Source of the DNA: Nitrospira sp.
Lineage (GTDB): Bacteria; Nitrospirota; Thermodesulfovibrionia; Thermodesulfovibrionales; Dissulfurispiraceae
DNA length: 64,000 bases
Reading direction: 5' to 3'
Assembly (NCBI GenBank): GCA_002634385.1
Contig: NSJL01000004.1
Span: 1 to 64,000 of the forward strand
Below the pieces are notes generated by a model. That model saw nothing but the letters and a program-made list of their open reading frames with translations, was not told the DNA's origin and ran no database searches. Made by a program: the position numbers and the translations under genes. Below are positions 1-64,000 of this stretch, piece by piece (position 1 is the stretch's first letter; each line of letters begins with the position of its first letter).

Positions 1-2
1 AG

Positions 3-191
3 CACGGCAGGGAAGCACGGGAGCCCTATATCAACACGGACCAGGGGGACCTCCTCCTCTTCGTCTTTCTGCTTGGGGGCGCGCTCGGCGGTTTTCTTGC
101 CGGGTACTCCTGGAAGAACCTCATGGATCGTAAAACGGACAGCAGTCATGCATGCGGGAAATCCCCGCTGTCCAAACAGGCGGGTAAGTGA
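3..191 (+). CDS. C-terminal fragment of a membrane protein (truncated by window start)
   Basis: The third forward frame is open from the first bases to a TGA at 189-191. It encodes about 62 residues containing one clear membrane segment (LLLFVFLLGGALGGFLAGYS) followed by a short basic, cysteine-containing tail (KNLMDRKTDSSHACGK). This looks like the C-terminal anchor or last helix of a membrane protein. A metal or cofactor transporter component is conceivable, but the fragment is too short to assign. Another open frame across the same bases (starting near 73) encodes an arginine/proline-rich sequence without domain character and is taken as a shadow upstream of the next gene. Confidence 0.5.
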   Translation, partial: HGREAREPYINTDQGDLLLFVFLLGGALGGFLAGYSWKNLMDRKTDSSHACGKSPLSKQAGK

Positions 192-228
192 CGGCATGCC
201 ATTGAGGAGGGGATACAGGAGAAAGACT

Positions 229-528
229 ATGCTCAGGAAAATGACGGGTGCCGTGATGGTACCATTTCTTTTTGGTGTAGGCGGACCCTGTACATCTCTA
301 TCGTACGGCGAGACAGCCGGTCAGTTGCTCGCGCACAATGAACATGGCAAAAAAAAGGCAGCACGTGAGGCAAGCACTTCCGGGGCGGCAAAGGATGCTG
401 AGGCTGCCAGGACTGCGCCAATGAATTCAAGAGCGATCCTGAAAAGTATATCGAAAAAAGGGAAAAGGGAGCAGCCGAAACCAGCAAGCAGGATTGGCCC
501 GCCCATGGAAATCACCATTAAGTATTAG
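229..528 (+). CDS. Small basic exported protein, unknown function
   Basis: A 99-residue protein starting at ATG 229, chosen because AGGAG lies seven bases upstream; an earlier in-frame GTG near 73 has no such site and would overlap the preceding gene. The N-terminus (MLRKMTGAVMVPFLFGVGG) resembles a signal peptide. The mature part is short, charged and low in complexity (KKKAAREAS, SISKKGKREQ), with no recognised domain. The TAG stop is formed by the first bases of the inverted-repeat element that begins at 526, so the original gene may have been longer. Function unknown; the gene could be a truncated remnant. Confidence 0.45.
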   Translation: MLRKMTGAVMVPFLFGVGGPCTSLSYGETAGQLLAHNEHGKKKAAREASTSGAAKDAEAARTAPMNSRAILKSISKKGKREQPKPASRIGPPMEITIKY

Positions 529-705
529 GTCGTGTACGCAAAGTGTGTCTACTGCGGCCGGCTACAGAGCCCCCGGATCCTCGTTCTCCCGGGCACATCG
601 TCCTCGAAGTAGCTTCTGCTACGTCTCCGGGCGCTGTACCCGTGACGCCTTGCCCAAGGACTCTTCGCTCGGTCTCGTGACGAAACACTTTGCGTACACG
701 ACCTA
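526..705. mobile_element. MITE-like element with perfect terminal inverted repeats and TA ends
   Basis: A 180-bp segment is bounded by perfect 21-bp inverted repeats, 526-546 (taggtcgtgtacgcaaagtg + t) and 685-705. The outermost dinucleotide on both sides is TA, which fits a TA target duplication as used by IS630/Tc1-mariner transposases, with a 19-bp terminal repeat inside. The interior has further short dyads (gtagc-ttct-gctac near 616) and no plausible gene. It encodes no transposase, so movement would need one supplied in trans. The left end supplies the stop codon of the small gene starting at 229. Confidence 0.7.
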
Positions 706-870
706 GTCAGACACAGTGAGTACTACAAGCGGTAAGGTGTTCCCTGTAAAGCATTTATAGAAGCAGTGATAACGAAATATATGAACGCCGTTACGGTGGG
801 CCGCTACGGGATTCTGTGGCGGCTCACCAGGTCATAGGCAGTTCAGGAGTATGCATTTTCAGCCAATGCC

Positions 871-1335
871 ATGATGAATAGCTCTGGAAACCGCAATTCT
901 CTTAACAGGTACGGTGCCATAGGTGCACTCCTCTCAGCCGGGCTTTTCGGTATGAGTGCTCCTGTCGCAAAAGTATTGCTTGAGGGGATATCTCCTTTGG
1001 TATTGGCAGGTCTTTTGTATCTCGGGAGCGGAATCGGTCTCCTCCTGTTCTCTATAATCCGACACTTCGGGGGAGGCATCCCCATTTCTCTTCAGGAATC
1101 GTCTCTCAAGAGAAGTGATTATCTCTGCCTCGCAGGAGCCATTCTCAGAGAATCCCACGAACACCACCATGAGTATGAGATGCTGCTTCACGAGCACAGG
1201 CACATTCACGATGAACATCATGATCACTCGCATGAAAACGGATTTTGTGAGCCGCACTGTCATGAGCATGAGCATGGCCTTTTCGTTCACTCCCATGCTC
1301 ATGTGCCGGATCTGCATCATTCCCATTGCCATTAA
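871..1335 (+). pseudogene. EamA/DMT transporter with an internal deletion (N-terminus joined to His-rich tail)
   Basis: The 154-residue frame begins like an EamA-family permease: GAIGALLSAGLFGMSAPVAK and GLLYLGSGIGLLLFSIIRH are the first two helices. Around residue 90 (CLAGAI|LRESHEHHHE) it jumps to the histidine-rich C-terminal tail typical of one EamA subgroup (HEHRHIHDEHH, VHSHAHVPDLHHSHCH). Full-length relatives have roughly eight further helices between these parts and are about 350-380 residues long. The simplest reading is an in-frame deletion of about 600-700 bp near 1140-1150. The frame is still open, so a small metal-binding membrane peptide could be made, but transport function should be lost. 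Confidence 0.7.
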
Positions 1336-1397
1336 TGATCCCCTGTGTCTGAACCTGTCCTGCCCCTCTCTCAGCCCTTACTGGCCATTTGCTCTTC

Positions 1398-1982
1398 TTA
1401 CGGATAGATCAGATCGAAAAGCCTTTCTGCATACTCTCTGTCGAGATTTTTCAGAATACCGTATTCCCTTTCCGCCGCCGCCTTGTCTCCCCTGAGAAAA
1501 TGAACGATACCGAGATTAAAGTGCATGGCCGGGTTGTCCGGGTCTCTGCGGAGAGCCTGTATGAAAATATCTGTGGCGGAGGGGTAATCGCCGAGCATGA
1601 TATAGGCGGTTCCGAGCTTGTTGTAAAGGGAGACGAGCTCCGGGGCGATGGCCAGCGCCTGCCGGTAGGAATCTGCGGCCTCCCTGTATCTTCCGAGCCG
1701 GTAATACTCGATACCGAGACGCACATGGGCATCGACAAAGCCGGGCTTGAGACGCACCGCCTCTCCGAAGGCCTGAATGGCCTCCCTGTGCCTCTTCTCA
1801 TCGGAGAGGGATACGCCCAATCGGAAATACATGGCAGCGGGAGAGAGGGGAGGAGAGGGTATCTGCAGTTCCCGGCTTGCAGGATCGGGGGCTTCAGGAG
1901 CACTCCCGGCGAGGGCACTCCGGGAAAAAGCGGGCAGAAGGGCCAGGAAAAGGAGGCAAATCGGTAAAAGTCTTGTTTCCAT
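1398..1982 (-). CDS. Exported TPR-repeat protein
   Basis: A 194-residue protein with an N-terminal signal peptide (LLPICLLFLALLPAFSRSALAG) and about four tetratricopeptide repeats. Each shows the usual pattern of small and large residues: YFRLGVSLSDEKRHREAIQAF, HVRLGIEYYRLGRYREAADSY, YNKLGTAYIMLGDYPSATDIF and HFNLGIVHFLRGDKAAAEREY. TPR arrays are protein-binding scaffolds; this one probably acts in the periplasm. It lies 20 bp downstream of the RidA gene on the same strand and is probably the last gene of a leuC-ridA-TPR transcription unit. The partner is unknown. Confidence 0.85.
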   Translation of the reverse strand: METRLLPICLLFLALLPAFSRSALAGSAPEAPDPASRELQIPSPPLSPAAMYFRLGVSLSDEKRHREAIQAFGEAVRLKPGFVDAHVRLGIEYYRLGRYREAADSYRQALAIAPELVSLYNKLGTAYIMLGDYPSATDIFIQALRRDPDNPAMHFNLGIVHFLRGDKAAAEREYGILKNLDREYAERLFDLIYP

Positions 1983-2002
1983 TGCTCCGGGTACGAAAAG
2001 AC

Positions 2003-2464
2003 CTACTGCTTCACCTCAAAGACGAAATCGATCTCCACCGGGGCATCAAGGGGCAGTATATACACTCCCACCGCCGCCCTCGCGTGCCTGCCCGCCTCAC
2101 CGAAAATCTCGAAAAGGAGATCCGAAGCGGCGTTCAGCACCTTGGGCTGCTCCGTGAAGCCGGGCCCCGAGGCCACAAATCCGTTGAGCTTGATACACCT
2201 GCTCACCGCATCGAGGCTCCCCATCTGGGATCTGACGACGGAGAGGGCGTTGACGACGATCTGGCGTGCGTCCTGCTGCGCCTCTTCCAGGGAGAGCGCT
2301 TCGCCGACCCTGCCGGTCCTTGTCAGTTTTCCTCCCCGCAAGGGGAGTATCCCGCTCAGGAAGAGGAGATTTCCCGTCCGGACACAGGGAACGTAGGAGC
2401 CCAGCGGTTTGGCCGCTTCCGGAAGCTCGATCCCCAGCTCCTTCAGTCTCGCCTCGAATGACAT
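2003..2464 (-). CDS. RidA/YjgF/UK114-family protein
   Basis: A 153-residue protein of the Rid superfamily. Visible family features are LLFLSGILPLRGG near the N-terminus, the central helix EAQQDARQIVVNALSVVRSQ, and the C-terminal HARAAVGVYILPLDAPVEIDFV. Canonical RidA members hydrolyse reactive enamine/imine intermediates formed by PLP enzymes. In the usual signature an arginine in an R-x-A-V-G-V-like motif binds the substrate carboxylate, and here it is HARAAVGV. At about 153 residues it belongs to the longer YjgH/UK114-like subgroup, so the exact substrate is uncertain. It starts 14 bp after leuC, which suggests co-transcription. Confidence 0.85.
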   Translation of the reverse strand: MSFEARLKELGIELPEAAKPLGSYVPCVRTGNLLFLSGILPLRGGKLTRTGRVGEALSLEEAQQDARQIVVNALSVVRSQMGSLDAVSRCIKLNGFVASGPGFTEQPKVLNAASDLLFEIFGEAGRHARAAVGVYILPLDAPVEIDFVFEVKQ

Positions 2465-2478
2465 GTCCCCCTTCCTCC

Positions 2479-3738
2479 TTACAGCCCCAATTCCTCGGGG
2501 ATGCCGATTTTTCCGAGCACTGCGGTAGCTGCCGCAACAGCGGGATTGGAGAGGTACACCTCGCTCTCGGGGTGCCCCATTCTTCCCACGAAGTTCCTGT
2601 TGGTGGTGGCCAGCGCTCGCTCTCCTTTCGCGAGGATGCCCATGTGACCGCCGAGGCAGGGTCCGCAGGTGGGAGTGGAGACCACCGCCTCCGCATCGAT
2701 GAAGATATCGATCAGGCCCTCCCTCATGGCGTCCTTATAGATCTGCTGGGTTGCGGGAATGACGATCATGCGCACATTGGGGTTCACTTTCCGCCCCCTG
2801 ATGACCTGCGCCGCCTCCCGCAGGTCCTCAAGTCTCCCGTTGGTACAGGAGCCGACGATCACCTGGTCGATGGTAACATGCCCGAGCTCGGCTGCCGGTT
2901 TCGTATTGGACGGCAGATGGGGGCATGCAACCGTAAGGGGTATTTTCGAGCAGTCGTATTCCCTTACTTCCACGTAGGAGGCATCGGGGTCGGAGGTATA
3001 GAAGGTGTATGGCCTTTTCGCCCTTCCCTTCGCGTATTCTTCCGTGATGGCATCGGGAACAATGATGCCGTTCTTCCCGCCGGCCTCTATGGCCATATTG
3101 CACATGGTAAGTCTCCCGTACATCGGAAGGCTCCTGATTGCCTCTCCCTCGAACTCCATCGCACGGTACAATGCACCGTCCACGCCGATATCCCCGATGG
3201 TGTGGAGGATCAGGTCCTTTCCCCCCACCCACTTGCTCAGTTTTCCGTAGTAGATGAATTTCATCGCTTCGGGGACCTTGAACCAGCACTCGCCCGTGGC
3301 CATGGCGGCTGCCACGTCGGTGGAGCCGACCCCGGTAGCGAAAGCCCCCAGGGCGCCATAGGTGCAGGTATGGCTGTCGGCGCCGATGACCAGATCCCCG
3401 GGAACCACAAGGCCCTGTTCCGGGAGCAGGGCATGCTCAACCCCCATTCTCCCCACTTCGAAGTAGAGGCCGAGGCGATAGTCCTTTGAGAAATCCCGCA
3501 GCATCTTGCACTGCTCGGCGGCCTTGATATCCTTCTGGGGAGCGAAGTGGTCCGGGATAAAGGCGACACGGTCCTTGTCGAAGACCTCTTTTGCCCCGGT
3601 CTTCTTGAATTCCTGGATGGCGATGGGGGCGGTGATATCGTTGGCAAGGATCAGATCGACCTTCGCATTTATCAACTCACCGGCGGAAAGCTCTCTCTTC
3701 CCGCAGTGCGCTGCAAGTATCTTCTCTGTAATATTCAT
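2479..3738 (-). CDS. leuC: 3-isopropylmalate dehydratase, large subunit
   Basis: A 419-residue aconitase-superfamily protein of the short LeuC/homoaconitase type. It isomerises 2- to 3-isopropylmalate in leucine synthesis together with a small subunit (LeuD), which is not in this window. Cluster-binding cysteines are seen in VGSCTNGR (about residue 297) and [10 protein letters not shown] (about 357-360). Other signatures are [20 protein letters not shown] and [14 protein letters not shown] precedes the ATG at 3738. It leads a minus-strand unit with ridA and the TPR gene. The separate leuA-pssA-psd-ilvC operon 25 kb away supplies other branched-chain steps. Confidence 0.95.
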
Positions 3739-3840
3739 GGGTCCTCCGCAAAGTGGGTATCGTAGAGCAGTATTATAGCCTTATTCGGAGGGTATTGACA
3801 AGGGAGAGAAGGGAAATCAATGAGTTGGAAAGTCCCGTTC

Positions 3841-3882
3841 AAAAGGAGGGGCCCTGCGACCTGCAGGTCGTAGGGCCCTTTT
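3841..3882 (-). terminator. Strong hairpin terminator, possibly bidirectional
   Basis: A 14-bp stem (3849-3862 pairing with 3865-3878, one G-U pair, core ggccctgcgacct) is flanked by AAAA on the left and TTTT on the right. It can therefore act as an intrinsic terminator on either strand. It lies just past the stop of the small secreted-protein gene at 3925 and upstream of leuC, insulating the two minus-strand units. Confidence 0.75.
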
Positions 3883-3924
3883 GACAAAGCTGAAAGAGTG
3901 AAACGGAAAGAACGGGAGAGAGCC

Positions 3925-4305
3925 TTACTTTCCGGTAATGTATCTCTCCGTATACTGGCGCAACGTTGCAGCGGAGATACATTTCTGATCTCCCATGTCC
4001 GCTGTTGCCGTATCCAGGAAGTTATTGTGCAGCATAAGAAAATAAGGGTTTACCAGCTGACCCTTCCTGCATTCTGCCGCATCGAAGAGCGCCTTTGCCG
4101 GCTGCGTCGAAACCGCCTGTGCAGCGGGAGCCGTGCCGTCCGCTTGGGGCTTTGCAGCCTCATCCATTTTTTTTGACATGCCTTTTACTGCTTCCTCCGC
4201 GACTTTTCCGGCAGCGCTCTTGACCAGGGAGTCAAAAAAAGCTTCAGATGTAGTAGCGAGCGAGAGAAGCGATACTGCAGCAACAAGAAGACCGATTCGT
4301 TTCAT
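3925..4305 (-). CDS. Small secreted protein, unknown function
   Basis: A 126-residue protein. The start at 4305 is preferred over an upstream in-frame codon because GGAGGTAGTC precedes the ATG and the N-terminus then is a clean signal peptide (MKRIGLLVAAVSLLSLATTSEA). The mature part has a helical, alanine/lysine-rich segment (FFDSLVKSAAGKVAEEAVKGMSKKMDEAAK), a proline/alanine linker and a C-terminal region with two cysteines (AAECRKGQLVNPYF, DQKCISAATLRQYTERYITGK) that could form a disulfide. No family is recognised. It has its own terminator and appears monocistronic. Confidence 0.7.
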   Translation of the reverse strand: MKRIGLLVAAVSLLSLATTSEAFFDSLVKSAAGKVAEEAVKGMSKKMDEAAKPQADGTAPAAQAVSTQPAKALFDAAECRKGQLVNPYFLMLHNNFLDTATADMGDQKCISAATLRQYTERYITGK

Positions 4306-4795
4306 GACTACCTCCCTATTAAATTTTTGAGATAATAAGCTATTTTTTTGTTTTGCGGGTACTAGCAGGGCGAGAAGAAGCGCACAGCCGGGATATAGAG
4401 TACCAATATTGATCTGCAAAGTCAAGCCAGGAGTTTAACCAAGCCTTTGTAAATTAAGAGTAAAGGGCATTGAGCCTTCTATGGAAGAGAGGTCTCGTAG
4501 CGGATGGCAGAGGACTTAGTTGAGCACGATTTCTGCATACTGCTGTTCGTAGGCGGCGTGAAGTACTCGCCCCGCCTCTCTGGATAAAAGAGACAGTGAG
4601 GGAGTACCGTGTTGCGCTTCTTGTACAGACCCCCCATCCCGTGGAATCGCCCCCGGATAAGCGCAAACATGGTTCGGTAATTGACGCGTATGCTTCTTCC
4701 ATTCCCCTGCACATTCTGATCAGCAAGAGGGAGGGGAATTGAGAAATTGCTGACCCCTCCTGAAGACACATGCCTGTTAAGGGAGTATATCCGAA
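4306..4795. other. Intergenic region, no gene recognised
   Basis: The first 60 bases hold the ribosome-binding site of the gene starting at 4305 and an AT-rich stretch that may be its promoter. The remainder contains a minus-strand open frame of about 107 codons (4479-4802) with no detectable ribosome-binding site or family resemblance; it also overlaps the 3' end of the VOC gene. I see no convincing gene or RNA here. Confidence 0.5.
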
Positions 4796-5203
4796 CTACC
4801 ACTGCCTCAGCTCAATCGGGAGCCCGTCGGGATCCTGTATCTCGGCCCTTTTTGATGCTCCCAGGGAGACCGGTCCCCAGGTGATTGCCACGCCCTTACC
4901 GGTCAGGTACGCTACCGTTTTCTCCATATCATCCACTTCCAGGGCCATCATCCGGTACCCGGTCTGCCATGATTGAGCCGGTGCGACAACCGCATCCTTG
5001 ACCCGCATGAGCTCTAAAACCGTATCGCCGAGTGCAAGATACACAACCTCCTCAAGCGGCGGCGCCGTAACCGGTATCCGGCTCTTTACGGTAAAGCCCA
5101 GCACCTCCGTATAAAAAATGATGGCCCTTTCAAGATTGTGGGGAATAACTTCGATATGATCGATTCTTTTGAACACAGTTGCCCCCTTTTTTTTACCTGC
5201 CAT
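4796..5203 (-). CDS. VOC-fold (glyoxalase/methylmalonyl-CoA epimerase-like) protein
   Basis: A 135-residue vicinal-oxygen-chelate protein. It has two beta-alpha-beta-beta-beta modules: FKRIDHIEVIPHNLERAIIFYTEVLGF and MALEVDDMEKTVAYLTGKGV. Candidate metal ligands are the His of DHIEV, the Glu of LELMRV and the C-terminal Glu of LPIELRQW. These match the H/E/E pattern of type I VOC enzymes, although one usual His is not obvious. The start at 5203 is chosen because a GGGG/AAGGG purine run precedes it; an ATG seven codons earlier has none. The substrate cannot be assigned. It is downstream of the convergent sigma-54 activator gene and probably monocistronic. Confidence 0.8.
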   Translation of the reverse strand: MAGKKKGATVFKRIDHIEVIPHNLERAIIFYTEVLGFTVKSRIPVTAPPLEEVVYLALGDTVLELMRVKDAVVAPAQSWQTGYRMMALEVDDMEKTVAYLTGKGVAITWGPVSLGASKRAEIQDPDGLPIELRQW

Positions 5204-5313
5204 CCCTTTTCCCCGCTCATGCATACAGTGAGAACTGACAGATTCCGATATGATGTTGTGTTACTGCAACAGCACCATTCAGGCTGAGAGATATATTGTT
5301 CTCCACGCAAGCC

Positions 5314-6867
5314 CTAGATTTTATTTTTGCTCTTTTTCCCTCCCCGGGCACTTACCGACGGTGTATTCCCTTCATGCACATTCAGAGGACAATCGTGTGC
5401 GACCTCGTATTTTCTCAGTTTTCTCCATAAAGTGGAAAAGTCGACGCCGAGGAGACTGGAGGCCATCGTCTTACTGCCGCCGACAAGGGTGAGAACATTC
5501 AGGATGTGTTCCTTTTCCACACTTTCGAGAGACAGGTCCTTTTTGAAATTGGGAGAGGGGGTTGCTATTTCAGCTGGAATGTCATCCGTTGTGATCTCGT
5601 TCGTTTCCGCTACCACCACCGCCCTCTCGATAGTATTTTCAAGCTCCCTGATATTCCCGGGCCACGGGTAGATGATCATTTTTTCCATTGCCTCATTGGA
5701 AATCTTTCGTACATTCTTCCCCAGCTTTTTATTGAATTTATTAACGAAATATCTGGCGAGCAGAGGGATATCCTCCGCTCTTTCCTTCAGCGGAGGAAGA
5801 GATATTTTTATCACGTTTAACCGGTAGTACAGATCTTCCCTGAAATCCTTCGACCGGACCGCTTCCTCAAGATCCTGGTTTGTTGCAGCTATGATTCTTG
5901 CGTCTACGGAGACAGGGGTGGTGCCGCCCACTTTAAAAAAGGTTTTGCTTTGCAGAAACCTGAGGAGCTTGGCCTGTAAATTCTTGCTCATCGCGTTTAT
6001 TTCGTCCAGGAAAATAGTGCCGGCATCCGCCATTTCCAAAAGGCCTTTTTTATCTACCGTAGCACCGGTAAACGCGCCTTTCATATAGCCGAAAAGCTCG
6101 GATTCCAGTAAATTCTCGGGTATTGCGGCACAATTGACTGCGATAAAAGGCCTTTCTCTCCGGATGCTGTTGAAATGTATCGCTCTTGCGATCAGCTCTT
6201 TCCCGGTACCGCTTTCTCCGCATACCAGGATGCTTGAAGTGACATCCTTTACTTTTTTCACCAGGCTGATGACTTTCGTCATTTTCGGGCTGACCCCGAG
6301 TATCCCCTCATATCCGAAATGACGTAATTTCTCTTCAGCCTCTCTTTTTACGCTTTCGAAAAGCTTGGAGTTCTCTATGGCAAGGCTGATAGGCACGGTA
6401 GCGGCTCTCATGATATCGAGCATATCCTCATTTACTGTGTAAGGAGTCAGAGTGATGACGCAGAGGACACCGATCACTTTCCCTTTAGCGTTCAGGGGGA
6501 GCCCTGCATAAAATTCTATTCCCGCCTTTTTTTGCAAATCACGGGTGAACCGGGGGTCCTGAGATGCCTTCTCGAGGATTACGATCTCCTGGTCGAGCTG
6601 TGCTACGCTGCCGCATACACACTCGCCCAGCTTCATCATGTTGTCCTGGATATCCCTGATTATTTCTTCAGAAATGTTTCTGGATATCACGGGTACCAAT
6701 TCCATTGTCTTTTCATCAATGACAAATACGATGCCCGCATCTACTTTCATGAAGGAAATTATTTTTTCGAGCACATCGCTGAGAGTTATTTGCACATCGA
6801 GAGATTTACTGACAGTTAACGCTATATCATAGAGAATACAAGTAGGACTGTTTCTTCCATTGACCAT
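5314..6867 (-). CDS. Sigma-54-dependent transcriptional activator (GAF-AAA+-Fis HTH)
   Basis: A 517-residue bacterial enhancer-binding protein. The N-terminal GAF-like sensor (about residues 10-175) includes DVQITLSDVLEKIISFMKVDAGIVFV and GECVCGSVAQ. The AAA+ domain has Walker A GESGTGKE (about 218), the sigma-54 contact loop GAFTGA (about 265) and Walker B TIFLDEINA. The C-terminal Fis-type helix-turn-helix contains KTMASSLLGVDFSTLWRKLRKY. The start at 6867 was chosen because GGAG lies eight bases upstream; longer in-frame starts lack a site. It is divergent from 7218, whose promoter matches sigma-54. Two more sigma-54 promoters lie in the next 9 kb, so it is the likely activator of the whole cluster. 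The GAF ligand is unknown. Confidence 0.9.
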   Translation of the reverse strand: MVNGRNSPTCILYDIALTVSKSLDVQITLSDVLEKIISFMKVDAGIVFVIDEKTMELVPVISRNISEEIIRDIQDNMMKLGECVCGSVAQLDQEIVILEKASQDPRFTRDLQKKAGIEFYAGLPLNAKGKVIGVLCVITLTPYTVNEDMLDIMRAATVPISLAIENSKLFESVKREAEEKLRHFGYEGILGVSPKMTKVISLVKKVKDVTSSILVCGESGTGKELIARAIHFNSIRRERPFIAVNCAAIPENLLESELFGYMKGAFTGATVDKKGLLEMADAGTIFLDEINAMSKNLQAKLLRFLQSKTFFKVGGTTPVSVDARIIAATNQDLEEAVRSKDFREDLYYRLNVIKISLPPLKERAEDIPLLARYFVNKFNKKLGKNVRKISNEAMEKMIIYPWPGNIRELENTIERAVVVAETNEITTDDIPAEIATPSPNFKKDLSLESVEKEHILNVLTLVGGSKTMASSLLGVDFSTLWRKLRKYEVAHDCPLNVHEGNTPSVSARGGKKSKNKI

Positions 6868-7110
6868 TTGCTGCTCTCCGGAGGTACAATATAGGCCTGA
6901 TTTATTGTTCCTGCACAGATCCATCATATAGTATAGCATTCCTGTTCTTTTGCAGACAGCAATGGGCTTTCGTGCTGTCTGGGCCAAGGGAGCATAGGCT
7001 TCCCTGAGATGATGGACTCATAGCTCATCGCTGTTTATTCTACTATTGTACTTCTTTAAGAGCTCTTCTACAATTGGGGATTGTCAAAGGAATCCGTATA
7101 GATGTGGAGT

Positions 7111-7126
7111 TGGAATGATACTTGCA
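7111..7126 (+). promoter_or_regulatory. Sigma-54 (-24/-12) promoter P1
   Basis: The sequence tggaatgatacttgca fits TGGCACG-N4-TTGCW, with GG and GC separated by exactly 10 bases. Transcription would start near 7137, about 80 bases before the QueG-like gene at 7218. Upstream are two short palindromes, aagagctctt (7058-7067) and acaat-N5-attgt (7070-7084), that could serve as activator sites. Confidence 0.7.
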
Positions 7127-7217
7127 TCAAGGGAGAGGGTAGAAAAGGGAGAGGCAGATTGCTACGTATGCCGGTAAAAGACCCTGGTTCTAAACCATAC
7201 GGGCTCAGGAGGATTTC

Positions 7218-7967
7218 ATGAATAAGAGAAGAGCGGAGGAGAAGCTGACCTCATGGATACAGAAGCGGGCTCTGTCCGAGGGAGTCGACCTGTTCGGTGT
7301 TGCTTCAGCGGAAGCTCTCTTGTCCGCCCCGGAAGGATTCCGTCCGGAGGACATCCTGCAGGGCAGCAAGGCCGTTGTTATCGTAGGGAAAAAGCTTTCA
7401 GATGCAACAGTGAATACCGCACCCAGCCGTATGTTCGATGTAATGTACTCGGCCACCAATAGCTTTCTCGACCTGTTGGTCCTTAAGATAGCGGACGCTA
7501 TAAGCTCTCAGGGGTACAGGGCTATTGCAATGGGTCCTCATTCCTGGAACAAAGGGCTCCTTCGCGGAGATATTTCGTATAAACATGCTGCAGTAGCTGC
7601 CGGGCTGGGCCGCTTCGGTCTCCAGTCATTGGTGCTTACCCCCCACTATGGTCCGAGGCAGCGGTGGAGCGCGGTCATAACAGACGCGCCCCTTGAGCCA
7701 GGTGCTCCTCTGGAAAAAGGGCTCTGCGATCCGCAAAAGTGCGATTATGCCTGTGTCAGAAGCTGTCCTGCCGGTGTTTTTTCCGAACGGAAAGCAGAAG
7801 GAGCCGTCCAGGATTACTTGCCGGGTGGGCTATGGTACTACTGGAATATCAATAAAAAAGAGTGTGTGGCATACCGTGCTCCTAAAAGGGAAGAACTCGG
7901 ACTGACGACTTTGGAAGGGCATGCATGCGCTCTCTGCAAGAAAGTGTGTCCTGTCGGGACCACATAG
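7218..7967 (+). CDS. QueG-like [4Fe-4S] protein (corrinoid-reductase-like)
   Basis: A 249-residue protein resembling the iron-sulfur/cobalamin-dependent epoxyqueuosine reductase (QueG) and reductive-dehalogenase family. It has VDLFGVASAEAL at the N-terminus, GLGRFGLQSLVLTPHYGPRQRWSAVITD in the middle, and two cysteine clusters, CDPQKCDYACVRSCPAG and CALCKKVCPVG, that can bind [4Fe-4S] centres. QueG itself is about 350-380 residues, so this is a short paralogue and probably not the tRNA enzyme. AGGAGG precedes ATG 7218. It has its own sigma-54 promoter and sits beside corrinoid methyltransferase genes. A role in reducing or reactivating the corrinoid, or in redox chemistry of the substrate, is a reasonable inference but unproven. 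Confidence 0.75.
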   Translation: MNKRRAEEKLTSWIQKRALSEGVDLFGVASAEALLSAPEGFRPEDILQGSKAVVIVGKKLSDATVNTAPSRMFDVMYSATNSFLDLLVLKIADAISSQGYRAIAMGPHSWNKGLLRGDISYKHAAVAAGLGRFGLQSLVLTPHYGPRQRWSAVITDAPLEPGAPLEKGLCDPQKCDYACVRSCPAGVFSERKAEGAVQDYLPGGLWYYWNINKKECVAYRAPKREELGLTTLEGHACALCKKVCPVGTT

Positions 7968-8005
7968 GACAATTTCGGCTCCTCTCATCGTATGCGAGCG
8001 CTCAT

Positions 8006-8109
8006 CTGGCATTTTGCAAGAAGCAATAATCCTGTTGATTGCTAAGAGTATTTGAGCAAGCCAGACAACTATCCTCCGGAAAGCTTGCAAAAAACTGGCA
8101 TTTTGCAAG
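8006..8109. promoter_or_regulatory. Paired enhancer-like sites upstream of the DMSO-reductase-like operon
   Basis: A half site ctggcattttgcaag (8006-8020) is followed about 65 bases later by a full dyad, cttgcaaaa (8084-8092) - 8 bases - ttttgcaag (8101-8109), preceded by tccggaaag. The same arrangement recurs at 14412-14515 upstream of the methyltransferase operon. Both lie several hundred bases upstream of a sigma-54 promoter, as expected for enhancer-binding-protein sites. Confidence 0.65.
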
Positions 8110-8209
8110 GAAACTTCCAGCCTGCCCTGCTATCCTGTTCCACAATTCTATTTAACACGACGTACGCACATTCAATAAATGAGTCTGCACGGTAAGGATT
8201 TCCCCTCTC

Positions 8210-8302
8210 CGTCATTCCGGCAGATCCCGGACTGGGCCGGGACAAGAGCCGGAATCCGGAGTTTTCAAAGACTTCTGGACTCCGGTTTTTACCGGAGTGA
8301 CG
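8210..8302 (+). repeat. Dispersed palindromic repeat, copy 1
   Basis: This 93-bp copy begins cgtcattccggc and ends accggagtgacg, with internal dyads (gactgggccgggac, gccggaatcc and ctccggtttttaccggag). Further copies are at 43681-43770 (inverted) and 58128-58215. It lies between the enhancer-like sites and the promoter at 8540. Confidence 0.8.
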
Positions 8303-8539
8303 AAATATGCGTACCTCGTGTATTTAAATCGGAAAAAGTCCGCCTTCGACCGGCTGCACCGAAACGGATTCCACTCCACCCCGAAAAAAACTCTGTTTTT
8401 CGGGAACCCTCTCCGTTGTCCCGGACAAAACGTTCTCAACGGAGCCCTGTCCCCTTATCCGGGAACGGTTCGTCCGGTCCCGAAGCGAAGGCCATCTGCC
8501 TGCACTTCCTTTGGAGAGTTCTGGAAAACAAAAGGTATA

Positions 8540-8555
8540 TGGAACAAAAATTGCT
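8540..8555 (+). promoter_or_regulatory. Sigma-54 promoter P2 (DMSO-reductase-like operon)
   Basis: The sequence tggaacaaaaattgct matches the -24/-12 consensus with correct spacing. It is nearly identical to P3 at 14807. The predicted start near 8565 leaves a leader of about 165 nt before the GTG at 8730. Confidence 0.75.
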
Positions 8556-8562
8556 TTGCCTT

Positions 8563-8681
8563 TTAAAATCCAGATGCAAAAAATCCGGAATAGATGGCTG
8601 AAAAGGAGGTGCCTCGGAGGAGGACAGGTGGTAGTCCCGAGGGGAGTTTATTTTTTTCGCTCCCGCGGAGAGAGGGCTGTA
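8563..8681 (+). ncRNA. Conserved structured 5' leader, copy A (unknown class)
   Basis: From ttaaaatccagatgca to gagagaggg this leader matches 14831-14950 over about 120 nt, interrupted by small indels. Shared blocks include gatggctgaaaaggaggtgc, gaggaggac, ggtggta and ggggagttta. A terminal hairpin (gggag ... ctccc, 8642-8664) and a possible ggac/gtcc stem are visible. A short open frame (8594-8704) crosses it, but a one-base indel relative to copy B breaks frame conservation, so RNA or DNA conservation is more likely than a peptide. The aggtgcc and ggtggta-tcc blocks faintly recall cobalamin riboswitches, but the B12-box core is absent. Confidence 0.5.
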
Positions 8682-8729
8682 AAGCAACCAGAGGAAAAGT
8701 ATGAACTTTTATCAGGCAAGGAGGTATCG

Positions 8730-11573
8730 GTGGAACAGGAGAGGGAAAAGGCAGATGAAGAGCTGGCCAACAAGGGATCGGTAGGGAGGAGAACATTCCT
8801 GAAAGGGCTCGGGGCATTGGGCGCCGCTGCTTCCCTGAACGTCTTATACCGCACGGAGGCGCAGGCGACCCTGTCGAAAGAGACAAGAGGGCTTGAACCC
8901 CCGCCCATCAAAGGCACCGTAGTCCCCGGGGCGGCACCCCACAACTGCGGCGGCCGGTGTGTAACGAAAGCATACGTGGAAAACGGGGTGATCAAAAGGA
9001 TCGTGACCGATGAGAGGCCCGACAAAAACCTCATCGATGGAACGGGGAACGATCCGCAGATACGCGCCTGCTCACGCTGCAGGTCCTATCGTGAGCGGAT
9101 CTACCGCTCCGACAGACTGACATACCCGTTGAAGCAGACGAAAGAGAGGGGGGACCTCTCGGGTTTTGTGAGGATCTCCTGGGATCAGGCGCTCACCGAG
9201 ATCGCCGAAAAGATGCAAAAGATCAAGTCCCTGTACGGCAATAAGGCCTTCTACTTCAATTACGGAACAGGAGATGTGGGTGCCGGGGGCTACCTCGGGC
9301 ATGTCCCGAGGCTCCTGAACAAATTCGGCGGGTATGTGCCCTACCGGAACGATTACAGCTGGCCGAATATAGAATTCGTTTCGTGGTTCGCCTTCGGGTA
9401 TAACTACTTCTGGGAATACGGAAACAGCAGGGATAATGCGCTGAACGCGGAGCTCCTTGTCCTGTGGTCCAACAGCTATGCCGACCTGATCATCGGGTCG
9501 AACTCCACCTGGTATATGACACAGGCGAGGGAGAAAGGGGCAAAGGTGGTCGCTGTCGACCCGAGACAGAACGATACTGTCTCTACGCTGGCCGACCAGT
9601 GGATCCCTGTGGTCCCCGGAACCGATGCGTCCCTGCTCCTTGCCCTTATGTACGTCATGATCGAGGAGGACCTGCTCGATGTCGATTTTGTGAAGAAGTA
9701 TGTCCATGGCTTCTATGATGATCCACATCCGGGTCTTTACCATGACGATGTGGCTGCGGCCAAATATACCGTCCCCGCGGGCGCCTCTCTGAGCGCCTAT
9801 ATTCTCGGGACGGACGAGTACCTGGTGAAAAAGGGAATCAACAAGGCGACTTCGGTCTATCCGGACACCATTCACTATAACGTGAACAAGACGGACCCCC
9901 TGTACGGGAAATCGGTCCCAATCTATGGAAAGGTCCCGAAGACACCCGAATGGGCAGAGAAAATAACGGGGGTGTCCGCCCAGGCGATCAGGAAGCTTGC
10001 CCGGGAGTGGGCGACGAAGAAGACCACCACCTACATCGGGGCCGGATTCCAGAGGCAGCCGGAGGGAGAGCAGGCCGTCTGGCTGATCTATATAATGGGT
10101 ATCATTACCGGGAACTTCGGCAAGACGGGCACCAACGTCGCCATTCCCGGAAGCAGGGGGGGCGGCTTTCCCTTCATCCTGCTTACCCATGAAAAACTGA
10201 AGTATGCCCCTTACGGCTTCACCGCAATCGCCGACGACCTGGAGAAGGATATCTATGATCCAGCCAAACTGACGGCGCCGAAGTATACCCCTTCTTTCTA
10301 CACCAAGAACGCGATACCCGTATTCCTCTGGGCAGACCTGGCGCAAAACGGTGGAACCGGGGAGTCGGAATGGAACGACGGTCAGATCAAGAAGTCGAAG
10401 GTGGGCATAAAATGCATGATGAACTTTGCGGGGAATGTCCTTTTAAACCAGCATGGCGATTGCAACAAACTGGTGAATCTTCTGAAGGACAGATCCAAGA
10501 TGGAGCTCATTGTGGTAGCCGATCAGTTCATGACCCCGAGCGCACGGTATGCAGACTATCTCCTGCCCGCTGCGATGAACTGGGAGAAGGAGGATGCAAC
10601 CACTACCTGGGTGACGGGGGAGACGGTAATTTTCCAGAACAAGGCGGTCGACCCCCCCGGGGAGTGCCGGCACGACTACGACATATGCACAGGACTCGCA
10701 GAGAAATTGGGGATCGGAGAGGCCTTTACCGAAGGCAAGAAGTATGAGGAGTGGCTGAAAGAGGCGTGGAAGACGGCCCTTGGTGAGCCCATCCCCTATG
10801 AGAAATGGAAAAAAGACGGTGTCTATACCTTTCCCGAGCTCCCTTCGCATCTCTCTTTCAAAGAGTTCAGGGAAGACCCGCGGAAGAGCGCCCTGTTGAC
10901 CCCATCGGGCAAAGTGGAGGCCTACTCACAGGCAATGCTGGAGGACTATGAGGCACGGGGGTATGTCAATGCCGATACCCGTATCACCCTTTCCGGGCGA
11001 CTCCACGACGGCAGCGACAAGGGCAGGTTCGTCTATCCGATCCCAATGTACATCCCCCTTCCGGAGGGGAGGCATGCCGATGGATTGCATCCCGATCCGA
11101 CGGGTGCCCTTTCGAAAGGATACCGGTTTCAGCTCCTTACGCCGCATCCCCGGTACAGAGTCCATTCCACCCACAACGTCAATGCATACCTGAATGAACT
11201 GTACAAAAAGGACGAGGCAGGGCACCCCGTGCATTTCAAACAGGCGAAAGGACCGCTGCAGACCTGGGACAGCAACGTCTATGAACCGGTATGGATGAAT
11301 CCCGGAGATGCGCAGGAGCTGGGGATCGGTCATGGGGATATCGTCAAGATCTTCAACGACAGGGGAGCGGTACTGGCCTCCGCTCATCTCACCCACCGGA
11401 CGATGCCCGGGATTGTCCTGCTTGCCCAGGGCTCCTATTATACGCCCGGCAAAGACGGCGTTGACAGAGGCGGAAATCCCAACACCCTGACCTCACAGAG
11501 GCCGTCGAGGATATGCCAGGCGGATTCCCTGGGGGCCAACACGCTGGTGGGCATAACGAGAGTCACAACATAG
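8730..11573 (+). CDS. TAT-exported molybdopterin oxidoreductase, DMSO reductase (DmsA)-like
   Basis: A 947-residue catalytic subunit. The GTG start at 8730 is chosen because AAGGAGG precedes it and gives a compact TAT signal (RRTFLKGLGALGAAASLNVL). It follows the DmsA pattern: YFNYGTGDVGAGGYLGH, KVVAVDPRQNDTV, DQWIPVVPGTDASLLLALMYVM, NFAGNVLLNQHGDCN and LTSQRPSR. Ser210 in RNDYSWPN aligns with the molybdenum-ligand serine of DmsA. The FS0 cluster motif reads A69-x3-C73-x3-C77...C114, so the usual first cysteine is an alanine. Likely role: reduction of an S- or N-oxide, or a related reaction, at the outer face of the membrane. It heads an operon with a ferredoxin, a chaperone and a polyferredoxin, but no membrane anchor subunit is present. 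Confidence 0.85.
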   Translation: MEQEREKADEELANKGSVGRRTFLKGLGALGAAASLNVLYRTEAQATLSKETRGLEPPPIKGTVVPGAAPHNCGGRCVTKAYVENGVIKRIVTDERPDKNLIDGTGNDPQIRACSRCRSYRERIYRSDRLTYPLKQTKERGDLSGFVRISWDQALTEIAEKMQKIKSLYGNKAFYFNYGTGDVGAGGYLGHVPRLLNKFGGYVPYRNDYSWPNIEFVSWFAFGYNYFWEYGNSRDNALNAELLVLWSNSYADLIIGSNSTWYMTQAREKGAKVVAVDPRQNDTVSTLADQWIPVVPGTDASLLLALMYVMIEEDLLDVDFVKKYVHGFYDDPHPGLYHDDVAAAKYTVPAGASLSAYILGTDEYLVKKGINKATSVYPDTIHYNVNKTDPLYGKSVPIYGKVPKTPEWAEKITGVSAQAIRKLAREWATKKTTTYIGAGFQRQPEGEQAVWLIYIMGIITGNFGKTGTNVAIPGSRGGGFPFILLTHEKLKYAPYGFTAIADDLEKDIYDPAKLTAPKYTPSFYTKNAIPVFLWADLAQNGGTGESEWNDGQIKKSKVGIKCMMNFAGNVLLNQHGDCNKLVNLLKDRSKMELIVVADQFMTPSARYADYLLPAAMNWEKEDATTTWVTGETVIFQNKAVDPPGECRHDYDICTGLAEKLGIGEAFTEGKKYEEWLKEAWKTALGEPIPYEKWKKDGVYTFPELPSHLSFKEFREDPRKSALLTPSGKVEAYSQAMLEDYEARGYVNADTRITLSGRLHDGSDKGRFVYPIPMYIPLPEGRHADGLHPDPTGALSKGYRFQLLTPHPRYRVHSTHNVNAYLNELYKKDEAGHPVHFKQAKGPLQTWDSNVYEPVWMNPGDAQELGIGHGDIVKIFNDRGAVLASAHLTHRTMPGIVLLAQGSYYTPGKDGVDRGGNPNTLTSQRPSRICQADSLGANTLVGITRVTT

Positions 11574-11647
11574 TAGAGCGGCGGATGCTGAAGATCTCCG
11601 GAACAACCGCTTAACCGATACGAACTTTTCATAGGGAGGTGGATGTA

Positions 11648-12280
11648 ATGCAATGGGCATGGTACTATGATCAAACGAGATGCATCGGGTGCAATACATG
11701 TGTGGTCGCATGCAAGGACTGGAACGACGTCAAACCCGGCCCTGCAAAGTGGAGGCGGCTTACTGTGAAAGAAACAGGGGCTTTCCCCAACGTGGGGGTA
11801 TTCAACCTGGTCATGGGCTGCAACCACTGTGAGAACCCCGCGTGCGTGGCAGCCTGCCCGGTGGGGGCCGTCATGAAGAGGGAGGAGGACGGGATCGTCG
11901 TCGTAAACAGGGAGAAATGCCAGGGATGGAAAGCGTGTCTGGCACGATGTCCTTTTGAAACGCCGCAGTTCGGGGATGCCGAAAGCGAGCCCGTGAGGCA
12001 GAAAAACTGGCTGGTTGATCATCCTATGCAGAAGTGCCACTTCTGCTGGGACAGGAAAAAAGAGGGCAAAAAACCCGCCTGTGTGGACTCGTGCCCCAAC
12101 AGGGCGCTCGACGCAGGACCGATGGAGGACCTGATGAGAAAGTATCCCGATGCAGTGCGGGTGGTCCAGGGCTTCCCCGACTCAGCCCGGGACCGTTCCG
12201 GCAATCTTCTCACTTCAGGCGCTACCAGACCGTCAATACTGTTCAAGCCGAAGCCGCCGCAGAAACCCGAAGTGCTGTAA
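11648..12280 (+). CDS. DmsB-like four-cluster ferredoxin subunit
   Basis: A 210-residue electron-transfer subunit with four cysteine clusters: CIGCNTCVVACKDW, CNHCENPACVAACPVGA, CQGWKACLARCPFETP and CHFCWDRKKEGKKPACVDSCPN. In the third cluster the second position is Trp (CQGW), as in E. coli DmsB. The ATG at 11648 follows GGGAGG with eight bases spacing; a GTG three codons earlier overlaps that site. It starts 74 bp after the catalytic subunit and should shuttle electrons to it. There is no signal peptide, so it is probably co-exported with the folded catalytic subunit through TAT. Confidence 0.9.
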   Translation: MQWAWYYDQTRCIGCNTCVVACKDWNDVKPGPAKWRRLTVKETGAFPNVGVFNLVMGCNHCENPACVAACPVGAVMKREEDGIVVVNREKCQGWKACLARCPFETPQFGDAESEPVRQKNWLVDHPMQKCHFCWDRKKEGKKPACVDSCPNRALDAGPMEDLMRKYPDAVRVVQGFPDSARDRSGNLLTSGATRPSILFKPKPPQKPEVL

Positions 12281-12286
12281 AGGGGG

Positions 12287-12419
12287 CCGGATGCCCTGTG
12301 GAGGAGCAGGGCATCCGGACGTTTCAGGGCGTGCAGGCGTCCTGGTGCACCTCCTGCACAAGAAAAGCGGCACTGTCCGCTTTTGTGTTATTTTATCTAT
12401 AGGCACCCCGTGAGGTGCC
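12287..12419 (+). terminator. Series of hairpins including an intrinsic terminator inside the operon
   Basis: Four dyads lie between the ferredoxin and the chaperone. They are ccggatgccctg/cagggcatccgg (12287-12298/12307-12318), gtgcagg/cctgcac just after it, aaaagcgg/ccgctttt (12363-12370/12377-12384) followed by the T-rich gtgttatttt, and ggcacc/ggtgcc (12402-12407/12414-12419) next to the chaperone ribosome-binding site. The third looks like a genuine intrinsic terminator and would attenuate downstream expression. Confidence 0.6.
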
Positions 12420-12433
12420 GGGGAGACAAGGCA

Positions 12434-13165
12434 TTGATAGACGTAGAAGAATTAATGGACATCCATCAGGGGAGAGAGACGATCTACCGTTTTTTATCCC
12501 GGAGCTATAGAGCGGAAGTCGACGGTGAGTTTCTGGAGACACTCAAGACACTGTTGCCGCATATCGAAGAGATGTCTTTTCACTCGGGAAACGAAAGCCT
12601 TGAAAAGGGGGGAGCGCTTCTGGGAAGTTTCGCACACCGCCTCTCTCATCCCCCCTTGGGTAAAGAGAAAGGGGCGGAGCTCATCCTGGAGTTGCACCGT
12701 GAGTTTGCCTCCCTCTTCCTTGTCGGGGTGCATACGATACCGTGTTCCGAATCGGTCTACCGTTCTCCCGAGCGGCTCATCAAACAGGAACCGAGGGAGA
12801 AAGTGGTAAAAAGATACCGGGATATCGGCTTCACCGTCTCACCACAATGGAGGGAGCCCGAAGACCATATCGCCATCGAGCTGGAGTTTATGGCAAGCGT
12901 TTCCCGTTTCGCGTACGAAGCGGCTGACAGGGGAGATCCGGAAGGGCTGAGGCGCTCTCTGAACTGCCAGAGGGAATTCATGGAGGAGCACCTCGCCAGG
13001 TGGATTCCGCATTTCTGTACGCTCCTTGCCGCACGGGCGGGGGATGACAGTTTCTACAAGGCACTCTCTCATCTCACTGACGGCTTTCTGGAAATGGATT
13101 ATGAATTCCTGAAGGCATCCGTCCCGGCATCTGGGCCGAAAAGGGAGGAAGCTCAAGGTGATTAA
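12434..13165 (+). CDS. TorD/DmsD-type molybdoenzyme maturation chaperone
   Basis: A 243-residue all-helical protein of the TorD family. Visible traits are the N-terminal RETIYRFLSRSY, the family-typical VHTIPCSESVYRSPERLIKQEPREKVVKRY, and EDHIAIELEFMASVSR. Such proteins bind the TAT signal of the catalytic subunit and hold it until the cofactor is inserted. The start is uncertain: TTG at 12434 has GGGGAGA upstream, while ATG at 12455 has only a weak site. It overlaps the following ferredoxin gene by 8 bp. Context makes the DmsA-like protein at 8730 its client. Confidence 0.85.
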   Translation: MIDVEELMDIHQGRETIYRFLSRSYRAEVDGEFLETLKTLLPHIEEMSFHSGNESLEKGGALLGSFAHRLSHPPLGKEKGAELILELHREFASLFLVGVHTIPCSESVYRSPERLIKQEPREKVVKRYRDIGFTVSPQWREPEDHIAIELEFMASVSRFAYEAADRGDPEGLRRSLNCQREFMEEHLARWIPHFCTLLAARAGDDSFYKALSHLTDGFLEMDYEFLKASVPASGPKREEAQGD

Positions 13166-14261
13166 TCCAACAACGGTCATCGCAAAGATGGCGGAAGTTG
13201 TTCGTATACAGAAAAACAGCTGTGTGCGGTTGCGGCATAAGAACGCCCAATGCCGTGAATGCATTACTCACTGTCCCGCCGGCGCTATCCAGGTCGGCAC
13301 AGCGGGTGAAAACATCACCATAGAGTGGAGCAAATGCATCGGGTGCGGCATCTGCTGCACGGTATGCAAAACAGGAGTCTATACGCTCAAAGAGTTCAGT
13401 GACCGGCTCTTCCTCGAGAAATGCCGGCAGGCGGTCGTGCACGACAAGGGGCTCGAGATACGATGCAAACAGGCGGGCGGCGGGACACAATGTTCCGGTA
13501 TCGAGGTGCCCTGTCTTGGAATAATTGACCCTGCCCACCTCATCGGCATGGTGGTGTACGGCGCCTCTTCCCTGCACTTGTGGCACGCGGAGTGTGGCAG
13601 ATGCAATGCACGACACGGGGATAGCTGCGTCTCGAAGTCGGTTGGCACTACGGAATCCCTGCTGCGCATCTTCAACCCCGCGAAAAAGGTGATGATAACC
13701 ACAGGGACACATCCGGCTCCCTTTACAAGGGAGGAGAAAGCTGCAAGGGAAAGTGGGCAAAAACCGGAAAAAATGGTATCGAGGCGGGAATTATTCAAAT
13801 ACTTCAAGCTGCAAGCCCTCTTCTCCGCTGCAGAAACCGTCGATATCTTTCCGGAGGAACAACAGAAACCGGAGAGGGGAGGAATCGGGTATACGAATTT
13901 CCTGCCTGAAAGAAGGGAGCTCCTGATCGCTTTTCTCAAGAGGTTGGGAAATCCCCCCGGAGGGGTACAGGACAGCTCTGAATGTGCATTGATCGCTGAG
14001 CTCGAAATTGAGAGCAATGAATGTGATGGATGCGGAATGTGCTATCACTTCTGTCCCACCCACGCCCTGCGGGAATATAACGACTCCGATGATGCCCGCG
14101 GGAAGGCAGCCGGACGGGAAATTCGCTTCAAATCATCCCATTGTGTAAAATGTGACCTCTGCCTCGTTGCCTGCTACCGTAAAGCGATCTGCTACACGGA
14201 GAGCTTTGATAGGGAACGCTTCATTGAGGAGCGCGAAAAAATCCTCAAGAAAATAGAATAG
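13158..14261 (+). CDS. Multi-cluster [4Fe-4S] ferredoxin protein
   Basis: A 367-residue cytoplasmic iron-sulfur protein starting at GTG 13158, with GGAGG upstream. Four cluster motifs are arranged as two pairs: CRECITHCPAG and CIGCGICCTVCKTG near the N-terminus, CDGCGMCYHFCPTH and CVKCDLCLVACYRK near the C-terminus. Between them is a region with more cysteines (CKQAGGGTQCSG, AECGRCNARHGDSC). There is no signal peptide or membrane segment, so it probably passes electrons on the cytoplasmic side, while the DmsA/DmsB-like proteins work outside. Similar polyferredoxins accompany TorD-type operons. It is translationally coupled to the chaperone by overlap. Confidence 0.8.
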   Translation: MINPTTVIAKMAEVVRIQKNSCVRLRHKNAQCRECITHCPAGAIQVGTAGENITIEWSKCIGCGICCTVCKTGVYTLKEFSDRLFLEKCRQAVVHDKGLEIRCKQAGGGTQCSGIEVPCLGIIDPAHLIGMVVYGASSLHLWHAECGRCNARHGDSCVSKSVGTTESLLRIFNPAKKVMITTGTHPAPFTREEKAARESGQKPEKMVSRRELFKYFKLQALFSAAETVDIFPEEQQKPERGGIGYTNFLPERRELLIAFLKRLGNPPGGVQDSSECALIAELEIESNECDGCGMCYHFCPTHALREYNDSDDARGKAAGREIRFKSSHCVKCDLCLVACYRKAICYTESFDRERFIEEREKILKKIE

Positions 14262-14411
14262 GCAGGGAGAGAATCTGTCTTATCCTGCCTGCATCACCTC
14301 TCCTCCGAGATCATTCCTCACGATGTCATGCCCTTTCTCCACTGTCCCTCACTTCTCCCGAGGTGCTTACCCCTCAATTTGCTCTCTCATTATTATATAA
14401 GAACCTATCAA

Positions 14412-14515
14412 CTGGCATTTTGCAAGAAATTGCAAACGCTTTGATTAATAGACATATTAAGAAAGACTACGTATCTATCTTCCGGAAAGCTTGCAAAAAT
14501 CCGGCATTTTGCAAG
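14412..14515. promoter_or_regulatory. Paired enhancer-like sites upstream of the methyltransferase operon
   Basis: Half site ctggcattttgcaag (14412-14426), followed by the dyad cttgcaaaa (14490-14498) - 8 bases - ttttgcaag (14507-14515), again preceded by tccggaaag. Sequence and spacing closely match 8006-8109. The dyad is about 290 bp upstream of the sigma-54 promoter at 14807. Confidence 0.65.
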
Positions 14516-14703
14516 AAATTGCAACCTCTTGATATCTAAATAGAATATGAAAGGCAAAAAGTAAAATATCATGAAGCCTTTGAAGTACTTCGCTCTTTGC
14601 AAGTAAATTTCTGCTTTATATTACTTCGGTACGGCCTTGATGTATGCCTTTTTATATTTGATCCGTCCTTTTCTTGAGAGTATCGTGCAATGTCCACGCT
14701 GAT

Positions 14704-14736
14704 TGTCATTGCGAAGGGACGTATCCCGAAGCAATC
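14704..14736. repeat. Short dispersed palindromic repeat (gtcattgcgaag family)
   Basis: This copy reads gtcattgcgaagggacgtat followed by cccgaagcaatcc. A closely similar sequence (with gtcgtaccct) is at 38934-38965. Such imperfect palindromes are common extragenic repeats. It lies in the control region of the methyltransferase operon. Confidence 0.6.
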
Positions 14737-14806
14737 CAATTGCTTTTCACTGAATCGTTTCTTTGACTCGTTTGCTCCGGGAGGATTCCCGAAAGCAATA
14801 GGCATA

Positions 14807-14822
14807 TGGAATAAAAATTGCT
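14807..14822 (+). promoter_or_regulatory. Sigma-54 promoter P3 (methyltransferase operon)
   Basis: The sequence tggaataaaaattgct has TGG and TTGC at the correct distance and differs from P2 at a single base. The predicted start near 14832 gives a leader of about 200 nt before the corrinoid-protein gene. Confidence 0.75.
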
Positions 14823-14830
14823 CTTAACCT

Positions 14831-14950
14831 CTTAAAATCCAGATGCAGGGGATTCGGAGAAATGGCTGAAAAGGAGGTGCCTCAGAGGAGGACGGGTGGT
14901 AATCCCGTGGGGAGTTTATTGTTTACCGCTCCCGGGGAGAGAGGGTTGTT
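14831..14950 (+). ncRNA. Conserved structured 5' leader, copy B (unknown class)
   Basis: This is the counterpart of 8563-8681. A hairpin acggg-tggtaat-cccgt (14892-14908) and a larger gggag ... ctccc hairpin (14910-14934) are visible. The two leaders stand before operons with different first genes, so the RNA probably answers to a signal shared by the regulon rather than to one enzyme. No known riboswitch class is recognised. Confidence 0.5.
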
Positions 14951-15034
14951 GTGAAAAAAGGATGATTTTCTTGTAAACGGGCAGGGGAGAGACGGTACCG
15001 GTTAACAATCAATGAAAGAGGCGGGGAGGACCAA

Positions 15035-15697
15035 ATGGCGAAGCAGGAAGAGCTTTTGATGAAGTTGAGGAGTTCCATCAGTTCACTCGATGTGGAAGGG
15101 GCGGAAAAAACAGCGCAAGAGCTTGTGAAGAGCGGGGGGGACCTGATCAAGGCCTGCGAAGCGATGGCAGAGGAGATGACCCAACTCGGCCAACAATTCG
15201 AATGCAAAGAGATCTATCTGCCCGAACTGGTTATCGCCGGGGATGCGATGAAGGCGGCTTTACGAATCCTGGAGCCGGCGATGATCAAGTCCGGCAATAC
15301 CATGAAGAAACTCGGTACGGTGGTAATCTGTACGGTGAAAGGCGATGTGCATACCCTTGGGAAGGACATTGTGGGTACTTTGATGAAGACTGCCGGTTTC
15401 GATGTGATAGACCTCGGCGGCGATGTGGCGCCTTCGCGGCTGATCGATGAGGCAAAGGCGGTAAACGCCGACATTATCGCCTGTTCGGCGCTGATGTCTA
15501 CCACGGTTGTCGTTCAGAAGGATGTGGTGGACTTTTTGAACGCATTGGGGTGCCGGAGCTCCTTCAAGGTTCTTGTGGGCGGTTGCTGCTCGAGTGAGGA
15601 ATGGGCCGAAAAAATCGGGGCGGACGGCTATGGGCTGGATGCAAAATCAGGAGTTGATGTTGCAAAGAAGTTGATCACGCAGAGAGCGGCGGCCTGA
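15035..15697 (+). CDS. Corrinoid protein of a methyltransferase system (MttC/MtgC-like)
   Basis: A 220-residue protein. The N-terminal helical cap (residues 1-90, KACEAMAEEMTQLGQQFECKEIYLPELV) and C-terminal Rossmann B12-binding domain are typical of methylamine/betaine corrinoid proteins. The cobalt-ligand motif is DVHTLGKDIV with His106; further B12 contacts are SALMSTT and GGCCSSEEWAEKIGADGYG. It accepts a methyl group from the substrate-specific MttB-family enzyme encoded next, and usually passes it to a second methyltransferase acting on tetrahydrofolate or CoM, which is not in this window. GGGGAGG precedes ATG 15035. It is the first gene after P3. Confidence 0.92.
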   Translation: MAKQEELLMKLRSSISSLDVEGAEKTAQELVKSGGDLIKACEAMAEEMTQLGQQFECKEIYLPELVIAGDAMKAALRILEPAMIKSGNTMKKLGTVVICTVKGDVHTLGKDIVGTLMKTAGFDVIDLGGDVAPSRLIDEAKAVNADIIACSALMSTTVVVQKDVVDFLNALGCRSSFKVLVGGCCSSEEWAEKIGADGYGLDAKSGVDVAKKLITQRAAA

Positions 15698-15748
15698 GAA
15701 TGAAAAAAACCATAAACACGAGAGGAATAACCGAAAGGAGGAGTAAGG

Positions 15749-17209
15749 ATGTCTACGAGCAATAGAGGAAAATACTTGGATTTCTATGCACGGTGTGAAA
15801 CCGGGCCGATATGCCCGAAGAAGCAGTTTGATACCGAGGTATACTGGAAAAACCTTAACCGTATTACCAAGAAATACAATATTAAGTACGATCCCGAACA
15901 TCCGATCCCGGTTGACGACGATGTGCTGGACCGGCTCTGGGAGGCAGCCATAGAGTTTGTAGTGGCCTGTGGTGTGCTCTGCCTCGATACGGAGAGGATC
16001 ATCAAGTTCACCGAGCAGGAGATCATGGACGGCCTCGAAAACCTGCCCACGGAAGTCACCTGGGGCGAGGGCAAGGATGCAATCGTGGTCAGGCACAGGG
16101 GATTCGAAGATTATGATTCCGGCAAGAACCCGGTCTTTACGATTGGCCGTATCTCAGGGCCTGTCACAGAAGACGTACATGACTCGATCTGCCTTTCGTA
16201 TGCCAAAGAGCCGCTCATAGACCTGGTGCAGTTCCAGGGGGCGGTCTCATCAATAATGGGCGTTCCTATCAAACCCTCATCTCCTTTTGAGCTGCTTGCG
16301 GAAATGAAGAGGCAGGCGATGGTCCTCGATGTCTGCCGGAGGGCCGGCCGCCCCGGCCTCCCCGACAAGGGAAGCACTCCGGTTACGCTCCGCGCCGAAA
16401 TGGCAGGCGCAATGTCCGGGATGAGAAAGGGCGATATGCGGCATGCGTACATCATGCCTCATATGTGCACGGATTATGACCAGATGTGCAGGGCCGCTTT
16501 CTGGCATGCGAACGGTTTCGGTGTGTGGAGCATAGGGGAGGCCTTCGTCGGTTCCATCTCCGGAGGGCCTGCAACATCCGCGGTAAACTGCCTGGCCGAG
16601 CTCATCGTCATTACGCTTCTCTATGAGCCTGTTCAGCTGGGGGTCTGGTCGTGCGACGGCATCTATTTTACCAATGCCAGCAGAGAAACGTTTTTCGTGA
16701 ACAACTATTCGGCTGCTTCCTATATGCGGCATACCCATGCCCCGAGCCTGTGGGGCGGCTGCGCAATAGCAACGGCACAGGTTATGAGCAAAGAGTATTT
16801 TTATGAATTCGGGGCCGGCGCTATCTGCACGACGGTCCTGGGCCTGGGGGCAAACGGAGGTTCCGGCTGCCAGAGCGCCCGGCCCAACCACGTTACGGGA
16901 CTCGGGGTGAGATGGGGTGCCGAGGTCGGCAGGGCGGTCGGTAAGGCGAGGCTGACGAGAAAGCAGGCGAACGATATCGTGAACCAAATCCTGCCGAAGT
17001 ACCAGCCCTACATCGACAACAAGACACTGCACACCATAGGGGAAGGGGGGTTCAAAGAGGCATATGACCTGGAAACCGTCACTCCGAATGAACGCTACAT
17101 GCAGATATACGAGAGCGTGAAGAAAGAGTTCCAGGACCTCGGCTTGCCGATGAATCATTCCCGCGAAGAGCTGCTTGCTGCAAAGGATCTCCGGGCGGCG
17201 GCAGCGTAG
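15749..17209 (+). CDS. MttB-superfamily corrinoid methyltransferase (non-pyrrolysine)
   Basis: A 486-residue member of the trimethylamine methyltransferase (MttB) superfamily. It transfers a methyl group from a quaternary amine or similar compound to the corrinoid protein encoded 51 bp upstream. The TIM-barrel C-terminal half contains GGPATSAVNCLAELIVITLLYEP, MSKEYFYEFGAGAI and GGSGCQSARPNHVTGLGVRWGAE. The reading frame has no in-frame UAG before its natural stop, so it is of the non-pyrrolysine type. Characterised non-Pyl relatives demethylate glycine betaine, proline betaine, carnitine or related compounds. The exact substrate here cannot be read from sequence. AAAGGAGG precedes the start. 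Confidence 0.9.
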   Translation: MSTSNRGKYLDFYARCETGPICPKKQFDTEVYWKNLNRITKKYNIKYDPEHPIPVDDDVLDRLWEAAIEFVVACGVLCLDTERIIKFTEQEIMDGLENLPTEVTWGEGKDAIVVRHRGFEDYDSGKNPVFTIGRISGPVTEDVHDSICLSYAKEPLIDLVQFQGAVSSIMGVPIKPSSPFELLAEMKRQAMVLDVCRRAGRPGLPDKGSTPVTLRAEMAGAMSGMRKGDMRHAYIMPHMCTDYDQMCRAAFWHANGFGVWSIGEAFVGSISGGPATSAVNCLAELIVITLLYEPVQLGVWSCDGIYFTNASRETFFVNNYSAASYMRHTHAPSLWGGCAIATAQVMSKEYFYEFGAGAICTTVLGLGANGGSGCQSARPNHVTGLGVRWGAEVGRAVGKARLTRKQANDIVNQILPKYQPYIDNKTLHTIGEGGFKEAYDLETVTPNERYMQIYESVKKEFQDLGLPMNHSREELLAAKDLRAAAA

Positions 17210-17236
17210 CCGGAGGTAAAGCCGCATCTGTGTAAG

Positions 17237-17276
17237 GCCGTCTTATGGCCGGTATCCTCATCGGCCATAAGACGGC
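17237..17276 (+). other. Perfect 15-bp hairpin between methyltransferase and membrane-protein genes
   Basis: gccgtcttatggccg (17237-17251) pairs perfectly with 17262-17276 across a 10-base loop. There is no T-tract, so it is more likely an mRNA-processing or stability element within the operon than a terminator. Confidence 0.6.
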
Positions 17277-17356
17277 GCGGTGCAGGGAAAGCGGCGGATT
17301 GCTTTCGGCGGTCGAATGGGAACACAAAAGAGGGAAATATAAGAAAGGGGTGCACA

Positions 17357-18478
17357 ATGTCAGATAATGCCCAATACAGTGTTGTGGAGGATAGCAGAAA
17401 CTTGCTTGGCAGTGATGCCAGAAGCGCAATGGTGGATACTACCCTGATTCCGAACGCCGGCAGCCTGATCAGAGGATTGCCATGGGCCATCGGAGTATTC
17501 GTTTTTTCTTTTATCACCTGGATGTTTTGGGAAAAGTTCTTTCAGAACTTCATGTCCCCTTCGTACGCACAGATGTCTTCCGTCGGGATGGGTACGCTCG
17601 GAGCCTGGACGATCAGCATGCATCCGGTGTTTGGCTACTGGCCTTTCGGCGGTATCTCGAGCAGGTGGGTCAAAGGTATCCTTTCCGCTCTGTTCTGCTT
17701 CCTTGTAACCGCAGTTTTCTTCATTCTGCTGGGCAGTGTCTTCCAGGTGAACCTCCAGACCTGGGCCTTTCCCATCATCGGGACCGTATGGTTTTTCACT
17801 GCGGCGCTCATGTTCGTCGGCGGCAATGCCCATATGCAGAGCATAAAGGAACCGAGGGCGACTACGCTGAACATTTTCATTATTATCGGAGCAACGCTTC
17901 TCGTTCTGGCCACGATCACCTGGGTGCCTCCTTTCTGGTTCCAGTACGTACAGACCCTCATGGTTACCGGGGGTCTGGCATACATGCTCCGGGGAATGAA
18001 ACAGCCCGGAGTCAGCTTTTTCGGCTGGGCGATAGCGATCGGACTTACCTGGATCACCGTGGTGGTCGCGGCTGCTTTGGGGCACTGGGAGCTCAAGGCG
18101 GCAGGTTCGCCGGGATGGCTGTGGAATATCGGCCAACCTTCGCTTGAATACCAGATCTTCTTCGCATACGCCTGCGGCTTCAACTTCACGTTTTTTGCGA
18201 TAACCAAGTGCTGGCCGTTCTCCCGAATCCGTCAGCCCTGGGGATTCTGGCTTGCGCTGTTTTCCATGCTGACCTGGTCCCTGATTCTCACTGCGATTAC
18301 GGTCTCTCTCTTCAACAGCTATTACCCCGATAAAGCCGCGGCAATGTGGCAGGCAAGCATCTTCTCCTGGCAGACCGTGGTGTGGGGCTGGGTCTGGGTG
18401 TATTCGTTCGGGGCGGGTTCGCAGCCGTATCTCTGGAAAGGGCAGAAGACTCCCGGGACATGGGATGATGTGGAATGA
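17357..18478 (+). CDS. Polytopic membrane protein, possible substrate permease
   Basis: A 373-residue integral membrane protein with a roughly 40-residue cytoplasmic N-terminus and about nine hydrophobic segments. Examples are LPWAIGVFVFSFITWMFW, ILSALFCFLVTAVFFILLG, TLNIFIIIGATLLVLATI and WLALFSMLTWSLILTAITV. It is rich in Trp and Phe (WFFTAALMFVGG, WVPPFWFQY). I do not recognise a characterised family. Its place between the methyltransferase and the oxidoreductase suggests uptake of the methylated substrate or membrane docking of the redox partner; both are inference. AAAGGGG precedes the start. Confidence 0.75.
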   Translation: MSDNAQYSVVEDSRNLLGSDARSAMVDTTLIPNAGSLIRGLPWAIGVFVFSFITWMFWEKFFQNFMSPSYAQMSSVGMGTLGAWTISMHPVFGYWPFGGISSRWVKGILSALFCFLVTAVFFILLGSVFQVNLQTWAFPIIGTVWFFTAALMFVGGNAHMQSIKEPRATTLNIFIIIGATLLVLATITWVPPFWFQYVQTLMVTGGLAYMLRGMKQPGVSFFGWAIAIGLTWITVVVAAALGHWELKAAGSPGWLWNIGQPSLEYQIFFAYACGFNFTFFAITKCWPFSRIRQPWGFWLALFSMLTWSLILTAITVSLFNSYYPDKAAAMWQASIFSWQTVVWGWVWVYSFGAGSQPYLWKGQKTPGTWDDVE

Positions 18479-18592
18479 CCCGGGCTTCGATACGCAGAGC
18501 CCCTTATTGTAAAATACTCAGGAAATATATGAGAGGGCAGGCAGCTCGCAGGATGGTTATAGCAAAAATGACGCCTGACCGTGGGAGACCTT

Positions 18593-20854
18593 ATGACCAC
18601 ACGAAATGAGCTTTTTTATTCCGCTGATGAACTGAAGCAGATTATTGAAAGGGAGCTGCCCTGCCCGGAGGTCTCGCTGGCGCGCACTCCCTTACCGAAG
18701 AAGACCACTGCGAACGGTGCCAAAGTGGAAGGGGTGGAGGTGGTGAAAACGGCCTGCAGTCATAACTGCTATGACACCTGCGGGGTGCTTGCCTTTGTCA
18801 AGAACGGGAGGTTGCTGAAGGTGGAGGGAGACCCCGACCATCCCATAACGCGGGGGACTCTCTGTGTCAAAGCCTATACGTATCCTCAGCGCGTTTATTC
18901 CGAGGAGCGGATAAAATATCCTTTGCTGCGTACCGGAAAGCGCGGCGAGGGAAAGTTTACCCGTATCTCCTGGGAGGAGGCATTCGATCATATAGGAAAG
19001 AAGCTGACAAAGATCAGGCAGGAATACGGTTCCGAGGCTTTGGTTGAGTACTGTTACAGCGGCAACCGTGAATTTCTCGCGAAAAGCATCTCCGGGAGAT
19101 TCCTGAATCTGTTCGGCGCTTCCAAGCTGGTCGGCAGCTTCTGAGTGCTTTCCGGGTTGTCGGGGGCAACCGCAAGCTTCGGACGTGATCTTTCGATGCA
19201 GGCAGTGGAGATCTGGACAAAGTACACCGATTTCATGATTTTGTGGGGATGCAACCTGTCTGCAGCCGGCATACACCACCTCAGATTTGTCCTTGAAGCA
19301 AAGGAGCGTGGAGTACCGATGGTGGTGGTCGATCCCTATGTTACTGCGGTGGCTTCCAAGTCGGACATGCACCTTCAATTGCTCCCCGGTACGGACACTG
19401 CCCTGGTATTAGGGATGATGAACCATATCATCGACTGCAACCTGCATAACAGGGATTTTATTGAGCGCTATACCTTCGGTTTCGAGGCGTTGAGAGAGGT
19501 GGTGCGGGAATGGCCGCTGGAGCGCACTGCTTCCGTTACGGGACTCTCTGTCAAGAAGATCGCCTGGGTCGCTGAAATGTACGCCACGCACAACTCGATG
19601 GTTGAATGCGGTATGGGCCACCAGCGCTACACCAACGGCCATCAGGCGCAAAGGGCCATAAGTTGCCTGGCCGCTGTTACCGGAAACGTCGGGAAGCCGG
19701 GCGCCCACTGTAACTTCATGGAGGTCGGCTCAGCCTATACCGGCTTTCTCAACTCTGAAGGAATACAGAATCCCCCCGGCGCGAATATCCGGAAAACACG
19801 TCTTATCAGCATCAGCCACTTCGGACCTGCGGTGCGGGAAGCGCGCACCCCGCCCATAAAGGCGGTCATCAGCTGGCGCGGAGCCATGATCACGCAGCAA
19901 CCCGATGTCAGGGGCATGCTGAAAGCGGTCCGGGGGCTGGATCTCTATGTGTGCCTGGAGCAGCAGATGACCGATGACACCCAATGGGCCGATATCGTCC
20001 TGCCCGCCTGTACCCTGTTCGAGCAATGGGGAGTTCATCCCAGCTACCGGCATCACTATCTGCAAATCCAACAGCCGGTCATCGCCCCCCTTTATGAGAG
20101 CATGCCCGACATCGACTTCTGGTGTGAGCTCGGCCGCAGGATGGGTTTCCATAAGTTCTTCCCCGTGGAGAAAACAGGGTTGGAATGGTGTAAGGAATTT
20201 CTGCCCAGGAGCTTCGATATGACGCAGGCGCTCGGTCCGAACGGACCGGTCCGGATGCCGGAGCGTTTCTGTCCGTCCATTCCCCATATGTCCGGCCGGT
20301 TTAATACTCCTTCGGGAAAGATCGAGCTTTACTCGCTGATGTATGCGGAGCGGGGCAAGAAATTCCCTGGTGAATGGAACCCCCTGCCTGTTTACTATCC
20401 GCCGACGGAGAGCCTTCAGGGGGACCCGAACCGGGCGAAGAAGTATCCGTTGCACCTCACTTCACAGCACCCCCCTTACCGGACGCATTCTCAATTTTAC
20501 ACCGTCCCTTCCATAAATGAGATTGACGGGCCTCCCTGGGTAGGGATCAATGCCGAGGACGCCCGGGAGCGCGGCATTAAGGACGGAGATACGGTGCTTG
20601 TATTCAATGACCGGGGCGAGGTGCGCTGTCAGGCGCGTGTGAGGAATCGTTTCCTCCGGAACGTCGTGGAACTGGACAGCGGATACTATGTAAAGACCGG
20701 AGCCAACGCCAACATGCTCATGAGTCCTCGTGCAGCAGGGCCCAGGGACGTCGGCAAAGGAATAATGCAGGAGTACGATTTTCAACTCGATGGCCACACC
20801 ATTCCTTACAACGACTGCCTTGTCGAGATCAAAAAATGGGAGGAGCAGACATGA
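18593..20854 (+). CDS. Selenocysteine-type molybdopterin oxidoreductase, catalytic subunit (UGA read-through)
   Basis: Two abutting frames in the same phase, 18593-19144 and 19145-20854, form one 753-residue DMSO-reductase-superfamily protein if the in-frame TGA at 19142-19144 is read as selenocysteine (residue 184). The N-terminal [4Fe-4S] motif is complete: CSHNCYDTC (55, 59, 63) and C91. Sec184 falls in LVGSF-U-VLSGLSGATASFG, the loop that supplies the Mo/W ligand (Ser, Cys or Sec) in this family. A hairpin directly after the TGA fits a bacterial SECIS. Later motifs are intact: MILWGCNLSAAG, LPGTDTALVLGMMN, GNVGKPGAHCNF and LTSQHPPYRTHSQ. No TAT signal, so probably cytoplasmic. ATG 18593 follows GGGAG. 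It is coupled to the next ferredoxin gene. Substrate unknown. Confidence 0.82.
19142..19177 (+). promoter_or_regulatory. Candidate bacterial SECIS element with its UGA codon
   Basis: After the TGA at 19142-19144, GCTT (19147-19150) pairs with AAGC (19174-19177) and GGTTG (19155-19159) with CAACC (19067+100 to 19171, i.e. 19167-19171). They are separated by a small internal loop and capped by the 7-base loop TCGGGGG (19160-19166). The apical loop begins about 16 bases after the UGA and carries guanines, as expected for SelB recognition. Confidence 0.65.
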
Positions 20855-21363
20855 GAGGGCCGCGGATACTGTATTTTGACAGGGAACGGTGTGTAGGGTG
20901 CCATGCCTGTGAGACTGCCTGCAAGATGGAGAACAACATCGGGGTAGGCCCCAAATGGATAGAAGTAGTAGAGCAGGAGTTTCCCCGGGGAGACGACACC
21001 TGGCTTTTACGCTTTTCACCTATGAGCTGCAGGCACTGCACTAATCCTTTATGTCTGGCTGCATGTCCTGTGGGAGCAATCGAAACTGATACGAATGGTG
21101 TTGTCCTGGTTAATAAAAGCCGCTGTATAGGATGTATCGAATGCCTGAACGTATGTCCTTTCGGTTCTCCGCAATTCGGTCGTGACGGCTTAATGGAGAA
21201 ATGTACCCTGTGCGCCCACCGGGAGCCGGATGAACCGACAGCATGTGAACAGCTTTGCCCCGTAGGAGCGATCAGCAGGACCGCTCCTGCAGGCATTTCC
21301 TCGCAAAGGCGGAAAAGATACCTGACAATGGCCTCTCCCCTTCTGAAAGCGGAAGAGAGATAA
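20851..21363 (+). CDS. Four-cluster ferredoxin subunit of the selenocysteine oxidoreductase
   Basis: A 170-residue electron-transfer protein with clusters CVGCHACETACKMEN, CRHCTNPLCLAACPVGA, CIGCIECLNVCPFGSP and CTLCAHREPDEPTACEQLCPVGA. It resembles DmsB/HycB-like subunits. ATG 20851 overlaps the stop of the catalytic subunit by four bases (ATGA), with GGGAGGAG upstream, so the two are translationally coupled and presumably form a complex. There is no signal peptide, in keeping with a cytoplasmic enzyme. It is the last gene of the methyltransferase operon. Confidence 0.9.
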   Translation: MRGPRILYFDRERCVGCHACETACKMENNIGVGPKWIEVVEQEFPRGDDTWLLRFSPMSCRHCTNPLCLAACPVGAIETDTNGVVLVNKSRCIGCIECLNVCPFGSPQFGRDGLMEKCTLCAHREPDEPTACEQLCPVGAISRTAPAGISSQRRKRYLTMASPLLKAEER

Positions 21364-21510
21364 TCCTCATAGAACAGGGGAGATGCTGCCTCACGTTTAC
21401 CTTTCTCTATTTGGAAGATGAGTTTTTTTGTCTTGTAAAATCATTGTAATATCAACTAAGTTCCTTCCAAATCGCCCATCTGAGTGCAAAAGCCGTCCGG
21501 GAAAATACAA

Positions 21511-21537
21511 AAAAGGAGTTTACAACAGAACTCTTTT
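21511..21537 (+). terminator. Intrinsic terminator-like hairpin
   Basis: aaaaggagtt (21511-21520) pairs with aactctttt (21529-21537), allowing one bulge. It is AT-rich at the base and followed by gtggtaaaaaaaata. Similar A- and T-tracts on both sides could let it work in both directions. It lies about 150 bp after the ferredoxin gene. Confidence 0.45.
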
Positions 21538-21689
21538 GTGGTAAAAAAAATATACTTTGATCAATTATCAGTTTATTACTTGCGAAAGTAATTATACGGA
21601 TGGGAATCGATGAGAAGAGCATTCCTGCTCCCCGTATTTCGGGAACAAGGGGGGCATGCGGATGCAAATAAAATCATTTGGAGGTCGAC

Positions 21690-22661
21690 ATGAGAAACTA
21701 TCTTCTCGCTCTTCTGTGTACGATATTGGTATCCTGCGGAGGCGGAGGGGGCGGAAGCTCATCTCTCCTTTCTTCAACGAATGCCGATAAGGCAGGCAGT
21801 GCGCTCGCACAAACAATCGGGATCGAAAGCTCCCTGAGCGAGTTGGGCGAGTACGGAACGTCAAAATCTCTCCCCTCTTCTCCCGGATCTCCCCTGACGG
21901 CTATCCTCAGCAACGCAGTCTCAATTGCCGGCAGCAGTCAGGGGGATGGGCTGAATAAAATGTCCTCCTCCAGCTGCTCGGGCGGGGGCAGCATAGCGGT
22001 AAGCGACTCCGGATCGGCTTACAACGCATCGTTCAATTCCTGCCGATCAGGAACGGTCACCATGAGCGGCTCGATGAACATTGCCCTCGACGGTTCCCGG
22101 TACACCGTTACGACATCGGGCTTCTCCTACTCCGAAACCTCGACGGATACCAGCCTGAACCTTGACAACCTCACCATTGTCTACTCGTCCGTCACGATGT
22201 CGGGAAGCCGGCTTACGGGCTATACGGGCACCATCACGGGGTCAATCACCGGGACGATGAGGGGAAAGGCGGTCAGCGAGGAGTGCAACAACCTGAGCAT
22301 CAGCACAAGCCTTACCAACGGGGTGACAGTCAGCATCTCCGGGCAGGTGAAATACGGATGCCTCGGTTCGGATTGGCTTACGGTCACCACGACAACCCCG
22401 ATTTATTATCCTGCCTCATCCTATAGCGGGGTCTCTGGCGGAAGCTTTAGCGGAAGTGTCGAGGGTGTGAGTATTTACAGTTGGTCCCCCCGCTCTACCA
22501 GCGTATCCGCCTGCCCGACAGCGGGAGAAGTTACCGCTACCTCCGGAGGTAACACCGTAAAGGTAAGTATCGCGTCGGATTCGAAGGTAAGCCTCTATTA
22601 CAACGATTCGCTGATTCAGACGTATTCCGACTGCGATTCGATAGAGGGCCTCTGTACATAA
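21690..22661 (+). CDS. Ser/Thr/Gly-rich lipoprotein, unknown function
   Basis: A 323-residue predicted lipoprotein. The signal peptide ends in the lipobox LVSC (Cys16), followed by a glycine/serine linker (GGGGGGSSS). The rest is rich in Ser, Thr and Gly with alternating hydrophobic patterns (SGSMNIALDGSRYTVTTSGFSY, TGTITGSITGTMRG) suggesting beta-strands, and has scattered cysteine pairs. No domain is recognised. GGAGG precedes ATG 21690. It appears to be a single-gene unit, probably surface or periplasm anchored. Confidence 0.8.
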   Translation: MRNYLLALLCTILVSCGGGGGGSSSLLSSTNADKAGSALAQTIGIESSLSELGEYGTSKSLPSSPGSPLTAILSNAVSIAGSSQGDGLNKMSSSSCSGGGSIAVSDSGSAYNASFNSCRSGTVTMSGSMNIALDGSRYTVTTSGFSYSETSTDTSLNLDNLTIVYSSVTMSGSRLTGYTGTITGSITGTMRGKAVSEECNNLSISTSLTNGVTVSISGQVKYGCLGSDWLTVTTTTPIYYPASSYSGVSGGSFSGSVEGVSIYSWSPRSTSVSACPTAGEVTATSGGNTVKVSIASDSKVSLYYNDSLIQTYSDCDSIEGLCT

Positions 22662-22699
22662 GATGTAATCTCCCGCCCCACTGTCGCTGATGGATGATT

Positions 22700-22912
22700 T
22701 TAACCCTGGGGTGTGTGTGCCTGCACACCCTGGGACCTCCCCTGCACTATCTCCCTGCTCCTGATTTGCGCCCATTTTGCATCGAGGAGCAGTTTGTTCA
22801 CCAGGTGCTCCGCCAGGATTTTATCGGGAGTCCCCATGGCTTCGGGGGCTTCGATACTGAAGACCAGCCTGACCGTCACTTCTATATTTTTTTCTTTTAT
22901 CTTCTCTTTCAT
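22700..22912 (-). CDS. Small conserved-looking cytoplasmic protein
   Basis: A 70-residue protein. The start at 22912 is chosen because AGGAGAG lies upstream. It begins MKEKIKEKNIEVTVRLVFSI, has a mixed helical middle (DKILAEHLVNKLLLDAKWAQI) and a short basic tail. No family is recognised. An in-frame extension to 23026 lacks a ribosome-binding site. It converges on the lipoprotein gene, with 38 bp between the ends. Confidence 0.5.
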   Translation of the reverse strand: MKEKIKEKNIEVTVRLVFSIEAPEAMGTPDKILAEHLVNKLLLDAKWAQIRSREIVQGRSQGVQAHTPQG

Positions 22913-23061
22913 GATTATGGCTCTCCTCTTTCCTTCGGGATGCGTATTGAAATGCGCAGCTCTGCATTCTGCCTGCGTCGGTAAATTTCTTAGTATAGCA
23001 AAAGGAAGGGAGTGCGGGAGGTGCACAGCCCCTCTTTACGGGTGGACGGGATGTGCCCGGC

Positions 23062-23077
23062 TGGCACGGTACTTGAA
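23062..23077 (+). promoter_or_regulatory. Sigma-54-like promoter candidate
   Basis: The sequence tggcacggtacttgaa is a perfect -24 half (TGGCACG) with correct spacing, but has TTGA instead of TTGC at -12. Transcription would start near 23087, just before the ribosome-binding site of the small gene at 23113. Confidence 0.35.
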
Positions 23078-23112
23078 TGTTTTTTCGGAATACTATGGCA
23101 GGAGGAGTCCCT

Positions 23113-23307
23113 ATGGGCGGGCACACGGAAAAAAACATCATCTCGATTTTGCAGGAGTCTCCCCTGTATGCGCTGCTCTCCACCGAGGAAGAGCGTTGTC
23201 TCCTGGCAAGGCTGACCGAAAGCTATCCCTTTCTCATCGAAGAGGAGCAGGGGGAAGGGAATTCCGGAGACGAAGCGAATTGGACGGTCATTCTTAAAGG
23301 GTACTAA
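23113..23307 (+). CDS. Small acidic protein, unknown function
   Basis: A 64-residue frame with AGGAGG seven bases before ATG 23113. It is acidic (LIEEEQGEGNSGDEANW) with a short helical N-terminal half (NIISILQESPLYALLSTEEERCLL) and one cysteine. No family is recognised. A sigma-54-like sequence lies about 50 bp upstream. A longer in-frame version from 23077 would use a weaker start. Confidence 0.45.
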   Translation: MGGHTEKNIISILQESPLYALLSTEEERCLLARLTESYPFLIEEEQGEGNSGDEANWTVILKGY

Positions 23308-23541
23308 CCCTGGAGTCATTTCACTCCGTTCAGAGGGCAAAAAGGGGTAAATCTGAGCGACGGATTTTCCCGCCCATACTACGGTACCGTTATTCACCTT
23401 CCTGCAAACGCTTTCAAGAACCATGGTATAATCATCACGGGAATACATTGTAAAGAGCGCGCGCAAGGAGGCCGGTATGCCGTATGTAAGCATGCCAGTA
23501 AAGGGCTGCCCCGTAATCCGGAAGACGAAAAAGGGGGATGG

Positions 23542-24996
23542 ATGAGGATTGGTTGCCGCATTGCGGGGATTATCGCACTCTTTCTCCTCTTCCCCTCCTG
23601 TGCCCCGCTGCAGCAAAGAGCCGCTTTCGAAGCCCTCTTTGATACGCCTGCTCTGTCTTCCGCCCAATGGGGTGTTGCCGTTTCTTCGCTGCGGACGGGG
23701 GAGATCCTGTACCAGAGGGAGGCGAACAGGGAGTTCGTTCCCGCCTCCACCATGAAGCTTTTCACTACCGCCGCGGCCCTCATCCGGCTCGGTCCCGACT
23801 TCAGGTATACCACCGCGCTTTATACAGGAGGTCTCCTGCAAGACGGGACTCTGCAGGGCAACCTGGTGATACGGGGAAGCGGCGACCCCTCCTTCTCGGG
23901 GCGATTCAGCCGAGAGGGGGCAACAGGGGTGTTCGTGCAATGGGCGGACGCCCTGCAGCGCGAAGGGGTACGGGAAATTGACGGGGATGTCGTCGGGGAT
24001 GATACTTTTTTTGACGGGCAGTATCTTGGGAACGGCTGGTCGTGGGATGACGAGACCTTCGGGTATGCAGCGCAGATAAGCGGACTCTCCTTTTATGAAA
24101 ACAGCGTTGACGTAGAGGTCTCCCCCGGCGAAGGGGAAGGGTCGTCTGCCGTACTCAGGATTGTACCCGATACCCGCTATGTGACCCTCCTCAACCGGGT
24201 GATTACGGCTCCTGCCGGCGAATCCGGCTCGTTGCATTTCTTCAGGTCTCCGGGGACCAACGTGGTTACCGTCTCCGGCCGGATCGCCTCCGGCTCCCCC
24301 GTCCTCCGGGAGATGGTCAGCGTACACGATCCCGCCCTTTTTTCCGCTACGGTTCTGAAAGAGGTCCTTGAGTCCAAAGGGATACGGGTCCGTGGCGTAC
24401 CGGTCGGTGCCGGGAGGAAAGGAGTGGTGCCGGAGTACACTGCCATGAGGATCATCGCCTCCCACAGCTCGCCGCCGCTGCATGAAATCGTCAGGATCGC
24501 CAACAAGTGGAGCAGAAATCTGTATGCGGAGCAGCTCTTCCGGACCCTGGGAAAGGTTCTGGGCGGGGAGGGCTCCACCGCCAGGTCCTCCGAAGTGTTG
24601 AAAGAGACACTTTCCCGTATGGGGATAGCCCCCGATGCCGTTGCCATCTATGACGGCTCCGGTTTTTCCCGGCTCAATCTGGTGACCCCGCTCCATGTCC
24701 TCTCTCTGCTCGGCTTCATGGCCCGGCATGAATCTTTTCCGTATTTTTACAACTCCCTGGCGATCGCGGGAGTGGACGGAATCCTGCAAAGGAGGATGAA
24801 GGGCTCGGAGGCGGAAGGGAGGGTGCACGCAAAGACCGGCTATTTCCGGCATGTGCGGGCACTTTCAGGATATGTCACCTCGAAGGGAGGCGACATGAAG
24901 GCATTCTCGCTGCTGCTCAACAACTATCTCGGTCCTGCAGCCGAGGCGCGCGCCCTGCAGGACGGGCTCTGCAGTATCCTCTCCCGGATGCCCTGA
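23542..24996 (+). CDS. dacB: D-alanyl-D-alanine carboxypeptidase/endopeptidase, PBP4 class
   Basis: A 484-residue class C penicillin-binding protein acting on peptidoglycan in the periplasm. Its signal peptide ends LFLLFPSCAPL, which could be a lipobox. The catalytic motifs are in order: S-x-x-K in ASTMK (residues 67-71), S-x-N in NKWSRNLYAEQL, and KTG (431-433) in HAKTGYF. The long insert between the first two motifs (ADALQREGVREIDGDVVGDD...) is typical of PBP4. Length matches the family. The SxN motif reads SRN rather than the common SDN. No partner genes are adjacent. Confidence 0.92.
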   Translation: MRIGCRIAGIIALFLLFPSCAPLQQRAAFEALFDTPALSSAQWGVAVSSLRTGEILYQREANREFVPASTMKLFTTAAALIRLGPDFRYTTALYTGGLLQDGTLQGNLVIRGSGDPSFSGRFSREGATGVFVQWADALQREGVREIDGDVVGDDTFFDGQYLGNGWSWDDETFGYAAQISGLSFYENSVDVEVSPGEGEGSSAVLRIVPDTRYVTLLNRVITAPAGESGSLHFFRSPGTNVVTVSGRIASGSPVLREMVSVHDPALFSATVLKEVLESKGIRVRGVPVGAGRKGVVPEYTAMRIIASHSSPPLHEIVRIANKWSRNLYAEQLFRTLGKVLGGEGSTARSSEVLKETLSRMGIAPDAVAIYDGSGFSRLNLVTPLHVLSLLGFMARHESFPYFYNSLAIAGVDGILQRRMKGSEAEGRVHAKTGYFRHVRALSGYVTSKGGDMKAFSLLLNNYLGPAAEARALQDGLCSILSRMP

Positions 24997-25015
24997 GAGG
25001 ACTTTGAAATAGTTC

Positions 25016-25417
25016 CTAAGCAGCCGGAGAGGCGCCGGGAAGGTTTCTGAATATTTCCGGAAACCTGCGGGGCTTCCCCTCCCTGTCGAGGCAGGCGAAG
25101 GTGACATAGGCCTCCCCCAGGAGAACCCCGTCCCGCACAATATGACTCTTCAGGACGATGCGTGCGTTCTTCCGGTCCGCTATTTCGGTGGTGATTTCGA
25201 TGGTCTCTCCCAGCTTGGCCGGACGTTTATACCGTATATCCACATGGGTGATGACAAAGAGGAATCCCCGGGTATGGTATTCTGCAACGTCGATACCGTG
25301 CTCCAGCATGAATTCCGTACGCGCACGCTCCAGGAAGCGGAGATAATTCGCGTAATAAACGACACCGGCGGCATCGGTATCTTCGTAGTAGATTTTTATC
25401 TTCATCCGATGGGACAT
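25016..25417 (-). CDS. YbgC/4-hydroxybenzoyl-CoA thioesterase-family acyl-CoA thioesterase
   Basis: A 133-residue hot-dog-fold thioesterase. The signature YYEDTDAAGVVYYANYLRFLERARTEF holds the catalytic aspartate of the D-x-x-G-x-V-x-x-x-x-Y family motif. The rest (FLFVITHVDIRYKRPAKLGETIEITTEI, GEAYVTFACLDREGKPRRFP) aligns in character with YbgC. The start at 25417 is chosen because GGAGG precedes it; an open extension upstream contains no domain. YbgC is often linked to tol-pal, but those genes are not here. It converges on dacB with a 19-bp gap. Confidence 0.9.
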   Translation of the reverse strand: MSHRMKIKIYYEDTDAAGVVYYANYLRFLERARTEFMLEHGIDVAEYHTRGFLFVITHVDIRYKRPAKLGETIEITTEIADRKNARIVLKSHIVRDGVLLGEAYVTFACLDREGKPRRFPEIFRNLPGASPAA

Positions 25418-25500
25418 GATAGCCTCCTCCTCTTCGTCCTGTTCCCGCACCTCCTTATTATAGCCCAGACAGGAGCAAAGGACATACACCCTCCCGCTCT

Positions 25501-25543
25501 CCCGGAGTGAAATCCCCCTGCTCCGGGGGGATTTCACTCCGGG
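25501..25543. other. Perfect 18-bp inverted repeat
   Basis: cccggagtgaaatccccc (25501-25518) pairs with 25526-25543 across a 7-base loop. It is in the 5' region of the minus-strand thioesterase gene and upstream of the GGDEF-EAL gene. It could be a terminator-like or palindromic extragenic element. No T-tract follows in either direction. Confidence 0.55.
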
Positions 25544-25739
25544 GAGGTGATGAAAAGTCGCCATATCACCCTCCGGGAAAGAGTTCCATTTTCCAGGAAA
25601 GCATTCACGCGCAACAGGGGACATCCCTCTTCCCGGCAGGAGAGGAGGTGGAACGGAAAATGCTTTTCTAAACGGATTCGAGCATTATATACGTCTTCGG
25701 ACGGGACGCGGTAATGACCGTACCAGGGAGGCCTTCCCG

Positions 25740-28067
25740 ATGATGGGCGAAGAAATGTCGAAAGAGCAGGCAGGAGGAGAACTGGATATATTACGGCGGC
25801 GCGTGACAGAGCTGGAGAAGAGAGTGGCGAAGCACAGGCTTTTCGAGAAGAGGATACTCCGCATCAACACGATCCTCAGGGCCGTATGCTCTATCAATCA
25901 ACTGATGATCAAGCAAATGGATGAAGACGGCCTGCTGCGGGAGATCTGCGGCACGCTTACGGAGAGCCGCGGGTATTACAATGCGTGGATTGCTCTCCTC
26001 GATGAATCGAGGAGGCTCGTCAAGCTCAGGGAGGCTATACCGGGTAAGGGATTTGACGAGCTTATCCGCAAGATGCACGAGGGCAAGTGGCCCCCCTGCA
26101 CACAAAGAGCGCTGGAGCCGCCGGAAGCAGTGGCGACAATCAGTACCCCCTCCTCCTGCGGCGGATGTCCCCTTGTGGGAAGTTACTGGGGCGGGGGGGG
26201 AATGAGCGTGCGGTTGGAGCATTCCGGGAGACTCTACGGTTTCCTGGTGGTCTCCGTTCCTGCCCCTATCGTAGAGGAGGACGAGGAGGAATTATCCCTG
26301 TTCCAGGAAGTCGCGCGGGACGTCGCTTTCGGATTATACCGTATCGAGATGGAGCGGATGCGCCTCCGGGCGCTGGAAATACTCAGGAAGTCAGAGGAAA
26401 AATACAGGGACCTCTTCGAGAATGCCATCGATCCCATCTTTATCCTCGATGACGAGCTGAACTTCTGCGACGTCAATAAGCGTGCGGTGGAGCTGCTCGG
26501 GTATTCACGGGAGGAGTTCCTCCGCATGAACCTCCACGATATCATCCCTCCAGAGCAGATCCTGCGGTACGAAATCGAGAGGGAAAAGCTGCAAAAAGAG
26601 GGAGCGTATGAGAAGTTTGTAGGAAAGATGCGGAGACAGGACGGCTCCTTTATCGATGTCGAAGTGAGCTCTTCCGCCATTATCGAGGAGGGAGTGATTG
26701 TGGGCTCGCGGGACATCGTGCGAGACATTACCGAGCGCAAGAGGATGGAGGAGGCGATCCGGTATCAGGCCTACCACGACTTTCTCACGGGCCTCCCCAA
26801 CAGGATGCTCTTCATGGAGCACCTTACCCTCGAGCTGAATCAGGCGCGCCGGAACCGCTCCATGCTGGCTGTCCTTTTCATGGATCTCGACCGTTTCAAA
26901 TATGTCAATGATACCCTGGGGCATGCGGTGGGAGACCAGTTGATACGGGAGGTGGCGGGCCGCCTGAGGGCCTGTATGCGCGAATCGGATACGGTCGCGC
27001 GCATCGGGGGGGATGAATTCACCATGCTGCTTCCCCAGATCAGTCAGCCGGACGACGCGGCTTTCACCGCGAAAAAGATCATCTCGATCCTGCAGCGGCC
27101 CTTTGTCATCGACGGACATGAGCTCCATATCTCCACCAGCACCGGGATCAGCACCTACCCCGGCGACAGCGAAAATGCGGAGACGCTTCTGAAAAACGCC
27201 GATATCGCCATGTATCATGCGAAGGAGCTGGGCAGGAACAATTACCAGTTCTACAACCCCTCCATGAACGTAAGGACCATCGAGCGGATGCTGCTGGAAA
27301 ACAGCCTCCGGCAGACCATCGAGCGGAGCGAGCTGGTCCTTTTCTATCAGCCCCAGGTGAATATCAGAACACGGCAGGTCGTGCATATGGAAGCCCTGGT
27401 CCGTTGGCAGCATCCGGAGCTGGGGATGCTCAGTCCCCTGCAGTTCATTCCCCTTGCAGAAGAGACGGGGATGATCGCCTCCATTGACGAATGGGTGCTG
27501 CGCACGGCATGCTCCCAGAACAGGGCGTGGCAGGAAGCGGGATACACGAATTTGCGGATTGCGGTGAATCTTTCCGCACGCCAGTTCCAGCAGCGCCATT
27601 TCGCGGAAAAAATCTCGGAGATCCTGCAGGATACCGGCCTGAGCCCCCACTCCCTGGAGCTCGAGATCAGCGAGAGCTCCGCCATGCAGAACATCGAGCA
27701 TGCCTTTCCCACCCTGATGAAGCTGAATGAGATGGGCATCAGGTTCTCCATCGACGACTTCGGTACGGGGTGCTCGTCGCTGAGCTACCTGAAGAAGCTG
27801 CCTATCCGGAAGCTCAAGATCGATAAGTCTTTTGTCCGGGGTATTCCCCAGGACCCCGATGACCAGGCTATTGTCAATGCGGTGATCGCCATGGCGCACC
27901 AACTCAAGCTGGAAGTGGTGGCCGAAGGGGTGGAGACCGAGGAGCAGGCGGCTTTTCTTCATTCCAGCGGATGCGAAGACCTGCAGGGATTCCTTTTCAG
28001 TGTGCCCCGGCCCTCGGAGGAGTGCGGGGCATTGATGCACTGCGTTGACGGCCACTACCCGTTCTGA
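25740..28067 (+). CDS. GAF-PAS-GGDEF-EAL cyclic-di-GMP protein
   Basis: A 775-residue signalling protein. Order: N-terminal coiled coil (residues 8-40), GAF-like domain (about 45-200, with cysteines in SSCGGCPLVG), PAS (about 218-330), GGDEF and EAL. The diguanylate cyclase motif RIGGDEF is intact (about 421). The EAL domain keeps MEALVRWQHP (about 549), SIDDFGTG, KIDKSFV and AEGVETEEQ, although the usual ELTES position reads EISES. Both synthesis and hydrolysis of c-di-GMP look possible. No membrane segment is seen, so it is cytoplasmic. GGAGG lies eight bases before ATG 25740. It is a single gene. Confidence 0.93.
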   Translation: MMGEEMSKEQAGGELDILRRRVTELEKRVAKHRLFEKRILRINTILRAVCSINQLMIKQMDEDGLLREICGTLTESRGYYNAWIALLDESRRLVKLREAIPGKGFDELIRKMHEGKWPPCTQRALEPPEAVATISTPSSCGGCPLVGSYWGGGGMSVRLEHSGRLYGFLVVSVPAPIVEEDEEELSLFQEVARDVAFGLYRIEMERMRLRALEILRKSEEKYRDLFENAIDPIFILDDELNFCDVNKRAVELLGYSREEFLRMNLHDIIPPEQILRYEIEREKLQKEGAYEKFVGKMRRQDGSFIDVEVSSSAIIEEGVIVGSRDIVRDITERKRMEEAIRYQAYHDFLTGLPNRMLFMEHLTLELNQARRNRSMLAVLFMDLDRFKYVNDTLGHAVGDQLIREVAGRLRACMRESDTVARIGGDEFTMLLPQISQPDDAAFTAKKIISILQRPFVIDGHELHISTSTGISTYPGDSENAETLLKNADIAMYHAKELGRNNYQFYNPSMNVRTIERMLLENSLRQTIERSELVLFYQPQVNIRTRQVVHMEALVRWQHPELGMLSPLQFIPLAEETGMIASIDEWVLRTACSQNRAWQEAGYTNLRIAVNLSARQFQQRHFAEKISEILQDTGLSPHSLELEISESSAMQNIEHAFPTLMKLNEMGIRFSIDDFGTGCSSLSYLKKLPIRKLKIDKSFVRGIPQDPDDQAIVNAVIAMAHQLKLEVVAEGVETEEQAAFLHSSGCEDLQGFLFSVPRPSEECGALMHCVDGHYPF

Positions 28068-28115
28068 GCAGGGAAGTGCGGGAGGATTTCGCTCGAAATC
28101 GGGGCAGATGCGGGG

Positions 28116-29618
28116 CTACTTTTTCCGGACTGCCAGCTTGTTCAGGGCATTGATATACGCCCGCGCAGCGGCGACAATGATATCAGTATCCGCTCCATGA
28201 CCCCGGACGGTCTTGCCGTCTTCCCCTAGGGTTACGAAGACCTCTCCCAGGGCATCGGTTCCGCCGGTAATGCTTTTCACCTCGAACTTCAAAAGGTTAC
28301 TTTGAGTTTTCGTAAGGGCCACCAACGCCTTGTAGACCGCATCCACCGGACCGTCCCCGTGCTCCACCCTGTCGAAGATCTCCCCGTGCATTTTCAGCTT
28401 CAGCGCTGCGGTGGGCTTCACACTTGTCCCGCAGGAAAGGGAGAGGTCCACAAGGCTGTAGATTTCCGGAGTCTTCGCTACCTCTTCCGAAACGAGGGCT
28501 CCGATATCCTCGTCGAAGATGTTCTTTTTCTGATCGGCAAGGTGCTTGAACTTTTCGAAGGCGGTCTCGATCTCCTCGGGGCTGAGGTCATAGCCGAGTT
28601 CCCTGAGCCTCGTCTTGAAGGCATGCCTTCCCGAATGTTTGCCCAGCACGAGCTCGGTACGGTGCAGGCCGATGTCTTCGGGACGGATGATCTCGTAGGT
28701 CATCTTCTCTTTCAGCAGCCCATCCTGATGGATTCCCGACTCGTGGGCGAAAGCATTGGCCCCCACAATGGCCTTGTTGGGCTGTACCGCTATCCCCGTG
28801 ATCCGGGTGATGAGGCGGCTCGTGCGGATGATTTCCTTTGTAGTGATATTCGTCCGGGCGTTATAGAAATCCCCCCGCGTCCGGAGGGCCATCACCACCT
28901 CTTCGACGGAGCAGTTCCCCGCACGCTCGCCGATGCCGTTGACGGTGCACTCCACCTGTCCGGCGCCGTTCACCACCGCCGCCAGGGAGTTGGCGACCGC
29001 CAGGCCGAGGTCGTTATGGCAATGCACCGAGATCACGGCCCTGTCCCCGATCCTCTCCTTGATGGCCCTGATCATGCTCCCGAATTCGTCGGGGGTGGTA
29101 TACCCGACCGTATCCGGGATATTGACGGTGGAGGCGCCCGCATCGATGACCGCTTCGACCACATCAAGGAGATAGGGAAGCTCCGTTCTCGTGGCGTCCA
29201 TGGGGGAAAACTCGACATCTTCCACCAGGTGCCGGGCGAGCCGCACCATCTCCACCGAGCGCTTCAGCGCTTCCTCCCGGCTCACCCTGAACTGGTATTT
29301 CAGGTGAATGTCCGAGGTGGAGTGGAAAGTGTGTATCCGCCGGTGCGGAGCATCCTTTATCGCCTCGAAGGCCCTCCTGATGTCCTCCTCCCTGGCCCTT
29401 GCCAGCCCGGCGATGGTCGCCCCCTGCACCTCTTCGGCGATCCGCCGCACCGCGTCGAAATCCCCGGGCGAAGCAATGGGAAACCCCGCCTCGATGATAT
29501 CGACTCCCAGCTTCACCAGTTGTTTGGCAACCTGGATCTTTTCCTCCACATTCATGGAGGCCCCGGGGGATTGCTCCCCGTCCCGCAGGGTCGTATCGAA
29601 TATCTTAATGGTTCTCAT
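28116..29618 (-). CDS. leuA: 2-isopropylmalate synthase
   Basis: A 500-residue enzyme condensing acetyl-CoA with 2-oxoisovalerate, the first step of leucine synthesis. The HMGL-like barrel has FDTTLRDGEQSPGASM at the N-terminus and the metal-binding VISVHCHNDLGLA. NGIGERAGNCSVEEVVMAL and ANAFAHESGIHQDGLLK are diagnostic for LeuA over citramalate synthase, though the latter family is close. The C-terminal allosteric domain (SIT-GGTDALGEVFVTL) is present, so leucine feedback is likely. It overlaps pssA by 14 bp and ends the ilvC-psd-pssA-leuA unit. Confidence 0.93.
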   Translation of the reverse strand: MRTIKIFDTTLRDGEQSPGASMNVEEKIQVAKQLVKLGVDIIEAGFPIASPGDFDAVRRIAEEVQGATIAGLARAREEDIRRAFEAIKDAPHRRIHTFHSTSDIHLKYQFRVSREEALKRSVEMVRLARHLVEDVEFSPMDATRTELPYLLDVVEAVIDAGASTVNIPDTVGYTTPDEFGSMIRAIKERIGDRAVISVHCHNDLGLAVANSLAAVVNGAGQVECTVNGIGERAGNCSVEEVVMALRTRGDFYNARTNITTKEIIRTSRLITRITGIAVQPNKAIVGANAFAHESGIHQDGLLKEKMTYEIIRPEDIGLHRTELVLGKHSGRHAFKTRLRELGYDLSPEEIETAFEKFKHLADQKKNIFDEDIGALVSEEVAKTPEIYSLVDLSLSCGTSVKPTAALKLKMHGEIFDRVEHGDGPVDAVYKALVALTKTQSNLLKFEVKSITGGTDALGEVFVTLGEDGKTVRGHGADTDIIVAAARAYINALNKLAVRKK

Positions 29619-30456
29619 CCTTGTCCGCTCCCTCTTCTGAAAGGTTTTTCTCCTGGGGTCCCCGTACCGTTTTTTCGGTAGCGTTTTGCTCTGTATGCTT
29701 CAGTCTCATCCTCCGCACAAACAGGAAAATATTCTCAATTATACCCCAGGTAAGATAGGTCATGGCAAAGACAAAGATGGCGGTGGACGGGTGAATGAGG
29801 AGGAAGAAGAGGATCAGGACGAATACGATGAGGACCCAGAAGGGTTTCTTCTCCCTGAAATCGATCTCCTTGAGGCCGTGGTAGCGCAGGGTGCTTACCA
29901 TGAGCAGGGAGAGCAGAATGGTGATGGCGGGAAAGAAGAAGTTTTTCCCCGGTACCCCCGTCCAGAACTCGTAATAGAAGATCACCACCGACGCCAGCAC
30001 CGTCGCGGCGCCGGGTATGGGCATTCCCTTGAAGGCTTTCGATCCGGGAGCGCCGGTCTGGATATTGAAGCGGGCAAGCCGCAGCGCGCCGCAGGCAACA
30101 AAGAGGAAGGCCGCCGCCCAGCCGAGACGGCCAAAAGGCATCAACGCCCATTTGTACAGCAAGAGGGACGGGGCAACGCCGAAAGCCACCAGGTCCGAGA
30201 GGGAATCCAGCTCGATGCCGAACCGCGTGGAGGTATTGGTGAGTCGGGCGATCCATCCATCGAGACCGTCGAAGATATTCGCCAGGATAATCGCCCACGC
30301 CGCGTGGAGGTAGTTCCCGTTGAGCGCCGCAATAATGGCGAAGAACCCGGAGAACATACCGCAGAGGGTAATGGTGTTGGGCAGGAGGTAAACGCCCCTT
30401 TTTGGCTGCTTGCCGGAATCCCTTTTCTTGTCGAATTCTCTCTTTTTGAATGCCAT
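29605..30456 (-). CDS. pssA: CDP-diacylglycerol-serine O-phosphatidyltransferase
   Basis: A 283-residue membrane enzyme making phosphatidylserine from CDP-diacylglycerol and serine. The CDP-alcohol phosphotransferase signature is complete: D-G-x2-A-R-x8-G-x3-D-x3-D in FDGLDGWIARLTNTSTRFG and IELDSLSDLVAFG. Six to seven hydrophobic segments follow. The start at 30456 has GGGAG upstream and gives a basic N-terminus (MAFKKREFDKKR). The C-terminal 40 residues are hydrophilic and variable. Psd, the next enzyme, is encoded 66 bp upstream, so the two convert CDP-diacylglycerol to phosphatidylethanolamine. Confidence 0.93.
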   Translation of the reverse strand: MAFKKREFDKKRDSGKQPKRGVYLLPNTITLCGMFSGFFAIIAALNGNYLHAAWAIILANIFDGLDGWIARLTNTSTRFGIELDSLSDLVAFGVAPSLLLYKWALMPFGRLGWAAAFLFVACGALRLARFNIQTGAPGSKAFKGMPIPGAATVLASVVIFYYEFWTGVPGKNFFFPAITILLSLLMVSTLRYHGLKEIDFREKKPFWVLIVFVLILFFLLIHPSTAIFVFAMTYLTWGIIENIFLFVRRMRLKHTEQNATEKTVRGPQEKNLSEEGADKDENH

Positions 30457-30522
30457 CGCTGTATGCTCCCGGGATCCGGACACAGTCCCATGCGGGGAAT
30501 GGGGTATCCCCGTGCAAGCAGG

Positions 30523-31173
30523 CTATGCGGAGCCGGAATTCTCTCCTTTTTTCAGATGCCCCAGAATGGTTTCCCCAGCTCGTACCTTATCCCCTACCTG
30601 TACCGTGATCACCGTATTTTCGGGCAGAAAAACATCGAGACGCGAGCTGAATTTGATGATTCCGTAGCGCTCCCCTTTCTTCAGGGAGTGGCCGGCCCGC
30701 ACCCTGCAGACCGCCCTTCGCGCGATAGCCCCTGCCACCTGCCGGACCAGCACCCGGCACTCCTTCCCCTTCAGGAGCATTACGATATTCTCGTTGCAGA
30801 GCGATGCCTCCGGCTTGAAAGCGGAGAGGAACTTCCCGGGCGAATGCACGACCGCCTCCACCACCCCGTCGCAGGGGGCCCTGTTGACATGGACATTGAG
30901 GGGCGACATGAAAATGCTTATCTCGACAGCCCTTCCTTTCAGGTATTGCGCCTCCTCAACAGGGCGGATCTGGATGATCCTCCCGTCTGCGGGAGATACG
31001 AACGCCTCCTCTCCCCCGGGGATGCTCCTCTCCGGGTCCCTGAAAAAGTATCCCATGAAAAGGGTCAGCAGGAAAGGGACCAGCGCTATCCACGGGCCGC
31101 CTGCCAGAAAAGAGAGGACGGTAATGCCCCCAAAAAAAGCGAAAAAAGGATATCCTTCCGGTGCAAATTTCAT
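30523..31173 (-). CDS. psd: Phosphatidylserine decarboxylase, short PSD-like type
   Basis: A 216-residue decarboxylase producing phosphatidylethanolamine. It has two N-terminal membrane segments, then YFFRDPERSIPGG, VSPADGRII, ISIFMSPLNVHVNRAPCDG and VRQVAGAIARRAVC, all family hallmarks. The self-cleavage site that creates the pyruvoyl group lies at residues 176-177. It reads F-S-S-R, where short-type homologues usually have F-G-S-R, so cleavage would occur between two serines. Length fits the short bacterial/archaeal class. It lies between ilvC and pssA. Confidence 0.9.
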   Translation of the reverse strand: MKFAPEGYPFFAFFGGITVLSFLAGGPWIALVPFLLTLFMGYFFRDPERSIPGGEEAFVSPADGRIIQIRPVEEAQYLKGRAVEISIFMSPLNVHVNRAPCDGVVEAVVHSPGKFLSAFKPEASLCNENIVMLLKGKECRVLVRQVAGAIARRAVCRVRAGHSLKKGERYGIIKFSSRLDVFLPENTVITVQVGDKVRAGETILGHLKKGENSGSA

Positions 31174-31304
31174 GGATTCAAAATACCCGTGTGCAGATGA
31201 ACGGTTAGAGCGGAGAGGGACGGCACAACCGTCTCCCTTGTCCCTTGCGGGGTGCCGGCCCTCTCCGTACGCGGTGCTCCGTTGCAGATCACCGTTGCCG
31301 ATTA

Positions 31305-32366
<1,062 letters not shown>

Positions 32367-32515
32367 TTACACATTTTTCAAAATATTTTCAGGGAAGTAG
32401 TGCCTTACCTATATTATAACCATAACTGTCCGGGGATGGGGATGGGGGAACTCCGGTTTCAAGGCCCGGAACGCGCGTGTTGTCTCTTCGGGTGAAAAAG
32501 CCTTACAATGAGGGG

Positions 32516-33394
32516 ATGGAACAGATCTGGGTACCCCTCACCCTTGCCACCGCATTCTCCATTGCTACCAGCGACGCTTTTGCGAAAAAAGCCCTGGTCG
32601 CCCACGACGAGTATCTGATCGCATGGCTGCGGCTTGCCCTCGCGCTCCCCTTCCTTTTTCTCTCCCTGCTGTTCGTTCCCCTCCCCCCGCTCGACAGGGA
32701 CTTCTTTCTTGCCTCCTTTATCGCGCTGCCTTTCGAGATCATTGCCATGATACTGTACATAAAGGCACTGAAGATCTCTCCCCTCAGCCTGACGCTCCCG
32801 TTTCTCTCCCTTACCCCTGTTTTCCTGATTGTGGTGCCCTATCTGCTGCTGGGAGAGAAAGTATCGGCTGCCGGAGGGGCAGGGGTGCTGCTCATCGCTG
32901 CGGGAAGCTATACCCTCAACCTGAAAGAGTTCAGAAAAGGGATTTCCGAGCCCTTCCTCGCTATCAGGAAAGAAAGGGGCTCCCTCTATATGATCCTCGT
33001 CGCCTTTATCTTCAGCTTCACCTCCACCCTGGGCAAAAAGGCCATTGAGCATTCGTCTCCCGTTTTTTTCGGGACATTCTACTACACAGTGGTGGTCCTG
33101 GTATTCGCCCCCCTTGCCCTGCGCAAGTCCGGTTTGAAGGTGCGGGAGATTATCGGCAGCGGGGCAGTGAGGGCGTCCCTTATCCCGGGAATATGCCACT
33201 CAGTGGTTATTATCACGCATATGATCGCGGTAAGCATGACCAAGGTGGCCTACATGATCTCGGTGAAACGCCTGAGCCTGCTCATCGGGGTCTTCTACGG
33301 ACACCTGCTTTTCAGGGAGCCGGGCATCGGGGAGCGACTTGCGGGAACGATGCTGATGCTGGCGGGGTTCGTGTTGATCGTGCTTTCGCATTGA
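32516..33394 (+). CDS. EamA/DMT-family membrane transporter
   Basis: A 292-residue protein with ten hydrophobic segments in two EamA halves. The first includes ATAFSIATSDAFAKKALVAH and FLSLTPVFLIVVPYLLLGEK; the second includes SFTSTLGKKAIEHSSPVFFG and LLFREPGIGERLAGTMLMLAG. Each half ends with the family's glutamate-containing helix boundary. The substrate of DMT exporters cannot be inferred from sequence. The start is uncertain: ATG 32516 gives the usual short N-terminus, while in-frame GTG codons at 32477 and 32492 are alternatives; no strong ribosome-binding site supports any. It is divergent from ilvC. Confidence 0.85.
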   Translation: MEQIWVPLTLATAFSIATSDAFAKKALVAHDEYLIAWLRLALALPFLFLSLLFVPLPPLDRDFFLASFIALPFEIIAMILYIKALKISPLSLTLPFLSLTPVFLIVVPYLLLGEKVSAAGGAGVLLIAAGSYTLNLKEFRKGISEPFLAIRKERGSLYMILVAFIFSFTSTLGKKAIEHSSPVFFGTFYYTVVVLVFAPLALRKSGLKVREIIGSGAVRASLIPGICHSVVIITHMIAVSMTKVAYMISVKRLSLLIGVFYGHLLFREPGIGERLAGTMLMLAGFVLIVLSH

Positions 33395-33409
33395 AATGAT
33401 GAAAAAAAG

Positions 33410-33434
33410 AAAGCCCGATGGTGAGTCGGGCTTT
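33410..33434. terminator. Bidirectional intrinsic terminator
   Basis: aaagcccga (33410-33418) pairs with tcgggcttt (33426-33434). It is preceded by a run of A and so works on both strands. It separates the convergent transporter gene and the small minus-strand gene at 33466-33618. Confidence 0.8.
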
Positions 33435-33465
33435 GTATCTGCAGGAGACTCCGGAATTTTCTTCT

Positions 33466-33618
33466 TTATTGCTGTACTTCCTTGACAATGCACTCCAGGT
33501 CATACTCCTGGCATCTCCTCGTAATCCCCTGATTCGAGAAGTTGAACCGTCCGAAAAGGACCAACACATTGTCAGCGGTTCTTGAAATCTCTTCTTTGCC
33601 GGTGATAGTGGTAAGCAT
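33466..33618 (-). CDS. Small protein (50 aa), unknown function
   Basis: A 50-residue frame starts at ATG 33618, eight bases after GGAGG, and ends in TAA just before a terminator. The sequence (MLTTITGKEEISRTADNVLV, then LFGRFNFSNQGITRRCQEYD, then LECIVKEVQQ) is well mixed and not low complexity. A second ATG two codons upstream (33624) is possible but too close to the ribosome-binding site. The good translation signal and dedicated terminator argue for a real gene. No family recognised; the short tail LECIVKEVQQ suggests a helix. Confidence 0.6.
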   Translation of the reverse strand: MLTTITGKEEISRTADNVLVLFGRFNFSNQGITRRCQEYDLECIVKEVQQ

Positions 33619-33821
33619 TTTCATCACCTCCATCCCTACTTAAATTTTACCATAAAAAAGCCCCTCACATAACGGGAAAAGTATGCAGGTAAGATGTTGA
33701 TATAAAATGATAAATCAGGTTTTGACGGGAATGGAAACGACGAGCGGCGGGGCGGTGAAAAGGAGAGGGGGGAATACCGCAAGGGATTGCCAATCTGTCC
33801 GAACTCTGCTATATCAATACT

Positions 33822-35060
33822 ATGAAAGGCGTATCCCGGTACGATGCATCCACCTCTTTGCTCCCGGTGGTTCAGGAGCTCATGACCGGGTATGCCCGTC
33901 TGAGCGGGCTTTCCCCGGCCGGACCGTCTCCGCTGCGCTATCTCTGGACGGACGCCTTTGCCGTTTGCAATTTCCTGGCGCTGTATCGCCAAACGGGTGA
34001 TGAACATTACAGGAACCTTGCTTTGCTCCTTGTAGACCAGGTGCACACCACCCTTGGCCGCCACCGTGGGGATGACCCGGGGAGCGGCCAGAAAACCGGC
34101 CAGAGATCCGGCCAGAAATCCGGGTGGATCAGCGGCCTCGACGAGCAGGAGGGCTCAATGCACCCCACGATAGGGGGCTTGAGGATCGGGAAAGCAATGG
34201 ACGAACGGAAGCCGGATGAGCCTCCCGACGAGGTCCTGGAGTGGGAGCGGGATGGACAATACTATCATTATCTTACGCAATGGATGCACGCCCTCGACCG
34301 GGTAAGCCGGGTTACGGAGAATTCCACATACAACAGATGGGCGATAGAGCTTGCGAAAACCGCTCATGACCGGTTTACCTACGTTCCCGCGTCCGGGGGG
34401 CAGAAACGCATGTACTGGAAAATGAGTATCGATCTCTCGTATCCCCTCGTACCCTCCATGGGGTATCACGATCCTCTTGACGGACTCATCACCTACAGCG
34501 AGCTCCGGACGACTGCACGGCACTTTGCAGAGCGGTCGGCAGAGCCGGCGGTATGGACGGACCTCGATGCGGAGATTGCCGATATGGCCGAAATGTGCAA
34601 GGGAAAAGACTGGACCACCGATGATCCCCTCGGCATCGGCGGCCTCCTGACCGGCTCGTATAAAATGGCACAATTGATTCTGCATGACGGCTTTATACGG
34701 CCCGATCTGCTGGAGCAGGTGATGAATGCCTCTCTGGCGGGTTTGGACTCCTATTCGGGAAAGCCCTCCTTTAAGCTTCCTGCCGAGTACCGTCTGGCAT
34801 TCCGGGAACTGGGATTGTCCATTGGGTTGCATGCTGCCGGGAGATTGCATGAAGTCGTTTCAAGAAATCCCGGAATTTTCAGCGAGGTGCATTCGATAAC
34901 GGGAAGATTGCTGCGGTATGCCCCTCTGCGGGAAGCAATCGAAGCGTTCTGGCTCGAACCCTCCAACCGGGAATCCGGCAGTTGGGCGGCGCACCGTGCC
35001 ATCAATACAGTGATGCTGGCCACCAGCCTGGCCCCTGACGGGTACCTCTTGCTCGAATAA
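33822..35060 (+). CDS. Hypothetical protein with helical-toroid (six-hairpin-like) character
   Basis: A 412-residue cytoplasmic protein with no signal peptide. It is largely helical, with repeated aromatic and acidic patterns (YLWTDAFAVCNFLALYRQTG, HYLTQWMHALDRVSRVT, RWAIELAKTAHDRFTYV). These recall alpha/alpha-toroid enzymes of the six-hairpin glycosidase type, but I cannot assign a family. A short low-complexity insert (GQKTGQRSGQKSGWISG) sits near residue 90. No strong ribosome-binding site precedes ATG 33822, so the start is tentative. It converges on the NapH-like gene, with 10 bp between ends. Confidence 0.7.
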   Translation: MKGVSRYDASTSLLPVVQELMTGYARLSGLSPAGPSPLRYLWTDAFAVCNFLALYRQTGDEHYRNLALLLVDQVHTTLGRHRGDDPGSGQKTGQRSGQKSGWISGLDEQEGSMHPTIGGLRIGKAMDERKPDEPPDEVLEWERDGQYYHYLTQWMHALDRVSRVTENSTYNRWAIELAKTAHDRFTYVPASGGQKRMYWKMSIDLSYPLVPSMGYHDPLDGLITYSELRTTARHFAERSAEPAVWTDLDAEIADMAEMCKGKDWTTDDPLGIGGLLTGSYKMAQLILHDGFIRPDLLEQVMNASLAGLDSYSGKPSFKLPAEYRLAFRELGLSIGLHAAGRLHEVVSRNPGIFSEVHSITGRLLRYAPLREAIEAFWLEPSNRESGSWAAHRAINTVMLATSLAPDGYLLLE

Positions 35061-35070
35061 AGTGCAGAAG

Positions 35071-35952
35071 CTACTTCTCGCCGCGCTGGAAACGGAAAAG
35101 GCCTTTCCCTTCCCCGAGCTCCCTGTGGCAGGCGGCAATGCAGTCTCCACAGGTGACGCAGGAGATATCCCACTTGTTTTTCCGGGGAAGTATATTCATG
35201 AAACAGGCCTTTTCGCAGCCCCTGCAGTTGGTGCACTCGGCAATCCTGGAGGTGTCCATTTTCAGACGGAGCGACACGGGACTGATCCATCCGAAAAAAG
35301 CCTGTAAGAGCCCCGGACCGCACACGAATTTGCAGAAGATATGCCGTACGAAGAGGGACATGACAAGAATAAAGACGGATACCCCGGTAATGCCGGCCTT
35401 CACCCCGAAAGTGAAATCTCCGGTGAAGATCTGGTGCCAGATGGTTCTGGGATTGATCAGGTAGCCGGTGAGAGCCACTCCGCCGAGCAGGGGGACCACG
35501 ATCATACTCAGCAGCGCGAGCGTTCCGAACAGGAAGCGGTTCGTCCCCGGCACCTCCGGGTCATTCGGCTTTTTCCCATAGAGACTCCTCCTCCCTGAAA
35601 GCCTGAGGGTGAAAAAGTTGGCCAGCTCGAAGAAAGTGCCTCCGGGACAGAGCCATCCGCAGAAGAGCCTCCCGGTGAAGAAACCCAGAAGGGGGAAGAG
35701 GGAGAGGAGGGTGACCCAGGGGAGTATGCCTTTCAGGAAGAACCGCAGGGCGATGTGCAGCGCCCCCACGGCACTGTGATCGGTCTGGAATCCCGCCTTC
35801 AGTCCCAGCGTCCAGGCGCTGCCGCATACGATCAGCTCTTTTGTCGCCGTATCGTAACGAAAGATGTCGAAGACGGGGATGAGGAGTATCAGAAGAATGA
35901 AACCTGCCTGAGTAACCCTCCTCCCGATGGTAATGAATCTTTCGGTGCTCAT
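35071..35952 (-). CDS. NapH/NosR-like membrane ferredoxin
   Basis: A 293-residue membrane protein with about five transmembrane segments and a cytoplasmic C-terminal ferredoxin domain. The family's paired motifs CGWLCPGG and CKFVCGPG lie at membrane boundaries, as in NapH, NosR and CcoG. The C-terminus carries two [4Fe-4S] sites: CTNCRGCEKAC and CVTCGDCIAACHRE. Such proteins pass electrons between the quinone pool and periplasmic or cytoplasmic acceptors. No nap, nos or cco genes are adjacent, so the partner is unknown. The start at 35952 (MSTERFITIG) is tentative; upstream in-frame ATGs extend to 36003. Confidence 0.85.
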   Translation of the reverse strand: MSTERFITIGRRVTQAGFILLILLIPVFDIFRYDTATKELIVCGSAWTLGLKAGFQTDHSAVGALHIALRFFLKGILPWVTLLSLFPLLGFFTGRLFCGWLCPGGTFFELANFFTLRLSGRRSLYGKKPNDPEVPGTNRFLFGTLALLSMIVVPLLGGVALTGYLINPRTIWHQIFTGDFTFGVKAGITGVSVFILVMSLFVRHIFCKFVCGPGLLQAFFGWISPVSLRLKMDTSRIAECTNCRGCEKACFMNILPRKNKWDISCVTCGDCIAACHRELGEGKGLFRFQRGEK

Positions 35953-36057
35953 GATACTCAACACTATCATGCGGAAGACGAGTCTTGGTATGAGGCAGAT
36001 CATACTGCGAATTTATTGCACGCCCTCTCTCCCGGCCTTCGGCCGCCCTCTCCTTTT

Positions 36058-36516
36058 CTACTTTTTCCCCGCTTCTGCCCGTATGGGCGGCACATTCAGC
36101 ACAAGCCAGTACAATCCCAGTTGCCTGGCCGCCTCGATAAACTTGAGGAAGTCCACCGGCTTATGGATATAGCTGTTGGCGCCGAGGTTGTAGCTTCGAA
36201 TGACATCCTGATCCTCGACGGAGGACGTAAGAATGATTACGGGAATGAGCCTTGTCCGTGGGGAGGCGCGCATCTGCCGCAGCACCTCCAGACCGTCGAT
36301 CCGGGGGAGTTTGAGGTCGAGCAGGACCAACGACGGGACAGACTCCGGTTCCCGTCCGGACAATTCGCCGGAGGGCAAGAGGTAGTCGAGCGCCTCGACG
36401 CCGTCCCGCGCCACCACAAATTTTGCGTCGACGCTGGCTTTGCGGAAGGCGCGCAGTGTCAGCTTCACGTCGGCGGGGTTATCCTCAACCAGCAAAATGA
36501 CTTTTTCGTCAGCCAT
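36058..36516 (-). CDS. Single-domain response regulator (Rcp1-like)
   Basis: A 152-residue CheY-like receiver without an output domain. Acidic pocket VEDNPADVKL, phospho-acceptor Asp67 in LVLLDLKLPRIDG, the conserved Thr/Ser in VIILTSS and Lys in SYIHKPVDF are all present. The NPAD and long alpha4 region (SYNLGANSYIHKPVDFLKFIEAA) are typical of Rcp1-type regulators that pair with phytochrome-like or PAS kinases. It lies downstream of the histidine kinase gene, its presumed partner. GGAGAG precedes the start. Confidence 0.92.
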   Translation of the reverse strand: MADEKVILLVEDNPADVKLTLRAFRKASVDAKFVVARDGVEALDYLLPSGELSGREPESVPSLVLLDLKLPRIDGLEVLRQMRASPRTRLIPVIILTSSVEDQDVIRSYNLGANSYIHKPVDFLKFIEAARQLGLYWLVLNVPPIRAEAGKK

Positions 36517-36605
36517 AATCTCTCCAATAATCCCGCTCGCTCCTTCTCTTAATGGAAGGAAAGAGCGAAGAGGGGGTATTTTAAGCAGGAACGGTTCCCA
36601 GCGGT

Positions 36606-37775
36606 CTAGCGGGTATGTCTCAGATAAGAGCAGCCGAGGCGTTCTTTGAGCACGGGGCGGTCAAGGGTGAAGTAGAATGTTGCTCCCTGTTCCGGCTCCC
36701 CCTCGGCGCAGACGCTTCCTCCATGGCGATGAATGATGCGTTGGATGATCGAGAGGCCGATGCCGGTTCCGGGAAAGTCCTCATCCCTGTGCAGGCGCTG
36801 GAACGTGCCGAAGATCTTGCCGGCGTACTTCATATCGAAGCCGGCTCCGTTGTCCCGGACGAAGTAAACTGGTGTCTCCTCGAAGTCTGTTGCGCCGAAT
36901 TCGATTAGTGCGATATCTTTCTTGCTCGTGAACTTCCAGGCATTCCCTATCAGGTTATCCAAAACCACCTTCAGAAGGGTCGGGTCGCCGGTGGCGACGA
37001 GGCCCTCTGCTATGCGGAACGTAACGTGACGTTCCGGTTGGGAATTCTTCAGTGCCTTTGCGATGTTCTGCACCATGACCGAGAGGTCGACCGTTGTCCG
37101 GTTCATTTCACCGCGCGTGAGGCGGGAAAGCTTGAGCAGTTCGTCGATGAGCTGTGCCATCCGTTGTGATGCGTTCCGCACTTCTGTCAGGTAGTCGCGC
37201 CCTTCCTCATCGAGGATGTCGTAGTAATCTTCTATCAGCGCCTGGCTGAAGCCGTCCATGGCCCGCAGCGGAGCGCGGAGGTCATGAGAGACGGAGTAGC
37301 TGAAAGCCTCCAGTTCGCGATTGGCCGCATCGGCTGCCTCCTTGGCCCGGCGGACCGACTCCAGGGCATCCTGGAGCTCGCGGTTGGCCTCTTCCGTCCG
37401 GGTCCGCTCAATATCGAAGTCCTCGAGAAGGTTCAGCATTGCGCTCTGTGACTCTTCAAGCCGCATTTTTTCTTCTGAGGAGTCCTGCAGGATGTTGAGA
37501 ATTGCCCGTTGCATCCTTTCGAGCCACTCTTTTTCTTCTGAGGAGTCCTGCAGGATGTTGAGAATCGCCCGCTGCGTCTCCTTGAGCCGATCTTTTTCGA
37601 CCAGAGAGTCATCAAGAATATTCAGAACCGCCCGCTGTGTTTCCTCAAGCCGCCTCCGCTCTCCGGTGAGGTCTTCAAGAATATTGAGCATCGCCCGCGC
37701 GTAGTTCTCGAGGAGTAACGGGTCATGGATCTCAGCCGTGACCTCCGGCGGTGCTTTTGTCGCTTTCCCTTCCAT
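36606..37775 (-). CDS. Sensor histidine kinase with five tandem 21-residue helical repeats
   Basis: A 389-residue soluble kinase. Residues 28-132 are five consecutive 21-residue repeats (consensus AxLNILxDSxEEKxxLExxQR), probably a long signalling coiled coil. Next comes the HisKA domain with His164 in SVSHDLRAPL, then the ATPase domain with N-box DNLIGNAWKF, DNGAGFDM and GTGIGLSI. There is no sensor or membrane domain of its own. Its ATG at 37775 overlaps the stop of the upstream PAS gene by one base (TAATG), with AGAGGA upstream. PAS protein, kinase and receiver probably form one signalling chain. Confidence 0.9.
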   Translation of the reverse strand: MEGKATKAPPEVTAEIHDPLLLENYARAMLNILEDLTGERRRLEETQRAVLNILDDSLVEKDRLKETQRAILNILQDSSEEKEWLERMQRAILNILQDSSEEKMRLEESQSAMLNLLEDFDIERTRTEEANRELQDALESVRRAKEAADAANRELEAFSYSVSHDLRAPLRAMDGFSQALIEDYYDILDEEGRDYLTEVRNASQRMAQLIDELLKLSRLTRGEMNRTTVDLSVMVQNIAKALKNSQPERHVTFRIAEGLVATGDPTLLKVVLDNLIGNAWKFTSKKDIALIEFGATDFEETPVYFVRDNGAGFDMKYAGKIFGTFQRLHRDEDFPGTGIGLSIIQRIIHRHGGSVCAEGEPEQGATFYFTLDRPVLKERLGCSYLRHTR

Positions 37776-38785
37776 TACAGCGTCCTCTCGGCAGGCCTCC
37801 ATTCGGAAGAGGCCTCTTTCCGGAGCTCGTCGTTTTCTCTCTTGAGCTCCTCTATCTCCTTCTTCAACTCGATCATCTTGAGCTCGCGTCCGACGGTCAG
37901 CTTCTGGAATCTCTCCAGCTCGGCCAGCCTTTCGAGCTCGCGTGCCCGCTGCTCCTCTCTCGCCCGCTGCTCGACGACCTTTGCCTCGGCTTCCCTCTGG
38001 GCCGTCACGTCGCGGGCAGCAGCGAAAACGCCCAGCACCTTGCCCTGTGCGTCGCGATAGACCGAGGCGTTGTAGAGAACGCTTGTGAGCCGCCCGTCCC
38101 GGTGCCTGATCGTCAGGGGGTAGTCGGTGACGAACCCCTTCGAGAAGACCTGCTCATACCCCTCGCGCGCCTTGTCCGGCTCGGTGAAGTAGTCGGAGAA
38201 GTCGGTGCCGATGAGCCGCTCCTTCGGCATGCCGGTCACCTTGACCGCCGCCTCGTTGACGTCGGTGATCTTGCCTTCAGGGCTGATGGTCACCAGCGGG
38301 TCGAGGCTTGCCTCGATCAGACTGCGGGCGTACTGGGAAGTAGCCAGGAGTTGCTCCTCCATCCGCTTGCGTTCCGTAATATCCCTGGCGATGGACGAAG
38401 CGCCGATAAGCCTGCCTGCGGAGTCGTGGATCGGAGAAACGGTGAGGGAGATGTGGATCAGCGTGCCGTCCTTGCGCCTGCGGAGCGTCTCGAAGTGCTC
38501 GATACGCTCGCCGTGGCGGATCTTTTGGAGAATATCGTCCATCTCCTTTGGCCGGTCAGGGGACAACAGGACCGAAACGGGCTTGCCGATAATTTCCGCC
38601 GCTGTATAGCCGTACATCAGCTCCGCAGCGCGGTTCCAACTTGTGATAACACCTTCCAATGTTTTGGCATAGACGGCATCATCGGATGAGTCGACAATGG
38701 ACGCAAGCAGCGCTATGCGCTCCTCCTCCGTACCCGCCATTTCGCGTTTGGTCCTTTTTATCTTTTGTTTGACGGCATCTCCCAT
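37775..38785 (-). CDS. Tandem PAS-domain sensor protein
   Basis: A 336-residue protein with two PAS/PAC modules (about residues 24-145 and 150-270). Their ends read GASSIARDITERKRMEEQL and GVFAAARDVTAQREAEAK. A C-terminal coiled coil follows, rich in Glu/Arg/Lys (ELKKEIEELKRENDELRKE). No kinase, GGDEF or DNA-binding domain is attached. It is translationally coupled to the histidine kinase at 37775 and may have been split from it, acting as its sensory module through the matching coiled coils. GGAGG precedes ATG 38785. Confidence 0.88.
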   Translation of the reverse strand: MGDAVKQKIKRTKREMAGTEEERIALLASIVDSSDDAVYAKTLEGVITSWNRAAELMYGYTAAEIIGKPVSVLLSPDRPKEMDDILQKIRHGERIEHFETLRRRKDGTLIHISLTVSPIHDSAGRLIGASSIARDITERKRMEEQLLATSQYARSLIEASLDPLVTISPEGKITDVNEAAVKVTGMPKERLIGTDFSDYFTEPDKAREGYEQVFSKGFVTDYPLTIRHRDGRLTSVLYNASVYRDAQGKVLGVFAAARDVTAQREAEAKVVEQRAREEQRARELERLAELERFQKLTVGRELKMIELKKEIEELKRENDELRKEASSEWRPAERTL

Positions 38786-39401
38786 AATTGTTTTCCTCCT
38801 CTTCAGAGAACATCATCAAAGCATAGAAGCTCTTTCAAAACCCACTCTTTCACCTTCACCCCAGGGCAATCGCATCAAAATGCCCGGCCAATGTGCATCC
38901 CCTTGAGATTGCTTCGCTTTGCTCGCAATGACTGTCATTGCGAAGGGTCGTACCCTGAAGCAATCCCTTTCTTCCGTCTTCCTCTCTACCTCTACCTTTA
39001 CCTCTAACTGTCTTTTTCGGTATCCTGAAGCAATCTTGTTGTTCTCCCTTGAATCGCTCTTTCGATGCGTTTGCCCTGGCAGGACAGCCGAAGGCCGGGA
39101 GAGGGGGTTCTTTCGTTTTATGTAACTGTTTTCAGGATTGTACTTTCTCCTTTTATGTATGTTCTTTTACCTCTCTACTATCAAGGTAGCACCTCATATT
39201 CACACCTGTCAACTGCAACGGCGGTTTCGACAGCACCGTTTTCTCTCATTGCAAACATCCTGAAAAATCAAAAAAAACAGCCTTGTCTTTACGTTGAGGA
39301 GAAGATAATGCTATTAATTAATAAATAAAGGTGATTTGTTTTGCCTGTACGTTTCTGTATTTTAAATCAATCTCATAAAGCTTATTCCGTAGGGAAAATG
39401 G
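38786..39401. other. Intergenic region with palindromic repeats, no gene seen
   Basis: This roughly 600-bp gap between divergent signalling genes holds the palindromic repeat at 38907-38965, another partial copy (cctgaagcaatc near 39024) and AT-rich DNA near 39140-39400. Promoters for both flanking genes must lie here, but I see no clear consensus. No gene or RNA is recognised. Confidence 0.5.
38907..38965. repeat. Dispersed palindromic repeat (gattgcttcg / gtcattgcgaag)
   Basis: The left arm gattgcttcg...gcaatgac pairs with the right arm gtcattgcga...gaagcaatc around a single-base centre near 38933. The right arm matches 14704-14736 closely. Confidence 0.65.
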
Positions 39402-41981
39402 ATGGTTACTCGACTGCGTGTTCTTGTCATTGAGGATTCCAGCGTCGATACCAAGCTGCTCATTCGCGAGCTGAAGCAGGGGGGGTACGAGCCCGTCTTC
39501 AAGCGTGTCGACACGCATAAAGCAGTGTGGGATGCCCTTCGGGAGCAGCAATGGGATGTCGTGATTTCCGATTATAAGATGCCCGCTTTCGACGGACTCG
39601 AAGCTCTGTCGATTGTGCAGGAGAGCGGGCTCGATCTCCCCTTTATTCTCATCTCCGGCAAGATCGACGAGGAAACAGCGGTCGCGGCAATGAAAGCGGG
39701 TGCCCACGACTATATTACAAAAGGCAAGCTGGGTCGCCTTATTCCCGCGATTGAACGAGAGCTGAGAGAAGCTGAAGTCAGGCGTGAGCGCACGCGTGTT
39801 GAAAAAGAGCTGCAGGAGTATCATAACAATCTGGAAAGGATTGTTCAGCAGCGTACCGCCGAGTGGAAGACCGCCAATGAGCAGCTCCTGCTCGAAATCG
39901 AAGAACGCAGACGGGTGGAGGAGGCGCTGCGTGAAAGCGAACAGCGCCTGCGACGGTTTTATGAATCCGGCCTGATCGGCGTTATCTATTGGGACATGAG
40001 CGGTACGATCAAAGATGCGAACGACAAATTTCTGGAAATGGTCGGCTATACGCGGGAAGAACTGGATGCCGGTAAAATCAACTGGATGCATATGACCCCA
40101 ACGGAGTATCGGCATCTGGATGAGCAGTCAGTTGTAGAACTCAAAGCAACAGGCGTCAACAAGAAACCGTTCGAAAAAGAGTATATCCGGAAGGACGGCA
40201 CGCGCATTTCGATCCTGATCGCCGGGGCGATGCTGGACAAGACACGCTTCAACGGCGTCGCATTCGTTCTGGATATTACCGAGCGCAGACGGGCCGAGAG
40301 GTCCCTGCATGAGTCGAAGAGCTTTCTTGAGCGGATCATGCAGAGCGTTACCAACGCTATCTATGTTGTTGATCTGGAAGGAAGATTCTCTCAACTTAAC
40401 CAGGCCGCTGCAGAGATGTCCGGGTATCTTCTCGAAGAGCTGAAAGGCGTGCCGTTTTCGATACTCTTCGATGAGGAGACTCTTCCTCAAATCCAGAAGC
40501 TGTTTGCGCGGATTGTTGTCCACGGAGAGTCTATCATCAATTATGAGATCGAAATCGTCCGCAAGGACGGAATCCGGCGTTTGGTTCTTGCCAGCTCGGT
40601 TCCGCTCAGGATAGACGGTGAGATCACCGGAGTTGTCGGCGCTGCCCAGGATATCACCGACCGCAAGAGAATGGAGAATGAAATCAGACATCTGGCGCAC
40701 CACGATGCACTTACAAACCTGCCCAACAGAAAGCTCTTTATGGACATCCTCCATCTCGAGCTTGCCGAGTCACGCCGTAACAGGAAGAAGCTTGCCGTCT
40801 TTTTCCTTGACCTCGACCGCTTCAAATACATTAATGACACCCTCGGCCACACTATCGGCGATAATCTCCTTAAGGAGGTAGCGAAGCGGCTGAGGCACAG
40901 CGTAAGGGAGTCGGATACGGTGGCCCGTATCGGTGGCGATGAATTCAATATCCTTATGGCGAATATTGAGCATGCCGAAGACGTCATCACGATCGCACAG
41001 AAGATCCTTGCGCAGTTCAAAATACCCTATCTCGCCAATGACAACCATGAGCTCTATGCTGCCACCAGCATAGGTATCAGCATCTATCCTGATGATAGTG
41101 AGGATTTGGAGATTCTGTTCAGAAATGCCGACATTGCCATGTACCATGCCAAGGAGCAGGGAGGGAACACGTATCAATTCTACAGCTCCGCCATGAACAT
41201 AAGGAGCATTGAAAGGCTCAAAATGGAGGGTTTTCTCCGCCAAAGCCTGACACGCGGCGAGCTGGCGGTTTATTATCAGCCGAAGCTCACGGTCGATACC
41301 CGCACGATATTGTGCGCCGAAGCTCTGGTGCGGTGGCAGCATCCCGAATTGGGGCTCCTCGCCCCCCTCAGTTTCATTCCCGTTGCCGAGGAGAGCGGGT
41401 TTATCGTCGACATCGACGAATGGGTGCTCCGCACAGTCTGCATTCAGATAAAATCGTGGATAGAAGCGGGGTTGCCCTCTCTCCGCATTTCCGTGAACCT
41501 CTCCGCCAGACAGTTTCAGAATCCGGAGCTGGTCAGTACGGTTGCAAAAATACTGGAAGAGACCGGTGTGCCGCCGGACTGCCTGGACATCGAGATTACC
41601 GAGCATGTGGCGATGAGCAACGTCGAGCGCACCGCTGACCGTCTGAAAGAGCTGACGGAGATGGGAGTGCATATCTCCATCGACGATTTCGGTACCGGCT
41701 ATTCGTCGCTCAGTTATCTGAAGAGATTCCCTGTCGGAAAGCTCAAGATCGACAAATCATTCATTCAGGACATTGCAACCGATCCCGACGACAGGGCTAT
41801 TATCAGCGCGGTTATTTCCATGGCGCACGATATGGGAATGAAGGTGGTCGCGGAGGGGGTGGAGACCGAAGAGCAACTGTCATTCCTGCAGGCAACCCGC
41901 TGCGATGAAGCGCAAGGTTATCTGTTCAGTGAACCGCTGTCTGCGGAGGAGTTCGGCAAACTGATAGCTGCAGGCAGGTAG
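39402..41981 (+). CDS. Response regulator with PAS-PAS-GGDEF-EAL output
   Basis: An 859-residue protein. The N-terminal receiver has acidic pocket EDSS, phospho-acceptor Asp57 in VVISDYKMP and Lys in YITKGKLG. A coiled coil (about 125-185) leads to two PAS domains (about 190-305 and 310-425), then a GGDEF domain with intact RIGGDEF (about 508) and an EAL domain with AEALVRWQHP (about 639), EITEH, SIDDFGTG (about 760), KIDKSFI and AEGVETEEQ. A dual c-di-GMP enzyme controlled by phosphorylation is likely. It is divergent from the PAS-kinase-receiver genes, which may include its kinase. AGGGA precedes ATG 39402. Confidence 0.93.
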   Translation: MVTRLRVLVIEDSSVDTKLLIRELKQGGYEPVFKRVDTHKAVWDALREQQWDVVISDYKMPAFDGLEALSIVQESGLDLPFILISGKIDEETAVAAMKAGAHDYITKGKLGRLIPAIERELREAEVRRERTRVEKELQEYHNNLERIVQQRTAEWKTANEQLLLEIEERRRVEEALRESEQRLRRFYESGLIGVIYWDMSGTIKDANDKFLEMVGYTREELDAGKINWMHMTPTEYRHLDEQSVVELKATGVNKKPFEKEYIRKDGTRISILIAGAMLDKTRFNGVAFVLDITERRRAERSLHESKSFLERIMQSVTNAIYVVDLEGRFSQLNQAAAEMSGYLLEELKGVPFSILFDEETLPQIQKLFARIVVHGESIINYEIEIVRKDGIRRLVLASSVPLRIDGEITGVVGAAQDITDRKRMENEIRHLAHHDALTNLPNRKLFMDILHLELAESRRNRKKLAVFFLDLDRFKYINDTLGHTIGDNLLKEVAKRLRHSVRESDTVARIGGDEFNILMANIEHAEDVITIAQKILAQFKIPYLANDNHELYAATSIGISIYPDDSEDLEILFRNADIAMYHAKEQGGNTYQFYSSAMNIRSIERLKMEGFLRQSLTRGELAVYYQPKLTVDTRTILCAEALVRWQHPELGLLAPLSFIPVAEESGFIVDIDEWVLRTVCIQIKSWIEAGLPSLRISVNLSARQFQNPELVSTVAKILEETGVPPDCLDIEITEHVAMSNVERTADRLKELTEMGVHISIDDFGTGYSSLSYLKRFPVGKLKIDKSFIQDIATDPDDRAIISAVISMAHDMGMKVVAEGVETEEQLSFLQATRCDEAQGYLFSEPLSAEEFGKLIAAGR

Positions 41982-42097
41982 CATGGTACAATCAGCAGAA
42001 CGAACCGATTACGTGATACCCTGCCTGGATAGCTGGTTATGGAGTAACAGACTATTTATCGCCCTGTTGCGGAGCCGACTGATGCGAAAACTGCACC

Positions 42098-43434
42098 TTA
42101 TGGCTTTATCTCGAAGATCCTCACTTCTCCGGCCGTAAGTGCTACGTTATACAAGGTAGTTCCGTCAAAAGCGCGGTAGGGTGAGCCTGTCCCGTCCAGC
42201 GCATATTCGATCACCCGTGTCCCCCTGCGCGGCAGTCGTACCTGTACTGTCGGAGAGCCGCTTTTATCCCAGAGAAACAGTACCTGACTGTCATCAGGCC
42301 GGATAAAGAGATGGTGGTACAGCTTCCCTCTCTCTCCCTCGATGACCTCCACTGCCACATCTCCATCGGCTACGGTATCGCCCCCGTATCGAGAAGGCTG
42401 ATGAGCCTCTTTATGGTGTGGAACGCCAGCTTTTTCCTTCTGTCGGGATAGGTGATGCTCCAGGTAATAATTTTCCTTCTCCCCGATAACTTCGGTGGAC
42501 CTTTTCGGCTCTTTGATTTCGTAAATGCCGAGATGCTCGACTCTCGGATGGGCCAGGAACGTGGCCATGGCCCGCACCCACCAGTTTGCCTGGTCCCGCC
42601 CGGTTTTCTTCTCCGGGGGAGTGGAAAAGCCGAGCTCGTTGATCCAGATCGGTTTTTTGCCGCACCATGCATCGGTCTCCGGAATGAAATCGTCGGTAAA
42701 TCCCTGATGGAGATAATTCTCGACTGCGGTGTCCGGGTCGGTCCAGGTTTCCGGGTACGCATGGAAGGGGAGAATATCGAAGCTCTTCCCGTTATCGTAC
42801 GTGAGGCATACCGCTTCAACCCACTCCAGGTCCGGATAGGTCATTCCACCGAAGAGGACCTGATCGTCTCCCGCGGCCGCGCGGATGGCGGAGCTGCCGT
42901 AGCTCAGGACCTCGTTATAGTCCTTCGGGGAGCCGTCCCACCACAGGGGCGCGTTTTCCTCATTATATATCTCAAAGGAAAGCACGTTGGGGTGTTGCTT
43001 CATGGCTGATACCAGAGTGAAGACAAACCGGTACCAGTCGTCCAGGGAGGCAGGTGGGTTGTTCCAGGCAGCCTTGTCGGCCCCTCCTTGTCTGGCGGCC
43101 CATTCGGGCGTATAGCCGAATAGGGACGTAAGGTGATGTCATTGCGCGCAGCCAGTTCCGCAAACCGGTGCAGCCAGGCAAAATCGTAATTGCCGCGGGA
43201 GGGCTCGTAGTCGTCCCACCCGAAACTGCCCCGCCAGGTAGTGACGCCCAGTTCCCTGAAAAGGGCAAAATCGGCTGCCACCTCTTTCAGGTTCTCCCCC
43301 TTATCGTAGTCTTCCAGTATGCTGAAGGATATCCTCTTGCTGAAGGGTGCGGGGGTGCCCCGCGTATACAAAGCGGAGCAGCTGACGGTGAGCAGCAGAA
43401 ATATTGCGGTTCCGAGCGACGCAAGCCTTTTCAT
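42098..43434 (-). pseudogene. Glycoside hydrolase (clan A-like) lipoprotein with a frameshift
   Basis: Two overlapping minus-strand frames encode one protein. The N-terminal part (start 43434, MKRLASLGTAIFLLLTVSCS with lipobox TVSC) runs through WRGSFGWDDYEPSRGNYDF and breaks near 43119-43122. The C-terminal frame resumes as GYTPEWAARQGGADKAAWNN and continues through FEIYNEENAPLWW (acid/base Glu) and KPIWINELGFSTP (nucleophile Glu). Restoring one T in tattcgg (to tatttcgg) makes a single protein of about 445 residues resembling GH-A clan hydrolases. It is either a recent pseudogene or a sequencing error; the remaining sequence looks undamaged. Confidence 0.8.
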
Positions 43435-44333
43435 TTCCCCTCTTTTGCCCTGCTTTTTTGCCGGGTTTATGGATGGAAAGCACTTCCGGTAACGCTCTCT
43501 TATCTCAGTGTAGTCGATATTCGGGCGACCTGCAATGCGAAGCGCATTTGCAGGTGAGATGAAGGAATCTTCGTCTGATCTCTCTGGTGTCATTCCGGCA
43601 GGTTCTCTGAGCCGGAATCCAGTCTCTCTGTGAACCTGTCCAGAAGGGTAATTGAATGGTCTTACGCGTTACACATATTTCGTCACTCCGGTGAAAACCG
43701 GAGTCCAGAAGCCTTTGAAAACTCCGGATTCCGGCTCTTGTTCCGGCCCAGTCCGGGATCGGTCCGGAATCGTTCTCCCGAGAAGGATTCCCGGCGCGCT
43801 CCGCTTGCGTGACAGAAGAAAGATTCACCACAGGAGTGGCTTTTGTTCACATTGTAATGCGCTGTTAATTTCCCGTACTTCATACCTCAAAAATTATCTT
43901 GATTTTGCCTCGGATTTTTATTATTCTTAGCAAACTTATGAGTTGTGAATGTTTTGAATGAAAAATCGCTTGAGCTGTTTTTGTTGCTTCTGACTCACAA
44001 AGGAAATATTAATAATATGAGCAACATACAGCTCAAAACGCTCATTAGAAAATAGAGCGATGGTTGCCAGAAAAAAGCGTGCAGAAGTTGTGAGGAGTAA
44101 ATGGAAAGATTGACAGGCCTGCGGGATGATTTGGAGCAAAAGGGGTGAATAAAAAGCATCAGCGCATCTCAGAGGACGGCAGAGAGCATGAAGAGATAGC
44201 CCCAGATTTACGGACAAACAATATCATGGTGAGCCTGTCGAACCATGAACAGAGAGCCCCTTCGATGAACTCGTGACGACTGTTCCCGACAGATAACCAC
44301 TGTTTGGCGGGATTGTGGCATGGAGGGATGTAA
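43435..44333. other. Intergenic region upstream of cas3, with repeats and AT-rich DNA
   Basis: It contains part of a palindromic repeat near 43590-43625 (gtcattccggc ... gccggaatccag), a full inverted copy at 43681-43770, and then a change to AT-rich DNA from about 43830. A minus-strand frame at 43936-44217 lacks a ribosome-binding site and coding character. No gene is recognised. The cas operon promoter should lie in the last few hundred bases. Confidence 0.5.
43681..43770 (-). repeat. Dispersed palindromic repeat, copy 2 (inverted)
   Basis: This is the reverse complement of the 8210-8302 repeat: cgtcactccggtgaaaaccg at the left and gttccggcccagtccgg towards the right. It lies about 560 bp before cas3, inverted relative to copy 3 just after the CRISPR array. 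Confidence 0.8.
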
Positions 44334-46511
44334 ATGACTGAGTATTATGCGCATTCAAAAAATAGTCATAATGAAAGACATAGCTTGTCAAAACACTTGC
44401 ATCAAACAGCAAAATTTTTGGAATCGTTTGCATGTAAGGAAGACTATAAGCCAATTTTTAAACTAACTGGGTTATTGCATGACTTCGGTAAATATCAGCC
44501 CGCATTTCAGAGCTATCTTGAGAATGGAGGACAACGCGGTAGCGTTCCTCACGCGTCATGGGGTGCTGGGTATGCAAGATTTCTCAGAGTTCTTGAAACG
44601 TCTGTAGCTATTGACGGGCATCATAAAGGGTTACCAGATAACTCGGCGTGGAAGAGCGATACGGAATCTTTCATGCGGGGAGAAGTTTCTGAATTTGAAA
44701 ATATTAAGAAAGCTTTTTTTAGTGATACCGACATAAAAGAGACAGATATTAAAATACCGAATTCTTTAGGATTTGTTGAAAAATCACAGCGTGAAGTTTT
44801 TATAAGATTCCTTTTTAGCGCACTGACCGATAGTGATTGGCTTTCTACGGAAGAACATTTTGAGCGTGATACATTTGGGATGCGTATTAGCTCAGCCTTA
44901 CCAATAGACGCGATGATGCGCAAATTGGAAGAAGATTTTTTAAAAAAGTCCAAAGAGGGTGAAATAAATCAATTGCGAAATAGCGCCCGCGATTACGCAC
45001 TTCAAAAAGCGAATATGCCTTGTGGTTTTTATTCGCTAGCTCTTCCGACCGGCATGGGCAAGACATTGACATCAATGGCGTGGGCGTTACGACACGCGAA
45101 GAAGAATGATTTGGAACGAATAATAATAGTTTTACCTTACCTAAACATCATAGACCAGACCGCCCAGATTTTGAAAAATATTTTCGGAGAAGAATGGGTG
45201 CTTGAACACCATTCTGGTTACAATGAAGACGAGCATAACGGTTGCGGCGTTACGGAAAGTTGTTCTCCCATTGAAGAGCGTAAGAAGCTGGCATGTGAAA
45301 ATTGGAATTATCCTGTTATTGTTACTACAACTGTTCAATTCTTTGAATCGCTTTTCAGCAACAGACCGTCCCGATGCCGAAAAATTCATAACATAGCTAA
45401 GTCCGTGATGATATTTGATGAAGTCCAGGCAATTCCAAAAGAAGTAATATTGCCGACACTCCAAATGCTTAAAGATGTTCAAGCAGTCATGAAGACCTCA
45501 TTTCTTTTTTGTACAGCTACGCAGCCTGCTTTTGAAAAAAATCAGGGATTTGACGGCATAAGTGGAATTTGTCCGTTGATAGATAATCCTGCTGTGCTTT
45601 ATGAAAGCACCAAGCGTGTTGCGTATCACTTGTTGAATGATTTGAAGCCAATTGATTACAACGGATTGCTTTCGTCCGCAATATTGGCAGGCGATTCCGC
45701 CCTTGTTATATTCAATACTAAAAAAGCCGCATTGGAGTTTTATAATTGCACCGATAAGTGTGGCGATTGGGAGAGGAAATATCATCTCTCAACGGCAATG
45801 TGTCCGACACATCGAAAAGCGGTTATTAAAAATATAAGGGATGACCTGAAAGCAAAGAAGAAAATACTGGTGGCTTCCACTCAGCTTATTGAAGCAGGTG
45901 TTGATTTTGATTTCCCGGTTGTATTTCGAGCTATTGCACCACTTGAGGCGGTTATTCAATCCGCAGGTCGCTGTAATCGTGAAGGAAGTCTGGGTGAGTT
46001 GGGAGGCAAAGTATTCCTGTTTAAATTGCATGACGGGGGCATGCCAAACAAGACATATGCGGCCTGTGCAGGACATGCGGAGGAGTTGATTAAGCAGGAC
46101 ATCAATCAATTGTATGGGCATACGATATTCAACGAATATTATGCTCAAGTAATACGGCTTTATATTGATCCTGATAAGTTTAATATCAACGAAGCTCGCA
46201 AGAGGTTTGATTTTCAAACTGTTAATGACGCTTATCGCATAATAGATACGTCCACTGAAGGATTATATGTCTATAACTATAGCGATGAAAGCAGACAGTT
46301 GTTACATTCGCTTGAATACAAGAATCTTTTATCAAGGGATGACTATCGGAAAATGCAGGCGTTTACGGTTCAAGTTTATAAGCATTTCATTATTCAGAAT
46401 GCTTCATTGTGTAAATTAATGCCGCAGGGGTTCAAGATATGGTATGGGAACTATGATAACAAAAAAGGTATTTCCGTTGCTCCAATAGAGGCTGATAAAT
46501 TGGTCTTATAA
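44334..46511 (+). CDS. cas3: CRISPR-associated helicase/nuclease Cas3, type I-C
   Basis: A 725-residue Cas3 that degrades DNA marked by the Cascade complex. The N-terminal HD nuclease has GLLHDFGKY, VPHASWGA and IDGHHKG. The SF2 helicase has Walker A LPTGMGKTLTS, DEAD-box-type FDEVQAIP, and motif VI QSAGRCNREG. The C-terminal accessory domain follows. Full length, no disruptions. It is the first gene of the operon; the 3' end is 13 bp from cas5c. The gene is visibly more AT-rich than the chromosome around it. Confidence 0.95.
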   Translation: MTEYYAHSKNSHNERHSLSKHLHQTAKFLESFACKEDYKPIFKLTGLLHDFGKYQPAFQSYLENGGQRGSVPHASWGAGYARFLRVLETSVAIDGHHKGLPDNSAWKSDTESFMRGEVSEFENIKKAFFSDTDIKETDIKIPNSLGFVEKSQREVFIRFLFSALTDSDWLSTEEHFERDTFGMRISSALPIDAMMRKLEEDFLKKSKEGEINQLRNSARDYALQKANMPCGFYSLALPTGMGKTLTSMAWALRHAKKNDLERIIIVLPYLNIIDQTAQILKNIFGEEWVLEHHSGYNEDEHNGCGVTESCSPIEERKKLACENWNYPVIVTTTVQFFESLFSNRPSRCRKIHNIAKSVMIFDEVQAIPKEVILPTLQMLKDVQAVMKTSFLFCTATQPAFEKNQGFDGISGICPLIDNPAVLYESTKRVAYHLLNDLKPIDYNGLLSSAILAGDSALVIFNTKKAALEFYNCTDKCGDWERKYHLSTAMCPTHRKAVIKNIRDDLKAKKKILVASTQLIEAGVDFDFPVVFRAIAPLEAVIQSAGRCNREGSLGELGGKVFLFKLHDGGMPNKTYAACAGHAEELIKQDINQLYGHTIFNEYYAQVIRLYIDPDKFNINEARKRFDFQTVNDAYRIIDTSTEGLYVYNYSDESRQLLHSLEYKNLLSRDDYRKMQAFTVQVYKHFIIQNASLCKLMPQGFKIWYGNYDNKKGISVAPIEADKLVL

Positions 46512-46524
46512 GCAGGAGGTGTAT

Positions 46525-47292
46525 ATGCTTGATAACCGAATTGTTAAAGTCAAAGTAAAGGGCGATTTTGCATGTTTTACGAGACCGGACTTGAAAGTTG
46601 AGCGCATGTCGTATCCGTGCATGACGCCGTCGGCAGCGCGAGGAGTTCTTGATTCGATTTTGTGGAAGCCCGAATTCCAGTGGTATGTGAGGCGAATATT
46701 AGTTTTGAGCCCGCTCAAATTCTGTACGATTAAACGTAATGAGATCAATTCCAAACAGAGCAGAACGCCAATTGTTGTTGATGAGCTTGATTCATTAGGA
46801 AAGCCAAAGTATCGCGCACAACGCAACAGCGTGATTTTGCGAGGTGTGGCATACATCATCGAGGCGTCAATTTATCAGAGACAAGTATCTGAGAGAAACA
46901 AGCCAGAAAAATATATCGGAAGAAAAGGTGTCGACGCTGATCATGATGGAATTTTTATCCGCCGCATTAAGAAAGGACAGTGCTGGCGAAGGCCGTATCT
47001 CGGCGTGCGCGAGTTTTCTGCCGAGTTTATGGAACCGGATGGAACTGAAACCCCAATAAAGGAAACAATTCCCATTGGAAGCATGCTGTTCGATATATTT
47101 TATGACGCAAATGGTAAGCCGGAGCCGTTGTTTTTTCATGATGTAGCAATACGCAACGGTATATTGAACTGTGAAGTCCCCGAGAATGATAAAATGATGC
47201 AGTCCAGCCATTTCCAACCGCCTATTGACAGCGAGACATCTGCCTTAATCTATGAGCTCAACCAGCAGGAGGAAAGGGAGGCTGCATTATGA
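46525..47292 (+). CDS. cas5c: Cas5c, crRNA-processing Cascade subunit (type I-C)
   Basis: A 255-residue RAMP protein. In type I-C systems, which lack Cas6, Cas5c cleaves the pre-crRNA and stays bound to the 5' handle. The N-terminus (VKVKGDFACFTRPDLKVERMSYP, MTPSAARGVLDSILWKPEFQW) is characteristic of Cas5d/c. AGGAGG with five bases spacing supports ATG 46525. It overlaps cas8c by four bases (ATGA). No cas6 gene is found in the locus, consistent with this role. Confidence 0.95.
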   Translation: MLDNRIVKVKVKGDFACFTRPDLKVERMSYPCMTPSAARGVLDSILWKPEFQWYVRRILVLSPLKFCTIKRNEINSKQSRTPIVVDELDSLGKPKYRAQRNSVILRGVAYIIEASIYQRQVSERNKPEKYIGRKGVDADHDGIFIRRIKKGQCWRRPYLGVREFSAEFMEPDGTETPIKETIPIGSMLFDIFYDANGKPEPLFFHDVAIRNGILNCEVPENDKMMQSSHFQPPIDSETSALIYELNQQEEREAAL

Positions 47293-49046
47293 TTAAAGAG
47301 TTGAGTGAACTTGGAAAGACAATCCGGGCTGGCAAAACGGAAAGTGAATTGGTTCACGATGCAATTAAGAAGGAACCAATTTCAATAGAAGTAGTTATTG
47401 CAAATGATGGCAGTTTTCGAGAATTTCAACTAGTAGATAATAAGCTTACAGATGCTGAGGCTATTACAGCAAAAAAGGGGAAAGCAAGACTCTTGCTCGA
47501 TAAAGCAGAGGAAGTACTCTGCTATGGCGGTGAAAAATCCAAAAAGAAGCATGAGCTGTTTCTGGATAAGTTGTCCAAATACCAAGAATTGCCAGAGCTG
47601 ATACCAGTTATGGCTTTCTATAAACAAAATAAGGTTAATGGTGTGGAAACGGCATTAGAAAAATTCATGTCCGCATTCCCTGACGAGAAGAACAGAAAAG
47701 GCAATATTGGATTTCGCATTGAATCAGAGGGGAATCGTATTCATGAAAAAGCTGAGATATTAAAGAAAGTAATTGCGGTATATGAGACAACGCAGAATGC
47801 TTTACTATCAAACTCTCAAAAGAATTGTTCTGTATGCGGTAAGAGCGATTATCCTGCTGAGGATATTCCTCACGGCATGATTAAGCGGGTTCCGGATGGA
47901 CAGTCAAGCGGGTGTGCATTGGTTTCATATAATGAGAACGCTTTCGAGTCCTATGATTTAAAGGGAAACAATAATTCTTCAATATGTACTAACTGCGCAA
48001 AGACATATGTAGAAGGTTTGAATTGGCTTTTATCTGCTGGCAATGAAATTTCCATAAAAACCAAAAAGGGCAAAGACAAGAAAGAGTTCCGCTACAGTAA
48101 TCGTAAGAATTTCGGATCGGATACGGCAATGGTGTTCTGGACACGCAAGAATAAAAAAGTGGAAGAGATAGACTACCTCGAAGCGCCGAACCCTGCTGAT
48201 GTAGCGCGGCTGATTGACGCTGTGGCCTCTGGCACAGAAAGAGATGGTCGATATCTTGAGCCTGACCAGTTTTACTCCTGTACACTTTCTGGCTCTGCAG
48301 CGCGTATAGCTGTAAGGGATTGGATTGAAACAAGCTTATTTGATTTCCGCAGGTCAATTGCAGAATGGTTCCAGGACATAGCTATTGCCGAATACGATAG
48401 AGATTCGGAGATAACCCAAACACATTATGCCCGGCTGTATGATCTGGCAAGAAGTTGTCAAAGAAAAAACAGCGACGGTAGTTATGACAAAGATGATCCG
48501 TCGTTGGCAAGAGTGGCCACCAATTTGTGGAACGCTGCATTAAGAAATACATCGCCGCCGTGGTGGATATTGGCTAAGGTTATTCAACGTGCACGTTTGG
48601 ATGGTGTTACTGCCGACAGAGCGGCTTTAATAAAACTTATTTTAAACCGACATATCAGCGGAGGTGATATTATGATCACGGAAAAGATTATGGAAGGTAG
48701 CAGGCCTGTGGCCTATATTTGCGGTCAAATTTTTGCAAAGCTTGAGAGCATTCAGTATGCTGCGTTAGGAGACAGGAACGCTGGAATCCGGGAGAGGTAT
48801 TTTACATACGCTATGACTTCTCCGGCATCCGCATTTGGACGGCTTTTCAACCTGAATTCAAAACACTTCACAAAATTGAAAAGCGACAAGCCCGGGCTTG
48901 CGGTTACTCTGGACAAAGAGCTTCAGGAATTGTGTAAAGATGTTGATATCTATTGTTTCCCATCTGCTTTTTCATTGGAACAACAAGGTCAGTTTGCTAT
49001 CGGATATTACCATCAGAGACAATTGCAATTCAGCGGCGGTAAATAA
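47289..49046 (+). CDS. cas8c: Cas8c, Cascade large subunit (type I-C, Csd1)
   Basis: A 585-residue Csd1-family large subunit, which recognises the PAM and recruits Cas3. A zinc-finger-like pair of CxxC motifs is seen, CSVCGKSDYP and CTNCAKTYVEG. Other Csd1-type segments are VMAFYKQNKVNGVETALEKF, YSCTLSGSAARIAVRDWIE and ITEKIMEGSRPVAYICGQ. It begins within the end of cas5c. A strong internal ribosome-binding site near 48660 would also yield the Cas11c small subunit from its 3' end. This subtype-specific protein confirms type I-C. Confidence 0.95.
   Translation: MIKELSELGKTIRAGKTESELVHDAIKKEPISIEVVIANDGSFREFQLVDNKLTDAEAITAKKGKARLLLDKAEEVLCYGGEKSKKKHELFLDKLSKYQELPELIPVMAFYKQNKVNGVETALEKFMSAFPDEKNRKGNIGFRIESEGNRIHEKAEILKKVIAVYETTQNALLSNSQKNCSVCGKSDYPAEDIPHGMIKRVPDGQSSGCALVSYNENAFESYDLKGNNNSSICTNCAKTYVEGLNWLLSAGNEISIKTKKGKDKKEFRYSNRKNFGSDTAMVFWTRKNKKVEEIDYLEAPNPADVARLIDAVASGTERDGRYLEPDQFYSCTLSGSAARIAVRDWIETSLFDFRRSIAEWFQDIAIAEYDRDSEITQTHYARLYDLARSCQRKNSDGSYDKDDPSLARVATNLWNAALRNTSPPWWILAKVIQRARLDGVTADRAALIKLILNRHISGGDIMITEKIMEGSRPVAYICGQIFAKLESIQYAALGDRNAGIRERYFTYAMTSPASAFGRLFNLNSKHFTKLKSDKPGLAVTLDKELQELCKDVDIYCFPSAFSLEQQGQFAIGYYHQRQLQFSGGK
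48672..49046 (+). CDS. cas11c: Cas11c small subunit from an internal start within cas8c
   Basis: Inside cas8c, in the same frame, GGAGGTGAT (48660-48668) stands three bases before ATG 48672. Translation gives a 124-residue protein (MITEKIMEGSRPVAYICGQI... to ...FSGGK) identical to the Cas8c C-terminus. Known I-C systems produce their Cas11 small subunit in just this way. The near-perfect Shine-Dalgarno sequence within coding sequence is the direct evidence; expression is inference. Confidence 0.75.
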   Translation: MITEKIMEGSRPVAYICGQIFAKLESIQYAALGDRNAGIRERYFTYAMTSPASAFGRLFNLNSKHFTKLKSDKPGLAVTLDKELQELCKDVDIYCFPSAFSLEQQGQFAIGYYHQRQLQFSGGK

Positions 49047-49066
49047 AACCAAAGAGGAGGAACAAT

Positions 49067-49918
49067 ATGAGAGAGGCAGTCAAGAATAGGTATGATTTTG
49101 TATTTTTCTTTGACGTGAAGGACGGCAACCCTAACGGCGACCCCGACCAAGTGAACTTGCCTAGAGCAGATGCAGAGGACCAGCATGGATTGGTGACAGA
49201 TGTTTGTATAAAAAGAAAGGTCAGAAATTATGTGATGTTGGAGAAGGAACTTAAACCACCTTTTGATGTTTTTATAAGACAGGAGCAGATTTTAAATAAG
49301 ATTATTGACGCTGCATCCGGTGAAAGTATCCAGCAGCGTCAGAATAGTTTATGCGAACAATATTTCGATATAAGGACATTCGGGGCCGTGTTATCAACAG
49401 GAGATAAAGGCGCTGGTACTGTCCGAGGTCCTGTGCAGTTTGCTTTTGCGCGGTCTGAAGACCGCATATATCAAGCAGAGCATTCTATAACCCGGTGTGC
49501 GGTAACGACGGAAGAAGATGCCAAAAAACAGGAAAACAGAGAATATGCGTCAACATTTGGTCGCAAATCGACAGTACCGTATGCCCTTTACAGAATGCAC
49601 GGGTTTATCTCAGCCGTTGATGCCAGAAAAACAAAGTTTTCTGAAGAAGACTTAAAATTACTATGGAAATCGTTAATCAATGCTTTCGAACACGACAGGG
49701 CTGCTGCACGGGGAGAGATGAATCCGAGAAAGCTGGTTATATTCAAACACGAAAGCCACTTGGGAAACGAACTGTCGGGCAGATTGTTTGACCGTGTGAA
49801 AGTTGCAAAAAATACTGATTTGCCGCGCGGAATTGAACATTATGATATCACTGTTGATACGAACAATCTTCCGAACGGAATTAAGGTTCAGGAGTGGCCG
49901 GAAGAGATTGTATTCTGA
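49067..49918 (+). CDS. cas7c: Cas7c, Cascade backbone subunit (type I-C, Csd2)
   Basis: A 283-residue RAMP protein forming the helical backbone along the crRNA. The Csd2/Cas7 N-terminus (YDFVFFFDVKDGNPNGDPDQ) and RTFGAVLSTGDKGAGTVRGPVQF are typical, as is GFISAVDARKTKFSEEDLKLL. Length fits the family. GAGGAGG precedes the start, 20 bp after cas8c. It is the last of the AT-rich effector genes; the next cas gene is about 940 bp away, beyond the inserted Bro-N/DinD-like gene. Confidence 0.95.
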   Translation: MREAVKNRYDFVFFFDVKDGNPNGDPDQVNLPRADAEDQHGLVTDVCIKRKVRNYVMLEKELKPPFDVFIRQEQILNKIIDAASGESIQQRQNSLCEQYFDIRTFGAVLSTGDKGAGTVRGPVQFAFARSEDRIYQAEHSITRCAVTTEEDAKKQENREYASTFGRKSTVPYALYRMHGFISAVDARKTKFSEEDLKLLWKSLINAFEHDRAAARGEMNPRKLVIFKHESHLGNELSGRLFDRVKVAKNTDLPRGIEHYDITVDTNNLPNGIKVQEWPEEIVF

Positions 49919-49999
49919 CCAACCAATCCCAGCGGGAAATCGTGACATTTTGTCATGGGTTGAGGCTAACTGCGCCTTATGGGAAAGGGGGCTTTGAAC

Positions 50000-50824
50000 A
50001 TGGAAACAAATATCGCGGTATTTAAGGGTCGGAAAATCAGAAAAGCCCTTCATAACAACGAATGGTGGTTTTCGGTATCTGACGTAGTTGAGGCGCTGAC
50101 AGACACTGTGAACGCAACAGAGTATATTAAGAAAATGCGTAGTCGTGACAATGAGTTAGGCAAAGGGTGGGGACAAATTGTCACCCCCCTTTGGCTTGAT
50201 ACTGAAGGGGGCAAGCAGAAAGTCAACTGCTCCAATACCGAAGGAATGTTTCGTATCATCCAATCAATCCCTTCCCCCAAGGCTGAGCCCTTCAAACGGT
50301 GGTTGGCAAAAGTCGGTTATGAGCGGGTACAGGAGATCGAGAACCCGGAACTCGCGACGAAGAGAACACGAGAGTTTTATAAGGCGAAGGGCTATTCTGA
50401 CGAATGGATTGAAAAGCGTATACGCGGCATCGCCATCCGCGAGGAGCTCACTGATGAGTGGAAAAAACGAGAGGTGATGGAAGAGAAAGAATTCGCGATT
50501 CTCACTGCTGAAATCGCGAAGGCGACTTTCGGAATAACGCCGAACAGCCACAAGAAACTCAAGGGGTTGAAGCGTGAAAATCTTCGCGATCATATGACCG
50601 ACCTGGAGTTGATCTTCTCCATGCTCGGCGAGGCGGCAACAACTGAAATAACAAGGGTTCATGAAGCAAAGGGATTTCATGAGAACAAACATGCGGCACT
50701 CAAGGGGGGAGAAGTGGCTGGCAAGGCGAGAAAGGACCTGGAGCAGAAAACCGGCAAGAAAGTAATTTCAAAGGAAAATTACCTGAATACTTCTGAAAAA
50801 GCAAAAAGACTGGAACGGAAATGA
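50000..50824 (+). CDS. Bro-N/DinD-like protein inserted in the cas operon
   Basis: A 274-residue protein. The N-terminal Bro-N-like domain (residues 1-95) reads FKGRKIRKALHNNEWWFSVS and DVVEALTDTVNATEYIKKMR, as in phage antirepressors. The C-terminal part (EEKEFAILTAEIAKATFGIT, DHMTDLELIFSMLGEAATTE, ARKDLEQKTGKKVISKENYL) is typical of DNA-damage-inducible DinD-type proteins. ATG 50000 is chosen because AAGGGGG precedes it. It lies 81 bp after cas7c and 36 bp before cas4 on the same strand, so it is probably co-transcribed. It is not a standard I-C gene. It could be cargo left by phage-mediated recombination, or a regulator or damage-linked accessory. Confidence 0.85.
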   Translation: METNIAVFKGRKIRKALHNNEWWFSVSDVVEALTDTVNATEYIKKMRSRDNELGKGWGQIVTPLWLDTEGGKQKVNCSNTEGMFRIIQSIPSPKAEPFKRWLAKVGYERVQEIENPELATKRTREFYKAKGYSDEWIEKRIRGIAIREELTDEWKKREVMEEKEFAILTAEIAKATFGITPNSHKKLKGLKRENLRDHMTDLELIFSMLGEAATTEITRVHEAKGFHENKHAALKGGEVAGKARKDLEQKTGKKVISKENYLNTSEKAKRLERK

Positions 50825-50860
50825 GGCGGTTGGGAAACTCGGCAAAGCGGGAGACAATAG

Positions 50861-51499
50861 ATGGCACTTGAGCATACTGATGATCTCATCATGCTCTCTG
50901 CACTGCAACATTTCATCTACTGTTCCCGGCAGTGCGCTCTGATCCACATTGAGCAGGTATGGAGTGAAAACATCTTTACGGCCGAAGGCAGGATCATGCA
51001 TGAGAAGGTTGATACGGCAAAACACGAATCAAGAGGGAGCGTCCGTGTCGAGTATGGAGTGCCTCTTCATTCCCTCAGCCTTGGCTTGGTCGGCAAGGCT
51101 GATGTCGTCGAATTCCATCGTTTGGAGAGAGGGGTATGGCTGCCTTTTCCCGTTGAATACAAACGGGGGAAGCCAAAGGCGGACAATTGTGATAGGGTGC
51201 AGCTCTGTGCTCAGGCAATCTGTCTCGAAGAGATGCTTGCCGTCGAGATCAAGGAGGGAGCGCTCTTTTACGGACAGACGCGCCGCAGGGAAGACGTAGC
51301 TTTTGATAAGAGGCTGCGAGGGGAGACAGGGGAAATTGCACGAAAGGTCCATGAGCTTATTGCCTCGGGAATTACTCCGGCCCCTGCATACTCCAGGAAA
51401 TGCGAGAGCTGTTCTCTGTTGGATCTGTGCCTTCCGAAGGCATGTGGTAAAAGCAGGTCGGTAAGCAGCTACCTGCTTGCTGCAGTGGAGGAGGAATGA
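50861..51499 (+). CDS. cas4: Cas4 nuclease (adaptation, type I-C)
   Basis: A 212-residue PD-(D/E)xK exonuclease that trims prespacers and helps select the PAM. One N-terminal cysteine (FIYCSRQC region) and three C-terminal cysteines (CESCSLLDLC) can bind a [4Fe-4S] cluster. Nuclease residues appear in GKADVVEFH and PFPVEYKRGK, with the QLCAQAICLEEM helix. GGGAGA precedes ATG 50861; it overlaps cas1 by four bases. Base composition is noticeably more GC-rich than in cas3-cas7c. Confidence 0.95.
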   Translation: MALEHTDDLIMLSALQHFIYCSRQCALIHIEQVWSENIFTAEGRIMHEKVDTAKHESRGSVRVEYGVPLHSLSLGLVGKADVVEFHRLERGVWLPFPVEYKRGKPKADNCDRVQLCAQAICLEEMLAVEIKEGALFYGQTRRREDVAFDKRLRGETGEIARKVHELIASGITPAPAYSRKCESCSLLDLCLPKACGKSRSVSSYLLAAVEEE

Positions 51500-52527
51500 A
51501 GAGGCATCTCAATACTCTCTTTATCACGACGCAGGGAGCGTATCTTCTGAAAGAGGGAGAAACCGTTGCAGTCAAAGTTGACGGAGAGATATCCCTGCGC
51601 GTGCCCATTCACACCTTAGGCGGTATTGTCTGTTTCGGGCAGGTGTCCTGCAGCCCCTACCTGATGGGTTTCTGTGCGGAAAACGGCGTGGCGGTCAGTT
51701 TCCTTTCGGAATACGGCAAGTTTCTCGCAAAGGTCCAGGGTCCTGTGTCCGGCAACGTTCTCCTCCGGCGCGAACAGTACCGGCGCGCTGACGATCTGGA
51801 GACATCTTCATTGATAGCACGTGCGCTGGTGACCGGAAAGGTCGCAAATTGCCGCACGGTTTTGCAACGCTCGCTGAGAGACCACTCCGGCAAGATAGAT
51901 ACTGACGCTATATCCCAGGCATCGCAGAAACTTTCAAGTGTACTGAGGCGTTTGCAGGGAGATTTCCCTCTCGAGGTTGTGCGAGGAATTGAGGGAGAAG
52001 CGGCAAACGCCTATTTTGAGGTTTTCGATCACCTGATAACGTCGCAGAAAGATGCTTTCACCTTCAACGAGAGGAACCGGAGACCCCCGCTGGATGCGGT
52101 AAACTGCCTCCTTTCATTCCTTTATTCTCTTTTAATGCACGATGTTCGCGCGGCCCTTGAGACGGTGGGGCTCGATCCTGCCGTCGGTTTTTTACACAGG
52201 GACCGTCCGGGACGGTACAGCCTTGCCTTGGATCTGATGGAGGAATTCCGTCCGTTCCTGGCCGACCGGCTCACTCTTTCGTTGGTTAACCTTTGCCAGG
52301 TTCAGGGGAACGGGTTCAGACGGAAAGAATCGGGAGCCGTGTGGATGGATGATGATACGAGAAAGACGGTTCTCATCGCCTATCAGAAGCGTAAACAGGA
52401 AGAGATCTTTCATCCTTTTCTCAGGGAGAAGATCACCATCGGCCTTCTGCCCCACATGCAAGCGATGCTGATGGCCCGCTATCTGCGGGGAGATCTCGAC
52501 TGCTATCCGTCGTTTATCTGGAAGTAA
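51496..52527 (+). CDS. cas1: Cas1 integrase (type I-C)
   Basis: A 343-residue Cas1, the spacer-integration enzyme. Its metal-binding residues are recognisable: Glu in RGIEGEAANAYF, His in GFLHRDRPGRYSLALDL and Asp/Glu in LDLMEEFRPFLADR. The N-terminal beta domain begins NTLFITTQGAYLLKEGETV, as in I-C Cas1. It is translated through an ATGA overlap with cas4. With Cas2 it forms the complex that extends the array at 53055. The sequence is intact. Confidence 0.96.
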   Translation: MKRHLNTLFITTQGAYLLKEGETVAVKVDGEISLRVPIHTLGGIVCFGQVSCSPYLMGFCAENGVAVSFLSEYGKFLAKVQGPVSGNVLLRREQYRRADDLETSSLIARALVTGKVANCRTVLQRSLRDHSGKIDTDAISQASQKLSSVLRRLQGDFPLEVVRGIEGEAANAYFEVFDHLITSQKDAFTFNERNRRPPLDAVNCLLSFLYSLLMHDVRAALETVGLDPAVGFLHRDRPGRYSLALDLMEEFRPFLADRLTLSLVNLCQVQGNGFRRKESGAVWMDDDTRKTVLIAYQKRKQEEIFHPFLREKITIGLLPHMQAMLMARYLRGDLDCYPSFIWK

Positions 52528-52579
52528 GCTGCCTTGCTGTGGATGCATGAATTGGAGTATCTGAAAGTGGGGACGTAAA

Positions 52580-52870
52580 ATGTTTGTAATAATCAGCTAT
52601 GATGTTGCCACCGATGAGGGGAAGGGACAGCGTCGCCTGCGCCGGGTGGCTCGCGCTTGTCAGGATTTCGGACAGAGGGTTCAGTATTCAGTATTCGAAT
52701 GCATTGTCGATCCTGCGCAGTGGGCTGTGCTGAAAGAGAGATTAATTTCCGAAATCGATCCGGAAAAGGACAGTCTGCGATTTTACTACCTCGGGTTCAA
52801 CTGGAGACATCGTGTAGAGCATATCGGTGCAAAAGAGCCGATCGATCAGGAGGGTCCGCTAGTCATCTGA
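52580..52870 (+). CDS. cas2: Cas2 (type I-C)
   Basis: A 96-residue ferredoxin-fold protein bridging two Cas1 dimers during spacer integration. Typical elements: the N-terminal strand MFVIISYDVATDEGKGQRRL with Asp8, RVQYSVFECIVDPAQWAVL and DSLRFYYLGFNWRHRVEHIG. The length is as expected. GTGGGGACG lies upstream of ATG 52580. It is the last cas gene; the leader and array follow directly on the same strand. Confidence 0.95.
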   Translation: MFVIISYDVATDEGKGQRRLRRVARACQDFGQRVQYSVFECIVDPAQWAVLKERLISEIDPEKDSLRFYYLGFNWRHRVEHIGAKEPIDQEGPLVI

Positions 52871-53054
52871 GGCGATGGTGCGAACCGGAAGCACACATGT
52901 TTTTCCTATGGGGTTCGCGGAGCTTGGATTGTATGAAATAACAATAAGAAAATTATTTTGATCTTTGACAACTTGGTTATAATGCGGTGATCGCAAAGGG
53001 GTTCGCAAAAAACAGCAAAAATGTCTTTGTATTTCAATTAATTAGAGGTAAACA
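52871..53054 (+). promoter_or_regulatory. CRISPR leader
   Basis: This 184-bp, largely AT-rich segment between cas2 and the first repeat fits a leader. Just after cas2 is an inverted repeat gcgaacc (52880-52886) / ggttcgc (52912-52918), and ggggttcgc recurs at 52998-53006. A TATAAT sequence at 52978-52983 could be the -10 of the array promoter (a weak attttg lies at -35 distance). New spacers should enter at its right end. Confidence 0.75.
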
Positions 53055-58105
<5,051 letters not shown>

Positions 58106-58127
58106 AATAGCATCAAATTATCGTCGC

Positions 58128-58215
58128 CGTTCCGGCAGTTCCGGACTGGGCCGGGACAAGAGCCGGAATCCAGTCCCGTTCAAAGACCCTGGACCCCGGC
58201 TTTTGCCGGGGTGAC
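58128..58215 (+). repeat. Dispersed palindromic repeat, copy 3
   Basis: It contains gttccggcagttccggactg, gggccgggacaagagccgg and ends ccggggtgacgg, matching the 8210-8302 repeat with some divergence. It starts about 20 bp after the decayed last CRISPR repeat. Confidence 0.75.
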
Positions 58216-58314
58216 GGCGTTAAGGAACTTGGGTTTCCATCAGAGTGATGAGTGAGGAGGAATTCACCAGGAAAAGGACATTTTCGCATCTGTACCAGCG
58301 GACAATCAGGAGGC

Positions 58315-59244
58315 TCACTTCTTCAACAGTTCCTCCAGAGTGATCACCACTGATCTTCCCAGCGCATCCAAATCGTATCCCCCTTCGAGGGCGAAAACAA
58401 AAGGCAGCGGTTTCGTACCGGGGGAATACGCGACAATACTGTGCACTATGCTGCGCAGTCCCTCGTCGGTGACCCGGAACCCCGACAAGGGATCTCCGGC
58501 GTGGATATCGTAGCCCGCCGATACGAGGACGATGTCCGGTCTGAATTTGGACATGAGAGCGGGAAGGGTTTCGTGGTAAAGAGGGCAAAGCTCCTTGTCC
58601 CCCGAGCCCGCGGGCAGAGGGATATTATAGGTGTATCCCTCCCCCTTTCCCTTCCCTTTCTCCGACGCGCTTCCGGTTCCGGGATAATGGGGATACTGAT
58701 GGGTGCTGAAGTAGAAGACCGTATCGTCGCTCTCGAAGGAGTGCTGGGTGCCGTTCCCGTGATGGACATCGAAATCGATGATGAACACCCTTTCGTATCC
58801 CCTTTTCTGCGCATACCGGGCACCGATAGCCACATTATTGAATATGCAAAAGCCCATCGCCTTGTCCGCCTCAGCATGGTGGCCGGGGGGGCGCACTGCG
58901 CAGAAGGCCCTGTCCAGCTCTCCTTCCCTGCATCTGTCCACTGCCTCAAGCACCGCCCCTGCCGCATGGAGCGCCGCTTCCAGGGTGTCTCCCGATGCGT
59001 AGGTGTCGGGATCGAGATACCCGGTGCCGTGCTTCTTCATCTCTTCGATATACCCGGCAGTATGGATAAGGGCAATATCTTCGAAGCCGGCCCTGCGCGG
59101 TTTCAGGTGAATGAGCCGGTCGTGGAAGGGGGCTTCCCTCAGATGCTTCATAATGGAGACCAGCCTTTCCTTCGATTCGGGATGCCATGGCGGAGTCTCG
59201 TGGCGCAGATAGATATCGTCGTACAGGAACCCTACTTTTTGCAT
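58315..59244 (-). CDS. Histone deacetylase superfamily (acetoin utilisation/HDAC-like) deacetylase
   Basis: A 309-residue zinc-dependent deacetylase. The charge-relay and catalytic motif is AVRPPGHHAEADKAMGFCIFN. Zinc ligands are in IIDFDVHHGNGTQH and in VSAGYDIHAGDP. EGGYDLDALGRS near the C-terminus is the substrate-pocket tyrosine loop. Bacterial relatives act on acetylpolyamines or acetylated proteins; the specificity here is unknown. No signal peptide, cytoplasmic. It converges on the CRISPR side and is divergent from the thioredoxin reductase fusion. Confidence 0.93.
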   Translation of the reverse strand: MQKVGFLYDDIYLRHETPPWHPESKERLVSIMKHLREAPFHDRLIHLKPRRAGFEDIALIHTAGYIEEMKKHGTGYLDPDTYASGDTLEAALHAAGAVLEAVDRCREGELDRAFCAVRPPGHHAEADKAMGFCIFNNVAIGARYAQKRGYERVFIIDFDVHHGNGTQHSFESDDTVFYFSTHQYPHYPGTGSASEKGKGKGEGYTYNIPLPAGSGDKELCPLYHETLPALMSKFRPDIVLVSAGYDIHAGDPLSGFRVTDEGLRSIVHSIVAYSPGTKPLPFVFALEGGYDLDALGRSVVITLEELLKK

Positions 59245-59360
59245 AGCTAATTATACAGGAAAATGCTGATGCAGAAAAGCTGGTATAATTGATATAATCC
59301 CTTTGAAATCGACTGCCTGACAGTTCAGACGGCGTAAACGAGACATAAAGGAGCGGGTGC

Positions 59361-61004
59361 ATGGACAAGCGCAAAGGCAAGCAGAAGGAAGAGCTGATTC
59401 CGGAGCAGGCAAAGAAGTTTCTGCGGGAGACCTTCGCCAACCTTAAGGAGAAAGTGCTGATAGAGGTCTTTACCGGGGCGGAAACGGCGCAGTTGGACGA
59501 TATTGTTGCCGAGCTGGTGAAAACCGTCGCCTCTCTTTCCGATAAGATAGAGGTTGGCTTTTATCCGGTAAGCAGCGACCAGGCGAGGAAGAGGGGAGTC
59601 ACGAGAGCCCCTTCCCTTCTTATCGATCCCGAGAAATTCAGGATCCGGTATATCGGCGCCCCGGTGGGGGAGGAAGGGCGTACGCTGATTACCGCTATCC
59701 TGCTGGCGTCGAACAGGGGGGTCATCCTTTCCGAGGCCGCGGTGAAGAGGCTGCGGGAGTTGCAGGAGCCCCGCCTCATCCAGGTCTTTGTCACCCCCAC
59801 CTGTCCCTACTGTCCGCAGCAGGCGCTGAATGCCATTTCCGCCGCCATCGTGCGCCCCGACCTGGTGACGGCTGAAGTGATCGAGATGTACGAGAACAAG
59901 GATTATATAGAAAAGTACCATATCATAACGGTTCCTTTTACGGTCATCAATGAGGTCCCCATCGGCACCGGCCTCAAGACCCCCGAACTGTTCGTGGAAG
60001 AGGTTATCTCCCTGGTTTCCTCCGAAAAGCTTACCGCCCCTCCCACCGGAGAGACGGTGGAGATGGACATCGCGGTGATCGGCGGGGGACCGGCCGGCCT
60101 CACTGCCGGGATGTATGCCGGGCGGAGCGGTCTGAAGACGGTAATCCTGGAAAAGGGCACGGTGGGAGGGCAGGTGCTGATTACGCCGGTGGTGGAGAAC
60201 TACCCCGGGTACAGCCAGATAGCGGGGAGGACCCTGGTGGACGTAATGTACCAGCAGACCCTGCAGTACGCCCATATCTCCGAAGGGGAGGAGGTATCCG
60301 AAATACGGGAGACGGAGGATTTTTTCGAAGTAAAGACCGGCAGGAGGACGTACAAAGTGAAGGGAATCATTCTTGTCACCGGCGCGGAGCACCGGAAGCT
60401 GGGGGTCCCGGGGGAGGATGCCCTGTACGGCAGGGGGCTGAGTTATTGTGCCACCTGTGACGGCTACTTTTTCAAGGATGGCAAGAGGGTGATTGTCGTG
60501 GGGGGAGGGAACACCGCCCTTACCGACGCACTGTATCTCAACAGTATCGGCGCCGAAGTCTCCCTGGTGCATTGGCGGGATACCCTGCGGGCCGAGAAGT
60601 TCCTTCAGCAGAGTCTTGAAGAGAGGAAGATCCCCATTCTTTGGAATACGGTTATCAAGGAAATAATCGGGACGGATTCGGTAACAGGAGTGAAGTTGCA
60701 GGATCTGAGCACCGGGGTTGAAAGGGAGATGCCCGTCGACGGCGTTTTCGTTGCTATCGGGTATGAGCCCAATAATGTCCTTGCGAAAATGCTGGGTCTC
60801 ACCCTTGACCAGGAGGGATATATAAAGGTGGACAGCAAGCAAAGGACCTCCATGAGAATGGTCTATGCGGCAGGAGATGTGACAGGGGGGATAAAGCAGA
60901 TCGCCACGGCGGTGGGTCAGGGAGCTATTGCTGCGGTCTCGGCTTTCGAGGATATATCAAGCCCCTACTGGAAGGAGAAGGGGAGCGAGTGGTGGGCTGC
61001 GTAG
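59361..61004 (+). CDS. Glutaredoxin-like/thioredoxin reductase fusion protein
   Basis: A 547-residue flavoprotein. Residues 1-235 form two tandem thioredoxin folds as in protein disulfide oxidoreductase or AhpF N-domains: the first has lost its cysteines (FTGAETAQLDD), the second keeps CPYC (about 147) in VTPTCPYCPQQ. Residues 243-540 are a complete thioredoxin reductase with FAD motif AVIGGGPAGLTAGMYAGRSG, active-site CATC (about 363), NAD(P) motif VVGGGNTALTDALYL and YAAGDVTGG. The fusion should carry electrons from NAD(P)H through CATC to CPYC and on to a peroxiredoxin or protein disulfides. A GGAG lies upstream of ATG 59361. It is a single gene. Confidence 0.92.
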   Translation: MDKRKGKQKEELIPEQAKKFLRETFANLKEKVLIEVFTGAETAQLDDIVAELVKTVASLSDKIEVGFYPVSSDQARKRGVTRAPSLLIDPEKFRIRYIGAPVGEEGRTLITAILLASNRGVILSEAAVKRLRELQEPRLIQVFVTPTCPYCPQQALNAISAAIVRPDLVTAEVIEMYENKDYIEKYHIITVPFTVINEVPIGTGLKTPELFVEEVISLVSSEKLTAPPTGETVEMDIAVIGGGPAGLTAGMYAGRSGLKTVILEKGTVGGQVLITPVVENYPGYSQIAGRTLVDVMYQQTLQYAHISEGEEVSEIRETEDFFEVKTGRRTYKVKGIILVTGAEHRKLGVPGEDALYGRGLSYCATCDGYFFKDGKRVIVVGGGNTALTDALYLNSIGAEVSLVHWRDTLRAEKFLQQSLEERKIPILWNTVIKEIIGTDSVTGVKLQDLSTGVEREMPVDGVFVAIGYEPNNVLAKMLGLTLDQEGYIKVDSKQRTSMRMVYAAGDVTGGIKQIATAVGQGAIAAVSAFEDISSPYWKEKGSEWWAA

Positions 61005-61090
61005 AGGGCCTCCCCGGATAAGGGAGCCTTATCTTTTTGTCTGTCTTTTTATCACGGAGTCCGCTTGCTCCGCCCGATTCAAAAAAGATC

Positions 61091-61136
61091 TTGACACCGA
61101 AAAATTTCTGGCTTAAAATGTAAGTGAATATTCACT
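61091..61136 (+). promoter_or_regulatory. Sigma-70 promoter with overlapping TetR-type operator
   Basis: TTGACA (61091-61096), a 17-base spacer and TAAAAT (61114-61119) form a near-consensus promoter. The 14-bp palindrome agtgaatattcact (61123-61136) covers the transcription start. A related site lies at 61784-61801, suggesting autorepression by the TetR protein encoded at 61157. Confidence 0.8.
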
Positions 61137-61156
61137 AACAATATTCAGGGAGAAAA

Positions 61157-61768
61157 ATGATCACCGGAAAGCCCAGGGAGAGGAAGAACAGGGAAACGCG
61201 CAGGGAGCAGATCGCGCAAGCCGCCCTCCGCATCATTGCGCAACGCGGAGTAAGGGCTCTCACTACGGCGTCCATTGCGCAGGAAGTGGGTATCTCCGAG
61301 GCCAATCTGTACCGTCATTTCAAAAACAAGGATGAAATCCTCTCCGAGATGGTGGAGATCATCGGCAATGATATCATGAGGAGCCTCAAAGACGTCTTCG
61401 GGTCCGACGGCGCTCCCGCCGAGAAACTGAGGAGGATTTTCGTCTTCCATCTCACCCTTATCGAATCGAACGAAGGGATTCCCCGTCTTGTTTTTTCCGA
61501 AGAGATGCATAGGGGAAATAAGGAGCTCAGGGAGAAATTTCTTGCTCTTATCTCCCGGTATGCGGAGCAGTTACATCTTTTGATACGGGAAGGGCAGGAA
61601 GCAGGAGCATTCAGACAGACGCTCGATCCCCTGAAGACCGCTACTATGTTCATCGGCATGGTGCAAATTTCGACTCTCCTCTGGTCCCTGAAGGGGTTCA
61701 CTCACTCCCTTGTGGACGAAGGAATGGAAATGTGGGAGAATTTTGAGAAATGCATTCAGGTGGAATGA
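61157..61768 (+). CDS. TetR/AcrR-family transcriptional repressor
   Basis: A 203-residue regulator. The N-terminal helix-turn-helix (residues 10-57) reads REQIAQAALRIIAQRGVRAL, then TTASIAQEVGISEANLYRHF, a textbook TetR sequence. The C-terminal ligand-binding domain is variable and helical (EEMHRGNKELREKFLALISR). AGGGAG precedes ATG 61157. It sits at the head of the TolC-HlyD efflux genes, with matching palindromes before itself and before tolC, so it probably represses the operon until an efflux substrate binds. Confidence 0.93.
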   Translation: MITGKPRERKNRETRREQIAQAALRIIAQRGVRALTTASIAQEVGISEANLYRHFKNKDEILSEMVEIIGNDIMRSLKDVFGSDGAPAEKLRRIFVFHLTLIESNEGIPRLVFSEEMHRGNKELREKFLALISRYAEQLHLLIREGQEAGAFRQTLDPLKTATMFIGMVQISTLLWSLKGFTHSLVDEGMEMWENFEKCIQVE

Positions 61769-61783
61769 TTTTTTGTTCTTAGG

Positions 61784-61801
61784 TAAGTGAACATTCACTT
61801 A
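61784..61801 (+). promoter_or_regulatory. Second TetR-type operator
   Basis: The near-palindrome taagtgaacattcactta shares taagtgaa-attcact with the operator at 61123 and directly abuts the AGGAGG ribosome-binding site of the outer-membrane efflux gene. Confidence 0.75.
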
Positions 61802-61811
61802 GGAGGTGTCC

Positions 61812-63134
61812 ATGAGAGTTTTCTTCTTTCTCCTTTGTTTTTTTCTGTTCTCGGGGGCAGCGGCCGCTGAGAAGGGAACCACTGTGTACACCCTCTCCGA
61901 AGCTGTCTCTTTTGCATTGAAGAACAATCCCGGAGTCCGTGCGTCCGGAAAGGAGATCGAGGGCTCTTTCTATGGGATTGCTTCGGCAAAGGCGGAGAGG
62001 CTGCCTGCCCTTACCCTGAACGGCGGTATAACCCGCTACCGGTACCCCACACCCGTTACTCCCATTTCAGGATCCCCGCTGGAGGGGGCCGCTTTCCCGG
62101 AATTCGAAAATACGCTCTACGATGCGGGGGTCTCCTTTTTTGTATCCCTTTACCGGGGAGGCCGGCTTGACCGTGGAGTGAAAATAGCGGAAATCAACCG
62201 ATCCATTTCCCAGGACCTTTACCAGTCGGACCGTCAGGGTCTCATTTATAATGTTGCCAGTACCTATTACAAAATTGCGCAGCTCGGAAAGCTCCTCAGG
62301 GCGGCGGAGGCATCGGTGGGACAGCTTGCCGCTCATAAAAGGAATGTGGAGCTGTTCCTTGAGGCAGGCACGGTCCCGCGGGTTGAGCTCCTGAAAGCGG
62401 AAGCGGAGCTGGCCCATGCACGGCAGAATGCGATCGCGGTACGGAACCATCAGGAGAGTGCGTACGAACTTCTGAAGGCGCTGATGGGGATTGAAGACAG
62501 GGAAGAGAGGATTTCCCTCATCTTCGATGAGGAGATTCCCTCTATCGGTTCCGACCGGGAGGCCTCGGTGGTGAAGGCGCTCTCCCTCAGGCCCGATTAC
62601 CGGGCTCTATTGAAACGGCAGGAGAGGGCGGAGGAGAGGGTGAAGCTTGTGGAGGGGAAAAAGCTTCCTCATGTGTACGCGACCGGAGAGTTCTCGGAGC
62701 GTTCGGGGGAAGGTTTGGCGTTCAAAGAGAACTGGAGCTTCGGTGTGCGGCTCTCCCTTCCTCTCTTCGACGGCGGTCTGATCAAGGCCGAAGCAGGGCG
62801 GGAGCTGGTGGAGAGGGAGAAGCTGAAAGAGGAAGAACGCTCCCTGAGGCTTGCGATCGTCCGGGAGGTAACGGATGCCCACCTCGCTTTGGTAAATGCG
62901 AAGGAAAGAGTGGGGGTTGCGCAGAAGGCGATCGATTCGGCACGGGAAACGCTCCGCATCGAGGACCTGAAATTCGAGTCGGGCAAGGGGACCGGTACCG
63001 ATGTAATCGATGCCCAGACAGCCGTGCTCCGCGCGGAAAGCGACTATTACCAGGCGTTCTACGACCTGCAGGCGGCAGGAGCTTTCCTGCGGAAAGCGGT
63101 GGGAGAAGACGGATACCGGGAGGAGGAGAAGTGA
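61812..63134 (+). CDS. TolC-like outer-membrane efflux protein
   Basis: A 440-residue outer-membrane factor with signal peptide (MRVFFFLLCFFLFSGAAAAE). Two repeated OEP domains of long coiled-coil helices are visible: YTLSEAVSFALKNNPGVRAS ... LLKAEAELAHARQNAIAV and ALSLRPDYRALLKRQERAEE ... KESDYYQAF-like C-terminal helix (VLRAESDYYQAFYDLQAAG). TolC-type proteins form the exit duct of tripartite pumps or type I secretion. AGGAGG five bases upstream supports ATG 61812. It overlaps the next gene, a membrane fusion protein, by four bases. Confidence 0.92.
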   Translation: MRVFFFLLCFFLFSGAAAAEKGTTVYTLSEAVSFALKNNPGVRASGKEIEGSFYGIASAKAERLPALTLNGGITRYRYPTPVTPISGSPLEGAAFPEFENTLYDAGVSFFVSLYRGGRLDRGVKIAEINRSISQDLYQSDRQGLIYNVASTYYKIAQLGKLLRAAEASVGQLAAHKRNVELFLEAGTVPRVELLKAEAELAHARQNAIAVRNHQESAYELLKALMGIEDREERISLIFDEEIPSIGSDREASVVKALSLRPDYRALLKRQERAEERVKLVEGKKLPHVYATGEFSERSGEGLAFKENWSFGVRLSLPLFDGGLIKAEAGRELVEREKLKEEERSLRLAIVREVTDAHLALVNAKERVGVAQKAIDSARETLRIEDLKFESGKGTGTDVIDAQTAVLRAESDYYQAFYDLQAAGAFLRKAVGEDGYREEEK

Positions 63135-64000
63135 AGAAAGGAATCATCGCAGGGGCGATCGTTGTCATTCTCATAGCGGCTGCCCTGATTATCAAGCGTG
63201 CGGGAAATCATCAGGAAGAGGGGGCGATCGTCCTGTCAGGAAACGTGGAAGTCACCGAAGTGAATATAGGCTTCAAGCTGCCGGGCAGGATCGTTGCCCT
63301 GCATTTCGATGAGGGACAGAAGGTCAAAGAGGGAGACCTCCTTGCCGTGCTCGACAGCGCCGAGCTCGAGAGCCAGGTGGCGCAAAGCAGGGCGTACCTT
63401 GCCGAAATGACGGCGCACCTGGAGGAGAAGAAAACGGGATCACGTCCGCAGGAGCTCGAACAGGCGAGGGCGGGTGTGCGGCATGCGGAGGCGGAGCTGG
63501 GCAAGGCGAAGAGGGACTACGAGAGGGACGAAATGCTCTATGGGAACGGGGCCGTTTCCGCCCAGCAGAGGGATGCTTCACGGAAAGCGTACGAGGTGGC
63601 TCTTTCGCAGCATCGGAACGCCCTCGAAACGCTGAGCCTTGTGAAAGAGGGGCCGCGCAGAGAGGATATCCGCGCTGTGGAGAGCAGGGTACAGCAAGCG
63701 AAGGCAGCTTTGCGGGCGGCCGGGCAGAGGATGCACGATACGGTCCTGCATGCGCCGGTAGCGGGTGTTATTCTTGAGAAGAACAGCGAAGAGGGGGAAA
63801 CCGTGGCGCAGGGAATTCCGGTATATACCATCGGCGATCTCGGGAACCCCTGGATAAAGGTGTACGTGAAAGAGGACAAGCTCGGGCTGGTGAAGCTCGG
63901 GCAGAAGGCCCTCGTCACTACTGATTCGTATCCGGGCAAGACATACGAGGGTACGGTATCGTACATCTCTTCGGAAGCGGAGTTCACGCCGAAGAACGTG
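63131..64000 (+). CDS. HlyD/EmrA-family membrane fusion protein (truncated by window end)
   Basis: The GTG start at 63131 overlaps the TolC-like stop (GTGA), with GAGGAG upstream. The 290 residues seen run off the window. They show an N-terminal anchor (GIIAGAIVVILIAAALIIKR), the lipoyl half-motif VEVTEVNIGFKLPGRIVALH, FDEGQKVKEGDLLAVLD, a long coiled-coil hairpin (QARAGVRHAEAELGKAKRDY), the second lipoyl half (LHAPVAGVILEKNSEEGETV) and the start of the beta-barrel domain. It is the periplasmic adaptor for an ABC or MFS pump presumably encoded just beyond the window, working with the TolC-like protein. Confidence 0.9.
   Translation, partial: MKKGIIAGAIVVILIAAALIIKRAGNHQEEGAIVLSGNVEVTEVNIGFKLPGRIVALHFDEGQKVKEGDLLAVLDSAELESQVAQSRAYLAEMTAHLEEKKTGSRPQELEQARAGVRHAEAELGKAKRDYERDEMLYGNGAVSAQQRDASRKAYEVALSQHRNALETLSLVKEGPRREDIRAVESRVQQAKAALRAAGQRMHDTVLHAPVAGVILEKNSEEGETVAQGIPVYTIGDLGNPWIKVYVKEDKLGLVKLGQKALVTTDSYPGKTYEGTVSYISSEAEFTPKNV

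Follow-up and report, generated by a model that had tools for sequence, protein, structure and literature searches.

A predicted selenocysteine-containing branch of the DMSO-reductase superfamily and its possible tie to methyl transfer in a Nitrospirota genome

In the window, by which we mean the whole analysed stretch of 64,000 nucleotides of Nitrospira sp. (contig NSJL01000004.1), a gene for a molybdenum or tungsten enzyme is divided by an in-frame TGA and lies downstream of genes for methyl transfer. Does this codon stand for selenocysteine (Sec), to which family would the enzyme belong, and does it act together with its neighbors?

An in-frame TGA at the metal-ligand position

The frame runs on the forward strand from the ATG at 18593 to a stop TGA at 20852-20854, and its 753 codons contain a single internal TGA, codon 184, at 19142-19144. 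Profile searches placed the Pfam domains Molybdop_Fe4S4, Molybdopterin and Molydop_binding in order along the 753-residue product, on both sides of the TGA. This assigns the predicted Mo/W bis-PGD catalytic subunit to the MopB (DMSO-reductase) superfamily, with which the fold matches given below agree, and it bears out the first-pass annotation, which had described an in-frame TGA in an otherwise intact gene of this superfamily. Open-TGA-open frames are not rare in the G+C-rich window, where several strand and frame cases occur, so that homology and not the frame pattern has to decide on the Sec reading. In the alignment with E. coli proteins, codon 184 falls in the column of Sec140 of FdhF, of the Ser of DmsA/YnfE and of the Cys of NapA. 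The codon had been placed at the Mo/W-ligand position from the start, and the alignment with Sec140 supports this; Sec184 would accordingly be expected among the ligands of the metal.

All homologues of the family that cover position 184 have TGA or Cys there and nothing else, as the first reading had anticipated, and none carries an inactivating change elsewhere. The TGA is found in five genes of four genomes: the window gene, its paralogue on contig C24 of the same genome (L071, 76% identical to the window gene), two Nitrospirota relatives (L073/L023, 77%; L072, 56%) and a gene of a Bacillota MAG contig (L022, 60%). Cys occupies the column at 32 loci, nearly all from Bacillota, with one Synergistaceae MAG. 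Careful phylogenetic analysis of the family joined the Sec genes of Nitrospirota and of L022 in a single cluster with support (99/92), L072 branching close to the cluster base; these genes therefore count as few independent witnesses. Judged from these sequences, Nitrospirota members of the family have Sec, and most of those from Bacillota and Synergistota have Cys. A genome of the same genus has the C-terminal part in a copy of 93% identity, together with the same 4Fe-4S gene, so that a binning error can be dismissed as the origin of the window locus.

The part of the gene 3′ of the TGA was compared with that of the paralogue. Differences affected 12% of the second and 48% of the third codon positions, and the upstream part gave a similar result. 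Because second-position differences are so much rarer than third-position ones, the comparison indicates that purifying selection persists downstream of codon 184. No second lesion was found in 18593-20854 besides this TGA.

Predicted decoding of the TGA as selenocysteine

The machinery that a Sec reading presupposes was found complete. Profile searches of the genome itself recovered selA (613 bits), selB (370 bits) and selD (325 bits), and a tRNA-Sec with the anticodon TCA (UCA) was detected at 71 bits and also called by ARAGORN. The selD gene (G000:C44:37974-38888, L018) has an in-frame TGA of its own, so that SelD is probably a selenoprotein as well. Among the Nitrospirota genomes with close (Sec-type) members, selA is present in all four that were searched, one of these members being known only from pieces short of codon 184. 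A search of the Bacillota MAG L022 did not find selA despite the TGA-type gene, and more than half of the genomes with Cys forms are without it. The final stop of 18593-20854 is itself TGA, which argues that this codon is not generally reassigned.

A hairpin following the TGA at a SECIS-like distance had been noticed in the first pass, and it was recovered here at 19155-19171, nucleotides 14 to 30 from the U of the UGA (GGUUGUC-GGG-GGCAACC). It consists of 7 bp closed by a 3-nt GGG loop, the spacing from the UGA to the loop is 17 nt, and the enclosing 42-nt fold has an energy of -13.6 kcal/mol. It satisfies every published bSECIS rule: a loop of 3-9 nt, a stem of 4-16 bp, a G in the first two loop positions, a spacing of 16-37 nt and an MFE <= -7.5 (PMC13188914). 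The local folding energy is ordinary (z = -0.42 against dinucleotide shuffles), and the thermodynamic z-score was dropped as uninformative. Comparison between genes provided stronger evidence for a SECIS than folding energy, as far as sequences can tell. Only 1.2% of synonymous variants folded nucleotides 14-30 as well as the window gene does. Codons 187-193 (19151-19171), which hold the apical SECIS hairpin, are identical at the nucleotide level in four Sec genes; this is the sole run longer than two in 704 codons, and the same genes otherwise share 20% of codons at identical residues. The segment of nucleotides 14-30 reached -6.4 kcal/mol or better in all five Sec genes, which are related and hence not independent draws, versus 1 of the 32 Cys genes. 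The three closest relatives favor an overlapping hairpin, and the diverged L072 has a hairpin of different build, in which the GGG stands in the same place. These comparisons support a decoding step in which SelB would read UGA 184 as Sec by means of the hairpin.

The sequence data thus make it nearly certain that 18593-20854 encodes a genuine selenoprotein. Neither of the two outcomes that the first pass had named as refuting the Sec reading was observed. A nonsense mutation in a pseudogene would equally leave a single stop dividing the frame, which usual annotation turns into two fragments, but this is most improbable given the recurrence of the TGA across genomes, the selection acting on both halves, the undamaged remainder of the gene, the Sec machinery and the conserved SECIS block. 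No better are the chances that suppression or an altered code inserts Cys or Trp at codon 184: Cys is indeed the residue of most homologues in this column, but tRNA-Sec(UCA), SelA, SelB and SelD are all in the genome, the gene terminates with TGA and the region after codon 184 is conserved in a SECIS-like manner.

Position of the family within the DMSO-reductase superfamily

The enzyme had been set outside the formate dehydrogenases by the first reading, and both residues and tree confirm this. In the family, the columns of His141 and Arg333 (E. coli FdhF numbering) are occupied by V/I/L and by E/D/N/S, respectively, so that neither the His that follows the ligand in formate dehydrogenases nor Arg333 is conserved. 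In a quick tree with long branches, the family grouped with DmsA/YnfE, away from FdhF, FdnG and NapA (SH-aLRT 95-98). With the catalytic His and Arg absent and the tree placing the family on the DmsA/YnfE side, a formate dehydrogenase was excluded. The family nevertheless shares with the Sec-type formate dehydrogenases (FdhF, FdnG) and with FwdB the DMSO-reductase fold, the Fe4S4 cluster, Sec in the same Mo/W-ligand column, SelB/SECIS decoding and a Lys after the last cluster Cys. It differs from these enzymes in its motif, U(V/L/I)LSG as against UHxP, and the window product scored 244 bits with TIGR01591, whose cut-off is 666.

All NCBIfam models stayed far below their cut-offs with this product. 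The best score, 324 bits against a cut-off of 777.7, was obtained for DmsA/YnfE (DMSO/selenate reductases), which have in common with the window enzyme the C-x3-C-x3-C cluster motif and a DmsB-like partner. Unlike them, the window family has Sec or Cys and not Ser as the ligand, and Lys and not Arg after the cluster, and neither a Tat signal nor DmsC was seen for the window enzyme. Since no Tat signal was evident by eye, the catalytic subunit is probably cytoplasmic. The best sequence match in the PDB was the polysulfide/thiosulfate reductase PsrA (2vpw), whose Cys ligand is at the same place; here too the window enzyme has Lys instead of Arg after the cluster, and no PsrC/NrfD-type anchor was found beside the gene. 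The PhsA model gave 215 bits (cut-off 694).

An AlphaFold model of the catalytic subunit (pLDDT 80) resembled acetylene hydratase, S/N-oxide reductases and formate dehydrogenases to much the same degree, with identities of 20-25%, and the fold cannot therefore name the reaction. The top match was acetylene hydratase (2e7z; TM 0.75, 25% identity), which likewise has a Lys after the cluster. The column of its catalytic residue, which we take to be the Asp beside the cluster Cys, holds Tyr or Phe in the window family (Tyr60 in the window gene, with an invariant Asp61 one residue on), and the window enzyme has an electron-transfer partner.

Read from sequence, the enzyme and its homologues make up a new family, one that falls within the superfamily on the DmsA/Psr side. 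An inventory (2026) of 119 prokaryotic selenoprotein families includes only FdhA and FwdB from the DMSO-reductase superfamily (PMC13188914), and in two surveys of that superfamily Sec ligands are named for no lineages other than FDH and FwdB (PMC7331816, PMC10100899). In the open-licence literature, descriptions of Sec ligating Mo or W are confined to FDH and FwdB; an annotation or a paper elsewhere may exist.

Genes next to the predicted selenoprotein gene

A gene for a DmsB-like 4Fe-4S electron-transfer subunit (20851-21363, forward strand) overlaps with its start the stop of the catalytic gene (ATGA), and such a gene lies 3′ of the catalytic gene in all checked loci whose contig reaches far enough. 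Upstream, on the same strand, are the genes of a corrinoid protein of the MtbC/MtgC type (15035-15697), of a non-pyrrolysine MtmB-family methyltransferase (15749-17209) and of an orphan polytopic membrane protein, a candidate importer (17357-18478). The operon 15035-21363 is only putative because gaps of 147 and 114 nt precede and follow the membrane-protein gene.

The first-pass annotation had linked the enzyme to MttB and corrinoid genes. The corrinoid protein gene is indeed upstream, but the methyltransferase is not MttB, a family that was rejected for 15749-17209 because its sole Pfam match is PF05369 (MtmB). Its frame is open throughout and carries Lys (AAG) at the pyrrolysine column, without the amber-encoded pyrrolysine of Pyl-dependent MtmB; within the MtmB subgroup the residue in this column varies (K/G/G/C/W/G). 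The protein shares the PF05369 fold family and a cognate corrinoid protein with MtmB and MtqB, the latter being likewise non-Pyl. MtqB demethylates tetramethylammonium and choline (PMC13044021), and by analogy these substrates may serve as a lead, and as a lead only, to that of the window methyltransferase.

No credible Pfam or PDB relative was found for the membrane protein, and its AlphaFold model, built from four sequences, was of too low confidence (pLDDT 46) for a fold search. Partners that are 46-49% identical to it lie directly 3′ of MtmB-like genes in two Bacillota genomes. The viral collection contained no homologue, and the plasmid search returned no MtmB and a single distant homologue of the membrane protein, located on a Paraburkholderia plasmid in the vicinity of a gene for acetylacetone cleavage.

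Neither an Rfam scan of the whole window nor a permissive one limited to 14200-21500 yielded anything credible, and no cobalamin riboswitch was found; matches to the sigma-54 promoter pattern were not in excess over chance. A 28-nt direct repeat (GGCATTTTGCAAGAAATTGCAA...) at 14414-14441 and 14503-14530, upstream of the corrinoid gene, is possibly an operator or activator site. The window also encodes, on the minus strand at 5314-6987, a sigma-54-dependent activator with a GAF domain (NifA/PrdR-like), and a similar sigma-54-type activator is located near the methyltransferase cluster of the Bacillota locus L101. A second DMSO-reductase-superfamily enzyme with its 4Fe-4S subunit and a TorD-like chaperone is encoded at 8511-11570, 11639-12280 and 12383-13165; this molybdoenzyme is on the DmsA/YnfE side, has a Ser ligand, and has Ala in place of the first cluster Cys. 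At 7218-7967 lies a gene for a short 4Fe-4S protein that resembles reductive dehalogenases (58 bits with TIGR02486, under the cut-off).

Association with methyltransferase genes in other genomes

The grouping of corrinoid protein, MtmB, molybdoenzyme and 4Fe-4S protein recurs, with Cys forms of the enzyme, in two Bacillota genomes, and this recurrence suggests that the link is probably functional. Two Bacillota genomes have, between them, three copies of the trio of corrinoid protein, MtmB and membrane protein (L099, L100, L101). At L101/L102 the trio is followed by a glycyl-radical enzyme with activase, RACo, the Cys-form enzyme and Fer4. Two glycyl-radical enzymes with activases (L101 11549-14958 and L102 3238-6646) surround one corrinoid/MtmB cluster there, and the first of them reached no NCBIfam equivalog cut-off. 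At L025 the order is the Cys-form enzyme and Fer4, an AhpD-like protein, corrinoid protein, MtmB, then ORFs resembling MTHF methyltransferase and RACo, the AhpD, MTHF methyltransferase and activator names being assigned by eye. Only 2 of the 43 genomes of the class of L025 hold the enzyme, both within ~8 kb of an MtmB-like gene.

The link to methyltransferase genes proposed in the first pass is seen in the window and in two Bacillota genomes, but it is a minority arrangement, absent at the genome's own paralogue, in the Nitrospirota relatives and in most Clostridia. MtmB was present in 3 of the 29 searched genomes with relatives of the enzyme and adjacent to it in one of the three. The paralogue and the Nitrospirota relatives are neighbored by DsrE, OsmC, an SsuA/TauA-type binding protein and permeases (ABC import). 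The Cys forms of many Clostridia sit by lipoyl-DLD, lipoate ligase, AhpD, a second ferredoxin, an AFOR_N protein and an NAD/FAD reductase. Beside the clostridial Cys-form enzyme lies a protein of ~300-400 aa (L024 4938-6158 and the cluster c7 members in L027, L028 and L033); AFOR_N was the sole domain found in the L024 product, a small aldehyde-oxidoreductase-like protein. Because the neighbors differ between these three settings, the enzyme is a module that is combined with various partners, among them the methyltransferase genes.

Within the phylum the MtmB-like gene was found in a single one of 396 genomes, and a search of 100 relatives found the membrane protein only once; both were therefore probably imported into the genome. 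The genome has a second MtmB-like/corrinoid/URO-D set on contig C71 and five RACo-type activators, so that methyl transfer could be completed. A role of the enzyme as a substitute corrinoid activator was dropped in view of these five genes.

The selenoenzyme might be real and yet have no part in what the methyltransferase genes do. It would then be a reductase or oxidase of a general kind, acting for instance on an organosulfur compound or on something else taken up by the cell, and its present neighborhood would be incidental. Both the import-type and the clostridial settings are in line with this explanation, as is the rarity of the two probably imported genes. We nonetheless consider it rather unlikely, since the association recurs in two Bacillota genomes that are the sole holders of the enzyme in their class.

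Discussion

Our best reading is that a known superfamily has a new branch that contains Sec and is tied to a cryptic methyl-transfer pathway. Taken as a whole, with the Sec enzyme joined to corrinoid protein, non-Pyl MtmB and membrane protein, this statement appears reasonably probable. The products of 18593-20854 and 20851-21363 would form a two-subunit cytoplasmic Mo/W bis-PGD oxidoreductase, which most likely acts with these three proteins in the use of methylated compounds. The membrane protein would bring the methylated compound into the cell and MtmB would hand its methyl group to the corrinoid protein. The Mo/W-Sec enzyme may carry out a redox step, in either direction, on the substrate itself or on what is left of it after demethylation, with the 4Fe-4S subunit carrying electrons to or from it. 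More tentatively, and with some doubt on our part, a Sec-liganded Mo/W enzyme outside the FDH/FwdB lineages could catalyze a redox step that has not been described so far and is coupled to the demethylation performed by non-Pyl MtmB with a corrinoid, in a new anaerobic pathway for methyl compounds.

Ordinary annotation cuts Sec genes of this kind into two pieces and so hides them. A Sec/Cys family on the DmsA/Psr side would mean that the exchange of Sec for Cys at the metal site occurs outside CO2/formate chemistry, and the natural Sec/Cys pairs of the family permit a direct test of the role of selenium at the metal. The locus may also offer a clue to what one uncharacterised branch of the non-Pyl MtmB methyltransferases acts on.
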